Of a stretch of 64,000 bases of DNA, positions 1-64,000 are shown piece by piece. This stretch comes from Gyrodactylus bullatarudis. Lineage: Eukaryota; Platyhelminthes; Monogenea; Gyrodactylidea; Gyrodactylidae. The translations under genes were made by a program, and so were the position numbers. Each line of letters starts with the position of its first letter. Position 1 is the stretch's first letter. Under the pieces are notes generated by a model. The model was not told where the DNA came from. It made no database searches and was given only the letters and a program-made list of their open reading frames with translations. The stretch is taken from the NCBI GenBank assembly GCA_012064415.1, contig SSNU01000058.1:149453-213452 (forward strand), read 5' to 3'.

Positions 1-1
1 C

Positions 2-250
2 TTAATTGTTCGCAAAGCAGATAAGCCTGGAGTATTTAGGGTAAGCTAAGAAAAAATAGTTAATTTGGAATTTATGACTTGCTCTTGTGGCCTTGTGAAA
101 ATCAATGGATATCCATGCAAGCATATGATTGCAGCTATCATACACGATGGAAAAATAGTTGAATCTTGATATCTTGAAAAGTAGCTCAATTTCATCTATA
201 AAAAGCATCAGAAAAAAAGGAAGACCCAAGAAGAAAAGAATCATTCTATT
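2..250 (+). pseudogene. Relic of MULE-type transposase with SWIM zinc finger
   Basis: Frame 2 from the left edge reads through about 18 residues, meets a TAA, and continues into a clear SWIM-type zinc finger. The finger has the CxC-x(9)-CxH spacing: Cys-Ser-Cys-Gly, then Gly-Tyr-Pro-Cys-Lys-His. SWIM fingers close the transposases of Mutator-like elements. A basic Gly-Arg-Pro-Lys-Lys-Lys-Arg stretch follows near 221-241, but in another frame, so there is a frameshift as well as stop codons. The rest of the element lies outside the window. I infer a dead transposon remnant; a host SWIM protein is less likely because of the stops. Confidence 0.55.
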
Positions 251-1874
251 CTTTGCCGAAAAATTTTAATTTGACACTCTCATTATCTGATTATAAAATT
301 TTTTTGATAAATAAATTTGCAAAAGTATTTAAACACCACTAAAATTGAAATTATTAAAAATGCATTTTTTAAAAATATCTATTGGTGTATCCCACATTTT
401 ATATAAAGTATATTGGTGTGTGGCATATTTCATGAAAATATTCCTACCCCCACTACAAAAAATACGAAAAAAACGATGTATCCCACATAAAATACAAATC
501 TATCCCACATATTTTGTAAATATTCCTAAAATACCTATTTCATGCCTAGGTTGTAATTAGCTAAGGATTTTTAGCTAAAACGTACTGAAAGGGCACAGGG
601 GAATAAACCGTATATATATCTGGTGTATGCTAAACAATTTCAGTACGTTTTAGCTAGCTAATTCTCACTGAAAAGTTCATTAATTTCTTTAATCCTTAAA
701 TGCTCTGTGTAATTCATCTAAACCTTGGAAAATACTTCGTTCACCCCTCATTCGAAAGGGAATATACTAATCTCTTAGAATAAGCAAAGAAACCAGTTAT
801 ATCATTCGCTAGAAAAACACAAAACTTAGTCCAAGATAGTTTTTTTAATATGAAATACGTCAAAAACCAATGATAATGAAGCATTTTTGAGATAATTTAA
901 ATGAATCAAAAATATTGATTTGAATTCTTCGCCTTAGATTTGGTATCAGAACCTGTGGAAAACAAAAATATTTCCATACCTCTTAGATGTGAAATCAAAG
1001 TTAGCTGATCAAAAAGAAAGCAATTTGGACTGTCTATGGAATGTGATCAACTATTGGCCCTGGGAAGGGGATCAAGAAGAGTTCATGTCCGTTATTTCAT
1101 TGATTGGAGGCAATATTACACAGAAATCTGATCGTGAACCTTGAGAATTCGATATTTTATACATTGAAATAAATTTGAAAAAACGCATCGGTACATACAA
1201 TGTACACAGCTATTCATTCAATAAATAACTTTGAAAATAAATCAATTTATGAAAATAAAATCCAGTAATTTTTCTTTAACCAAGAATTCCAAATGATGAT
1301 GAAACATATTTGACTTTTTCTAAATTTCTATACAATTTTGCTTTCTTTGAGCTAGATTTCACTCTGCGAATTATTTCTGCAGAAATGATGCAATAAAAAT
1401 CTTTATGTCCTTTATCCAATGTTCAATACTCTAGAAATGATATACATAAAGATTTGTTTATTAATTCAAGAATCGAGAATAAATGACTCACTGCTGTAGC
1501 TACAAAAGAAAATAATAATTTATTATTCCATATGCCTACTTCAAAGTAGAAGCATAATTTTAAATTAAATAAAATCACTTATTTTATATTAAGAACGTTT
1601 TTTAATAAAAAATAATTTGTTTAAATGAATCAAATAATATTATCAGTATAACACCGCGCACTATAAATAATCTACGGAAGATTTATTCATAACTACTTTC
1701 TAATTTCTTTATTATTTAAGTTTATGACATGCAGATAATAATGGAATCTATTTAATTTGTCAGAAACAGCAGGATTTTATGGGATTTTTTGATGATTTAA
1801 ATCATAACGTACTACTAATCAATTCTTGAATACTCTCCAATCTGGATATCTGCAACTTTTATTCTTTCATTTAA
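251..1874. other. Intergenic, no gene seen
   Basis: AT-rich sequence with no supported exon. It holds one small perfect inverted repeat (see 572-656) and a loosely repeated pyrimidine-rich phrase of the type TATTGGTGTATCCCAC around 380-520. The last part should contain the promoter and 5' leader of the downstream CABIT-like gene, but I see no convincing TATA box or initiator. Confidence 0.5.
572..656. repeat. 19-bp perfect inverted repeat, 47-nt spacer
   Basis: The 19 bases at 572-590 are exactly reverse-complemented at 638-656 (core AAAACGTACTGAAA). The spacer is TATA-rich. It could be the short termini of a tiny transposable element or a hairpin; nothing else identifies it. Confidence 0.6.
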
Positions 1875-3920
1875 ATGGCAACCAATAATGAAATTAAAAA
1901 ATCATATCTCAGTCCTAGCCACAATTCCTCGATAAATAGATCAAAATCTCCTAAAAAAGCCGCTAGCTCCTTTAGATATTCCCGGAATGATGACACTGCT
2001 TATGATGATTTAGTCAGGGTATCAAGTGATGAAGAAAGTGATTTCAACTCAACCGGTCCAAAGTCGAACATTTCAAAAACATCAAATGAGCACAAAAATT
2101 CTCTGCGCAACAGAAGCATGCGCATGGATTATTCCCAGGACTACTCAAACCACTTAAACTTGGAAGCCTCTGCAAAGTTGGGTAAATCCCGAGAAAATTA
2201 TTTGAATGAAATTACTGAGGAATCTCAGAACAGTGATAATGAAATTTCGGACAATTCAGATTTAGAAAAGGATTGTTCAGATGAAGGTGTAAACTATGAG
2301 TATAAACCAAAGAAAAGTTCTGGAATTCAGTGGTCCAACATACCAGAAACTCTAGAAGATTTAGTGATCGAATTTAAGAATCAAAAGCAGATCAACTCTC
2401 AAATTATTAAAGCTGTCTGCTGTCGGAATGATTGCAAGTGTGCATTCAAGAATGGAGAGCCTCTTTTACTTTTCCCAATGATGGATACTTATGTTGCATA
2501 CACTACGTGGGAGTTGGCCACTTCCTCTTCTAGTAGCTTTGCAAATGCAAATACAAAAAGTAGTACAAATCGTCAATTAATTGGAAACAATTCCAATAGT
2601 GTTAACTCCATCATGAAAGCTGATTCAGATTGTCAGGCAAAACTGATGCTTTTCAAGCAGTGCAGAGGTTGGTATGAAATTTTGAATGAAAGCAACGTTG
2701 CTGTTCCGTATTATACATCAGTTGACCAGATAAAACGTTCTAGGCCAAGCTCATTTATTACTAGAGAAAACATAAAAGTTTTGATAGCCCCTAAAAGCTT
2801 ACATATTCCCAAGGGTAAAATTAGTCCTGATTTATTACAGTATGCTCAGTCCTCAGAAATTATCGCTGAGAGCCAGCCAGCAATAATCAAGTCTGGTACA
2901 ATATTTAAATATATTGATTATTTTCCAAATTGCAAATTTGTTCGTGGTAAAAAGATTAAGTATATAAATTTAATATTTGTTATTGAGAAAATTCCCGGAA
3001 GTTTGGATCCCGAAAGTGAAGATTATCAGCGTTTCGTTTATATTGGGACAGAAGAAGCAAGTAGAGAATCCTATTTTCCAACTAGAGTCAGTCTTTCTAT
3101 TGTTGCTGGACCTGAAAATATTTCCGGTGTCCATACGATTGGAGGAATACTGAGAAAATTCCGGTTGCCAGTTTCAGTGAGGCCAGTGGCTGTTTGCTCA
3201 AACACTGCCTCAAATGCCTATCGAGATGGCCAAGTTGAACTACCAATTATGCCAGGATTAACTGTTACAGATAAACATTTTATGCGTATCCGATCGATAC
3301 ACTATGGTGATTTATTCATTCTTGCTTCAATAAACAATCCAGAGCGCTTATATATTATTACTACAAAAATGTTGCCCGATCATAATTTCTATCGAGGATC
3401 AACCCTCGACAAAAAGTATATTGAATTAACACGTCATCATAGCCTTCATGTATCCGAGTTCCTCTCAAACGGGCATAATTATTCATCAATGGAATATTTA
3501 TTAAAACATCTTCAAAAATCAAAGTATCCGGTGAAGTCATGTAAAAACAGTTATAACTCTAATTCAACAAAAGAAGATGTTGAGAGGATCTATGCAGCTA
3601 CAGGCCACGATCCTCGAGTTGGCCCTGAGTGTAATATGACGCCTAGTCAAGTGGATGAGGTTTATGATGAATTAGACGATATATACTTTTTCATAAGAAA
3701 TGGTTACTATCCTCCAAAGAAAACAAGCTACTCCCTTAGAAGTCGTGAGGCTATCTCTGTTAACGGGGATGGCCATGAGCAAACATTCAATGGACTTCAT
3801 CGAGATTTACAAAAGACTCCAAATAGTTCACAAAAACTTCAAAACTTTGGCGTACGTCGTGCTGATGAATTACTTGCTGAATCTCTCAATATCAACACAA
3901 AAGATCCTAATGAAATATAG
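1875..3920 (+). CDS. CABIT-domain-like protein (GAREM/THEMIS/Serrano type)
   Basis: Uninterrupted frame of 681 aa from an ATG to TAG. The first ~150 residues are Ser/Asn/Asp/Glu-rich and look disordered. Residues ~155-440 form a beta-rich region that I read as a CABIT module. It has an opening 'IPETLEDLV' element, a Cys-containing stretch (CCRNDCKC), and a hallmark 'SGVHTIGGILRKFRLPVSV' near residue 415, which resembles the GVH...FRLPv.VR pattern of CABIT proteins. GAREM and THEMIS proteins act as adaptors in receptor-tyrosine-kinase and antigen-receptor signalling; Drosophila Serrano acts in planar polarity. The tail (~590-681) contains VYDELDDIYFFIRNG and a basic, Ser-rich end. No SAM domain as in GAREM is visible. 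The gene has no intron although its neighbours have many, so a retrocopy origin is possible. An AATAAA lies ~40 bp after the stop. The frame being a gene is near certain; the family call is moderate. Confidence 0.6.
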   Translation: MATNNEIKKSYLSPSHNSSINRSKSPKKAASSFRYSRNDDTAYDDLVRVSSDEESDFNSTGPKSNISKTSNEHKNSLRNRSMRMDYSQDYSNHLNLEASAKLGKSRENYLNEITEESQNSDNEISDNSDLEKDCSDEGVNYEYKPKKSSGIQWSNIPETLEDLVIEFKNQKQINSQIIKAVCCRNDCKCAFKNGEPLLLFPMMDTYVAYTTWELATSSSSSFANANTKSSTNRQLIGNNSNSVNSIMKADSDCQAKLMLFKQCRGWYEILNESNVAVPYYTSVDQIKRSRPSSFITRENIKVLIAPKSLHIPKGKISPDLLQYAQSSEIIAESQPAIIKSGTIFKYIDYFPNCKFVRGKKIKYINLIFVIEKIPGSLDPESEDYQRFVYIGTEEASRESYFPTRVSLSIVAGPENISGVHTIGGILRKFRLPVSVRPVAVCSNTASNAYRDGQVELPIMPGLTVTDKHFMRIRSIHYGDLFILASINNPERLYIITTKMLPDHNFYRGSTLDKKYIELTRHHSLHVSEFLSNGHNYSSMEYLLKHLQKSKYPVKSCKNSYNSNSTKEDVERIYAATGHDPRVGPECNMTPSQVDEVYDELDDIYFFIRNGYYPPKKTSYSLRSREAISVNGDGHEQTFNGLHRDLQKTPNSSQKLQNFGVRRADELLAESLNINTKDPNEI

Positions 3921-6487
3921 TTTATTATCTCTTTTATTTGTATTCTTTCATTAAATCAGAATAAAAAGTCTTGTTTTGAAATTGTAACTTGTTTTTCATT
4001 CAAATATTTTTAGAATACTTCTTCTTATATACATCTTTTCACGATGAATTTGAGAATTACTAATACTTACAAAATTCTCATTTTTTATCAAGGTCTTGAA
4101 ATTTTCTAAAGATTCTTTAAAAATCAGTTCAAAAGACACACTTTTACCGAAAAAATTGAAAAAAAAATATTTTAGAAATAAAAAAATTATGTGATCCTGA
4201 AAAATAACGCTTAATCCCTCTCACACTTTGAGATCAGCAAAGCTTTTGGGCTCAAAGTTTTGAAAAATGTAAAATTCGCACCAGGATTAAATTAAAAATG
4301 TCTCCTTATTTTTCCAAAAACTTTATTTTCGAATTTTTTTCTTAAACCTGTAAAAAGATTTCAGACCTTGAAAATCTGAACCTACGAAAATATTGTTATT
4401 GAATCCATTCCAATCTAATAAACGAGACAGGGGGTTTTGTGATTTCAGTTCAGAGTTATTCATTCAAATGTATAACACAGAAATGATTATTAACTTAATC
4501 ATTATAAACTTATAAATTCGCATTAAGTTTTATTGTTTATTTCTCTACATCTGGAGTAATCCTGACGCATTAAATTCTCGATTGATAACTGTTTTATTTT
4601 TGAGAGAAACAAGATTAAATAATCTATGATTACAATCACAAGATGAGAGAAAATGTTCTTTATTTTCTTCAATAAAACTCTTCTTTATATAAAAATCAAC
4701 ATCAATAGTAATAGTTATCAGTAGAATAGTATTACGAAATAAAAACAAAAGAAAAATAGTCTGTAGAAATTGATTTTTTGTGATTATATTATACAGTTTT
4801 AGTCGTTTTCTATTGTAGACTGAATTAAAACAGTATAAATGTTTCAGGCAAAATAAAGCTAGTAATTGATGTGAGAGGAAGGGTTTTAGGCATGAGACCT
4901 ACTTAATATTTTTCTCCGGATAGTCCGAAATCCCCCAATGAATTGAAATGATAATTTGCTAAAATAAATTAAAAATTCAATTTTGGCTAGATTTTTGTTT
5001 ATCTGATCCTATTTTGAAGATAGCTGGAGCTATTTTTGTACCAAAATCTCAGAATATTCCTAAAGTAAACAACCAATCCCAATTTTTCATTAATTCATAA
5101 CTGAATTCTTGAAATAGAGCTTTCATCGTGTAAGTAGCTAGCATTTTTGTCGAAGCTTTTGGAAAATATTCCTTTAGGAATTCAAAAGACAAAAAGGATT
5201 TATTCTGTAAAATTAGGCGCTATAGCAGTTGAACAGTATTTTTCTATCATGAAAAAGTTTACAACAAAAATTAGAAATTTTTATGAAACAAGATTTTAAT
5301 GCAAAATTTTGCAAGAATTTTCGGTAAAGTTCTAAATATCCCTCAAATTTTCTACTATTTTTTATTTACAATTTTAGGCTCTGATAATGACTCAGTAATT
5401 TTTGCCTTTGTTGTGGCAAATATTTTATTTTTTTAAGACTAATCTGAACTTATTTCATAATTATTTTCTGTTCATACCTGAAGTCAAATTGTGGCAATTC
5501 GGAAATTTTTGGAATCTTTCTAAGTCTAGAGAACCCTAATTGGTCTACTGTAAAAATTAGTTGCTAGTTTGTTCGATCGACAATTTTAATTTTCAAAAAC
5601 TTTTTTATTCATTCATAGATTTAAAAGCTTTAAAAGATTTTAAAGAAAATTAGGCTATTGTTTAGATCACATACGGCTGACTGATTCTTTAGAAATAAAT
5701 TTTATCTTTTGTTTTAATTTTTATAGACCAATGATGAATGATACCTTAATTTTTTTGACTTTTCCTGTAATTCTTATTCCTCAGAAATATTATCTTGGAC
5801 ATGAAGAATCTTTATTGAAGATAGATAAATATTTTGTATAATCTATTCTTATTGATCTTACGAACTTTAGTAAATAAAAGGATTGCGTCATTACTATCGT
5901 CGAAAATATTAATTTATTCCAGGAAATGGCAAAATTATTCTCGAGAATAAATCCATCAACGATTTCATTAGTAGTAGAACTTGTATCATAGCAGTGCACA
6001 TGATAATGTTTAAAATGCTTTCCTGTATTTATTTCTTAAAAATAAGATAAAAAAATTAAGACATGGAATCCTGAGATGTATCCCAAAAATGAATGAAAAA
6101 TATCCCAAATATTCCCTGTTTTATACATTGAAAATCAATTTTAAAGCCATGAGGTGCTAAGAAAATAAAAATTGCTAGTTTTCAAATATTTAATATGATT
6201 TAAATGACTCTTAGTATTACAATTATTGAAATTTGAATACGTGATTTACTAATTATAATTTTTCCCATTAGTCCATTACGTGTGAATTAAAAAGTTATCT
6301 ATTACCATTTTCAGAGTTAGTTTTAGTTTAACAAATCAAATTTTTAATTTGTTCAGTCATCAAATTCCAACTAGCTCTGGAAAACGTATAGTTTAACTAT
6401 TACAGTCTATAGATTGGCTGTAAAAGAACAAGATTCTGAAAGCTAACTCAACTTCTTCTATAAATGTATAATCTTTGGTATCTACTA

Positions 6488-6936
6488 GGCTAGGGTGAAA
6501 TTATTTTTTCTCCGAACAACTCATGAGAGAACTTACTTTTCTGATAAATTTTAGTAATCAGATCATGTTTTGCATAATTTTAAAACGTGACAGTCATTCT
6601 TCATTATGTCATTGCCCATTTTTCCCACAATATCCCACGGACATGATAAAATAACGAAATTAACCATGAAGCTCCTTTTGATGATAAAATGACTATTTTT
6701 AAAGATAAAAATTAAGAAACTCATTAAATGGCCAAGAGATTCCGGATTTCAGGGATTGCGTAGTAGAAATTCATTGAAAATTGAGCGGCGATTTGAAAAA
6801 AATTTGGATTTTTAAAATCAAATGACATAATGAAGAAACATTTTTGACACATGCTTCAATACAAAATAATGCTTAGAATTGATAGTTCTATCAGAAAAGT
6901 TGGTGCTAATATGAGGTTAAAAATTTCACCCTATCT
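6488..6936 (+). mobile_element. Non-autonomous element, family C copy 1
   Basis: About 450 bp, bounded by short inverted ends TAGGGTGAAATT and AATTTCACCCTA. It is clearly homologous over its length to 22371-22790 and, inverted, to 59019-59405. Shared internal phrases include CATTCTTCATTATGTCATTG and GATAGTTCTATCAGAAAAGT. No protein is encoded. I infer a MITE-like DNA element; the autonomous parent is not in the window. Confidence 0.7.
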
Positions 6937-7014
6937 ACCAAAGAGAACAAAAAAACAAAAAAAGTGTAATAAAATGTTCTCATTAAAATTATAATAAGGA
7001 GTACTGTTAGAATT

Positions 7015-8447
7015 ATTACAGTAAAAATATTTCTATTGAAAAATCTTATTTCTATTGAAACACAGTGAATTTTCACATTTTTACAAAAACTGACTTTTTT
7101 CCTAGCTAAATGTATGGAAATCACTTGCTGCATTCTGATTGGTCGAGATAAATAATACAGGTAAAAGCTCCGATTCATTAACCTATTTCTTTTTAAATGG
7201 AATAGTGCCTCGTTTTATACCCTTTTGGCCCCATGATTGTACACCACAATACACTCAAGTACATTGGTTTATTCACCATTCTCGATTCTCATTGGTGTAA
7301 ATGATTAATGCTCTATTTTTGCCTTCAATTCACCCAAATATTATGTTTTAACCTTGTACATTGAAAAATAAGAAAGAATATTTGACTAATAGAACTAGGA
7401 TAGTGCTCAAAATCATATACTATTAATAAATTATTTCTTCAATATTCATTTAGGAAAATCTCATAATTAATAGTAGCAGCGATTTGTAATTTATATCTTG
7501 ACAAAATAGTTTTGATAGTCTTGAGGCATCGTTTTGAAGAATAATTAGAGGGTTCTAACTTATGGACGAAAGCGAGTTTTTCAGCATCCGTGTATTATTT
7601 TTCATTTCAGAAGAATTAATTGAAGAATTTTAGTAGTCATAAGATTTTATCTTCACTTTCATTGGATACGAAAGATAGAAGTTAAACCACATGAATTACT
7701 TGTGATTTTTTTATAAAGGGCTTGAGCATATCTCATTTAAAGATTTTTTTACAGATATGAAAAGAGAAAAAAATGAAGAAATTATTAAGGGATGGTCAAC
7801 ATTTTCTTGATGAATGGAGTATAGAAGGTTTGTTGATTAAAAAAAATGACCCCCACATTGAAATGGTTTAAGCAAGACTTTTTTTCTTAAATCTACATGT
7901 CTATCGGAATATGAATACTAATTTTTCAACTAATTACAATTTACATTCACAGAGCCAGTATTAAAGATTTCAGAATGCAAAATTCTTATTAGAAAATTGA
8001 GCTAATAACAAATGAGAATGAAAAGAATGAGCTGAATGATAAATACATTTTTTCATGAAATCATTTGACATAATTTCCTAAATGAATATTGAAGAAATAA
8101 TTTATTAATAGTATATGATTTTGAGCACTATCCTAGTTCTATTAGTCAAATATTCTTTCTTATTTTTCAATGTACAAGGTTAAAACATACTATTTGGGTG
8201 AATTGTAGGCAAAAATAGAGTATTAATCATTTACACCAATGAGAATCGAGAATGGTGAATAAATCAATGTACTTGAGTGTATTGTGGTGTACAATCATGG
8301 GGCCAAAAGGGTAAAAAACGATGCACTATTCCATTTAAAAAGAAATAGGTTAATGAATCGGAGCTTTTACCTGTACTTAATTAGGGGGTAAATATTCGTG
8401 TTTTAATAAAAATAGGATGTTTCAATAGAAATATTTTTACTGTAAGA
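7015..8447. repeat. Large foldback: ~430-bp inverted arms, ~610-bp spacer
   Basis: 7015-7465 is repeated in reverse complement at 8076-8447 with a few indels. Long identical blocks include GGCCCCATGATTGTACACCA (about 7230) and GAACTAGGATAGTGCTC (about 7390). The spacer (7466-8075) encodes nothing recognisable. It may be a foldback element or an inverted duplication of a single-arm element. Confidence 0.75.
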
Positions 8448-9544
8448 ACATGATAGAAAATTCAATTTTACATCAATACACTCTCGTACACTATCCAATG
8501 AAATTTAATTTTTTTAGCCTAAAATCTTTTAATTCTTAAATTCGTTCTCACATTTCTTTTAGCCATTTAGATACATGAAGAACCAGTTGATTTGCAGCAG
8601 CATTTAACATCAGAACATCAATTTTAATTTATTTTTAAATACTAAAACAGCCTAGGAAAAAAATTTAATTTAATTTAAGCTAGAATCTGATAAATTCCAA
8701 AAAATGTTTAAATTCTTCCACAATTTATTACGAATTTACCTGATTGAAACAAGTTCAATTATAATCTTTCCAGATAATTCTTGGTTTAAATTTTCCGCTT
8801 GAAAAATTTTCAAACAAATGAGAAATCTACAATTGATTTCTTTTATAAAAATTTTACCATGTGTAATTTCCGAATAGCCTAATTTATTTAAAAATAAAGG
8901 TTCACACACATTGTATATTTTATGAAATCGATAAGAGTAAGCTCTCATTCGAAAATACTCAACATTTGAGTGATTGATTTTTATTCGTTGGACTTGAAGA
9001 GAAACCAAACTGAAACGTGTCAATATTGATTAATGATCAACCTGCCATGCATTTCTTTATTCATGATATTCTCATCATTCAATTAATATAATTGATTAAG
9101 AGGGTTTGTTTTTCACATTTTCGGATTTTATTCTCTGTTACAATTTGATTGAACTTCTTTTAAAAATTCTAATAAGAGGAGTAGTTTTTTACAAAATTTA
9201 GTATCGAACCGATAATCTACGCCCGCTTAATCCAACTTCACTCCCAGTTTTAAAAAAAAATTTAAGCCCGAGTTCACAATTTACACATTTGCAATGCATG
9301 AGAATGAAAATTTTGAGATGAATCGTTTTCAGTAAATATCATATCAATTTCAACTAGGTATAATAATATTCATCAAAAAATATGTTATCTATATATTCTT
9401 CAGTTTTTGTAGATAAAGTATTTTTAATTCATCATTTTCAAGATTTTTCATTTTACGATTAAGTATTTAAAATATGTTTTTGGCTCTGTTCAAAATTGAT
9501 AGTTTTTTTAGATTACCATATTCTGGAACGTTGGAACGTAAGCC

Positions 9545-9860
9545 TTAGTGAGTGGGGAGAAATTTCCACTTTTTAAATTTTTGATGTCGAAATTTTATTG
9601 ATTTCAGAGAATGGAAGCGATTAAATAGTAAAAGTTGGCGGAAATTCATCATTTTTGTGAGAAATCGAGTCTTAAGAAATTTTCAATTATCACGAAGGGA
9701 AAATAACCGAAATTAGGAAGAAATTTAATTTTTCTTTAAAATGGCGGGTTAATTGAATTTTATGGACAAATTCGAAATTTTTGTCTTGAAATCAATAAAA
9801 TTTTGAGATCAAAAATTTAAAAAGTGCAAATTTGGGGTATTTTTGAAATTCGGAAATAAC
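9545..9860. repeat. Short inverted-repeat element
   Basis: The block around 9568-9612 (TTTTTAAATTTTTGATGTCG, then ATTTTATTGATTTCA) is mirrored at about 9783-9826. No coding content is present. Probably a decayed hairpin MITE. Confidence 0.5.
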
Positions 9861-10049
9861 TAAAATATTAGCCAATTTTTTTCGAAAATTTTTTTATTCC
9901 AAAAATTTCATTGACTCCTAAAAATAATTTTGTTCCTGAGTATTTGGAGAAAATTTGAGCTTTTAGTAACCCATCTAGCTTTATATCAATATTCCAGGCC
10001 TTTATCGATTAAAAAAAAAGTTTGAAAGTAGATTTCGAATCATCTAGAA

Positions 10050-10703
10050 TTGGTTGATATGAAGTTGGGAATCTATGATTTCTACAGAGATCTCGATTTT
10101 TTCATCAAGAATTCGAATTTTTTAAAGATTTTCTGGAATCCTACTCATGTCGCCCACTTTTACCATTTGAAGAAAAAAATTCTGAAAAAAATATGGTCAT
10201 TTTTCAAATTCCCATTTGGCGCCAAAATCCCAGTTTTTCGAACTTTGAGCTGAAAATTTTTGTTGATTTGAAAGTGAGAGACTGATCAAAAATTGATTTT
10301 CAGGATCAAGATTAGATAATAAGGCTGAATAGCACCGTCAGATTATCGACAATTTCCCAATTTTCGGGAGATTTTGAATTAACGAAATTTTATTGATTCT
10401 CAAGTAGTATGATCAAAAAATCGAAACTCCGCTCCCAAATCCTGAAAAAACTTTTTCGATAAGCCTCCAACTTTGAAATCAATCAATAAAAATTTTCAGC
10501 TCAAAATTCGAAAAAATGGGATTTTGGTGCCAAATGGGAATTTGAAAAATGACCATATTTTTCATAAAAATAATTTTTTCTTCAAATGGTAAAAATGGGC
10601 AACATGAGTAGGATTCCAGAAAACCTTTAACAAATTCGAATTCTTGATGAAAAAATCGAGATTTCTGTAAAAATCATAGATTCCCAACTTCATATCAATT
10701 AGT
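10050..10703. mobile_element. Long-TIR MITE, family A copy 1
   Basis: Two ~270-bp arms face each other around a short centre. Each outer end reads TTGATATGAAGTTGGGAATC or its complement, followed by a shared phrase CTACTCATGT..GCCCACTTTTACCA and then GGCGCCAAA. The arms differ by scattered substitutions and small indels, so insertion is old. The same arm sequence recurs at 28880-29515, 51592-52326 and singly at 60785-60960. No transposase frame is present. Confidence 0.8.
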
Positions 10704-13700
10704 TTTTTACTATCGAGCAATTAAATAGGCGTTAAATCATCTCAAATTTCTTCCAGACAACTTTTTCTCATAATAAAGAACTATAGAGCGATATCATTGC
10801 AGCTATCACTTTGTGTAAACTTTGATTCTTGAAAGAAAACTCATTTGAATGCAAAATATTTAATTCATTCGTCACATTCTCCGGTTCTCTTATACATACT
10901 ATCTCTTATCATTTACAATGAATTACTAACGGCTTACTGACTATAGTTCTGTTGTACTGATAGTCAGCTAGGTTATTTATTTGTCTGTTTGTGAATATTC
11001 AAGCATGTTACTCTCATATCAAAAAGAGTGAAGATACAAGTTTAAACAAACGAACAAGGAAAAATCGACCAAAATTTATTCAGTATTAAGAGAAAAATTA
11101 CATGTAAATTTATTTATCTTCTTTTCAAAAGATTAAAAACGGCAGAATTATTAGAAAAACTACTTTCATCACACAGTCCTTGATGGAAAAAATCTACTCA
11201 ATCATATTTTCCACTTTTGTAGAGACTTTTTCGCTGATTTCAGATCATGTGCATCTTAAAAAATTTTTCAATAGAGTTTTCGAGTTATTCGGTAAAATCT
11301 GAAAGCCCGACTTGCAGTGCTTTGCCTTTCAATAGAGAAAAATAGGAATGAGATAGAAAGACAGAAATGACATCATCTTGTTGATGAATAAATTCTTAAA
11401 AAAAGAGCAGTAGGAAATTTTTCCTTGACTCTTCTAGTTTTTGAGCTATTTGAAGTCTAATTTGAAAATTGACCTATTTCGAAAACTCAATTGTATGCCT
11501 ATTTAAGTACCTTGTAGGAAAGAAATCTACCTCAATTAGGATACAGTAGACCTTGAAGTATCAAGAGCGTAAAAAATTTTTCGAAAATTATGCTTCTATT
11601 TATTTTATCGATGGCACCGTGAATTTTACTTATACATGTAAAAATGACTCATTTCTATATGCAACTCTTAAAATTTTGTTAAGAGGCTCATATTGAATCA
11701 TAAATCGAAAAATAGTGATTATTTTAAAATTTTAGAGAATATCAGCGTATATTTTTTGTCTTTCATAAAATGAAGATTTCCCTTAACTCGATTTAAATTA
11801 CATTTTTCCCCAATTTTGGTTAGGAACTATTCTCTTCCAATTCAACTTTCGAGGTCTCTTCTCATATGCACAAAATAGCCTTCTAGAACACCTTATTCTA
11901 CTCAATAGATGGTATCTAAACTTTGAACAACTTCGATTAGATCCTCGTTCGCTCTCTTGTACCTTAAATATGAGATGGTTCTTCAACTATTCAAAGTCTG
12001 GTCTTCTTCCATTCACTTAAGCTTGTTGAATTACAATTCAGAAGAAGGGTAGGGTTCTTGATAAAATTCTAGTTACATGCTAACTAAATATGATATATCC
12101 ACTTACAGATAGGAAACTTTTAGATCTAATTTCTGATAGGGTAGAAGATCATCTTTATTCAAGAAGAATTATTCTAGCTATCAGGAAACTTGAAGCGAAT
12201 TAGATTCAAATATGAGATTAGAAAAAATTTCATAAACTTGTGTTATCGAATTAATTTTCTTATAATTCTGTTCCCTTGTGGATATCATCTCTTTATACAT
12301 TACACAAGATTATCATTATTACCATCATAAAATATTTAAATTTTATTTGTTTAATCAATTTTAAACGAATTAGGAAGCATTCATTCAAATAGGGTATTAT
12401 TTAATGAATCAATAGTAAAAGTTTTGATTTTTGTCTTTTTTCAGACTTTCAAATATCGCTATCTATTTTATCTCAAGAGATGACTTCAATAGGATCGCAT
12501 TTTCGAATTCTACGGGTATGGGTTCGTTAAAAATGTCTTTATTTTATCTCTTTGATATCTTTGAGCGGATTTTCAATTATATATTTAATATTAATTATAT
12601 GTTCTGAACTCGTATAGCACGTATCAGATGAATGGTAGAACTGACATTGTTCATTTCAAGAGATTGTTGGTTCCTTAAATGTATGTGATAGAAACGACCT
12701 ATTGGGACATTAAGGGGTTAAACATCATTGATCAGTGATCAATTCTTAAGAGAAATATTTCGATTCTTACTTAAATCTCCTTATCCAATTTTCTTTGGAT
12801 AAGAGAGTTCAAGATTTACTCGAGAAAACTCCACGTATTTGAAAAATTATTTTCCTGATAGAAATATGAATGAAACGAATTTTATTTTTCAAGACGAAAA
12901 AGGTAATTCTAGCGCTATGCATTTTGTTATAATAATACATAGAGAATTTATAAAATGATATAAATACCAATAAAATATTTAGCCTTGGGAAAGTTAGGCA
13001 GAAGAGTACAATGCCTATAATCACAAGAATATTTCTAGATTATATATTAAATTTTCTTTCTTGCATTGATTTTCACCAACCTTGACTGTAGACTCTACAG
13101 TGTAGAGAAATCTTGGAAATTTTACCTTTTACACAATATGAAATTTCGTCAAAATTTATAGCTTGATAATTACAAGTTATAAATCATCAACTATATTTAT
13201 TAAATAGTATTACTAAATAATCATCTTGTCCGTTTACTCAATTGGAAGGAAATACAATTTTTATTGGGAATTTTAAATCAATGAAAATTGTAATAAATTT
13301 AAAATTTTGAAGTGTCTATGAAAAGTTTCAATCCCTTTACCTAGAAAGTAATTGGTGTATGACGAAGGGAATTTGTCAAGATATTCTCGATTTTGATGCG
13401 AATTAGATTAAGCCTATGAACACAATTTTAATTGATTTCTTTGATAATTGAATCTAGCCTAAATTTGCTGTAATAATTTCTCATAGAATTCAATGAATTT
13501 CAAGTGGATTCGTAAATCAAAATTGTAGAATTTCTGCGACTTTAACGATGGAAAAAATCTCGGAATATATTTTGAAAAATATGTATTGACCAAGAGCTCC
13601 TTAAACCAGTCAATCACAAATTCATTTCACGATTAGGATTATATTTTACAAGGAACTTTTTTTGAATAAAATATTCTTGGCATCATTAAAAAAGACTTAA

Positions 13701-16700
13701 CTTGAGTATAGTCCTACTTGGAAATAAAGTTGCATTAACAAAAGATTAACTTAACTGTATGTTTAATCAAAAAGTCAAAATTATTTCCTACATTTTAAAC
13801 TTCAAATCATTGTTCTTCAGTTATATTCTTCGTATTTCCAATCGATAACTTTTTTATTTTGCCTAAAAATCTTTTATTGAATTTTTAACAGAAAAAAGGA
13901 AAATACAAAAGAATTTGATTCTCGGTGATTGAGAATCTCTGAATTTTATCTATACCAGTGTTTTCTTATGAGGGTGAGTTTTTAAAAAGATTTAGGTTCC
14001 AGCTAGAGCTAGTTAACATGAAGTTAACAAAAGAACCTTTTTCCAGAGCGTCAGGAACACAAATCAGAGTTATAAGTTGTTAAAAGAAAAAAATTTCCGA
14101 AAAATTCAATTAGACAAAAAATGGACCATATTTGTAATTTTAAAAATGGATACGACATTGGACAGAGATTTGAATTATTGTCGGAAATATTCAAGCAACT
14201 AACCGGCTAATTTCATCGAGGAATTAAAAAAAAATCATTTTTTTCCTGACTTTCCGAAGATAAATTGTCAATTCTCATCCTTATTTCAACTAACTTTGCC
14301 TAAAAAACAACACGGATGAATACAATATTTTATTCAAACTTTACGAGATTTACAAAAACATAAAAAATATTTAAATTTTATTCAGATGAGCAAAAAATTA
14401 TAAGTCTAGCCCTCAAACTAAATTAATTTAAACTAAAATTCTAATCAGACAACATTTTAACTGAGCGAAATTCCGTTTAATTAAATTTATCGTTAATTTT
14501 TGTTTGATTGAATTAATTTAAAATTGCTTCTGTCCTTGGAACGAGGTCTTTATTCTTTGTTCTTTCGTAGTACAAATATTCTACTTCAATGTTCGAATTG
14601 ATCAGAATGAAATACAGAATTCTGAATTGTGATTACTCTCGGATGCTAAAAAATTCATTTTAACCCTTAATGTGCCGAAAAAAATTACATTGATTCCGAA
14701 TCTGAATTCGATTCTGAAAGCAGATATTCTAAAAGATGATAGAGGTTAAAATTGACATTTTTCTGATCTAAAACAAGTTATCTTCTACAATATATCTAAA
14801 ATCTACAGCAATTGTTTCACGATATACTAATACACTCAGTAAATACGTTTTCCAAAAAACGTTAAAAATATTTTACATTTTTCAAAAAATCACCCTTCTT
14901 TAGGTAATTTTGCTTAGCATCATTTCCTTCTTAAAGAGGGTTAAACAAAATACTTAAATTATTGCAAATTATCACTAGAGATGTAACGAATTTTAACCTT
15001 GTTTTTGAATCAAATTTTTCCGTGAGATTTCCGTAGATAATTTTGATAACAATGATGTGTAAGGTCTAATAAAACTGAAAATTCGTTTTTAATCCAATGC
15101 ATTGCCCATTTTCCCTAAATTCTCTTGTAGGCATATTGGATTTAAAAAATTTAATAGAAATGATCCTAACATGATTCTATTACTGTTTTCATTGTAAAAG
15201 CCTTGAAGCTTTATCAGCAAAAAAGATATTCAAAAATTTTGTGAAAACGTAATTCATTGAAAATCTAGCGGCTTTTTTAAAAATTGTTGATTTTTAAACT
15301 TGAATATTATCATGGACAAGCATTTTGATACTTGATCTTATATAAAATAATGTTAAAAAGTCATAGTATTCTCGATTGAGTAGGTTTTTAAAGTAGGTTG
15401 AAAAATTTATTACATCTCTAATTATCACACGAGAAAGTGTCACGTTTCTCTGGGGGAACATTGGGAGATAAAGGATCAAATAAAATATCAAAAACAATGT
15501 AGCTCGAGAAGCTTTTTTTATAAAATATTATTATACAATAATGCCTCAAATGATTCAGATAAACTGAAAAATTACTAATGATGGTTGTGGTACACAGAAA
15601 AAATTTATCTTAACCCAAGCTTATGTGCACTTGCCCCTTCTTGGACATGAAATAAAAATTTATGGCAATTTTAAATGATTCCAGTTGATATTAATGCGCA
15701 ATAATACATTGTACAATGTACATGAGAAAAAAGTGCCAGCTTTTTTAATGATGCAATTAATGTTTTATGGCTTTGACTAACTACATCTGTGTTCTGGAGA
15801 CAAAAATTTCTTGACTTGAAATTAACTGGTTGATGTAATTTTCTCTTTAAGAAAGGATAAAATATGAAATCAAGTGGTTTATCTGAAAAAATACGGATTA
15901 GTTGCAGCATTAATTAGTTTTTATCAATTATAATTGATAAATTGAGTAATTACTCAAGATAGATAGCAACAATGCTTTATTTTACACGATGTAACATGGA
16001 AAAATCTAATTTGCTGAATTTTTGATACGATGTTCTGCTTCTTCACGTTGATTCTCATGATCCTATTCCATTTGTTTACCGTTCAACTTTTTTGAGTAGC
16101 TATAATTTTCCTGAGTTTTTTTCAAAAAAAGAATAATTTTTATAAAATTGTTTTTTTGTTATTGAAGCCCTTTAAAATTCAAAGTATAAATGGAATGACT
16201 AAAAGTTCTTCTCTAAATAAAATTGGAAAATCAGAATATTCTCTAAGACGTTCGGCGCTATTTCCTCAATCATAAAATTGGATTTGCTATCAGAATATAA
16301 GCCTATCTGATAAGAAGATGAAAATCAACTATTTTTACATAAGATTTCTTTGGATGGTCAAAAACAAAACTCTCTTTATAATTACGAAGTGAACTGATCA
16401 GATGTTAAAATGAAAAGCCGACTCTATTTAATAAAAATCCTAATTCTGATTCCAAATTTCAGTATTTAATCGGTTGAATTCTCTGAAATCAAATTTTTAG
16501 ACTAAACATTAAAAATGTGAAGATTTGACGCATTTAAAAAATTCACAATGACCTAATTTTGGCTAGATTGAAAGTTTTTGATTTTTTTAAATTCGAATTA
16601 TCGGTTCACTTCATTATGGGATTCTAAAAGGGATTTTGATCCTGACTATCCAACTAGACGAGACGAGCGATATCAAAATTTCACCTACCCCATTTCTTAC

Positions 16701-17728
16701 GTATGAAATATAAACCTCAACTGACTAAGAGGCTAGAAAGAATTGACGAATCTTGTAAAAAATATTTGTAATGATTATTATTTCCAGTATTTCTCAATTT
16801 GAAATGAGATCCTTTTCATAAAATATCTCAAGAAGACCTGTGTGCATATTATCGTCCGATCGTTTGTACCTTTAGATTCTTGTTTCTCATCCAGAGTCTT
16901 ATTGATCAAAGAATTCATTCATAAACTCAATACGAATTTTCTTTTATCAATGTTTGCTTCTTGCTCTGAAAATTAGACATTTTCTCTTTTTCTAGCTAGA
17001 GATAAGAAAATGCATTATACCAATGAAAAATTTAATGAAAAGATACAGAATAATTCGAGTTGGAAATAAATCCTTGACAATTGTAAGTCGATTTCTTTTC
17101 AAACTGTATACATCTTTTCTTATTAGTTAGATGTTTGAAATTTCCAGAGACACGTTTATTAAAATCAAAAAATCTAAAGTTTTCCTTATTTCTTTCTTAA
17201 GTGTTTATTAATTCCACTACAAAGAAATAAGAGGATCAAAATAAAACTTCTCCCCTATGAAGAAATCTGTTGCAATTTATTGATATTCAATCCTTGATCC
17301 ATACCCATTATTCTTAGATGTTCCATGCAGTTCACAGTAAAATTCGCACAAGTCACATTCAAAATTTCTGCTTAAATTTTATCTCTGAACATTAGATATA
17401 TTGTTTGAGAGTTTTTGATTCATCTAAATATAGTAATTCATAAAGAAACTCTTTGAATTTATCAGTTACTACAATGTATTTAATTATAATTATCATATTC
17501 ACATTTATACTTGAAAGTAGATCTGTTGAATTATTATTTTCACCGAATATTAAATTATGCTTTCGATAAATCTCAAGACCACTCTAAAGATTTCAGAACT
17601 TTACCTAAATTATTAGAATAAATAAATGAATAGTTATGTTTTTAACTAGAAAATGATAAATTTGAATAGTAGCGTTTTGTAATTAATTTTTATTGATAAA
17701 TATTAATAATTAGATAAATAAAATATGT

Positions 17729-18398
17729 TCAAGAATAAGAAAGTAATCTCACAAAAGAATTGTGTGCAGACTCCAAATCAAAAATAAGTTGACGAGCTTC
17801 AGTTTCGTTAAGCTTCTCGTGGGCACTCATTGTTTCCATTTTACTCAACCATTGTTTAATCTTCACTAATCCATCAAAATCATCAGGTACAAATGACAGT
17901 TGAGATAGATTCTCGTGAAGATCCTTGAGTTCAGGTTGTATTTCATCGACTGCATTAAAGTCTAAGCGTAATTTATCCATTGCAGTGACAAATAAGGAAA
18001 CTACAGTTGCTATGCATGCTTTTGTATTACTTTTGTCATCTTTAATTGTAATAGGCTTATCTGCTTTAATACGATCAAGAGCAGCAGGACAATCCATGCG
18101 ATATTGCTTCATGAAATCTTCAACAGATGGGAACTCTGAACTTTGAACCTGGTTAAAAGCTGCTTTATATTGAGTAAGAAGTCGATTACATGACTCAGTA
18201 TAATCTTTAGCGCTTATATGGTCCTTAATATAAGCCTTTTGAAGATATTGAAGTGTATTTATGATTGCATAGAGATCTGATAAATTGTCAATTCTAGGAA
18301 TAAAATTTAATATTTAGATACTTTTCTCTTTCTGCTGGTGTTACATAAAGTTTAACCTCCTCATAAAGTTCTGGTCGATTTATATTTGATGCTGACAT
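17729..18398 (-). CDS. VPS28: VPS28, ESCRT-I subunit
   Basis: Two exons on the minus strand, 18398-18322 and 18293-17729, give 213 aa (human VPS28 is 221). The protein starts with the family's 'RPELYEEVKLY' element, keeps 'KAYIKDHI', 'YKAAFNQVQ' and 'MDCPAALDRIKADKPITIKD', and ends with the C-terminal four-helix domain (DEIQPELKDL, QLIFDLESAHNSF). VPS28 bridges ESCRT-I to ESCRT-II and sorts ubiquitinated cargo at endosomes. The intron (18294-18321) is only 28 nt, GT...AG, splitting a Lys codon. The alignment across it is gap-free against human, so the junction is secure. An AATAAA follows the TGA on the minus strand about 30 nt on. The gene is head-to-head with the GAS2-like gene, with 197 bp between start codons. 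Confidence 0.95.
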
Positions 18399-18595
18399 AG
18401 AGATAAAAACATAAAATCTTAGTTTTGTATAGAAAGCTTCTATTAGAAGTAATTTTTTATAATTTTAATTAATTTAAAACAAGACTCATAAGCTTGTTCA
18501 AGCTTTTTGTTTAAGTTTATTAATTCGAATAAAAAGATTAACATTTATTTATTTGACTTTAATAACCCAATGAAACTCTACTTTTCTGATCAAAA
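18399..18595. promoter_or_regulatory. Shared divergent promoter, VPS28 / GAS2-like
   Basis: Only 197 bp separate the start codons of two divergently transcribed genes, so both 5' leaders and core promoters must lie here. That is inferred from the arrangement. The interval is AT-rich, and an upstream ATG (18570) opens a very short frame before the GAS2-like start. Confidence 0.5.
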
Positions 18596-21500
18596 ATGAA
18601 CGAACCTGAAATACTAATTGCTAAACCATTTATACAGGTGAGATAATTTGAAAATAACCTCAATTTATCCTTAATTATATTTACATGCTTACTGTCTTTG
18701 GAGTTGAAACTTTTAAGATATAAATCCTTAGTTTCAAAACATATTTCATATTTGCCACAGATCCTTGATGAATCAATGTGCGTCGTGAGAGAAGACATCA
18801 ATGATTGGCTTCAGAGGTATCTTTTCAATTCAGAAAACGTTTCACCAATTAATCCCGAATTTCTTCTCTATCGTCTTTCTTCTGGTATTTGGCTTGCTCG
18901 ATTGGCTTACAAACTCCATCATACAGTTTTTGCTCAAAGTGAGAATTCAGTCAGTATTACATCTACATTTGGAGCCCTTCGTGGTCGTCCACTCACAAAG
19001 AAAAGTCGAGAATTTCGTTTTTCTTCCAATTTGCTTGCCCTTGCAAAAAGATCGCTGGGAGAACTCGAGAAGGAAAATTATTCAGGTATTATTATTCTTT
19101 TTAAATTCCATAGAAGATTACATTATTTCGGAGGCCTCTTCATTCTCATCAGTAAATGATCTTGATTGTTCAAGATGTAAAATCTGTACTTTTGGCAACG
19201 GAGTCTTTAGTTCATCGGAAAAGTGTTCGCACACGACTTCCAAATCCTCCATGTCAGAATCTCAACAATCAAAATCTTTCAGTAAAATTTCAGCCTCTAA
19301 AAATTGGGAATTTCGAAGTAACGTTACAGCATTCCTTGAATGGTGCAAAGATCTCGGTATTAAAGAGACTGTTCTTTTCGAAACCAATGGTCTCAGTGAG
19401 TATTTAATTATTTTTTATGAAAATTTCCTCTAGAACCTAAAATATCCACGTTTAAGAATCAAAATTTTTAGAATATCTTCACAGGAATAAAAATACACTA
19501 ATATTGGATTTGTATCAAAGTTTACCATTTCAATTCTTGTTTGGTCAGTAAAACTAGTTCTATTAATAATAATTGCTGAGTCATTTGTAAATTAGATTTT
19601 CATCTGCTCACAATAGAATTTTTACTACTATTCCTATTGTATCAGGTATAAATGAATAAATTTTTTTCGATCAAATTACAGTTCTACATTCATGGTAGCT
19701 AGAGCATTAGTCATTATTGCTCCCATTATATTCTTTCCTAGTTGAAATTATACTTTTGGATAGATCTTGAATTCTCATTTGTAGTATGCTTTTACGAATA
19801 CGACTTTTAAACTTTGACCGTATGTGAGACAAATTTTACTATATTTGTTTTTTACCTATCTAAAAATTATTTACTTCTTCTGTAATAATAACAGTAATTG
19901 ATGATAAATTATTTTTGTTACTCTAATAAAAATTTTTTTTTTGAGAAACGCTGAGTATTTCGATGTACATTCTTTTTTACTGAGTGCAAAATGCTTCTCA
20001 TTCAAGAGAGATTGTATCTGTGACCGATAAAGAAATTGGTTTCATACTCATCACAGATAGATCACTACAAAAAGAGATTTTATTTGAATATTTTTGATAC
20101 AATGAATCTTTCTCAGTAAAGAGCAGACTTGGTAGTCCTATAAGGATTGCTTTCTGCAAAAGAATGGCGCTACTTGAGTTATTATGATCCAACCGATAGT
20201 TGTACTCTAAAAGTATTACAATCTATTTATAATAAGGAAAGATTAACTCAGGCTTTCCCTCTCAACTTGAACTTTCTTTGGGTGTTTTGTACGTCTCTAC
20301 TTATCTTGGGATTAAAATATTATAATAGATATAATACAACACATTAATTACCTGATATATTTATGTATATTATTCCTCTATCATCCAGATTATTTACTCT
20401 TTTATCATGGAAAAGCTTTAAATAAATAAGCATATCCATAAATTTATTTACGGATCATTTGGCTACGCCCTATGATTCTTCCTATTGTGTTCAGCATGAA
20501 CTTGATTTTCACCCTTACATCTGAAATACACCAATTCTCTTTCAGTTACTCTGAGCTATTCCATACCAAAAATAAACTAGCTATTCTGAGGTTATTAGCA
20601 AATAGTCATATTTTTCAAGTTGACTCTCATCAGGTTGTGGTCTAGGTAATAAAACACGTGTAATTTGAAGATATACTCTTTCTCGGAAATAATTCGAAAT
20701 TTATAAATAGTGCAATTTAGAAGTTTTATTTCAGAAGTAGACCCTGATCTGAATTGAATTTATATTCCCAACTTTTTCAAATTTCTCAAATTATTTGAAA
20801 AGTGCTATATTTGGATCTGTGTTATGGTAGATTGTGAAGCCTTCGTCCGCTTCAGCCAAAGAAGAATAGATTATCATACTTGAGCTCATTTAAACACATT
20901 TGTGTACTGTCATTCATGTCACGTAGAACCAGATAAATCTTTTGTGTTACAGTTTAACTGAATTTCCATTCACACCAAAATTTTTTTCTATTGAGGAATT
21001 TGAAATCTTGAAAATGTATTAAAAGTAAAGTAAAGCTATTCTCGATGAATTTGGGAGTTTATGATTTTTTAAACTTTGAGTTGGTATCAAGGTGTGAGAG
21101 GAATTAAACATTATTTTTCAGCATTACCAATAGACAAGGAAAAAATAATAGTCGTTGAGATTTTAGGAAACACTCCAAAAGTCTATTTCCTATTTTTCGA
21201 CCATATTTACTCATTGAAAATTAATAAATTAAGATGATCTGAGGTCAGTTGTTTCAAAAACTGAATAGTGAAAATTCGTATGTCTATTAATGATTCTGAA
21301 AAATGATTCCTCTCACACCTTGAAATCAAATTTTATCTTGCTTGAGATTCCTGATTTCTGCGAATATATTATCATTTTGCTGACTAATGTCTTTCATTTT
21401 GTAGGTAGAAAACGAAAATAGATTCTGGGAACTTTTCGAATTTTAATAATATTCTGTATAAATATTCATGTCGGTGTAGGGTCTGATGAGAACCGACGAA

Positions 21501-24500
21501 AATAAAGGGGCTCATATTCACCCAGAATCTATTTTCGTTTTCTACCTACAAACTGAAATACATTAATTAGCAAAATGATAAAAAATTCACCTCTTTAAGT
21601 TTAAAAAAATGGAAGAATGGCGCCAACTCGAAATTTTAAATGTCTCCAGTTTTTTCAATTTTTTCATAAATCGTTTAAAAAATATTGAGAAAATTTCGAG
21701 ACTTCATGATTTTTACAAAATCTCATTTTTTCATCAAAGTTCTTCTACATACTACATAGTTGTCGAGCATAGTTGTCGTATCGAAACGTCTGGAAGAGGC
21801 TTACATTCCAATTAAATTTCATAATGTAACTTTATCGGACCAACAAAACAACTTTGATGAGGCTGATTTGAGAAATATTCTTGAAAAATTTCAAGTTTTC
21901 GAATATATGGACAATTTATGTAATTTTTTCGAATGGATCATGTTATCATGATCTCATATCTTTAAATACATTTCTACTCTGGAATTGGTTTAAAATTCTT
22001 GGTCATGCAGATATACATATTTTAATATAAAAATAACGATAACGAATTATTCTGGAATACACAAGCGACTGTTGCCCTTAGATGAAAAAAAGTATTTTTT
22101 TCAAATTCTCAGGTCAAAGAGAAAATCCGAGATAAGTTTGAGATTAACTCGTAGTTATTTCTCTTTCCACTTTTATTAACCTTGGTGTATTGAATATTCT
22201 CTCTCCAACTGGTAAATTCTGTGTTGAATGAAAATCATTAGTGAATTCACGTTCTTTTTGAAACACACTTGCATCATTGAAGCAGATTAAAATCAACTAT
22301 TGATAATGTCTTTTGAGAATTACAGAGAACTAAAGAGTATATCTTTTTCTGAATAGTTATTTACTAGGCTAGGTTGAAATATATTTTTCTCCAAACAACT
22401 CACGAGAGTACTAAAGTTTGTCAGCAAATTTAGTACTCAGATCATTTTTTGCATATTTTTGAATTGTGAAAGTCATTCTTCATTATGGCGTTGCCTATTT
22501 TTCCCACACTATCTCACGGGCATGATAAAACAAAGAAATCCACCATGAAGGCCCTCTTGATGATAAGATTACTATTTTTGAAGATAAAACTTAAGAAATC
22601 CATTAAATGACTGAGATATTCCAGATTTTATTGCTTCATTTAGTGAAAATTGAGCCTCGATTTGAGAAATTATGGATTTTTAAAATGATAGCATTATGAA
22701 CACATGCTTCAATACAAAATGACGCTTAGAATTGATAGTTCTATCAGAAAAGTTGATATTAATATGGAGTTAAAAATTTCATCCTACCCTATTATTCACT
22801 GAATAATATTCAGTAATAAAATTTTTGTTTTGCATCTATTTCAAAATGTCTGCAGAAAATTCCGACTCTAGATCCCTTTGATATCTTTTATTCGAACGAG
22901 ATAGCTCATAGTAGTTTTTTTCAAGCCATTCTTTAATTCATTCAATTGGTATCATCTTTTAACAAACCCCTCAGGAATCTACAATCTAAAATGATTCACT
23001 CCAATAAATACTATTACCAAGAGAATATCAGCCCTAAATTAATTTTAAAATGCACTTATCTCAAAAGCATGGGAATTGTATTTTCAAGTGATAGTGTTTT
23101 ACATATGGGAAAAACGTGTTGAATCATTTCATCCTTCTTGGGTCAATTGATGAATGATCAAACATCTGTGGCCAAACATTAATATTTTATTCTTCTCTAC
23201 TTTTTTTCTTCAAAAGATTCTATACAAAATCTTTGTAGAAGGAATGTAGACTCTAATTAGAGAGAAACTCTAATATTTGCAGATTAAATCCATCTGAACA
23301 AAGATAGAAATTAAATATCGAGTATATATTTAGTTCAAAGAGAGAGAGTTTGTCTGAATCAACTTATTTCTTCTAGCTTAAATCTTTCTTTCAACTTATT
23401 AAAAGATTAAGATGGTATTTTAAACCCAACCAAAAGAGGAGTAAATAATATTGAAACTCGTAATATATTTTAGTAGGTAGCTTGAAAAGCTAATCATAAA
23501 TGCAAATTATATACAAATATAGATCCCTTTCTCAAGAAAAGATAACGAGCTCTGTCAAACCATACCCTTCTAATTAATTGTTCCAAGGATTTCCATTGTT
23601 TGATTATTTTAGAGAGTCTGATGAGAACCGGTGAAATAAACGCTTTCTATGACTAAAAATATTCACCCGTCTTCTAAATTCTCTAATTAGAAATGAATAT
23701 CTCTACAAATTATATAGCTAGTTTTATAATTTTTAAATAAAACAAAAATTACTAAAGCTGGTTGAAAGGAAGTTTGCAATCGATTCTTCAAATGGTAAAA
23801 GTGGGCCTCATAATCTAGATTTCAGAAATTCTTAAAACATTTGTTTTTTTTGTAGAAAATTGAGATTTTCTAGTTCAACTCGTATTAATTTCGTACTAAT
23901 TTCTAACAGCGTAAAGGCAATATTTCATAATAAACTGTTGATTCATTGATAATAGGGCAGCTGATCTCGAGAAGAGAATTCGATTTTTATTCGAAACTAA
24001 TTTTCACAGGACTCTGTTCGAATTGATAATTATCTATTACTCATGACTATTTGAACAGACTTACTACTTGATCTTCTAATTAAGAATACTTGGTGAATCA
24101 CTTGAAATAAATTTTACCTTTTTATATTGAATGACTCATGGCAGAAAATTTCTCGAATTAATTATAATTATTATTGCTATAAATCGAAAATTCCAGACAT
24201 GATGAACTTGTTTTTCATCATTATCCCAGTGTACTTGAAACTAACCTTGGACTTTAGTCTACCGAATCCTCCCTCAAAATTTTTTCTGTATTGCGCATTT
24301 TCTAGATCTGCTTCCAATGTAGTTTAGAGACCATAAACCCTTTCATTAGACAAAAAAGTATACTTCTTAATAGCATGAACAGAGACTCTGTACTATTGAG
24401 AAATTTTTCTGTCCCAAATTTATTTCAGAGTCTTACCAACTACAAAGATACTCAAAATAAAATTTCCCAATTACAATTAGATAGTAAAACAGCTATTTTC

Positions 24501-27500
24501 AGCTTTTGAAATCTAGTTTTCATCAGGAGTTAGCAACTATAAACAATCAATCACTGTTTGCTGATGAATTGATAACTAGATTATTGATATAGATCCGAAT
24601 TTCATTAGGCAAGCGGTCAGAATTTACGTCAAGGTTAACCAATACCCTAAGAGTTTCAAAATTTCAAATAAAAGAGATTTCTTGAGTATTTGCACAATTT
24701 CAATTAAATGTAAGAGAATACATTATTTTGATCGGTACATTTAAGTGCCAAGAAACATCAAGCAGGATTCACAATACAACTAAAATTTGGTCTGAAAGGT
24801 GTTGAGAAACCTCTAATTTGCTTTGAGCAACTGATAAATTCATCAAGTAAAGAAAGGCAATGTCAGGTTTATAAAAAAGCGTCTTATTTAGTGGCATCAT
24901 TTTACTGAAAACTCCTATAATTCCTTTTTCTAGTACACTTTAAGACACTCGTGATGGACACTTTTTCTGGTCTTACTCTTATAACCCATCATTTACATAT
25001 GCTTTTGATCCTCATTTGATACTCGGCCTCTCCTTCCGTTATGTATAACATGTAATGATATATTCCTTGGACAAAGTTCAACACATTTCATTATAAACAA
25101 AGCTAAAGAACTGAACTATTGTTACAGTTAACAAGAGAAAGAAAGAAAATTTCATAATGAGACCTCCACTCAACCAGCTCTATTGAATTTCAATAAAAAT
25201 TTCTTTTATAACACACTAAACAAAGTGAAAATAACATTGTTAGACCAAAATTATTCTTTTTTATTTACACTTTATTTTCTTTTGTTGGTTAAGAGAGTGA
25301 AAAATTTTATATTTACTTCTGCGTACATGATCAAAATAATAATACGTTATTTTGATTACCAATTTTTTCGTCTAGTAACTACTCTATTCTGTGTGTAGTC
25401 TGAAATATTACTCGTTCATCAAAATAAAGATCAATTAACTAAGAAGAATCTATTCTGAATAAAAATAAGGTAAATCACCCTTTCTAGAAATATAATTCCA
25501 AAAATAATTTACTTCAACTATGAAACTATAATAATATTCACTTCGGGTGGTTATGTAACTTCTTCTCTTGTCTCTTATTTGGTATAAATTTGTAAAGAAA
25601 CTTTGAGACAATACAATTAGTACAATGCTTAATTTACTTTTCAATATAATTTGTTCTATTGTCTAACCTAATCCATTCAAATTCGAGTATTTTTTGGAAA
25701 GAATTCAAAATGAATTACAAATAGGTGAGAATAAAATTTCAGGATTTTGTTTTGTTTTTGTGTATTAATAATAAAATGTTTTTCTAATATTCTCAAAGAT
25801 TATATGAATACTCTTTAGATTATTGGTTAATCAATAACCAAGTTATACAGTAGTAGTCTATAGTTTTGACAAGATGTAAAAATTGACTACTACAAGGTTA
25901 ATAAGTGAGACGCAACTTTTAATTAACGATTTTTATTCTGTACAAGACAATTCTACATAAGCTCAGAGTTTGTTGCTGCGTGTTGGTTTTTTACGAAATT
26001 CTACAAATCTAAATGAATGAAACTTTTACTCAAGATTTAAATTAACCGAAATATTTCCTCTAATGTTCTCTTATTCATGCCCTGAAATTAGTATCTTACT
26101 TCCAATTAAAATTTTACTTTCTCAAAAGTTGAATGAAAGGTTTATAAAATAAGCTCTGTGAGTTTTTTTGCCCTTAATTCTCCTAGAGTCGCCCAAGTTT
26201 TAATGTATGTGGTTATAAAACGAACTGATTGATTTCTTATAAGCAATCAAGTGATGCGGTTGGTGAAACAAAAACCATTACTCTCTTTGAATGATTGCTT
26301 AACAAGACACCGCCGAGTCTTTACCAATTTTTCGTTATATTTCGTGTGATTCTCTAAAATTCCAATGAAGTGAAATTCGATATCCAATGAAACTTTTTTT
26401 TGACTTCTTCATCACATGAATATAATACTTTGACTTGTCAATGTGAAATTATGACAAGTATAATGATGTTATGAAGAAAATAACTTTTATCATATCCCAT
26501 TTTCGTGTACTTTGGTTTCTATGCTAATTTTCATCAAATTATTGTCTTTATTATACAAATATTTTGCATAGCTAATGTCTTTCTAGTAACTCATTTCTAT
26601 CCTCACTTTCAAACCACATGTAGAGAAAACCAAGTGTATTTCCTTCATATGAAGTATCTATATCTGTATTGATAGATATTTTTCTACATCTAAAGTTCAT
26701 CTATTGATAGTGCTTTTTTAGGGATAGAATAGTGTGAAATTGTTCTCTTTATTCTCAAAGTAGAATACCAAAAATAGAAGAATTGAAAAAGGACTTGAGC
26801 ATAGAGAGAAATATGTATTTGTTTATGCATTTTACACTGAGAAGCAGATCTTCAAGTCTTTCTTCTGGTTGCTATTTCAACACATTGAATTATTAATTAG
26901 AAAGAAATTTCTCTGTATATGGATTGCATATATATGAATGAGCATTCAAGATTACTGTACACAAATATATTCTTTTTTAAAACTCTCTTAACCTTATGAA
27001 TTATTTTTAAGGATTCAAGTGATAGAAATTTAGAAAAACTTGCATTTTTCATTTTCTTTTTTTATCGTAAAACTGAACCTAACTTGTCTCAACATTCTCA
27101 TTAAAAGTATCGTTTAAATAATATATTTGAATAAAGACGAAAAAACTATGACCTCTTATCAGATATACGGTAGTATTAATAACAGATATTTCTTGAGAGA
27201 AAAATTCAATTTTTAAAATACCATTTACAATTTTATCATCTTTTTTTATTCAATGCAATACAGAATTTATTATTCTCTAGCGTGTTGCCAAAGATTATTC
27301 TTTAGTAGTTATTGATCCTTTAAAATTCATTTTTTCAATGATGACTGATTAGATTACTTTTACTTCTCAAAATGGGTTTCATTATTTATTAAAAACAATA
27401 AAAATGTTGGTTTCCGTTTTCATTTATCGCTCATGACTCATGTATATTCTGAATTATTGAGTAAGAGTGCTTCTAAACTTGAATAAAGTAAGATCAGGTC

Positions 27501-30500
27501 CAAATTTCGTACATGAGTGGTTAAGTTTTCTGTCGTGAAGATCTAGTTTTCAATACTTCAGTTAGATACCTTGAGTTTGACCAAATTTGGTTGCTAACGA
27601 AATCCTTTAAGACTTGAATAACTTTTATTCAATAGGAGATCTGTCATTGTAGAGAGTAAACATTTATTGACAACTGAGTCAAAATTATATACAATTATTA
27701 GGAAGTTTAGTGTATTTTGAACCAACGTAAAATTTTATATCAGAAAATTGTTGGTCAGAAAAATATAGATTTTTTGACTTACCTCAGTGTTATTCTCGAA
27801 ACGATGCCAAATTAGAAGATAGTTTCCTATTAACTCTGATTAAATGTAGGATATTTTCAAGAAAATGAATTCAATCGATATGAACTTTTCATTAACTTAG
27901 TATATCTTGGTTTGATTCTATATAAAATTAATCTCATGAAAATAGCTTTTAAATATATAATTTATTGATGTAACTTTTTATCTTCATTTCTATTAGACGC
28001 CTTCTTTCTATCGAATTTTTCTTCTTGAAATCATCTTTTCTTACGAGAAATATAATATTTTCTTATTTCATTAAAAGTATTTGAACAAATACTCGAGATG
28101 GTCAATCACAAAAAAAATGTCGTTTGAAAGAAGTTCCCCCAAAATTTAATTCTGTTTGCTAAATTTTTTTCTTTTAAATAAAATCAAATTATTTGGAACA
28201 TCTTTTGACATCACCCCTTTTTTCTATTGTGATAAAATAGTTTTGTTTATATCTTAATCTAATTAGATAAAAATGAAAACTTTTTACTCAATCCCATTCA
28301 CATTTGGCCAAGTTTTTCTACATAGGACCAAAGATAATTAAGATAGCACGATTAAAACCTGACTACCCACTTTTAAACACATGAAACAACTAAATTGTAA
28401 AAATGTCTATTACGATCTTTGTGTTTGTTTTTCTCATTTTCTGATCAAGGTCCAGACAAAATATATAAGTCTGATTAACGGAATTGTATCAAAAGATTAA
28501 AATTTTATCAGCCAATATATTTTATTTCTCGTAGAAAATAATTCATCCTTTTTACTTTGTTTACTTGAATCAAGATTAGGTTAAATATAAATTCAAGACA
28601 TCTACGCAGTTGAATTTTGACGGTATTCTAGTTGTGCTGAGATAGGAAAGTGTGCCTCCTAATTAAAGAAAGATGATCAGAGTCTCTTCTTTAACATGAG
28701 TCATTTAATCTATAAAGAGAATATGATAAAATGAGTGTTTTTTATCAGAGAAATCTGTATTTTTCTCTTATTGTAAATGAATGATGAATCAATTTGATTA
28801 TAAATAATGAATTCAGAGCTTAATTCACACCAAATGACTCATTTAGTTCTTATTGTCCACAAGTGTTAGATCACATTATTAAAGCTAATTGATTTAAAGT
28901 TGGGAGTCTATGATTTTTACGGAAAGTTCGATTTTTTCATCAAAAATTTGAATATGTTAGAGATTTTTTGGAATCCTACTCATGTTGCCCGCTTTTACGA
29001 CTTGAAGAATAAAATATGGTAATTTTTCAAATTTCGAATTAGCGCCAAAAGCCCATTTTTTCGAACTTTGAACTGAAAATTTTCATTGATTTCAAAGTGA
29101 GAGAGTGATCAAAAGTTGATTTTCAGGATCACAATTGGACAAAAAACTGAATATGCCGAATCTGTTCTAATGCATAACTTCATTATCGTTTGGGAGTCGA
29201 ATTTAAATTTTTTGATCATTTTCACTACTTGAAAATTAAAGAAATTTCGACAAATCAAAATCCCTCGAAAATAGTTGATCTTATGAAAAATTCTTGGCGA
29301 TATTTGGCTTTCTAGTCCCATTATGATCCTGAAAATCAACTTTTGACCACTCTCGCAATTTGAAATCAATGAAAATTTTCAGTTCAAAGTTCGTAAAAGT
29401 GGGCAACATGAGTAGGTTTCCAAAAATATCTCTAACATATTCGAATTCTTGATGAAAATATCGAGATTTCTGTAAAAAATCATGAATTCCCAACCTCATA
29501 CTATCAACCAACTTTACTATACGTTATCAATTAAGAAGAACTCAAGAATAATAATATCTAATAGATACTATCTATTGGTCTAAGAGAGTTATTTAATAAA
29601 AATTTGTATTCTCAAGTTACTCTTTCTCATTTCTTCAGTCCATAGAACAGAGGAAAAAAACGTCCTGTTGACTCTAATGGAAATAACAAGACTTGCATCT
29701 TACTATGGGCTAACTGACTTGCCAGAATTAGTCAGAATGGAACGAGAAATTGAAGCTCTCGAGGAACGTGAAGCCATGTCGCACGAAGGTTGTGATGAAC
29801 CCCGCTTACAGATTCTTTCGACAGCTAATCATGATTGTTTCAACATGACCAATTCATCTTCTTCAATTGCCTCCCTATCTTCACTTCCAAATGAGATTAA
29901 CAATAACAACCTGCACTCTCATGAAATTTTGATAAAGAAATTAAATAACGAGCTGATTGATGATAACCTCGATGCTACTCAAGGGAGGTACAATGATCTC
30001 AAATCGAAAAAGAACTCTTTTCTCAATGAAGATTCCAATGTAAGAATGAAAATTATTTAGAAATATCAAATATATATATTAAAATAATAAAACTACTTAA
30101 AAGTAATTCCACATTTATTGTCTAAAGAAACTGCCAAAGGAAACTTTTACCAGTGATATTTACCTTAAAATTAGCGATAAATTTGATCAAGAATCAAAGA
30201 CAAGTGCCTCTTCCAGTGGTGTTGGTGGATCTAGTGACGAAGAGAGTCTACACTCGGATCTTCTAACTGGTCAACATTTTCGTAGCAAAATCGAAGCACC
30301 AGAATTACCTCACTCAGATATTGATATCCCTTTAAAGAAAGGTTTTTGTCTATCTAACGAATCTGGATCTGGCATTAATGTTGTTAATCGAAAGATTTCT
30401 GTTAACAATGATCAGACAGCCTACTCAGATGCTTCAGTTGAAGCAAAAAGCAAGGGTATTAATAAATCTACAAATTTGAAAATTCCAAATAACTATGTAA

Positions 30501-33500
30501 GTTTAAATAACTATGAAAAATCTTTACTTTTGACTTAAACTCTGGTTTTTCTCCCTCTCAACAATCAAGATTGAAAAAGATAAAAAATCCTATGTCAATA
30601 AAGGAACTTTTTGTAGCAAGAATAACACACCAGACAGATTACCTCCAACCAAAAGTGAGTTCTTTTCAAATGTAATTTCTAGGGCCTCAAGAGTTATGAC
30701 GCATTTTATAGTTCTTGAAAGATTCCAAAGAATTGTTGGGTTTCAAAAAATTACTGATTAGTAATTAAATTTGCCACCCATTTAAAAGATTTTGATAAGA
30801 ATAAAAAGTTCACTTGTGAATAGTCAGATGGTTTTTTGTCTAAAAATCAAATTCAGGGTCTAAATTCAAAAAATAATGTTTTCCAAAAATTTGGACATAA
30901 CTCGAAATTAAAATTTTAACAAAAGAATTATATTTTAAAGAGATATGTACATTTCGCCAGGTCTCGTCAGTCTTAATTCCTGGTTCAATATTTAATAAAA
31001 ATTGTTATAATGAATTGTCTATGAATGAAATCGTGAAAATTTTCTTGAGTAACTTCAATTGATGAAAAACCAAAAAACTTTTCTAGTATTCAGGTAGAAA
31101 AGAAAAATTAAAAATCAATTGAGCCATGGTAGTTCTAAATTGTGTGTGTAGTTCTTTTGAATACACAGATTTGGATCTTCCCTCATAATGTAAAACTTTT
31201 CTNNNNNNNNNNNNNNNNNNNNNNNNNNNNNNNNNNNNNNNNNNNNNNNNNNNNNNNNNNNNNNNNNNNNNNNNNNNNNNNNNNNNNNNNNNNNNNNNNN
31301 NNNNNNNNNNNNNNNNNNNNNNNNNNNNNNNNNNNNNNNNNNNNNNNNNNNNNNNNNNNNNNNNNNNNNNNNNNNNNNNNNNNNNNNNNNNNNNNNNNNN
31401 NNNNNNNNNNNNNNNNNNNNNNNNNNNNNNNNNNNNNNNNNNNNNNNNNNNNNNNNNNNNNNNNNNNNNNNNNNNNNNNNNNNNNNNNNNNNNNNNNNNN
31501 NNNNNNNNNNNNNNNNNNNNNNNNNNNNNNNNNNNNNNNNNNNNNNNNNNNNNNNNNNNNNNNNNNNNNNNNNNNNNNNNNNNNNNNNNNNNNNNNNNNN
31601 NNNNNNNNNNNNNNNNNNNNNNNNNNNNNNNNNNNNNNNNNNNNNNNNNNNNNNNNNNNNNNNNNNNNNNNNNNNNNNNNNNNNNNNNNNNNNNNNNNNN
31701 NNNNNNNNNNNNNNNNNNNNNNNNNNNNNNNNNNNNNNNNNNNNNNNNNNNNNNNNNNNNNNNNNNNNNNNNNNNNNNNNNNNNNNNNNNNNNNNNNNNN
31801 NNNNNNNNNNNNNNNNNNNNNNNNNNNNNNNNNNNNNNNNNNNNNNNNNNNNNNNNNNNNNNNNNNNNNNNNNNNNNNNNNNNNNNNNNNNNNNNNNNNN
31901 NNNNNNNNNNNNNNNNNNNNNNNNNNNNNNNNNNNNNNNNNNNNNNNNNNNNNNNNNNNNNNNNNNNNNNNNNNNNNNNNNNNNNNNNNNNNNNNNNNNN
32001 NNNNNNNNNNNNNNNNNNNNNNNNNNNNNNNNNNNAGAGGGATACACTGATTTGTACGTTAGATATGTAGATGATACGTTCATTGTCATGAAACAAGAAG
32101 CTTCCACCGAGGAATTCTTCAGTGAAATGAACTTAATCCATCCGAACATCAAATTCACGAAGAAACAAGAAATAGAAGATTCGATAAGTTTCTTAGATGT
32201 AAAGTTGACAAGGAAACCAGATGGGGGCATAGGAAGAACCATACATAGGAAGAAAACAGACACAGGAAAGTACTTACACTTCACGATTTCATTCATAGAC
32301 AATTCATTATAACAATTTTTATTAAATATTGAACCAGGAATTGAGACTGACGAGACCTGGCGAAATGTACATATCTCTTTAAAATATAATTCTTTTGTTA
32401 AAATTTTAATTGATGAATATTTCCTGTTATCCGGACGTATATGAAAATGTACGTTTATTTTTATCTAATAATAACTCGAAATATCCTAGTCCTATTACAT
32501 TGGTCAAGTACTCATTTCCTTAGATAATATCACGTATAATATGTATGTATATTCCAAAAAGCAGCATTTTTAATTTGAATACACTAATGAGTAGTCAGTT
32601 TAATGTGGTAGGAGATCAGCCGAGGCAGTATGTGTTGCTTTGTAGAAAAATAATATATCAATATCACTTGATTCCGAGTTTATGTGAGAAAGCTGTAACA
32701 GATATTTGATCGACGCAGTCTTGATGTTATCTGTACAATGCATATTCATTAATGTATTCGCAGTTAACCTATAGGATTGAGGCACGCCACTTTGTTAAAT
32801 TCATTGAAATTCCCTGAATAGAAAGACCAACTTTGAGAGTCGAGTCTTAAGAAAAATACACCGATCATTTTCTTAATCTAGCTTAAAATATGACTCTTTG
32901 AGGCCTTACTAGTTTATTTTACAGCAATTTAATTAAAATTGTTTTTTCAACTTAAAAGTTCCCCTTCCGACATTAACTTCTGGTCAAAAACAATCCACGC
33001 CAAGCAGTACGCTCTGTAAATCATCTTCTAGAGATTCCCTCTTTGTAAAACCTTCCATTGTGTCCATACCCAGAAAAATTTCCACATGTTCTACTTCTTC
33101 GAGGCCAACAACACCAAATTCAGAGTTAAATTCAAAAAAATTCAAAGATAACGATGTTTACAATATGGTAAGAAATTTCAGAAATCCTTAATTTTTTAGT
33201 TCATATACACATAGATCTTGCAACTGTTAGCTGATGCTATTTATTTGAGACGTCATTTTTTAAGATACATGCTAAATTTTTAATAAAATTGATTTTAGCA
33301 TCCTTTCATAGAATCATTCGTAAAATGTATTTAATTTAAATTAACTTCTCTTCTTACTTTATATCTGATTGTACAGACTAAAATCCAGATCGTCCCGGGG
33401 AAGAAAAGAAAGTTTATCAACAATCCCATTGAATCGAATGACCCTATTTCTATTTATGACTCCATTAACTACGAAGTTAGCTTAAATAATTATGTAAAGA

Positions 33501-34106
33501 GGTTGTTTAATGTTTATTATTCGTGAACAAAACAGAAATCAAACTCAGTTCTGTTATGAGGAAGTTTACGTGTGAAACACTGAATAAATGTTCTATTCTT
33601 TCCAACATTGAGATGGAACAACTATACATGTTTTATTTTAATGTTTATTGTTAATTTTAAAAAATCTAATTTACAATTGAACTGAAAACTTATTTTTGCA
33701 GGTGTTTAAAAAAATATTTTCTTGTGCTTGCCATGACAAGATCAACTTTCAACGTCTAGATGAAGGCCGATATCGTCTTGGCAATCGAGTTTACTATCTT
33801 CGTAAATTCCGTTCACATATTATGGTCCGTGTTGGTGGCGGTTGGCTTACCCTTGACGAGTTTCTTGCCCGTAATGATCCATGCCGCAAGCAGGGTAGCA
33901 GATTAGTAAGAACCAATTCCTACTCTGAGGCCTACTCAAATGCCAGAAGTCTCACAAAGGATAATATTAAAATTGAATGGAACAAAGCTGATGTTAAGCA
34001 AACACATCACTGTGATCCGTCAGATTGTAGTAATTTCATGAATAGCAGCAATAGAACTACGCCAAGACTCATTAAAGATGGAGTACTTCTCAGAAGTAAT
34101 CAATAA
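18596..34106 (+). CDS. GAS2L: GAS2-like protein: CH domain plus GAS2 (GAR) domain
   Basis: Nine phase-consistent exons: 18596-18637, 18761-19085, 19114-19395 (or 19153-19395), 29639-30039, 30128-30496, 30570-30654, 32959-33167, 33377-33493, 33702-34106. They give about 744 aa. Calponin-homology sequence starts at residue ~17 (VVREDINDWLQRYLF) and resumes after a ~100-residue Ser-rich insertion (FLEWCKDLGIKETVLFE). It is followed by the family's 'LTLMEITRLASYYGL' and 'LVRMEREIE'. A disordered linker (~240-610) leads to a GAS2-related domain (~611-675) with 'EGRYRLGN' and 'HIMVRVGGGW'. CH binds actin and the GAR domain binds microtubules, so the protein should link the two. A T-K-I-P motif, created at the exon 6/7 junction, fits the EB1-binding [S/T]xIP type. 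The intron after exon 3 is 10.2 kb; the intron after exon 6 holds a Penelope-like element and the N gap. Confidence 0.9.
21043..21345. mobile_element. Inverted-repeat element, family G copy 1
   Basis: Arms of about 60 bp at 21078-21138 and 21283-21341 mirror each other (core AAGGTGTGAGAGGAATTAAA versus its complement). A related sequence at 56010-56200 shares the same start, AGGAATCAAACG-type arm and a central TTTCTATTTTTCGACCA phrase. No coding content. Confidence 0.55.
21371..21579. mobile_element. 209-bp hairpin element carrying a hammerhead core
   Basis: Two 59-bp arms (21371-21429 and 21521-21579) match in inverted orientation at 55 of 59 positions; the inner 32 bp (GTAGGTAGAAAACGAAAATA and on) are identical. 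The 91-base loop contains the hammerhead-type ribozyme described at 21479-21523. The terminal CCC of that ribozyme is also the first base triplet of the right arm, so the two folds compete. No TSD could be defined with confidence. Confidence 0.75.
21479..21523 (+). ncRNA. Hammerhead ribozyme (type I), candidate
   Basis: Visible parts in order: helix I strand GGGT (21479-21482), CTGATGA (21483-21489), an 8-nt helix II segment GAACCGAC, GAAA (21498-21501), a helix III of about 4 bp (AATA with TATT, 10-nt loop), cleavage triplet TTC at 21517-21519, then ACCC (21520-21523) pairing with GGGT. Every invariant core base of the hammerhead is present. The weak point is helix II, which can form only one closing G-C pair. 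Self-cleavage is inferred. Confidence 0.6.
22371..22790 (+). mobile_element. Non-autonomous element, family C copy 2
   Basis: Same family as 6488-6936, same orientation, roughly 80 % alike by eye. Starts TAGGCTAGGTTGAAAT and ends AAAAATTTCATCCTA, so its terminal repeats have mutated. It lies in the large intron of the GAS2-like gene. Confidence 0.65.
23612..23668 (+). ncRNA. Degenerate hammerhead-like motif
   Basis: CTGATGA at 23618-23624, then GAACCGGT, then GAAA at 23633-23636, and TATTC followed by ACCC at 23660-23668. The order and spacing match the 21.48 kb ribozyme, and CTGATGAGAACCG is identical. Helix I is interrupted (T-A, G-C, then A opposite C), helix II closes with G-U, and helix III cannot extend past its first pair, so I read this as a mutated, probably inactive copy. 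Flanks TTAGAGA and TCTCTAA form a weak outer stem. Confidence 0.45.
23790..23905. repeat. Single arm of family B element
   Basis: Contains AAAGTGGGCCTCATAATCTA, exactly the phrase found in the right arm of the element at 59484-60100, with matching flanks. The other arm is absent. Confidence 0.5.
28880..29515. mobile_element. Long-TIR MITE, family A copy 2
   Basis: Two facing arms of about 170-200 bp with the family A outer sequence (AAGTTGGGAGTCTATGATTT at left, its complement at right) and the shared AATCCTACTCATGTTGCCC block. It sits ~120 bp upstream of exon 4 of the GAS2-like gene. Confidence 0.75.
30940..30974 (-). ncRNA. Hammerhead ribozyme in left terminal repeat of the Penelope element
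   Basis: On the minus strand: AAGA, CTGACGA (30970-30964), GACCTGGC, GAAA, TGTACAT, A, TCTC. It equals the right-hand copy at 32343-32377 except that the fourth pair of helix I is A opposite C. Core bases are intact (the seventh-position rule CUGANGA is met). Confidence 0.65.
31203..32035. other. Assembly gap (run of N)
   Basis: 833 undetermined bases inside the Penelope-like element. Frames reported across it would be artefacts. The inverted terminal repeats on both sides probably caused the assembly break. Confidence 0.99.
32036..32312 (+). pseudogene. Penelope-type reverse transcriptase fragment
   Basis: About 90 residues follow the gap: a catalytic-motif phrase 'YVRYVDDTFIVMK' with the YVDD box of Penelope-like reverse transcriptases, then 'FFSEMNLIHPNIKFT', 'ISFLDVKLTRKPDGGIG' and 'HRKKTDTGKYLHF'. 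This run of blocks (FLDV, then DG, then YLHF) is characteristic of the Penelope RT fingers-to-thumb region. Translation then runs into the right terminal repeat and stops, so the thumb and the GIY-YIG endonuclease that full elements carry are missing. Truncated, presumably unable to move itself. Confidence 0.8.
32343..32377 (+). ncRNA. Hammerhead ribozyme in right terminal repeat of the Penelope element
   Basis: Helix I strand GAGA (32343-32346), CTGACGA (32347-32353), 8-nt helix II segment GACCTGGC, GAAA (32362-32365), a short helix III made by TGTACAT with a 2-nt loop, cleavage triplet ATA (32371-32373), and TCTC (32374-32377) pairing perfectly with GAGA. Hammerheads with tiny helix III in Penelope terminal repeats are established; this fits that class. 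Confidence 0.75.
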
Positions 34107-35541
34107 CTCCAAAGGTTTCTCTCCTCATCACAAGACTCTTTACTTACATATCTTTGGGAAATGTATGTAGAACGAATTTTCCAAACCTATTTCGAATACC
34201 TTTTGCCCTTTTATGCCCAACTTTATCATGATATACAATCTTTAAACTAAAGAGGTTTTTGAATAATAATTTTAGAGAATATTCATTGTCAAATAATCCA
34301 TTTTAACAGTTATCGCTAAACTCAAATAATTCAACTTGTTACTAAGTTATTTACTTCTATTTATATTAACATTGTTATTATTGTTGGGAAAGAACTCAAC
34401 AAAATGTGATTTCTTGTTTCTATTTCAATATAAAAAGAATATGGAATAATCTTTCTACTTGTTTCAAATTCCATTTCATACACATTAAACACTGGTTAAT
34501 GAACGGTATTTTAATTTTATTGCCTAAAACAAGCCTGTAAGTTTCAGCTAACAGTTATAACGAGTGGAATAGATCAAGTAAAAATTTAATGAATATAAAA
34601 AATCTTAAACAGGAGAATACATTCCTAGTTTAGTTCCAAAGTAAATCCTTGACAATCTCTGTTCTGCATTGATTGATCTGAAAAGAAGAAAAATAATTTA
34701 GAAAGAAATTCTGAATTTTAAATAAAAAAGCTCTAAAAATAAAGTAGAGATGGGCTTTCTGATACCAAATTTTTCCAATACAACTGTGAATTAAAAAAAT
34801 ATTTTGTTTCGTCACTGTGTCATTCATATTTAAAAATCCTAAATACCTTTTTCTGATATTTCTAATATTTCATCAAAAACAGTCATCTTTTCATGATGTG
34901 TCTGGGATATCATAGAAAAATCGGCATTACCATTACGTTAGATAATTTTTTCTAATAAGTCTAAAAAGTAATCTCGTGAATTATTTGGAGAGAATAGTTT
35001 TTAAACTATCCTAATTTTAATCAACATTTTTCATTTTGATGATACTTTGTCAGCCAGTTATTGGTTTTTGAAACACTATAGCGCAAGTGAGCTTTTCCGC
35101 TTGTATCCTTTTTAATATTAATACCACAGTATGAAAGATTTAAACCATTTTTTTAAAAATAATATGAAAATTTCGAAAATGATAGAGAATCATTCATTCT
35201 GATCTCAAATCCAAAATAAAAAAAATTTAACTACTCGTTTACGATATATTTCTTCAACTTTAAGGCGGATTTTCTACCAGATAACCTCATGTTATAGGTG
35301 TCGTGAACAGCTCGAATGATGCGGAATCTTTCAAACTATCGATACAGTAACAGTTTCACGATTAAATAATTTCCCTTAATTTTTCAATGAAATAATTCAC
35401 TGTGTACTACTTTTTTGAATTAGTCTGAACTACTTTGAGTTAGAAAGATAAAAATTTTGGAAAATCCTTTGGAATCATGTCGAATTATAATTAGTAAACT
35501 TTTCTAACATTCTGGCTCAAACGAAATCCAGAAAAATTCTA
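34107..35541. other. Intergenic / 3' flank of the GAS2-like gene
   Basis: 1.4 kb of AT-rich sequence after the GAS2-like stop and before the transposon. Several ATTAAA/AATATA-type motifs could serve polyadenylation, none decisive. No gene seen. Confidence 0.5.
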
Positions 35542-36865
35542 TACCTTTTTCAGAGCTAGTTGCAAGTTAAAAATTCTGATTTAAAATTTTTACAATCTAA
35601 AATGAAATTTTTTCATTCTGATTAGCAAAGGACCAGAGAAGTAATAGGGGGTAATTAATTTTATAATCTATGACATTATCTATGACAATCGTCACTGGGG
35701 ACAAATCTGAATCACGAGAAATGTTAATCAATCCATTGATGTAGAGGAGAAAATCAGGTTTTTTAAAGCTACCTCTTCAGATTTTGAAGTGAACCAGTTG
35801 GTTTATAGATATTGATCCTATGCAATGTAAATTAAGACCTTTTGAATTAGGATTAATTATATTAGCTCTAGCTTCAATCTTTGACCGTCCTTGTATTCGT
35901 TTGCAGAAAAGATTAAAATTTGCTTCGTCCAGCCAAATTATATGACGACCTTCGGACCGATCTTCCATCAAATTTTTAACGTAATCCTTTCTTCTAATTT
36001 TATTCTCCAATGTATTCATTCCAACAGGGATATTACGAACATCTTTTAAGGAATAAAACTCTCCATCTAGCCAATTTAGTACAGCAGATTGACAAATGTC
36101 CTAATTATAACGTGCATGAACAAATTCTTTGCAGTCTTTAAGAGTCATTGATGGATTAGACACAATTTTTTGAATAATTGCATGCATGATTTCAGGTGTC
36201 TTTTTAGTAGAGTTTGTACCACCACGAGATTTTGGCTGAATCTCTCCAAATTTGATCCAATGATAGGCTATATGATAAGGGACATCAGAATTTGCAGCAA
36301 TTCCTTCCAAGGTTTACCTTCCTCAACTAACTTCAAAATCTTGGCTCTAACCTTATCATCGTGTTTACGATAGCGGGGCATTTTTAAAATGATTAATTAT
36401 CATGACGTATTTACAATTCAATCACTCTAAAAGAATTCCATTGGTCGAACAAAAAAAGGTTTTTATACTAGAAGTAATTGAGGAAAAAAAAGACTGCTAG
36501 TTAAAACAAATTTCAAATTAATTTTCATTTTTTAAAACTCAGATTGAAATATTATCAATTAAGAATGAAAAAATTTGAAATTAGAATGAAAAATGTTAAA
36601 TAATCACCCCACCACCCTAATTACTTTTCTGGGCTCTTTGCTAATCAGAATGAATATTTTTCAGTTTAGATTGAAAAATTATGAATTTAGAATGCAAAAA
36701 TTTGAAGTCAGAATGCAAAAGTTTCAATTCATATTGAAAATTATAAAATTAATTACCCCCTATTACTTCTCTGGTCCTTTGCTAATCAGAATGAAAAAAT
36801 TTCATTTTAGATTGTAAAAATTTTAAATCAGAATTTTTAACTTGCAACTAGCTCTGAAAAAGGTA
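35542..36865 (-). mobile_element. IS630/Tc1-like DNA transposon with 126-bp perfect TIRs
   Basis: 35542-35667 and 36740-36865 are exact reverse complements (outer end TACCTTTTTCAGAGCTAGTT). TA dinucleotides at 35540-35541 and 36866-36867 fit the TA target duplication of the IS630-Tc1-mariner superfamily. Between them lies a broken transposase read on the minus strand. The right TIR is preceded at ~36600-36735 by a diverged tandem copy of the same TIR-like sequence. Perfect TIRs around a dead, internally deleted transposase suggest a recently mobile, non-autonomous derivative. Its right end is 3 bp from the TMEM94 stop codon. Confidence 0.85.
35668..36381 (-). pseudogene. Transposase (DDE_3, IS630-like), frameshifted and truncated
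   Basis: Starts ATG at 36381 with 'MPRYRKHDDKVRAKILKLV' (helix-turn-helix), then needs a one-base shift near 36306 to continue as 'IAANSDVPYHIAYHWIKFG'. A TAG interrupts near 36101 and a TGA near 35776. Catalytic blocks remain: first Asp in 'HIIWLDEANFN' and second Asp in 'VTIVIDN'. After the second Asp the frame runs directly into the left TIR, so the C-terminal part with the third acidic residue is deleted. This is the DDE_3 domain fold; the copy is dead. Confidence 0.85.
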
Positions 36866-36870
36866 TAGTT

Positions 36871-39800
36871 TTAAATTAAATCAACTAACTTTCTTTCAAA
36901 CCAGTTGACAACTTCATTGAGGAAGAGTAGACAAACAGCCCATAAAATTGTAATTATAAGGAACAGCATATTGATGTTAAATAAGAAATTGGTCAGGAAT
37001 ATTTCAACATGAAATACGAGTATTATAACCAACCTTAGGAAATTGGGTAGAATAGAACAAGATTAGACAAATTCATGAGAGAAAGAAACTTACAAGAATA
37101 GCACAGCAAATAGCCAGTAGTAGCTGATGGATTTTCGAAACTTGGTGATGAATTGTCCAAAGTTGATGTAAGAGAACGAGATTATGGCTAGAAAACAGGA
37201 AGAAATTCCATTATTTGAAATCGCTTATTGGGAAATTTGAAGAAACTAAAATTTACTTTTGACTCTTTAAGGCTTCCTTAGTTTTTCAGTAAAAAGTTAT
37301 TGACAAAAATTTATACTCACATAAATAAATGAAGAAGAAAATATTCATAAATGACTGTACTCGAACGAGGTTCTTCAATTTTTCAACGTCCCTGGAAAAT
37401 AGAAAATCATATTGTACTGTTACAAGATGATACCAATGATTTCATAAATAAGGCCTTTTTTTCAGGGATACTCATAAGTTGTGATACATCCCATATAAGT
37501 GCAAATTTACAAAAAATGTATTCTCAGCTCCAGAAAACCATATTAAATAGTATAATCTGGTTGAAGGTGTTCTGGAAATATCAATGGATATTTAAACTTC
37601 GAGTTAATACCAGATAATTAGTTAAGATATTTTATGCCAAATGACAGAAATTGGCTTAAAACACAGTGATTATTCGTAATAAGTTTTAATCTGACAAAAC
37701 CAGTTAAGTTCTATATCATGAGACAATTGATATTTTGAGAAGAATTCATGATTTCTAAAAATTCATGTTTTTCTTGAAATTCGGATTATAACAATATGAA
37801 TACTAATTGGTAGTTTTTTTCTTAGACAATAGGCCTAGTTGAAGAGGAATGAACAAATAGAACATGATGCGTCATGCTACTCATGACTGAGGCAATACAT
37901 TTTTGATATGCTTCTTGCTTTTCTTTTCTTAGTCCGAAAATAAGGTTGCTAATGACCTATGTTGGGATTTATGACAAACATCAGTTGGTGAGAATTTACG
38001 AATTGAAAAAATTTGATCCAGAACTCGATGAAGATGGAATATTTCTCGAAATCCAGATTCTAATCATGAAGAGCAAAAAATTTGACTTGTATTTAAATTT
38101 AAAATTTATTCTCACTTTTTTGGACTTCAAGTTAAAATTTTGTGATGATTCCAGTTTGATTGAGTGATTAAAAATCAAGAAAACCAAAGATTGCCTAATT
38201 TTCGCGGTAATTTAATAAAATTTTACGATCATGGCGTATTGAGATTTAGTCTTCAAAAAATAAAGATGAGAGATATTTATTATTCTGTGTAAAGTAAATT
38301 TTTCAGAACCCCAAAGAGTTCATAGTTACTTACTCATTAGCGCTGATGTAACAAGTGAAAGATTTCAACTCGAATTGCTCACAATGATCAATGAACATGA
38401 AGAAATAAACTCCAGTGCAAAATATGGTAGTGGGCAGAAATCTAAATATAATAGCCAGAATATTTCTCTTTATACGTTCTTTAGTGAATAACTTGTCTCT
38501 TTTAATTGGTGTGTCTTTGATGGAGATTGAGTTTTCAACTTTTCTGTTCATTATTACAAAGCTCATGATTGGACAGAATATAAACTTTGATATCAACAAG
38601 AACAAAGAATTGTCAAAGATCAATGGAATCTTACTCTTGTACTCGTATTCTTGGCATAAATCGAACCAGCGGGAACCAATAGAGGTAATGATGTTGTTCA
38701 TTTGAACTGAAGAGTTTTGTCGAAAACTAGGCAATTCTTCGTTTGTCTCTTGTATTAGAATGAAGGGTGTTAAGAGAATGACAAGAAGTAAGTACAAATG
38801 AACTGTTGACGTAAAACTGAGACTGAACAATAGGGCCAGATAAGTATTGTTGAGGAGAATGTGTGACTAATAAATAGAAAAATATGATGAAAATTAACTC
38901 GTGGAGTTATCCATTTATTAAAAAATTGTTCCATAACTTTTGCTATGGTACATCAAAGAAATAAATTATTAATTATTACTAATAACTTATAACTAAAAAA
39001 TTTTCAATTAAATTGAAGTAGACAAGCTCAGAAGGGTTGAAAATAACTTACTTGCTGAATGAATGAGTAAATATTAAAGCCGGCAGTTTCCATTTGTGTT
39101 ACAATTGGAGTGAACGCACTGGCAAGATAACACGCCAAATTTTCGGCCTGCAAGTTACTCGCCTTGAATAATGGAATTGAATAGGATGTGTCAAGCTGGA
39201 AAAAGCGAATAAAATTTCTTGAAATATATAAGATTGATGGATGAATTTTTAGTTTAGAAAAATTAATAGCTAATTAATCAATCATGTAAGGAATGACGAT
39301 TCAGTAAAAAAGGATTCAGCAATTTGTTTTTAATAAGATTTAAATATAGGGATTATAAATTAAGAAATATTTACCTGTATTCTAGAAAAGATTAAATTCA
39401 TAAAACATTGTAGTAAAGAGTGACAGGGGAAATTTTAGTACCAAAACATACTCTCTTATACTTTCGACAGTTGATTGGAAAATTATTTGAAGAAATAAGT
39501 TGGGTATGTTCATCTGCGTCGAAATCATCGTTTATCCTTTTGTAACCTAAACAGTAAAATTCAAAATTACTTGATCATAAGTAGGAATTTTTCAGTTTTG
39601 TCAATTTTATTTACAGTTAATTTACCAATGAATCAAATACTAATTATAATTAATAGGAAGATTTTAGTTTATAATCTCTAAATTTGGCGAAATCCTTTGA
39701 AAGTATATAGAATACACACAGTAGACTTGGACGAAACTTTCCAAAACTACAAAAATCGCCTATCGATATGATAAAATTAATCTTCGTGAATTTTAACAAA

Positions 39801-42800
39801 TTTCGTTCCAAAATATCTTTTTATGCTCCTGTAATGAGATTAAAAAATTATGAAAATTTTCGTTTTTTGGCCTATTTAAACAATTCTATCAAGATTTAAG
39901 TCAATTCAACAACTTAGTTGGAAGAAATAATGTGAATTCAAGTTAAAATCATGAAAATAAGACATTTGAAAATTTTCATAATCTTGTTAACTATTCTAGG
40001 CTAATCAATAGAACATTTCCCCCTCTTGTTTTGCACTGCATCTAATTTGCAGTAACTCATCTTATTGACAAAGTGGCTTTGATAACATAGATGACAGGAA
40101 AACGAATTCCTCACCTTCGATAATAAAAAGACCAACACGGTTCCAACAAAAAGATAAATAAAAGGGAAAAAATTCTCTAATTTTAGTAATTTTGGAAATT
40201 TTCGTCCAAGTCTAACATTATTAGAATTAGAAGAATTGAAAATCACATCAATGGAAGAAAAATTTCTTCCACAGGATTGAGTAAGTAACAACCAATATAA
40301 TTGAAAAATAACTTAAAACGCAAAATAAATTCTTCAAAATTAAGAAATTAAATACGTACTCCTATTAGATTTTCTTTGGTTAACACCCCCACACCATTGA
40401 TAGGCACATGTAAGGGGTATTGTTGGAAATATGCCGATAGCAGAATCGCACTTTGTAAATATATCGAGATTATCTATTGATAGACAACTGCCAATGATAC
40501 AAACTATTTCACCGTATTCTCGCATTATGGTTATCATCTCTGATGTAGACGCAGGACTACAGTCGGTAAATAGACTAACCAACAGGGGGACATTATCGAC
40601 GTTCTCCAAATGGGGACGGATATTTTCTATTCCAGTTGGTAAACGAGACTTAATAAAAAGATATGAGATAACATCTCCAAGTTGTAGAAGCCACAATTAA
40701 TATTAAAAAGGTGATAATTAGAGTCTGAAAAATAGTATACAAACAGTAGAATAGACTATAGTTAGACCTGTGACTTATGAACCAAAAATTACCCTCTTCC
40801 CTCTGCTCCTTTTTAATTTAGTTTTCGAAATCATCATCACACTTATGAGTAAGGTTTGTGTATAAACCTTAAATTTTCTGAGCAGAAATAATAACTTTCA
40901 TTCTACCAACATTGATTCGAAAGAGCTTTTTTTACTGAAGAATTCTCTATGCTTGGTTGATCGTACATAGATTCGGATCAAAAGATATCCAAACTTATAT
41001 TATTTCGAAAAATAGCTTTTTCCCAAGTTTGTCGCCTCCAAAACAAACAAATAACAAGCCTAGTGACCATCTGGATGTACTTACTCATTACACTATACTC
41101 TTCTAAACATCCAACCTTTCCACGCCCTTTCTCTCTATTATATATTCAAGCAGTGTTTATGATGATGATTTCGAAAACTAAATTAAAAAGGAGCAGAGGG
41201 AATAGGGTAATTTTTGGTTCATTCACAGGAGGTCTAACTGTACTAATTTTAGTCATTAGTTGTAACTACACTTATTCTTTTTGAAAAAAAACCTTTACAA
41301 AATCACAAAATTGGGCACAGAAACAAAAATAGGGCTACAAAGATTTATAAATATATCTTCAACTCATGTTTCTGAATGGTCAGTATTTCAAGAACCAATC
41401 AGAAATCGATAGTTGCATAAGTTTAAAAGACTTATAGTTAATTTAAGTAGTTTACAATTCTGGACTCTATGGTCCTAAGATACTTTTGAATTCTTTATAA
41501 TCGTTTTCTAATTCATATAACTTTCTTAGCAAAATAGTTTAAAATATTAGGTATTGAGGCTCTGGTGATAACTAAATTAGACAAATTTATTCTATAAATA
41601 TTCAAAAATATCTTTTGAGAACTAGACAAGCTAAAGCTAGCTGTTGATATGAAGATGAGAATTCGCTGGTTATAGAAAAAATCTCAATCTATTCCAGATT
41701 GTCAGGAAAACAAATATATTCCGATTCTTATAATGAAAAAAACTGTTAGAATATTCAAAACTTTCTCTCGATTTCCAAAATTTAATTAAACTAAATTCGG
41801 TTATTGAGGTTCAACATTTGACGAAAATTTTAGTTTAGCTATTGAATTGATTGCAGCAAATTTTTAATCCTCATTTCTTAGATTAGGCTGTTAAAGATTA
41901 TTCTATCTGCCTGTAAGCTAAAACATTCTACAAAATCAAAAAGCTTGAAAAGGAATATTTTGAGCATATCTATCTCTGCAAAATTGGAATCGAGAAACTA
42001 AGAGAATCAATTTCAAAATCTCTACTACACAAACGAAAATAGTTGAGATTTGAATTTACTCACTCGATTCTCCAGCATGTAATCAGTAAAATCAAAACTA
42101 GAGTTTTTTCTGTCTCTGGAATGAGAAGTTTCTGATGAATTTGACGAAGTTGATGAAGAGTAGACCTTGAATTTGAATTCTTTTTTCGTGTAACTCGATC
42201 TGAAAGATATAAAAAAGATGGAAACCATTTTTTTCACTCACGAATGAGTTTTCTAACCTTAGATCGATAGAGGATTGCGAGAAAGTTGGCCTCCCAATGG
42301 GACTTATGAAGCTAGGCTCTTTTTCTATATTCTTAAGGGGTAATTTGATGTTCTTCTGGACTGATGTACCATGATTGGCATTTTGTGAATTCTTATCATT
42401 CAAATAGTCGGGCAAACTTAATGATGAAACATTGAACGGTTCTTCTATTCTGTTTGTTTGATAAACCATCGATTGACATCTTCTTGTGCTCTTATTTCAG
42501 AGATGTAATTCTCATTCTCAAAAATTTTTCATTTCTTTTTAACTCACTTGACTTATAGTTTTGGGAAATCTATTCACATGGGATTGAGGACCTTGAATAT
42601 TTAATATCATGAGAAAGTGAAGATTTGAATTACTAGAGTTTTATTGATTGAGTAATTCTAATTTTTACATTTTGTTAAATGTTCTTCGAGTAAAGACTTG
42701 ACTTATACATTAGAGCCAGGATTCTTGACTGAGTTTTTAAGATGGAAATGGTGAGCAGTGAGCAAAACTGAACTCTTATTGCTTGCCGATGTTACTTACA

Positions 42801-45800
42801 CAATGCAGGGTAATATCATGTAACCTGGTGCGTGTGTATGTGCGGTATATTCTTAACTTTAAATATTAATAACTTTGGCAAGGAATTTTCGACAAGAATT
42901 ATACACAATAATATAACTTTCGTGTATAAAACATCATTCTTTTTCTAGCTAAATGATAAAAACGGACATTTGAGCATTTAAAAAATCCAGCCGAATCTTT
43001 AATCTTTGTTGCACAGTGTTACATACAGTTAATTCACTAATTATAATTAGTTTCTAAATTTTAAAGGCTTGTTCTTATTTATTTTAAGTTTTACTCGAAT
43101 TTAACAATAAAAATTCTGATTAATTAGCAAGATGTCTTATAAAAGTACCTGTATCTGGTTTTACATTTGTGCCAAGAGAAATATGGCAATTCCAGCCGGT
43201 TTCCAACCCCAATCGCTCTCCAAATACCCGACTTCTTAGTTGATTTTCCTGAAAATAATTTCAGAATTTTTATAAACCAAAAAGTTGGATAAATTCAAAG
43301 TTTACCTTTGAAAAGTGCACAAATCTGATACAGGCATCTTCCAGATATTTGATGGTGTCAGCAACTTTGGGAATTACTTCATATCCAAAACTTATAAGGC
43401 CAAGGAATACTTGTTTGCGCAACATTTCAAAAGTCTCATCTGGGTCATCGTTGAAGGAATCTCTGGAAAGATTGTTAGATAGATAAGTACTATAAGATCA
43501 CAGCTATAGTCGAAAGTTTCAAAATAAGACTTTGAAAATTTTACACCAAACATTGCTTAGAAAAAAAAGTTGAAAGATACTTCTTTAAATCGATTGGGAA
43601 AAACCTTGTCAAGTATTCAACTAATTTCCTAAAACTGAGATGAGCTGATAGAATTGCTTGTACGAACTAGACTTGAAAAAGGTATAGAGTATGAATAAAC
43701 ATTAGGTGTAATCTCTAATTTTATGCTACTAAATATTTTGACATTTTAGTTAAATTATAATCAGAAAATTATGGGAACTTGATTGATTTTTGTAATTAAT
43801 CAACCTAATTCACATATAGCATCATTATTTATTTACCATTTAATAGGTGAGAAACTTTCATTTGGATCATGCTAGATTTTTGAGAAATATATAAATAGTA
43901 TTTTGTGTTTGTTGAGCTTGCCATACCAATGAAGACAATCACTGTGAGAACGTTTGGATGACCATTAGCTGAGAATTCCAATGTTTTAATAAATTTCATA
44001 ATAAAACTAATTTCAGATCAATTTTTATTGAATCCGAAATTTTTGAAGAACAGTTACTACTTTTAGAGAAACCTATTTTATTTCACTCTACTAATAAGTG
44101 TCTCATTTACAAGTGATTCATGATTGGTAGAGAAAAATCTGATTTTTAAGACAACTCTTGAAAAATTATTTTTAATGATAATTCTCATGAAATTAATTTC
44201 AAAGAATTAGAGATCACAAATACAAAAATAGACTTTTTCAACTCTAATTTAGATTAAACAAAAGAAATATTTTCTAATTAGCTTGTCGTTATCACTAAAG
44301 TTATTACTTTATCTTATTTTCATCCAGGGTTTCACTTGTACTATATGCTCTACGAAATATTGAAGGTTGATCTTGAGTAGGATCAAGTCTTCGAGGATTT
44401 GAATCATTTCTGCTAGCCTTAGGCTTGAACATCCCCGACCCAGGGATGAGGTTAGATAGTTTCGGCAACTCAAATGAATCATCCAAATTGGTTAGAGCTG
44501 AATAGTCAGAATCTTCGAAATTCTGGTTATATTCAACAAAATCATCCTGATAAAATTCTAATTAGACGGAGGAAGAACGGTTTTAATTTAAGTGATGTAA
44601 ACTTACATTCAAGATGAAATTTGATGAGAATTTCTGATTCTTCTGGATGAATTCTGTGTTCAGAGAAATGTTTTCTTCGTTTTGATTTTCAGAATGCATT
44701 TTTTTCTTACTGTTCAACTTGGTCTCATAGATATCATCAATCATGGCCGACTAAGAGTAAAATTTTGTAAAGGAATCTCCCCACAAGATTAAACTCAATT
44801 TTATTATCATTTCAAATTCTTTTTTAATATTATGTATTGAATTCATTGAATCATGTTCAAAATAATTAAAATAATAAACATACATGAGGTATTTCGAGGA
44901 CTCGAGTTGAACTCTTTGATATTGGCGGCTTCTTCAATGATTTATCAAGAAATGCATTAATCAAATTATTCTCTTCTTCCTGATTGATCAGGTCAATATC
45001 GAGGTCTTCTCTTTCGAGAATCTCTTCTTCTTTACGTTTCTTGCCAGAGTTGTCTGGGACATTGAGAAAAATGCTATCTATCAAGGGAGCATAACTGAAC
45101 CCGGTGCAATAGGAAGAAAAAACCTTGCGATTGTGAAAATCAAGTACAGCGACCTTGTCCTTATTTTTCATAGTGACTAAATTCTTTCCATCCCAAGCTT
45201 CAGTGCAGAGGCTAACCAAAAGATCAGCACTGCCCTGACTCATTAACTGATAGTCTCCAGTTGAATTGTTACCAGTTACGATACTGTAACATGTCGCCAT
45301 TGGTAATTGAGGCTTGTAAGCGATATTTTTTTCATTTTCATTAGTTAGACATCGAAGCTCGAGTTCCTTCTGGAGAAGGACGTTGGAGCCTTGAGGCTGG
45401 AAACAGGCAAGACAATGTTTTATGTTGTACTGGTCAATACTGCCTGGGTTAAATCCAATGAGCTATTATTATTAAGGATTAAAATAAAAGTCTTTCTATA
45501 GATTCTAAAAACTTATAATATACCTTTGAGAGTCCACAGAGACATCTATGATTGACAACAGCAACTTGATTATCTCGTGAGAAATGCAATCTTGATAATG
45601 ACGTCAGATGATCCGCGTACTTTGCATAAGACCCATAAGTTTGAGGATGACAATTATTTAGTAAAATACTCAATCCAATAGGCTTTAAGGAGTTCATATA
45701 TCTTTCCCATTCGATTTCTTCGAAAGAGAGCAGATGAGGTGATATTTGATTGCTTGAAACATCAATAACAACAGGTTCCAATGTCATTTTTTGTTTATTA

Positions 45801-48369
45801 CGATCTCTAAATAAATATTGGAAAATTAAATTGAAATTTTGGGTAGGACTGGAGCAAACTTCACAACTTTCCGTCCGGGTAGAGGGGAATATACCGTAAA
45901 TGCGTGTATATGCGGAGGTATATATGCGCGATAATTTATTATTTATTTTCGTCAACCATATATGAAAATACCAATAACTTCAAGCTTTAATAAAATAGCT
46001 TCTGAAAATAGTAGAGCAACAAACGACCCATCAAATAGTAGCTTTTTAAAAGCTGATTCCAATGAAATGATTCTGATCTAATAATTTTGAGAATTTAAGA
46101 CACTTTTAGTTGATATAATATTCGAATTATTTATTTTGTTTTAGATCTGGACCAATAGGAATTAAAGAGAGTTTCTTAGTACAAGCGTATTATCCTACTG
46201 AAGAAGGTAGTTGAATTTCTCAGTATCGTAACGTCTGGAAGAGACTTTGGTAAAAGGTTAGTTATATTCCAATTAAATCTGCTTTTACTATTTTTTATAG
46301 AAAGTTAATTTTATTTTAAAAAACACATAAGCAGGAAAAAGTTGAGGGAAATGTTTCTAGCTAGATTTGCCAATAATTTCATGAATAAGCACATCTTTGA
46401 ATTTTGAGTAAAATGTGTATAGTTTACCATGACAATTTTTTTAAGAATAAATAAAAAAGTATGTAGTCATGGTTTCTGATAACGATTTCAATCGAATCTT
46501 TCTTTACGATAAATTTAAATGCTCACCATCGAATGGAATTTTTAACGAATACATATAAATAATTCAATCAATAAAAGTATTTGAATATTCTCGGAACTTT
46601 TTTTTCTTCATTCTAGATTCGCGTACAGAAATTTACTTGCAAATTCTGGATTTAATATAAAATTCTCAAGCTCACTCCAGACTTTAGTTTGATCAGGTAG
46701 AAAACATACATGCTGAAATAATCCCGGGAATATGACTGAATTATTAATTAATTTTATTAGTATTAAGCTCTAATTTTCACCGGGTGTCAAATTATTCAAA
46801 CTCCGATATTATTGTTACTTTCCAATCGTCAAAAATTATTTATTAAGATTAAATTATAATAAACCTAACCTGTTTACATATTTTTCATTTCTTGAAAATA
46901 ACAGCAAGTTTCAATTAGAAAATAACATTATATCATGAAACTAATTTCGATCAGAGATAGAAATTAAATAAAATACTACCCTAGTTAATAGTTTAATATC
47001 ACTCACGATTTTTGTTTTGATTTTCGAGATTTCGACTGAGAATTTCCATTCAAATCGGGATTACTGGACTTTGGCTTTGATTCGAAGAAGAATATCTTTT
47101 CCGGAGCCGGACTTGATTGACTAATGACACCCTTTTTATCAACACAACAAACGCAAGAAACGGACCCAAGGGTGAATAGAAGCATGATGACGTCTTCGTT
47201 GGGCCGTCGAATAAATTGGTTTATAAATGTAATAACTTTGGTCTTGAAATCAGTAAAATATTTATTTTTAAAATCATTATCCTGTGGATTAAGGAGAGAA
47301 TTTTTTGTCATTGATTGAAAAGAGGAAGTATCAGAACTAATTGATGAGACATTGTCTGGCAAGGGAATTTCTTGATCGTTTGATCTAGTATTGAGAATCA
47401 TCAAACGGCTAGAACTGAAGGAAATACAAAAGAACCATACGTATGGAACCAGTAGTATTGTCAGAGTCAAAATACTTTTTGATACGATATTCATGTAATA
47501 GAAAATCAAGAGTTTTTTGAATTCAACAAAGTATAATTTTGTTGGAATAAATGCAATGATTAGTATGGATATCGTCAAATTGATGAAGAAGAAAACCTTG
47601 GAGTATTTCTGATAGAAACAAAATGGAATAGGCTGGTATTCTGAGTAGTTTCTCATAATTGAAAGGGATGTCATATTCTTGTACTTGGTTACGAAAGGAC
47701 TCTCAAGAACCTTTGCAAACTTTGCCTTGTCTACGCAATGAAAAACAGGGGATGAATGTATAGCTGAATTACAATCAGGAAGAAATTCATCCCCAGGAAA
47801 ATAAATTTGGCTAGAATTTGCAAGTTTACATTTGCAATAGATAATTTGACCAGGCCTTAGGACGATGAGGTCATTTTTAACGAGCATTATAACAGGAACA
47901 TTAACCATTTTACCATCCCTAATTGTCCACTGTAGATTAATGCTTGGAGTGAATGGCATGAAAAGATCAGGATAGTTCATGTTGACATTTTTTTGTTGCA
48001 GGAAATTTCTAATTTCGTTTAGTCCAAATTCAAAGTAACTTTTTAAATTGACCAAGTTCTTTCTCCAGAATATGGAATGAAGAAAGGAAAGAATAAGTGC
48101 AGTTAGTACAATGAAAAGAAAAATAGTATCCCTAAATTTAGTTTATAAATAACTTACATTGTGTTTGGTAGATAATAGAGAGAAATACTCAGAAAAACTA
48201 ATGATATGCATATAAAAAATGCGAGCAATAATTGAATATTAGTTGACAGTACACATGGATATAGACTAAATCTTTCTTTCGAACTAATTTCTCTAAACTT
48301 TTCTTCTAAAGACTCAATCTGATTTATGAGCTCATTCAATGCATCTATTGTTTTAAGTCCTAAATTCAT
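36871..48369 (-). CDS. TMEM94: TMEM94 / ERMA, P-type ATPase-like ER magnesium transporter
   Basis: Eighteen phase-consistent exons on the minus strand: 48369-48158, 48131-47007, 45806-45524, 45462-44884, 44750-44607, 44546-44308, 43462-43306, 43248-43149, 42591-42548, 42490-42258, 42199-42064, 40648-40360, 39546-39452, 39195-39052, 38866-38334, 37927-37881, 37187-37094, 37033-36871. Sum 4617 nt, 1538 aa (human 1356). Family blocks: 'YPDLFMPFTPSINLQW', 'DGKMVNVPV', 'LRPGQ' (actuator region, ~120-165), 'VCCVDKKG' (~398-405), 'MNSLKPIGLSILLN', 'LGLETGWNCHISL', 'ENVDNVPLLVSLFTDC' and 'FRKS'. About ten hydrophobic segments: two at the N-terminus, two after ~250, the rest C-terminal. Human TMEM94 is described as an ER magnesium pump. 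The phosphorylation motif is DKKG rather than DKTG, as the human protein has DKQG. Intron 1 is 26 nt. Confidence 0.95.
37438..37492 (-). repeat. Decayed copy of the 56.3 kb hammerhead element
   Basis: Inside TMEM94 intron 16. The minus strand reads GTATCACAA, CTTATGAG, TATCCC, TGAAAA, AAAGGCCTTATTTATG, which lines up with the ribozyme at 56525-56566 base for base apart from a few changes. CTGATGA has become CTTATGA and CGAAA has become TGAAA, so the core is broken. Confidence 0.6.
40757..41240. repeat. Inverted repeat in TMEM94 intron 11
   Basis: About 80 bp at 40757-40842 is repeated inverted at 41156-41240 (shared core CCCTCTGCTCCTTTTTAATT and its complement, also GGTCTAACT/AGTTAGACC at the ends). 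The ~310-bp spacer holds nothing recognised. Probably a MITE or foldback insertion. Confidence 0.7.
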
Positions 48370-48457
48370 TTAAATTCTGTATACAACTAATCAATGTGAA
48401 AACATTATATAAATTTTGGAGAGCTTGTTGTTGTTTTAACTAGACCCTGTGTATGAA
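48370..48457. promoter_or_regulatory. 88-bp divergent promoter, TMEM94 / akirin
   Basis: Only 88 bp separate the TMEM94 and akirin start codons, which face away from each other. Both 5' UTRs must start within or overlap this interval, or the transcripts overlap. Inferred from the gene models; no specific box is convincing. Confidence 0.55.
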
Positions 48458-49057
48458 ATGGCTTGTCTTGCACTGAAGAGAACAAATGAGTACCCTCTAT
48501 TCAACCATTTTGATATCAAAAGAAAAAGAATCACCGAAATATCTAAAGAAGATGAAAAGCCCCGACCCGAACTCGAGAGCTACTTTCCGCCTACTAGGAA
48601 TTTGAATAAGGGTAAGCTAAAAGTGCATTACTAGATTAGAACTACATAAGCGAATTAAAGATGAAATTAAGAGAATGCAAAGAAGAAAAATGATTCCTAT
48701 ACTTAAGAATATTCCACACAGAAAATTACCAGAAGATTCAAGTGATGAATTGGACAATTTAAGATTATCAGATAGCTCAGATTCTGAAACAGATACTTCC
48801 AAAACTTTGAAAAGCTTCAAAGATTTTCCCGTATTCACATTCTCTCAAGTTTCCGCCATCTGCGAAAGAATAGTCAAAGATAAGGAAGAACAATTGAGAA
48901 ATGAGTACAATGAAATTCTCTCCAGTCGCCTTGCTGAACAATATCAACTGTTCCTGAAATATAATAATGATCAAATTAGAGGAAGATTTCAAAACACTCC
49001 CATCAGCTGTAAGTAAATTTCTGTCATCTTCTTTCGTTTTTCTTAGATATTTCTTAA
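48458..49057 (+). CDS. AKIRIN: Akirin, nuclear transcription cofactor
   Basis: Three exons, 48458-48611, 48640-49008 and 49047-49057, give 177 aa. The protein opens with 'MACLALKRT' and a Lys/Arg-rich stretch (KRKR) in the place of the akirin nuclear-localisation signal. A basic 'IKDEIKRMQRRK' helix and an acidic linker follow, then the conserved C-terminal coiled region 'FTFSQVSAICERIVKDKEEQ' and 'RNEYNEILSSRLAEQY'. It ends SYIS, matching the SYVS tail of vertebrate akirins that is bound in proteasome import. That tail is encoded by an 11-nt last exon, joined by a 38-nt intron; intron 1 is 28 nt. Akirins bridge transcription factors (NF-kB, Twist type) to SWI/SNF and mediate proteasome nuclear import. 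AATAAA at ~49194 fits polyadenylation. Head-to-head with TMEM94. Confidence 0.93.
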
Positions 49058-49611
49058 ACCATTGTGAATTACTCTGTGAATTAGCGAGAAATAATGAAGA
49101 ATTCACTCCCTCAATAACCAGTTCATCCGACGGACTTTTCCCTGTAAGAAGAAAGAAGTACTCGCCTGCTTTTTTCTCTTGTTGAATTAATTGCAATAAA
49201 TATTTATTATCTGTATGGAAACTATTTATTACCTTTCTTTTTATTGAGTAATTCTTCAAGACTTTTTACGAAAATGCCATAAAATTAAGAATTTAATACT
49301 TTTTAGTAAAAAGTCAACATGAAAATAATATTTAAAATTTTAACTATTCTCTTGAAAGGACTTTTCTATAAATAATTCTTATTCAATATTACAGAATATG
49401 ACGAAGCCATACAATGCATCGTTAACAACGAATATCTAGCAGATCTACGCTTTCTACATGAAGATTCTTCAATCAAGTAATGAAATGAACTATTTCAAAG
49501 TGAAAACTTTACAGTTCTCTATGCTCAGATATGCAAGATTCTTGCAGTTACTAATAATTTTAGCATATTTTTTCTTACTAATGGGCTTTTTTCAAGTTGT
49601 TTTAATTATTG

Positions 49612-52600
49612 ATGCGTTCGCTAATTTACAAATCTCTTGATGGAATATTTTGTCTCTACAAGCCATCCAAGATACCGGTTAATTTCCTTGTTGGCTCAGT
49701 TCAAAGAAAATTAGTCCAGGGTAAATTAATAATTGACAGAAAGAATTTAGATTGTTTAGTCCAAAAAATAAGCTTATTTCTCGAATTAATGATGAAAACG
49801 TGGTTGAATACATAGAAGACTATTCACTATCCTCTTTAGTGGCTGGAAATTTACTTCAACCTACAGATTTTCCTATTGTTCCCATCAATGAATTAGATGA
49901 ACACTGCTCTGGTGTTCAGTTATTCTCAATTGGTGAAGACGCTAACCAATCAACCCGGTTCGATTACGAAAATATGCATTTACTGAAAACGTATCAAATT
50001 GTCTGTTATTTAGGCAAAGCTACACATGACGGTTTTTTCTATTCAAGACCATTATTCAGAACAGAGAACAGTATGTCTTTCTTAATTTTTGAATTAATTA
50101 TTCCTGAGGTTTGTTTCACGATACAACTATCAATTATACAAGTGTAGAAAACGTTCGAAAAAAGTTTGAATCTCTGACTCTAAATTACTGTTATTAATAA
50201 CAGTTATTGTATTAGACAGTCTAATTTATGACACATGACAAAATTTTCTAAGGCTTTTAAATCAAACGCTTTAAAATAAATTATTAATTCTACAAACTAT
50301 TTTAAAGTAGTCGTCAAATATTTTAAACTTTATTTTGAAATTTATTCGCAAAGAGAATTTTTCTTGTGCCACATATGTTGAGTTGACATTGTTGACTAAA
50401 TCTAGAATTTTTGCTGATTAGATTCTTTATATTAGAGCATGTGTCAAAGAGTGCCATAAATAAATGCCTTTCAATTTACAAGTCAAAATTTGAATTGGCC
50501 ACTCTTAACTCGCATGGGCTACGTAAAAACACAAAATCAGCTTATGAGCTTCTTGCACAACGCTGGAGGTTGAATTCAAACTCTCTAAATGCCGATTCGT
50601 TCAACCTTAGGCCAAAACAGAATGACGAAATTGTAGAAGAACTGGAAAAAGAATTGTTAATATCCCCATGGGAACGTCAGGATGACCTTATGGACAATGG
50701 AAGATATAAATACTTGGCAGAGAAGAAAAAAAAATTTGTTGATCGACTTCAAGAAGTTCAGGAAGCCTTAGATTCAAAGAATGTTGCCAATCAGAGGTTG
50801 AATTCTCCTTTCATTCATGATGTCAAGTGTGTCAAGTTTAAAAAGCCAGAATTCATCTTGGGTAAGTCCACACAGTGAATTGTTTTGATTGGAAAACTCA
50901 AACCTATATTATGGATAAGAAGGAAAGGCTTATTTGATGAGCGAATCAAAAAGATAAAAAAAGCATAACTTGCAATCAAAATAGCAAAATTATTTCAGAA
51001 ACTAAAACAGACAAAATAGTATTCTTTTCATCATTTTAATCAGATTTATGCTAATAAAAAATAGAAAAAAGCATTTTGACCACTCTTATACCTTGCAAGT
51101 GTTTCGGTCTGGGAATTCTTTTTACTAAAGATGACAGCAGTATTAAGAATAGTCTATTGTGGCAATCATGAATAATTCCTTTGCATCTACAAAGGAATCT
51201 GTTCATTTAATATTATAACCTGAATACAATATTGAAATTTGTATACATTTTAAAGTGAAAAAAGTCTCCAATATGCATCTAGAGTTTTGGATCTCTTAGA
51301 TTACATAACTCTACTCAGTAAACTTAATGATCAAATACATTTTGGTCGTTACATTTTAATAATTTATTGAGTATCAATGTATTTTTCTATGCTACATTTT
51401 GTAGGGCGTTTACCATGTTTTGTGTATTTGAATGAGTAAATTATGAAATTTTACAGTGTTGCATCACCCTTTATAGCTCTCTTATTATGTTTCCGCAAAA
51501 ATTGATTTGATGTCCAAAACATATTGGAATTCTATTGAAGTAATCTTCTATGGCTTAAAATTGCAGAATAAATATTCTAAAAGGTTTCAATTTAAAGCTA
51601 ATTGATATGAAGAAATCTCGATATTTACATCAAGAATTCGAATTTGTTAAAGATATTTTGGAATCCTACTCACAATGCCCACTTTTACCAGTTGAAGAAA
51701 AAAATCCTTAAAAAATATTATATTTTTGAAAAATATGGTCATTTTTCAAATTTCGATTTGGCGCCAAAATCCCATTTTTTCGAACTTTGAACCGAAAATT
51801 TTTATTGATTTGAAAGTTGGAAGCAGATTAAAAGAGTTTTTACAAGATCACGATTAAACAAGAAAATAAATTCAACTGAATCTTATCTGGTGCCTAGCCT
51901 TGTTATCGTTTGGGAGCTGAAATTCGATTTCTTGATCATTTTCACTACTTGAAAATCATTGAAATTTCGATAATTCAAAATCTCTCGAAAATGAGGAAAC
52001 TTTCGGTAAATTGACGGTCCTAGTCAGCTTTCTTGTCTAATCTTGATCCTGAAAAACCTCTTTCGATCAGCCCCCCACTATCAAATCAATAAAAATTTTT
52101 CGGTTCAAAGTTCGAAAAAATGGGATTTTGGCGCCAAATCGAAATTTGAAAAATGACCATATTTTTAAAAAATAAAATATTTTTTAAGGATTTTTTTCTT
52201 CAACTGGTAAAAGTGGGCAACGTGAGTAGGATTCCAAAAAATCTTCAACAAATTCGAATTCTTGATGTAAATATCGAGATTTCTGTAAAAATCATAGATT
52301 CCCAACTTCATATCAACCAACTTTAATTCAATGTCGGGATTGTATTCAACTCTATTCAATATCTATTGTTGATATTCCAAGTTTTAAAAAAATATTTAAT
52401 CATAGAACTTCAATGCTCCTTTGAGACAATTGTGTTTCTCGCCAATTTCGTGGCTAGCATTGGTGGAATGATAAATTGTCCCACCACAATCATAGACATT
52501 AAAAGAACTTTTGATGGACCATTCGGCCTAGATGATTCATTACTACTGGATCAATGTTCTCTCCACACACCTGAATCCCTTGACGATCTGTCAATATCCA

Positions 52601-52764
52601 ATGAAACTCACCTCAGGATTCTTAGTCCAAAGTTATCAGACCAAAAAGACAACGCAATCAATCTATTTAGGAAGAAAAACTTTTCCCAAGGTCTCCTTGG
52701 CAACATTCAGAGTTGTAAAGAAAAATTAGACTCGCTTTCAGAAGAAGTTTATGATTTGTATTAA
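49612..52764 (+). CDS. TRUB2: TRUB2-like pseudouridine synthase
   Basis: Four exons, 49612-49720, 49744-50070, 50436-50861, 52406-52764, give 406 aa (human TRUB2 331). The start 'SLDGIFCLYKPSKIPV' matches the TruB-family opening (GxFaVyKP). The catalytic region is 'NELDEHCSGVQLFSIG' with the nucleophilic Asp at residue ~88. 'TYQIVCYLGKATHDGFF' and a C-terminal 'LQCSFETIVFLANFVASIGG' follow human TRUB2 closely. TRUB2 pseudouridylates mitochondrial mRNAs. An insertion of ~60-70 residues, rich in Lys/Glu, separates 'KSAYELLAQR' from 'VKCVKFKKPEFIL'. The first intron is 23 nt as modelled; a 95-nt version ending at 49815 is also in frame, so that junction is uncertain. Intron 3 carries a family A MITE. 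AATAAA overlaps the stop. The interval 49058-49611 holds one orphan exon-like stretch near 49395 that I could not place. Confidence 0.88.
51592..52326. mobile_element. Long-TIR MITE, family A copy 3
   Basis: In TRUB2 intron 3. Arms of ~330 bp face each other; both contain GGCGCCAAAATCCCATTTTT or its complement, and the outer ends read TTAAAG..TGATATGAAG. The right outer end lies ~80 bp upstream of TRUB2 exon 4. Confidence 0.8.
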
Positions 52765-53030
52765 TAAAATTTTTTATTTATAAACTTTCTTCTATGATTT
52801 GCCTTAAAAATTACATAGGTTTAAAAGTTGAAAATTATAATAAATCAAAATAACAAAATGTATTCGAATAAACATGTTCTTCTATTGCCAGTTTCTCAAA
52901 TGATAAATTTAATTGAGGACTATAGAATAACTTTGAAAAAAAGTTTTTCAAAATTGAAGATATGCTCTGTTCTTTAGGTTTAGCAAATTTTGGGCAAATC
53001 TTGAGTTAAGAAATTTTCAACACCAGTGAT

Positions 53031-53177
53031 TTAACCTGATTTAATGGCTGTCTTGTAAGATTGTGTTGCAAAACCTGGCTGCATTAGACTCGATCTAGGA
53101 TCAGTTCGTCTTTGATTGGCTGGTATACTGCCTTGAGAGAAATTCTTCTCATGATTACCTTTCAACCGATTCACCAA
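53031..53177 (-). CDS. Terminal exon, probably of the disordered gene at 57-58 kb
   Basis: An open frame of 48 codons plus TAA on the minus strand, following a good acceptor (TTTTATTATATAAG). It encodes a polar, basic segment ('NHEKNFSQGSIPANQRR', 'SSLMQPGFATQSY') whose composition is protein-like and whose codon use matches the neighbouring genes. It begins in phase 0, the phase in which the exon at 57174-57336 ends, so joining the two is the simplest model (intron ~4 kb). TRUB2 ends 266 bp away, tail to tail. I do not recognise a family. Confidence 0.6.
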   Translation of the reverse strand: MVNRLKGNHEKNFSQGSIPANQRRTDPRSSLMQPGFATQSYKTAIKSG

Positions 53178-53724
53178 CTTATATAATAAAAGGGTTCACA
53201 TTTAGTAAGCAAATGAAGAGCTCTTTTGAATTTCATATAAGCTACTACGTTACATATTTTTCTCTAGAGATGCAAGAGTAACACAAAATCATCAACTCGA
53301 GAAATTTAAAACAATTGTGAAGACCTTATAAATCAGACTGGACACAGTTAAAAAATAAGAAAAGTCAATAAAACTCCCTGAAAACAATGATATTACATAC
53401 ATTAATAGTTATTTCAAATTCTTGATATGGAGTGTAAGGTAGAATGATGATTGGATCAACTCACTTTCTGACCTAATTGAATGAATACTTATAATCTTGT
53501 CCGATTGCTTGGGGAATTCACAACGCTTAAAATGTTTATAAACTTCATTCAATTAGCTCAAAAAGATTGTGTGAAATCAAACTTTAATTCATAATACCAT
53601 GAAAGAAGTACTTGAATGTTTTTGTGACCAGAATGGTAAAAAAAGGTTCATCCGACTTACTCTCCATATTCTTTTGTATTTCTTCTTTTTTTTCTAAAGA
53701 TTTAAATAATCTTTTTACTACAAT

Positions 53725-54280
53725 ATAAAGCTAGAAGACATGAAGATAGAAATTTACTTTTTTCACAAAAAACTCAATTTTGTATTTTCCTCCAATTATT
53801 AAGAAAAAAATGAGTTTTTTTAATTCCTAATTTTCAACTAACTTTTATTGTTTTCAAAGATTTGAAGCAATTAGACAGGGAACTCGAATTTGCTTAAAGA
53901 AATAAAAAAATATTCGTCATAAATGTGGATAATTGACCAAAAATTTGAAGGTTTGACTTTTTCTTGAAAATCATGAGTTTCTTTCAACCTCAATGGCCAA
54001 ATTTGGATTCTTCATTGAATCTGATCCCAAATATCAGGATCAGACTGCATTAAATCTTCGAAACCGATTAAAAATTTTGAGGTCAAAGGTTGAAAAAGTG
54101 GGTAATTGGGACTAGATTCAATCGCTTCAGAATTTTCTTTTATTTTAACAACTCTTCAGCTCAATTGATCATGGAATTTAAAAAAATAATTTTTTTTTGA
54201 CTATCCAGAGAAAAATATTGAGTTTTAATGAAAATAGTAAATTCTCATCTTCATGTCAATAAGGTTGAGTTGCTTGGATA
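53725..54280. mobile_element. Inverted-repeat element related to families A/B
   Basis: Ends near 53728 (AGAAGACATGAAGATAGAAA) and near 54270 (its complement, ATTCTCATCTTCATGTC) mirror each other. Internal phrases recall the family A arms. Arms are diverged; no coding. Confidence 0.5.
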
Positions 54281-55663
54281 TTCATTTTTTAGAGAAGAAA
54301 ATATTAATTGACCCAGCTAATTAATAAAGAAATCACTCAATTTTCATCTTTTTTTTTTTAAATTCAATCCCCCATCTTTTTAAACACGCAATAACACTTT
54401 TTTTCAAGGAAAAATCCAATATGACACACGAGAAGAAAACTTTATTCTTCCCAAACAGTACAGGAAATTGATTTTCAGAGAAAAATCTTTTTTCATGTAT
54501 TTTCATCCTGTTTTTAGATTTCATTCACATGAAATACCATGATAGAAAATTATCTTGTTAAAGCTGCAGGATCTGATAAGGGAAAAACAAGAAATCGATT
54601 GATCCTTACTTTTTCCAAGTAAAAGAATAATTAAATACCTTTCCCTGCACCCAAACACAGGAGCGAAATGAGGGAAGCCAAAAACCTGAAATCTACCTCA
54701 GTCTAGGTCTAAAAAATTTACATGTGCAAAATGAAAAGATGGTCAAGTTTAAAGTTGAAATGATCGGTTCTTGGTTTTTAAATGTCAAAATTTTTCTTTC
54801 TCTATCTGAATCTATTCAAGAGATCCACGTTTTTTCTTACCGATGATGTGATCTAAAGATATCTAGTAGTCCCTAAAATATCTTCTTTTGTTTCCATCCT
54901 TATTCTTTATACAATTCTTAATTACAATTACAATTAGAAACTTCCTGATCCATTATTTTCCTGCCAGTACACCACCTCATTCATCAAGTCAACAATTCAT
55001 TTTTCAACATCGCTCAACACTGAGCTTAAACTTTGTACCGTAGTAAAATGACGACGGAGTCATCCGTAAGAGAAAAACGGGGATCTATAACTATAGTCAG
55101 ATTAAAAATAGATTCTTTTCTATTTTCATACGAAAATTAAATTCCTGATCATTTTTACTTTGAACTCGTCTAGTTTTCACTTTTATGATAATGATGCATG
55201 AAACTTGGGCAACTTTTCATTCTACATCTAATGGAGTTATTTTTTCTGTACGTAGAAATCGTCTTCAAAATCCTCTAAGAAATGAATATTTCTACTAATT
55301 TAGATGAAAAAATATTTCGCTTATTAATGGAGCTAGATTTATGGAAAAAAGTTTAGAGGCAAGAATAATACAGTCGGTTGCGAAACTCATTGGCCACTCC
55401 AGTCCGAAAAAACTGGGGCGTAATATACCTTAAAAAATATACAAATATTATTAGCCAAAATACAAAATTTTATTATTTTATTCTGAAGTTTAAGAATACA
55501 TGAGGTTCTAAAAATATTTAATGGTCTTACTAATGAGTAATCAGGCAAAAATATTTCGATGGATAACTTTTCGGATAATAAATTTTTAGTTTATTAATTA
55601 AATACCCTACCTATAATCAGAAGAAGAACCAGTGGAAATTACAGTGTTTTTAGACAATTAACC

Positions 55664-55813
55664 TACTAGCAAAGTGTGGTCACTGGTAATTACTATATCC
55701 ATGTGAACTCTAACTTGATGGAGATTCTCACACCTAGATGATAGAAATTCAATCTCCATCAAGTTAGAGTTCACATGGATATAGTAATTACCAGTGACCA
55801 CACTTTGCTAGTA
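55664..55813. repeat. Perfect 63-bp hairpin, 24-nt loop
   Basis: 55664-55726 and 55751-55813 are exact reverse complements over all 63 positions (starts TACTAGCAAAGTGTGGTCAC). The loop is CTCACACCTAGATGATAGAA plus four bases. Perfect arms in an AT-rich, diverging background imply recent origin or selection on the fold. It may be a hairpin MITE, a small-RNA precursor or an assembly fold-over. Confidence 0.85.
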
Positions 55814-56009
55814 ACCAGTGCAGTAATAAACTTTCTATTTCATCTCTCGCAAGCCAATAAGAAATATTGATCACTCTCATACTTGAAAATAAATAATAAG
55901 TAAAAAAAATTTCAACCTGAAGTTATGTTGGGTCAGATTTTAATGTAGTATTATTACAAGCTGATAATCCCATCGAAAGGATAAAGGAACTAGTAGTTCT
56001 ACGATGTAA

Positions 56010-56200
56010 ATCTCGAGTTGGCGCAATTTTCTACATTTTTTGAGTTGAATCAAGGGGTGAGAGAGGAATCAAACGTTTCAGGATCATCAATAATGATTCA
56101 TCATTAAACAAGGAAAACAAAAATGGTCGTTGATATTAGGAAACTTCCATGATCGTGCGATATTCAACTTTCTATTTTTCGACCAATTAACTGCTTGAAT
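56010..56200. repeat. Family G element, partial copy
   Basis: Shares GAGTTGAATCAAGGGGTGAG, GGTCGTTGATATTAGGAAAC and CTATTTTTCGACCA with the element at 21043-21345. Only the left part is present. Confidence 0.5.
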
Positions 56201-56349
56201 TCTAGGCTCAGGGAGAAATATCCTGAGCTAAGAGAAAATAATTTTTTTATCAATTCATTTTTTTGTCGGATAGATGTTTTTTAACATTGGTTTTGAGCTG
56301 GGTTACCGATGTCATGAGATTTAAAGTAAAAAGATGCCAGGGATTTTTC

Positions 56350-56391
56350 TCACAAATAAGGCCTTTATTTCGGGCATACTCATCAGTGTGA
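56350..56391 (-). ncRNA. Hammerhead ribozyme, left arm of palindrome
   Basis: The reverse complement of this stretch is identical to 56525-56566, including CTGATGA (56386-56380), GAAA and the five-pair helix I (TCACA with TGTGA). Confidence 0.7.
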
Positions 56392-56524
56392 TACATGCCA
56401 AATATATTTAGAATTAAATTATTGGTTGAAATTGTTCTTAAAATTCGATTGGATCATACCTGTTTCAATTTCATACAATTTCAACCAATAATTTAATTCT
56501 AAAAACCTATATATTTGGCATGTA

Positions 56525-56566
56525 TCACACTGATGAGTATGCCCGAAATAAAGGCCTTATTTGTGA
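56525..56566 (+). ncRNA. Hammerhead ribozyme, right arm of palindrome
   Basis: Helix I strand TCACA (56525-56529), CTGATGA (56530-56536), 8-nt helix II segment GTATGCCC, GAAA (56545-56548), helix III of 4 bp (ATAA with TTAT, loop AGGCC), cleavage triplet ATT (56559-56561), then TGTGA (56562-56566) pairing perfectly with TCACA. All invariant core positions are present. The NUH triplet ends in U, allowed but usually slower. Helix II has a single G-C pair, as in the other copies here. Confidence 0.7.
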
Positions 56567-57173
56567 GAAAAAATCCTGGCATCTTTTTACTTTAAATCTC
56601 ATTTTTTTATTTTAAATTTCTTCTACCTGCGCATTACCTATTTTTATAAGAACTGGCGTAGACCATTAGACTGGTTATTTACATAATAATCAATGATGGA
56701 GGAAGAAATTACTGCATTAATACAAACGACATATTCAAGAGTACTTTTATTTCTATTGTGAATTTTACTCGTAATTTCCTATTGATTAATTTTTCCTATA
56801 TTCCACACTTTTTATAAAGGGAAATTAAAATTTATTTGTATCATTTAGGAAAATTATTTCATCTTACAGAACGAGTTCGAGAACGCCTCTAAAAAATTGA
56901 AAAGCTACATTCTTCTAGAATTCTTATGATAGTACAAATGGTAAAAATACAGCCGAAAATTTTTTATTAGCTATTAAAGAAACAACCCAAATATAGGATG
57001 GAAATATAGGATTTAGAAATCAGACAATTCCATAATTATGGACTCAAATAATACTCGGCGAAGAGTGACAGATGTAGACGCATTTCGTCCATATGATAAA
57101 ACTTAACTGTTTAAAATAATGATTAAAATAAATTACTTTTGGTAAAAAAATAACTCTTTTAAATGTGACTTAC

Positions 57174-58094
57174 TCCATTATCTCCAGGGCCATTGATAAT
57201 TCTTGGCTCATTCGGCCTACCAGTACTAGTTACAAGTGGCTTCAACATTATACGTTTACCATGAACTGCTGTAGTAGGTTTTCCATTACTTGGCGGCTTT
57301 ATTTTACTCCTTTTGTAATATTTACGTTTTTTAAATCTTCAAGATTCAATTAAGACCAAAATAATTCTACTCACTTTGGTATGATTCTAGCTAGCTCGAC
57401 CAGTTTACTTGTGTCCTGCTTATGATTCGTTCTTGGATTTGAACTCTCGTTCAAATGATTGACATTATCTGATGGCACATTGAATTTTGGGGAAGAAGCT
57501 CTGACTGGAATTTTACTTATCTCTAGCTTTGGAATTTCCGTTGGATACTCAATACTAACTGGCTTGCCAAATCTATCATTTCTGCCGATACTGCTAGGTT
57601 TCTTTAGCTTCTTTGCTAAGTAAGGATTCTTTGAAGGTTTTGGGAGGGTACTTTCTGCTTCAATTTCCATTTGTGCAGGTTGAATGAATCCGCGCTCTTT
57701 ATTTTCTGCATTGGGTTCAATGTTTTCTTGAGCGTCTTCAGTTTCCAGACTTGGCTCCTCATGATCATTTTGACTTACTTCTTGGGTATCTTCATTATGT
57801 TGTTGATCTGCATCAACATTTTCTACTTTTACAGAATTATCTTCTAAAATTTCAGACTGATCATTCAATAAATCTTGTTCTTCAGCAGGTTCAGTTTCTT
57901 TTGACTGAGGTTCATCAAAGTTTATCGTGGTATTCAAATTGTTTAGGCTTTGTCTTGAGTTGGAGTTTGATTTATTCTTAAGAATGGCTATCTTTGGCGC
58001 TTGGTAATCCCTTGAATCTGGTAGGGGCTCTTCCTCGCTCAAATTTTCATGCTCATCTTTTTCTTTTTCAACAACCTTTTTACTTTTTAATGCT
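57174..58094 (-). CDS. Disordered protein with SxIP-like motifs, internal exons
   Basis: Two minus-strand exons, 58094-57375 and 57336-57174, separated by a 38-nt intron with in-phase ends; a third exon at 53177-53031 probably completes the gene (342 codons visible). The start exon was not found upstream. The first ~150 residues are acidic (Glu/Asp/Gln/Asn-rich); the rest is basic and Pro/Ser-rich, with 'KNPYLAKKLKKPSSIGRN', 'KLEISKIPVRASSPKF' and 'KFKKRKYYKRSKIKPPSNGK'. Ser-Lys-Ile-Pro and Thr-Glu-Ile-Pro fit the [S/T]xIP motif by which plus-end tracking proteins bind EB1, and basic Ser/Pro surroundings are usual there. A microtubule-associated role is therefore possible but is only inference. 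No folded domain recognised. That it is coding is well supported by the 239-codon open frame and clean splice sites. Confidence 0.7.
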
Positions 58095-59018
58095 CTGAAA
58101 AGAAGAAATTCATGAGTAATTAGCTTTCAAGATAAAGATGAAACTTTTGAATATAAGCTGAAAGTCCTGATTGTATTTGAATAAATATAAACTTAAATTT
58201 TGGTATGTAAACTCTAAAGAATTTGAGTAAAGATGGTTTATTTAATCTGAATGAAGATCCTATAAAGTGCACTCAAAATTATCGCTATTAATAATTAAAA
58301 AGAAAAAAATGTTTTTTAGAATACTAAGCTTGTACTCCTTAGCCAAGGTTAACTAGAAATCTTTTAATTTGATTAAATTTTATTATGTTTGTTTAAGTGA
58401 AAGCATGGAAAGAAATAAAATTCTTTACAAATATTTTGTTTATTCTTTAAATTTCAAAGTGATTCTGAAAATTATTATGGTTTCTACGTTGGAGAGTAAA
58501 TCAAAATTAGATAATTAGGAAATCAAAATTTTGAAAATTGGAAACTTAGTACAGCCAAACCAAAGAAATTAGAACTTAATTTATCACAATAATTCTACAA
58601 AATTCATTGATGAATTTAATTTCAACTCATGTTTTTAAGGGTAAAATTTATAAATGTAAAAATTAAGTTTATAAAGCCTTATTGTGAGGATCAGAGAGGT
58701 TATAAAGAGTTATAAAAGAAAATGTCCATTTTCATGAGAACATGAAGCTTCTCGAATGAACCATACTCGAATTAGGATTCAGTAAAAATTTGATTTTAAA
58801 TTAAAATTAATTTTCCATGATAAATTTTTCAAATCAAGAAAATTCACAATAAAATGAATTTTTCTTAAATTTTTTCTCAAAATTGAAAACTAATAAATAT
58901 GTGAGGCATTATGATTCTTTCATATGTAACAGTGACTGGAAACTTGTATGAGTCTCCAGACTCCCTGCAAAATTGTCTGTGAACTCGGTATTCAGACTCC
59001 CTGATTAGCTTCAGTATT

Positions 59019-59405
59019 TACTAGGCTACCTCAAATTAGAACCAACTTTTCTGATAGAATTATCAATCCTTTGTATTATTTTGTATTGAAGAATGTGTTG
59101 AAAATGATTCTCTATTATGTCGTTTAATTTTAAAAATCCAAATTTTTTTCAAATCCAAATTTTTACTACCCAATCACTAAAATCCGAAATATCTTGGCCA
59201 TTTAATGGGTTTCTTGTCATCAAAAGGGGCTTCATGGTTGATTTCGTTATTTTATCATGTCCGTGGGATATTGTGGGAAAAATGGGCAATGACATAATGG
59301 AGAATGACTTTCACGCCTTAAAGAGTACTGAGTACTAAAATTTATCAGAAAAGTGAGTCCTCTCGTGAGTTGTTCGGAGAAAAAAAAATTCACCCTAGCC
59401 TAGTG
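59019..59405 (-). mobile_element. Non-autonomous element, family C copy 3
   Basis: Reverse-orientation homologue of 6488-6936. On the minus strand it begins TAGGCTAGGGTGAA, and it keeps AATGGGCAATGACATAATGG and CATGTCCGTGGGATATTGTG (plus-strand reading). This is the best-preserved terminus of the three copies. Confidence 0.7.
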
Positions 59406-59483
59406 AATCTGGAAACATTAGAAATTCTGAAGGTTTCTAGAATCACAGTAACATCTATACTTTCTACTGACAAAATCTGTTAA

Positions 59484-60100
59484 ACTCCTAGTTAATATGA
59501 GTATTGGAATTTATGATTTTTAAAAAAATTCTCAATTGTTTTATCAAAAAAATGAATTTGATCAAGATTTTCTGGAATTATTTTTAGATCACGAGGTCTA
59601 CTTTCACGATATGAAACAACAATTTTGATAAAAGAACCCCCCCCCCCCATTTTTTGAGCTTTAAGTTGAAAATTTTTGCTGATTTTAAAGTGAGAGAGTG
59701 ATCAAAAGTTTATTTTAAGGATGAGAATGAGAAAAGAAAACCGAATATCATCATAATGATCATGATTCTAAAATTCAACTTTCAATCACTTCCGCACTTT
59801 AAAATGAGCAAAAATTTTCAACTAAAATTTCAAAGAAATGATAACTTGGCGCTACTTCAAGATTTGAAATATGTCTTAAGCCTAGATCGACATTTTAATT
59901 TTTCCTTATGGGAGTTTTAATTCAAATGGGGGCGTTAAAGACCCCCAAATGTCGTTCTAGGGTTTAAAATTGATTTTTCAGAATATTTTTCTTCATATCG
60001 TGAAAGTGGGCCTCATAATCTAGATTCCAAAATATAGTGATCAAATTCAATGTCTTGAAGAAAAAGGTTTATTATAAAAATATTCTAATTTTTAGCCATT
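59484..60100. mobile_element. Inverted-repeat element, family B
   Basis: Two arms facing each other: the left has CTTTCACGATATGAAACAAC and AAAGTGAGAGAGTGATCAAA; the right has their diverged complements, including TTCATATCGTGAAAGTGGGC. The left arm includes the poly-C run. A solo arm is at 23790-23905. Confidence 0.65.
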
Positions 60101-60784
60101 AGTATTGGTTTCGTGAAAATATTGGAAAAAATTTCGATTGGAAATATCTGAGAGAAATAATACAACGATGTATTTTTTTAATCAAAATAAGCTAATAATT
60201 ATAATTTAAATATAATACAATCTTCTAAGCAATACAATCATTAATGCATCTTTCCTGCCTATTAATTGAATCAATTAACAGCTACAAAAACTTTTAATTT
60301 TATAGGTGGGTTTAGTTTTTTTACTCAAAATGGCTAGTTCCGGGATGAATGACGATAATTTTTTTCTTCAAAAGTTTCTTGCTGAAATATTTATTCCATC
60401 AAAAATTGAAACCTAACATAACACACTGTAATTAAGTCTCAAGAGTCTATGTATTATTTGAAGTTTGTAAATTAAAAATCAGTCGATAATTATAATTAGA
60501 CTTGTTTTTCTCCAAGCTTCCATGTCTTGAAAATGAGAGCGAAAAAAAGCTTTCTCATAGGAAGCTTAGAAAATATTCTAGACAATCGATTTGAAAGAAA
60601 CATCACACCTGAATTATGTAAGGTTTTTTTGTATAGTTTCAAAAAAGCCATCTCTCTAATCGGAATACAAAAAGGTTTCAGGTACTCATAAGCTTTAGTT
60701 AAGATGTTGAATATCCATTTTTCTTGCTCAAAAAAGTTAACACATTGTACATTGGTTAGGATCCAACCATTGTTGATAGAATTC

Positions 60785-60960
60785 AAATTGATATTTGAAA
60801 AATGATTATATTTTTCATAAAAATTAATTTTTTCAGAATGGTAAAAATGGGCAAAATGAATAGGATTCCAAAAAATCTTCAACATATTTGAATTGTTGAT
60901 GAAAAAGTCAAGATTTCTGTAAAAATCATAGATTCCCAACTTCATATCAACCAATTTTAG
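60785..60960 (-). repeat. Solo arm of family A MITE
   Basis: Contains only the right-hand arm of the family (GGTAAAAATGGGCAAAATGA to CATATCAACCAATTTTAG). The partner arm is missing, so this is either a truncated insertion or a deletion product. Confidence 0.65.
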
Positions 60961-61691
60961 CTTCAGCTTCAGAATCCCCGTGGAAATTTTGCTCCTATTC
61001 AATTACCTTCAGAAACGCAGTGATTTTAATTTGCAATCTTGTAGATGAATCTAATTTATAACAAATGTTTTGTACTTTGATTTACTAATGAAAATTCCAT
61101 TCAAGATTGGTTTCTCGAAAGAGGAAGTAGAATGCATAAAGTTTTAAAATTTTGCCATCTTAGATTTACTAGGAATCATTTATTTAGTACATATTGTTGT
61201 ATCCATAATAAAAAAGTCTAGTGCATGTCTGGAAATTGGTATACCAATCAAAAGAACATACCTTTTTGTACACATTAAAAAAATTCCTAGTGTATTTTTA
61301 TTGATAGAAACTACTAGATATACGCGTGAGAGATCAAAAAGTCTTTACTTTTCGTCTTAACGACTTTCCTAAGACAAAAGAAAAATTTCTAAATGACTTC
61401 AACATGTTGAGGATATATCTCTGTCTGTTCTTCACACTTCTACAGATACGAAAAGATATTCTTAGTTTAATCACAAGCAATCATGTCATTAGTACTATCA
61501 TTTTTATTTTCCTAGATTTCTTTCAGTGATTTAAGCAATTTTTACAAAAAATTCAAAATTTTTCTTCGGAAAGTCAGGAACACATTTAATATTTTTGAAT
61601 TTCATAAGTCATGGAAAATTTACTATGGCAAAAATTGGGCAATGTATTTGAAATTTTTCAACGTTTCATCTCAAAATGTTTGTTAATTCTA

Positions 61692-62370
61692 TACCTTTTA
61701 CAGACGAAAATAAGAAAAAACTAAATACAAAATGGGACCAACATAGATTTAAAATGAGACAATAAAAGGGGGAGGGGGTATTTACGTCTTAAAAGGTTAA
61801 ATTTTTTTTGTAAAGTACTAATTGAAATATGATTGGTTGAAAATTAGGGGGCTTGCATAGAACGTAGAATAGTTTTTGTTTGTATGTGTCTATTCTCACA
61901 AGTTGTAAAGAGAAAGGAAATGAAGATGAGAGTTTAAGATGATAATTATAATTTTAAAATTCTAAGGCTAGCTCCATTTTCGTACCTAATAAATCCTATA
62001 GAAAAAATTTGGAGCATATAAAAATTACCTTGATAGGAGAAAGGAAGAAATTCTTGAATTCTCAAGAACAGCAGGTGACATCCTAAAATGTGAAATACGT
62101 CCCTGTCTTTATAAATAGACAAAGTTTTAATTCAAAAAATTTTCTCATTTTGAAAATCAAAATGTATTTTTTGAATTGGAATTTTCTTGATCATAGCATG
62201 CGTTAAAAGTATTTCATATATATATATATAATACATCTGCATATACAATTAAACATACAACTCCAGATAATTACATTATGCCTTTTGTACACAAGCATAT
62301 ATTCTCATTTTGAATCTACGTGTATCTTATTTTGTATTAAGTAACGTCTTGTTTTCATCTGTAAAAGGTA
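61692..62370. mobile_element. 679-bp MITE with TA target sites
   Basis: Ends are inverted: TACCTTTTACAGACGAAAA at 61692 and its near-complement TTTTCATCTGTAAAAGGTA ending at 62370, flanked on both sides by TA. The terminal TACCTTTT and the following CAGA match the ends of the IS630/Tc1-like transposon at 35542-36865, so they may share a transposase. The interior is non-coding. Confidence 0.65.
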
Positions 62371-63689
62371 TAGTTATTTGAAGCGATTTAATTATGAAAA
62401 CCTTTTGAATTTTTCTGATTTTAACAACTCATTTCATCATTGATTTCAAAAAAATTTTTATTTCGACTATCCTGAGCTTTAGAAGAACCGAATATAAATC
62501 CTTTAAAATTGAATGTGTTAATGAGAGCTTTTATGAGAAAAGCATGCTCTATACATAATCTTTTGATTTTGAAATTGAATATGTTGAACAAAGACAGAGA
62601 AGAAAGACATTCAAAATTAGAAAGAGAAATCTCTAACGATGTAAATCTATATTTGAGCACGTCATCTATACAATAAACTTCTATTTCAATTGATCGTAGT
62701 ATTCCAATGAAAAATCTTACTTCATCAAGTAACTGTATTTATTGACTAATATTGAATTTTTCTTTATTTGTGAAAGAACCTTGATCGTAGAATGGTCAGG
62801 TAGAAGTCGAGTGTGAAATAACATCGTAATTTGAGAAAGAATTATAATCTTTATAGTAGTTATCAATAAAAGACTTGATTGAAACGCAAAAGTACCAAAG
62901 AAAACCAAGAAAAATAAATTATTCTTTCTCTTCTAACTCTTATCAAAAATTCCAAAGAATCTTTTGATCAAAAAAACTATTTAATATGAGAATTAACTAA
63001 TTTTACAAGAAAAATTTTAATCGAATTGTCTAACAAAAAAAAAAATATTTTTCTCTTTCGTTGGCCAATTGGTACATACTTTAATGTATCGACCATACAT
63101 TGTGTGGTATTTTTATAGATTAGAACCTGTGTAATTATTTAGAAAGAAGTTTTTCATATTTAAATTAAATTAAATTTTATCAATAAAAGTTTGAATGTCG
63201 TAATTTAGGATCATTTTTCTTCGTGATAATTGAAAAATTTAAATCGAATTTTTTGTTTGACATATTGTTAAAGAGAGTAAATCATTTTAGGTTATGGTAA
63301 TGCCCATGTCTCCTATAGAAATCATAGCAAGATGAGTTTTACCTTGGTGATTTACTTCATGATGAGAGCACTATTTTTAGGTAAAATTGAAAAATTTAGG
63401 ATTCTCAAATATCAATGAGACAATGGAAAAAATATTGAGATTTTTGTAAAAATAGCAAATTCTCATTTTACTATGTCAGCTAGTTAAAGTTTTCCAATTT
63501 CAACTTTTTCCTTTTTTTTGTTAGACAATATTTATTTAAAAATAATTATATACAAAATAAATAAAAATAGATAGGTTCTGTACAGGGATATACAAAATAA
63601 ATTCAATGTTATCTGGATAAGTTGGCAATAAATAAATTCAATTTCAGAAAAAAGGTTTCATAAAAGAAGTATAAAAAATAGCATAATGA

Positions 63690-64000
63690 CTAAATAAGCC
63701 CTGGTTGGTCTAAATTTAGAAAACTTTTAAATATTAATAAAACCTCCTCTATTAAAAATTTTTCCGATCTGTCTGATCAATCATTTTGTAATGAAATTAA
63801 TAAATCTTTTTTAAACTCATTTAATAAGGTAGAAAAAATTTGTAACATTCAAACAAAATTCCCTCCCCCCATCATTACCCTATGCGATCTCAATATTATT
63901 CTCTCTTCCTGTACTAATAATAAAAGACTTGATGCTAATTTTAACTCATTCAATCTACTATCTAATTTATCCCCCAATTTTCGAATTCATCTTGTCTACT
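63690..64000 (+). pseudogene. Open frame entering right edge, probable non-LTR retrotransposon
   Basis: About 100 codons stay open to the end of the window. They start after a stop near 63690 with 'SPGWSKFRKLLNINKTSS' and continue through 'FNKVEKICNIQTKFPPPIIT', 'CDLNIILSSCTNNKRLDANF' and 'LLSNLSPNFRIHLVY'. This order resembles the linker between endonuclease and reverse transcriptase in LINE-type ORF2, just before the RT domain. No catalytic motif is reached, so the call is tentative. Confidence 0.4.

Follow-up and report, generated by a model that had tools for sequence, protein, structure and literature searches.

A hammerhead-bearing palindrome in Gyrodactylus bullatarudis as a probable Penelope-like element insertion

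The palindrome and its hammerhead motifs

The DNA analyzed here (the window) is a 64,000-nucleotide stretch of the Gyrodactylus bullatarudis genome (contig SSNU01000058.1, positions 149,453 to 213,452), in which positions 56314-56602 form a palindrome. An inverted-repeat search of the window returned arms at 56314-56407 and 56509-56602 (94 nt, 98% complementary) and inner arms at 56407-56435 and 56475-56503 (29 nt, 100%), which bears out the inverted duplication described in an earlier note made from the letters of this DNA. The parts of a hammerhead ribozyme that were listed there (CTGATGA, 8 nt, GAAA, a 4-bp helix III, ATT, and a 5-bp helix I) were likewise found in place. On the + strand, the 5' strand of helix I (TCACA, 56525-56529) is followed by the core CTGATGA (56530-56536), an 8-nt helix II segment (56537-56544), GAAA (56545-56548), helix III (ATAA/TTAT, 56548-56551 and 56557-56560), T56561 as H17, after which cleavage is predicted, and the 3' strand of helix I (TGTGA, 56562-56566). 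Loop III (AGGCC, 56552-56556, + strand) holds the palindrome GGCC, a possible dimer contact. Upstream of helix I, GGCAT (56517-56521, + strand) can pair as a pseudoknot with ATGCC in loop II (56539-56543, + strand), an assignment based on co-variation across families. Together with this pseudoknot strand, the hammerhead occupies 56517-56566 on the + strand. The copy on the - strand (56350-56399) mirrors it, with predicted cleavage between 56355 and 56354 and with C3 at 56386. The motifs can be read on both strands, as had been claimed, and the ribozyme reading survives the comparison of core and flanks given below.

The CUGAUGA..GAAA core, helices I and III, and an NUH site are all present. 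Helix III consists of A-U pairs only in the family to which the window hammerhead belongs. Hammerheads usually have a stem II of 2 or more bp; the helix II segment reported earlier is present, but it allows a single base pair, G56537-C56544. This 1-bp stem II is not counted against membership in the hammerhead class, because the Rfam model RF03152 and one published case, described in the available part of PMC3088659, have the same feature. In the window, the core pattern CTGATGAN{3,25}GAAA gave 7 matches, both palindrome copies included, compared with a mean of 2.41 in shuffled sequence; none of 100 window shuffles attained 7.

The covariance-model search that the earlier note proposed brought no Rfam family to its gathering score in the window. 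The sole hammerhead match was to RAGATH-1 (RF03152), with 16.5 bits (E = 0.87) when 98 nt were searched and 15.6 bits (E = 7) on 521 nt, far from the gathering score of 56.3 bits, and the window motif is not assigned to that family. Across the genome, RF03152 was found at 2 places among the 58 of 24,239 candidates scored; neither is the window site, and the top score was 31.3 bits. At E ≤ 10 the model also matches in 8 of 14 control genomes. Given these control matches and the absence of the window site, the weak RF03152 match carries little weight. Permissive Rfam scans also gave many microRNA-precursor matches, of the sort that we would expect any long hairpin to yield.

Elsewhere, the window holds a 681-aa ORF (1875-3920) matching flatworm proteins, several of which bear the name CABIT-domain protein (the top match, at 35%, is from Cichlidogyrus casuarinus), and a second palindrome at 21362-21588 (68-nt arms, 91%). 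Between the arms of the latter lies one hammerhead of another family, at about 21463-21530 (helix I GGGT/ACCC, pseudoknot GTCGGT/ACCGAC), which is also the family of the genome stretches L053, L057, L068, and L072. In L072 (positions 1-281), two hammerheads of this 21.4-kb family stand head to head with only ~100 bp between them, closer together than the inverted pair at 56314-56602.

Insertion structure and coding relatives

The palindrome lies in an inserted unit of 334 bp (56265-56598), which is flanked by an exact 10-bp repeat, TCATTTTTTT, at 56255-56264 on the left and 56599-56608 on the right, annotated here as a target-site duplication. We read the unit as a Penelope-like element (PLE) whose sense strand is the - strand of the window. 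From left to right, it consists of a 49-nt tail (56265-56313, - strand), delimited with the help of other arm ends, which extends the sense pLTR at its 3' side and ends at ...CTATCCGAC beside the duplication; the sense-oriented, 5'-truncated pLTR that forms the left arm (56314-56464, - strand); a 10-nt filler at the central junction (56465-56474), which repeats part of the neighboring GAAATTG; and the inverted pLTR without a tail that forms the right arm and the 5' end of the PLE insertion (56475-56598, + strand). The arms are defined by the inverted repeat and by alignment to the longer arms of stretch L008, against which both halves of the window unit align, meeting across the filler. A second, A-rich 10-nt word is shared by the two sides farther out than the chosen duplication. 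Because the chosen duplication flanks the tail on its outside and the end of the other arm, the whole palindrome and its tail most likely arrived in one event.

The genome of 77.3 Mb (471 contigs) contains at least 94 matches to the arms, with 40 of 845 candidates scored, and 34 stretches around arm matches were taken for comparison. From 60 arm hits in genome stretches, 35 arm ends were chosen and inspected by eye. Beyond ATGAGATTTAAAG, the same extension as in the window is present at 21 of these ends, and the other 14 pass into unrelated flanks, mostly beginning just before TTTAAAG. We identify the terminal extension as the PLE tail and the arms as pLTRs; the combination of direct or inverted pLTRs with a tail on one of them is that of PLEs. 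Short target duplications also agree with PLEs: in a plain count of exact matches, words of 10-13 nt occur at both ends of 5 of the 9 elements for which the two ends could be compared, the window included. At L006, L007, L011, and L024 these words measure 11-13 nt and in part overlap the arm ends. A convincing duplication is absent from the other four of the nine (none at L008, L025, or L030; a 9-nt word at L017 was not counted). Inverted ends with a target duplication could also mark a DNA transposon (or MITE) bounded by long terminal inverted repeats, in which the hammerhead-like core would be incidental. We regard that reading as scarcely credible: the ends are asymmetric, as 8 of the 9 elements carry the extension at a single end and one (L017) lacks it at both, the body of relatives encodes a reverse transcriptase (RT) and a GIY-YIG endonuclease (EN), and the hammerhead has a conserved core with co-varying helices.

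The coding evidence comes from genome relatives of the arms. In L045, a single ORF carries RVT_1 (2.6e-14) and GIY-YIG (4e-5), both above the Pfam cut-offs. The GIY-YIG domain (residues 352-430, 24.3 bits against a cut-off of 22.6) lies C-terminal to the RT, as in PLEs, and an RT domain in autonomous relatives is likewise a PLE trait. An antisense hammerhead stands upstream and a sense hammerhead downstream of this coding sequence. Beside the same pLTR, Pfam detected RVT_1 in L015 (30.6 bits, cut-off 29.6) and GIY-YIG in L017 (21.8 bits, just below 22.6). Pieces of L009 and L022 resemble RT/EN by eye, and a Pfam search of these pieces gave 0 families. Among 20 protein relatives, including those from Trichobilharzia and Paragonimus, RVT_1 and/or PF26215 is shown. 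L074 has an intact ORF of 732 aa (61% identity) with a sense hammerhead downstream; its upstream repeat is a copy of the ORF end rather than a pLTR, and the stretch is partly unreadable. Of nine further RT-EN stretches, L043-L051, which match the L017 query at 67-80% identity, eight have a PLE hammerhead and L043 has none. Within the window, the 56 nt at 37442-37497 match a portion of the pLTR arm at 86% identity and are perhaps a fragment of a related PLE, and 23600-23660 holds another CTGATGAGAACCGGTGAAA motif, whose helices are damaged and which is probably what remains of a PLE hammerhead after decay.

Matches to the hammerhead core are abundant in this genome. The pattern CTGATGAGN{2,20}CGAAA has 516 + 497 matches (1,013), compared with 8 + 5 (13) for the reversed pattern, and a 37-nt ribozyme string has 148 + 124 matches at up to 3 mismatches, with a control count of 0. 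Among the 100 core-pattern places listed, the gap is 6 nt in 71 and 7 nt in 18, and neighbors within 2.5 kb are arranged as -+ in 16 cases, -- in 1, and +- in 1. For the 100 ribozyme-string places listed, which overlap with the former, the corresponding pairs are 14 -+, 1 ++, and 1 +-. We also compared 37 of 108 RT-EN matches with the 100 ribozyme-string places and 18 of the 100 listed core-pattern places. Within 700 bp downstream of RT-EN, all hammerheads are sense (17 of 17), and within 2.5 kb upstream 6 are antisense and 1 is sense; for 20 of the 37 matches, no downstream hammerhead is among the places listed. A direct form also exists, with sense hammerheads on either side of RT-EN (C212). 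Head-to-head pLTRs are the common paired form among the matches listed.

The earlier note proposed a foldback ribozyme element. As an independent kind of element, this would be a self-standing inverted dimer that replicates as a unit and uses a self-cleaving RNA on both strands. Although the motifs on both strands, the strong palindrome, and the existence of other head-to-head pairs in the genome are what such an element would show, its junction is not repeated: a 28-nt string across the center of the palindrome has a single match in 77 Mb when up to 3 mismatches are allowed, and the window palindrome therefore did not multiply as a unit. The short complete elements L006, L007, and L011 have middles that differ from that of the window, and in other copies, arms of this type border PLE coding sequence. 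The search for genome copies that had been suggested recovered relatives in which the ribozyme diverges less than the arms, but no second copy of the junction, and a foldback element is very improbable. The proposal gives way to a PLE insertion with head-to-head pLTRs. We put the probability that the palindrome is a body-less, 334-bp PLE insertion carrying a hammerhead at roughly 0.9, a figure that covers PLE insertion and hammerhead jointly and leaves the priming route outside.

Conservation and co-variation of the predicted ribozyme

Genome copies in which the core mutates as fast as its flanks were named in the earlier note as evidence against a ribozyme. In the 43 motif-spanning arms among 53 hits, the 50-nt ribozyme diverges by 0.029 and the remaining arm by 0.107 (2.9% versus 10.7%). 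With near flanks trimmed and only substitutions counted, the values are 0.023 in the ribozyme versus 0.065 on the 5' side and 0.050 on the 3' side, with a P value of 3e-4 that is indicative, as arms within one element are not independent. The full 13-nt core is kept in 26 of the 43 arms by alignment and in 27 by pattern; single copies decay while the family retains the core. Both arms of L008 (locus 1496-2426) carry an A14-to-G core change (GAGA), so a copy whose hammerhead was presumably inactive nonetheless became inserted, or else the change passed from one arm to the other by later conversion.

Co-variation was assessed in 44 distinct motifs, including further hammerhead families from short stretches around other listed sites. 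These motifs were gathered by the core pattern, and the constancy of their core reflects that selection; their pairing does not. The counts leave out the duplicates L001-L005 and L040-L042 and, for the pseudoknot in loop II bases alone, also L074. Pairs were counted by script, since MAFFT, when applied to 38 motifs, failed to line up GAAA in those with a 7-nt loop II. Clustering of motifs at 72% identity merged 64 of 65 and was dropped. Helix I of at least 4 bp together with helix III of at least 3 bp can form in 24 of the 44 motifs, compared with a mean of 8.9 and a maximum of 16 in 500 partner swaps. A pseudoknot of at least 5 bp between loop II and the strand just upstream of helix I can form in 28 of the 44 when loop II bases alone are used (500 swaps: mean 20.3, maximum 26) and in 32 of the 44 when both stem II bases are allowed (mean 23.0, maximum 30). 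The swap means are high because many motifs come from one family. Of the motifs that fail (16, or 12, on the pseudoknot and 20 on the helices), many look decayed. A coarser count, in which 12 of 28 distinct loop/upstream combinations reach 5 bp compared with 25% of mismatched ones, gives a weaker contrast.

The variants illustrate how the paired strands change together. Helix I occurs as TCACA/TGTGA, GGGT/ACCC, TAAGT/ACTTA, GTAAGGT/ACCTTAC, and AAAG/CTTT, helix III as ATAA/TTAT, ATAGAG/CTTTAT, ATAAA/TTTAT, and AATAAAA/TTTTATT, and the pseudoknot as GGCAT/ATGCC, GACAT/ATGTC, GTCGGT/ACCGAC, GTTGG/CCAAC, CCGGG/CCCGG, and GCCGG/CCGGC. Some pseudoknots use C11.1; in families such as GTCGGT/ACCGAC, this longest form would compete with the lone stem II pair. 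Loop III contains a perfect palindrome of at least 4 nt in 12 of 15 representatives, which were picked by hand from the 44 motifs with the three lacking a palindrome counted; 2 of 5,000 shuffles attain 12.

A chance core match that lacks ribozyme activity, conserved through some other pLTR function such as a promoter or protein binding, has several points in its favor, namely the single pair of stem II, the A-U-only helix III, the lack of an Rfam match at gathering level, and the finding that the hammerhead of the Anolis PLE (PAc) cleaves only with protein added (PMC11167929). Across families, however, the paired strands of helix I, helix III, and the pseudoknot change in concert, and we consider the chance reading improbable.

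Proposed integration route, expected ribozyme state, and known systems

Two lines of published work bear on how the head-to-head form arises. According to the available part of PMC3846280, Adineta Penelope copies have inverted pLTRs, one of which bears a tail of 31 bp, and duplications that measure 8, 9, and 10 bp; their inverted pLTRs most often stand head to head, and its authors favor self-priming on an antisense template. In Anolis, the PAc protein cuts each of the two target strands and extends it, and reverse transcription begins at two internal sites, which mark the limits of the tail (PMC11167929). By combining these findings, we infer a head-to-head joining of two primed cDNAs. The PLE reverse transcriptase/GIY-YIG endonuclease would have written the 334-bp insertion by nicking both strands of an AT-rich target, each nick priming cDNA synthesis at one of two internal RNA start sites ~49 nt apart, so that one arm would receive a tail and the other would not. 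The two short cDNAs would then have been linked in head-to-head orientation across a small filler, and the 10-bp target duplication would remain. Because a minimal type I hammerhead sits in each pLTR, such a pair bears one ribozyme per strand. The tail asymmetry in the window fits this two-start-site route.

Alternatively, the same PLE could have reached its head-to-head form through self-priming (hairpin formation) on one strand, as proposed for Adineta Penelope in the accessible part of PMC3846280. Both arms of an element can have private changes in common, as expected from a single source: after trimming of flank bases, the arms of L030 differ by 1 from each other and by 7 and 8 from the nearest other arm, and those of L008 differ by 0. 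Such shared changes fit one source RNA under either priming model. Self-priming sits less well with a tail on one arm only, with a 10-nt filler at the window junction in place of a clean fold-back point, and with the extension of both target strands and the two tail-bounding start sites of PAc (PMC11167929), and we hold it to be possible but rather unlikely. Anolis hammerhead mutants insert equally well (PMC11167929), and the A14-to-G change in both arms of L008 agrees that insertion needs no cleavage.

The expectation that the arms would anneal in a full-length transcript is supported by structure prediction: the transcript of the full palindrome folds into one hairpin (minimum free energy, -192.9 kcal/mol; z, -30.6) that pairs both cores, and its hammerheads are expected from this model to be mostly silent. 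An excerpt of PMC11722881 states that viroid hammerheads placed opposite one another in a rod-like fold act only while transcription is under way. The ribozyme of the window palindrome would be a passenger silenced by the hairpin, and the most likely task of such ribozymes would be to process multimeric sense transcripts of fuller elements, with cleavage probably occurring as a dimer or with help from protein. In direct pLTR-ORF-pLTR transcripts, two sense copies could dimerize through loop III. Small hammerheads associated with PLEs are reportedly dimeric (Lunse et al.). The available part of PMC7761336 also reports that PLE hammerheads dimerize, and the loop III palindromes fit published dimeric cleavage. 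The same source calls the role of PLE hammerheads a mystery, and, together with the part of PMC6155905 at hand, it describes these ribozymes as being without characteristic tertiary interactions. We tentatively suggest, as a doubtful but possible reading, that a distinct PLE-hammerhead architecture is present here, in which a 1-bp stem II would in effect be replaced by the co-varying loop II/upstream helix, the palindromic loop III would let two sense ribozymes dimerize, and the head-to-head hairpin would silence both, with pLTR orientation deciding RNA processing.

The pseudoknot is the most interesting feature that remains, as PLE hammerheads, inverted pLTRs, tails, hammerhead pseudoknots, a one-pair stem II, and palindromic loop III have each been published already. 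The arrangement that was thought possibly new is one of these, since inverted pLTRs are described for PLEs in PMC3846280 (available part). The premise that Penelope repeats are direct or tandem, while stated as direct also in the accessible text of PMC11722881, is incomplete for the same reason. In the open-licence literature, the mentions of pseudoknots in PMC11722881, PMC7936874, PMC7761336, and PMC4926735 and 12 of the 14 in PMC10085705 do not describe one in PLE hammerheads, the word is absent from PMC11167929, and nothing was found that mentions RAGATH-1 together with the hammerhead ribozyme. The pseudoknot may nevertheless be known already, because the Rfam RAGATH-1 consensus looks compatible with it. 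The striking palindrome becomes readable as a product of PLE integration, and a genome with ~1,000 ribozyme core matches in several co-varying families should be useful for studying the folding of PLE hammerheads and any part that these play in mobility.

Among known systems, animal retrozymes resemble the window in having type I hammerheads in small repeats, but their repeats are direct and tandem in the available part of PMC7229834, whereas close pairs here are mainly -+ among the places listed, and the window element does not belong with them. Viroids with hammerheads on both polarities, which face each other in a rod-like hairpin as in the window (PMC11722881, in the part available), are replicating circular RNAs, whereas the window holds a DNA insertion; the likeness is one of working only. 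RAGATH-1 (RF03152) has the same type I order, the same core, and a 1-bp stem II in its model. By our own reading, CCAAG upstream and CUUGG in loop II of its consensus could pair as in the window, but its strand lies in an upstream hairpin loop, whereas that of the window lies 3 nt from helix I. The hammerheads of PMC3088659 share several features with that of the window: a pseudoknot in the stem I/II region in about 40% of cases, a very short stem II with a single pair in one case, and, in repeat-type hammerheads, a palindromic stem/loop III suggested to form dimers. Unlike the window hammerhead, they are not described as parts of PLE pLTRs in the available text of that source.

The closest counterparts are the PLEs with GIY-YIG, namely, the Adineta vaga Pen families (PMC3846280, available part) and Anolis PAc (PMC11167929). 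As far as the sources at hand describe them, they share with the G. bullatarudis elements an ORF combining RT and GIY-YIG, the pLTRs with an inverted pLTR at the 5' side and an optional tail on one, target duplications, AT-rich targets, and 5' truncation. In Anolis PAc, the hammerhead likewise lies in the pLTR/ORF start (PMC11167929). The window insertion differs from both in that the body is absent and a 334-bp palindrome remains, in its tail of 49 nt compared with 31 or 30-40 nt (in the accessible descriptions), and in a hammerhead of different sequence that carries a pseudoknot.
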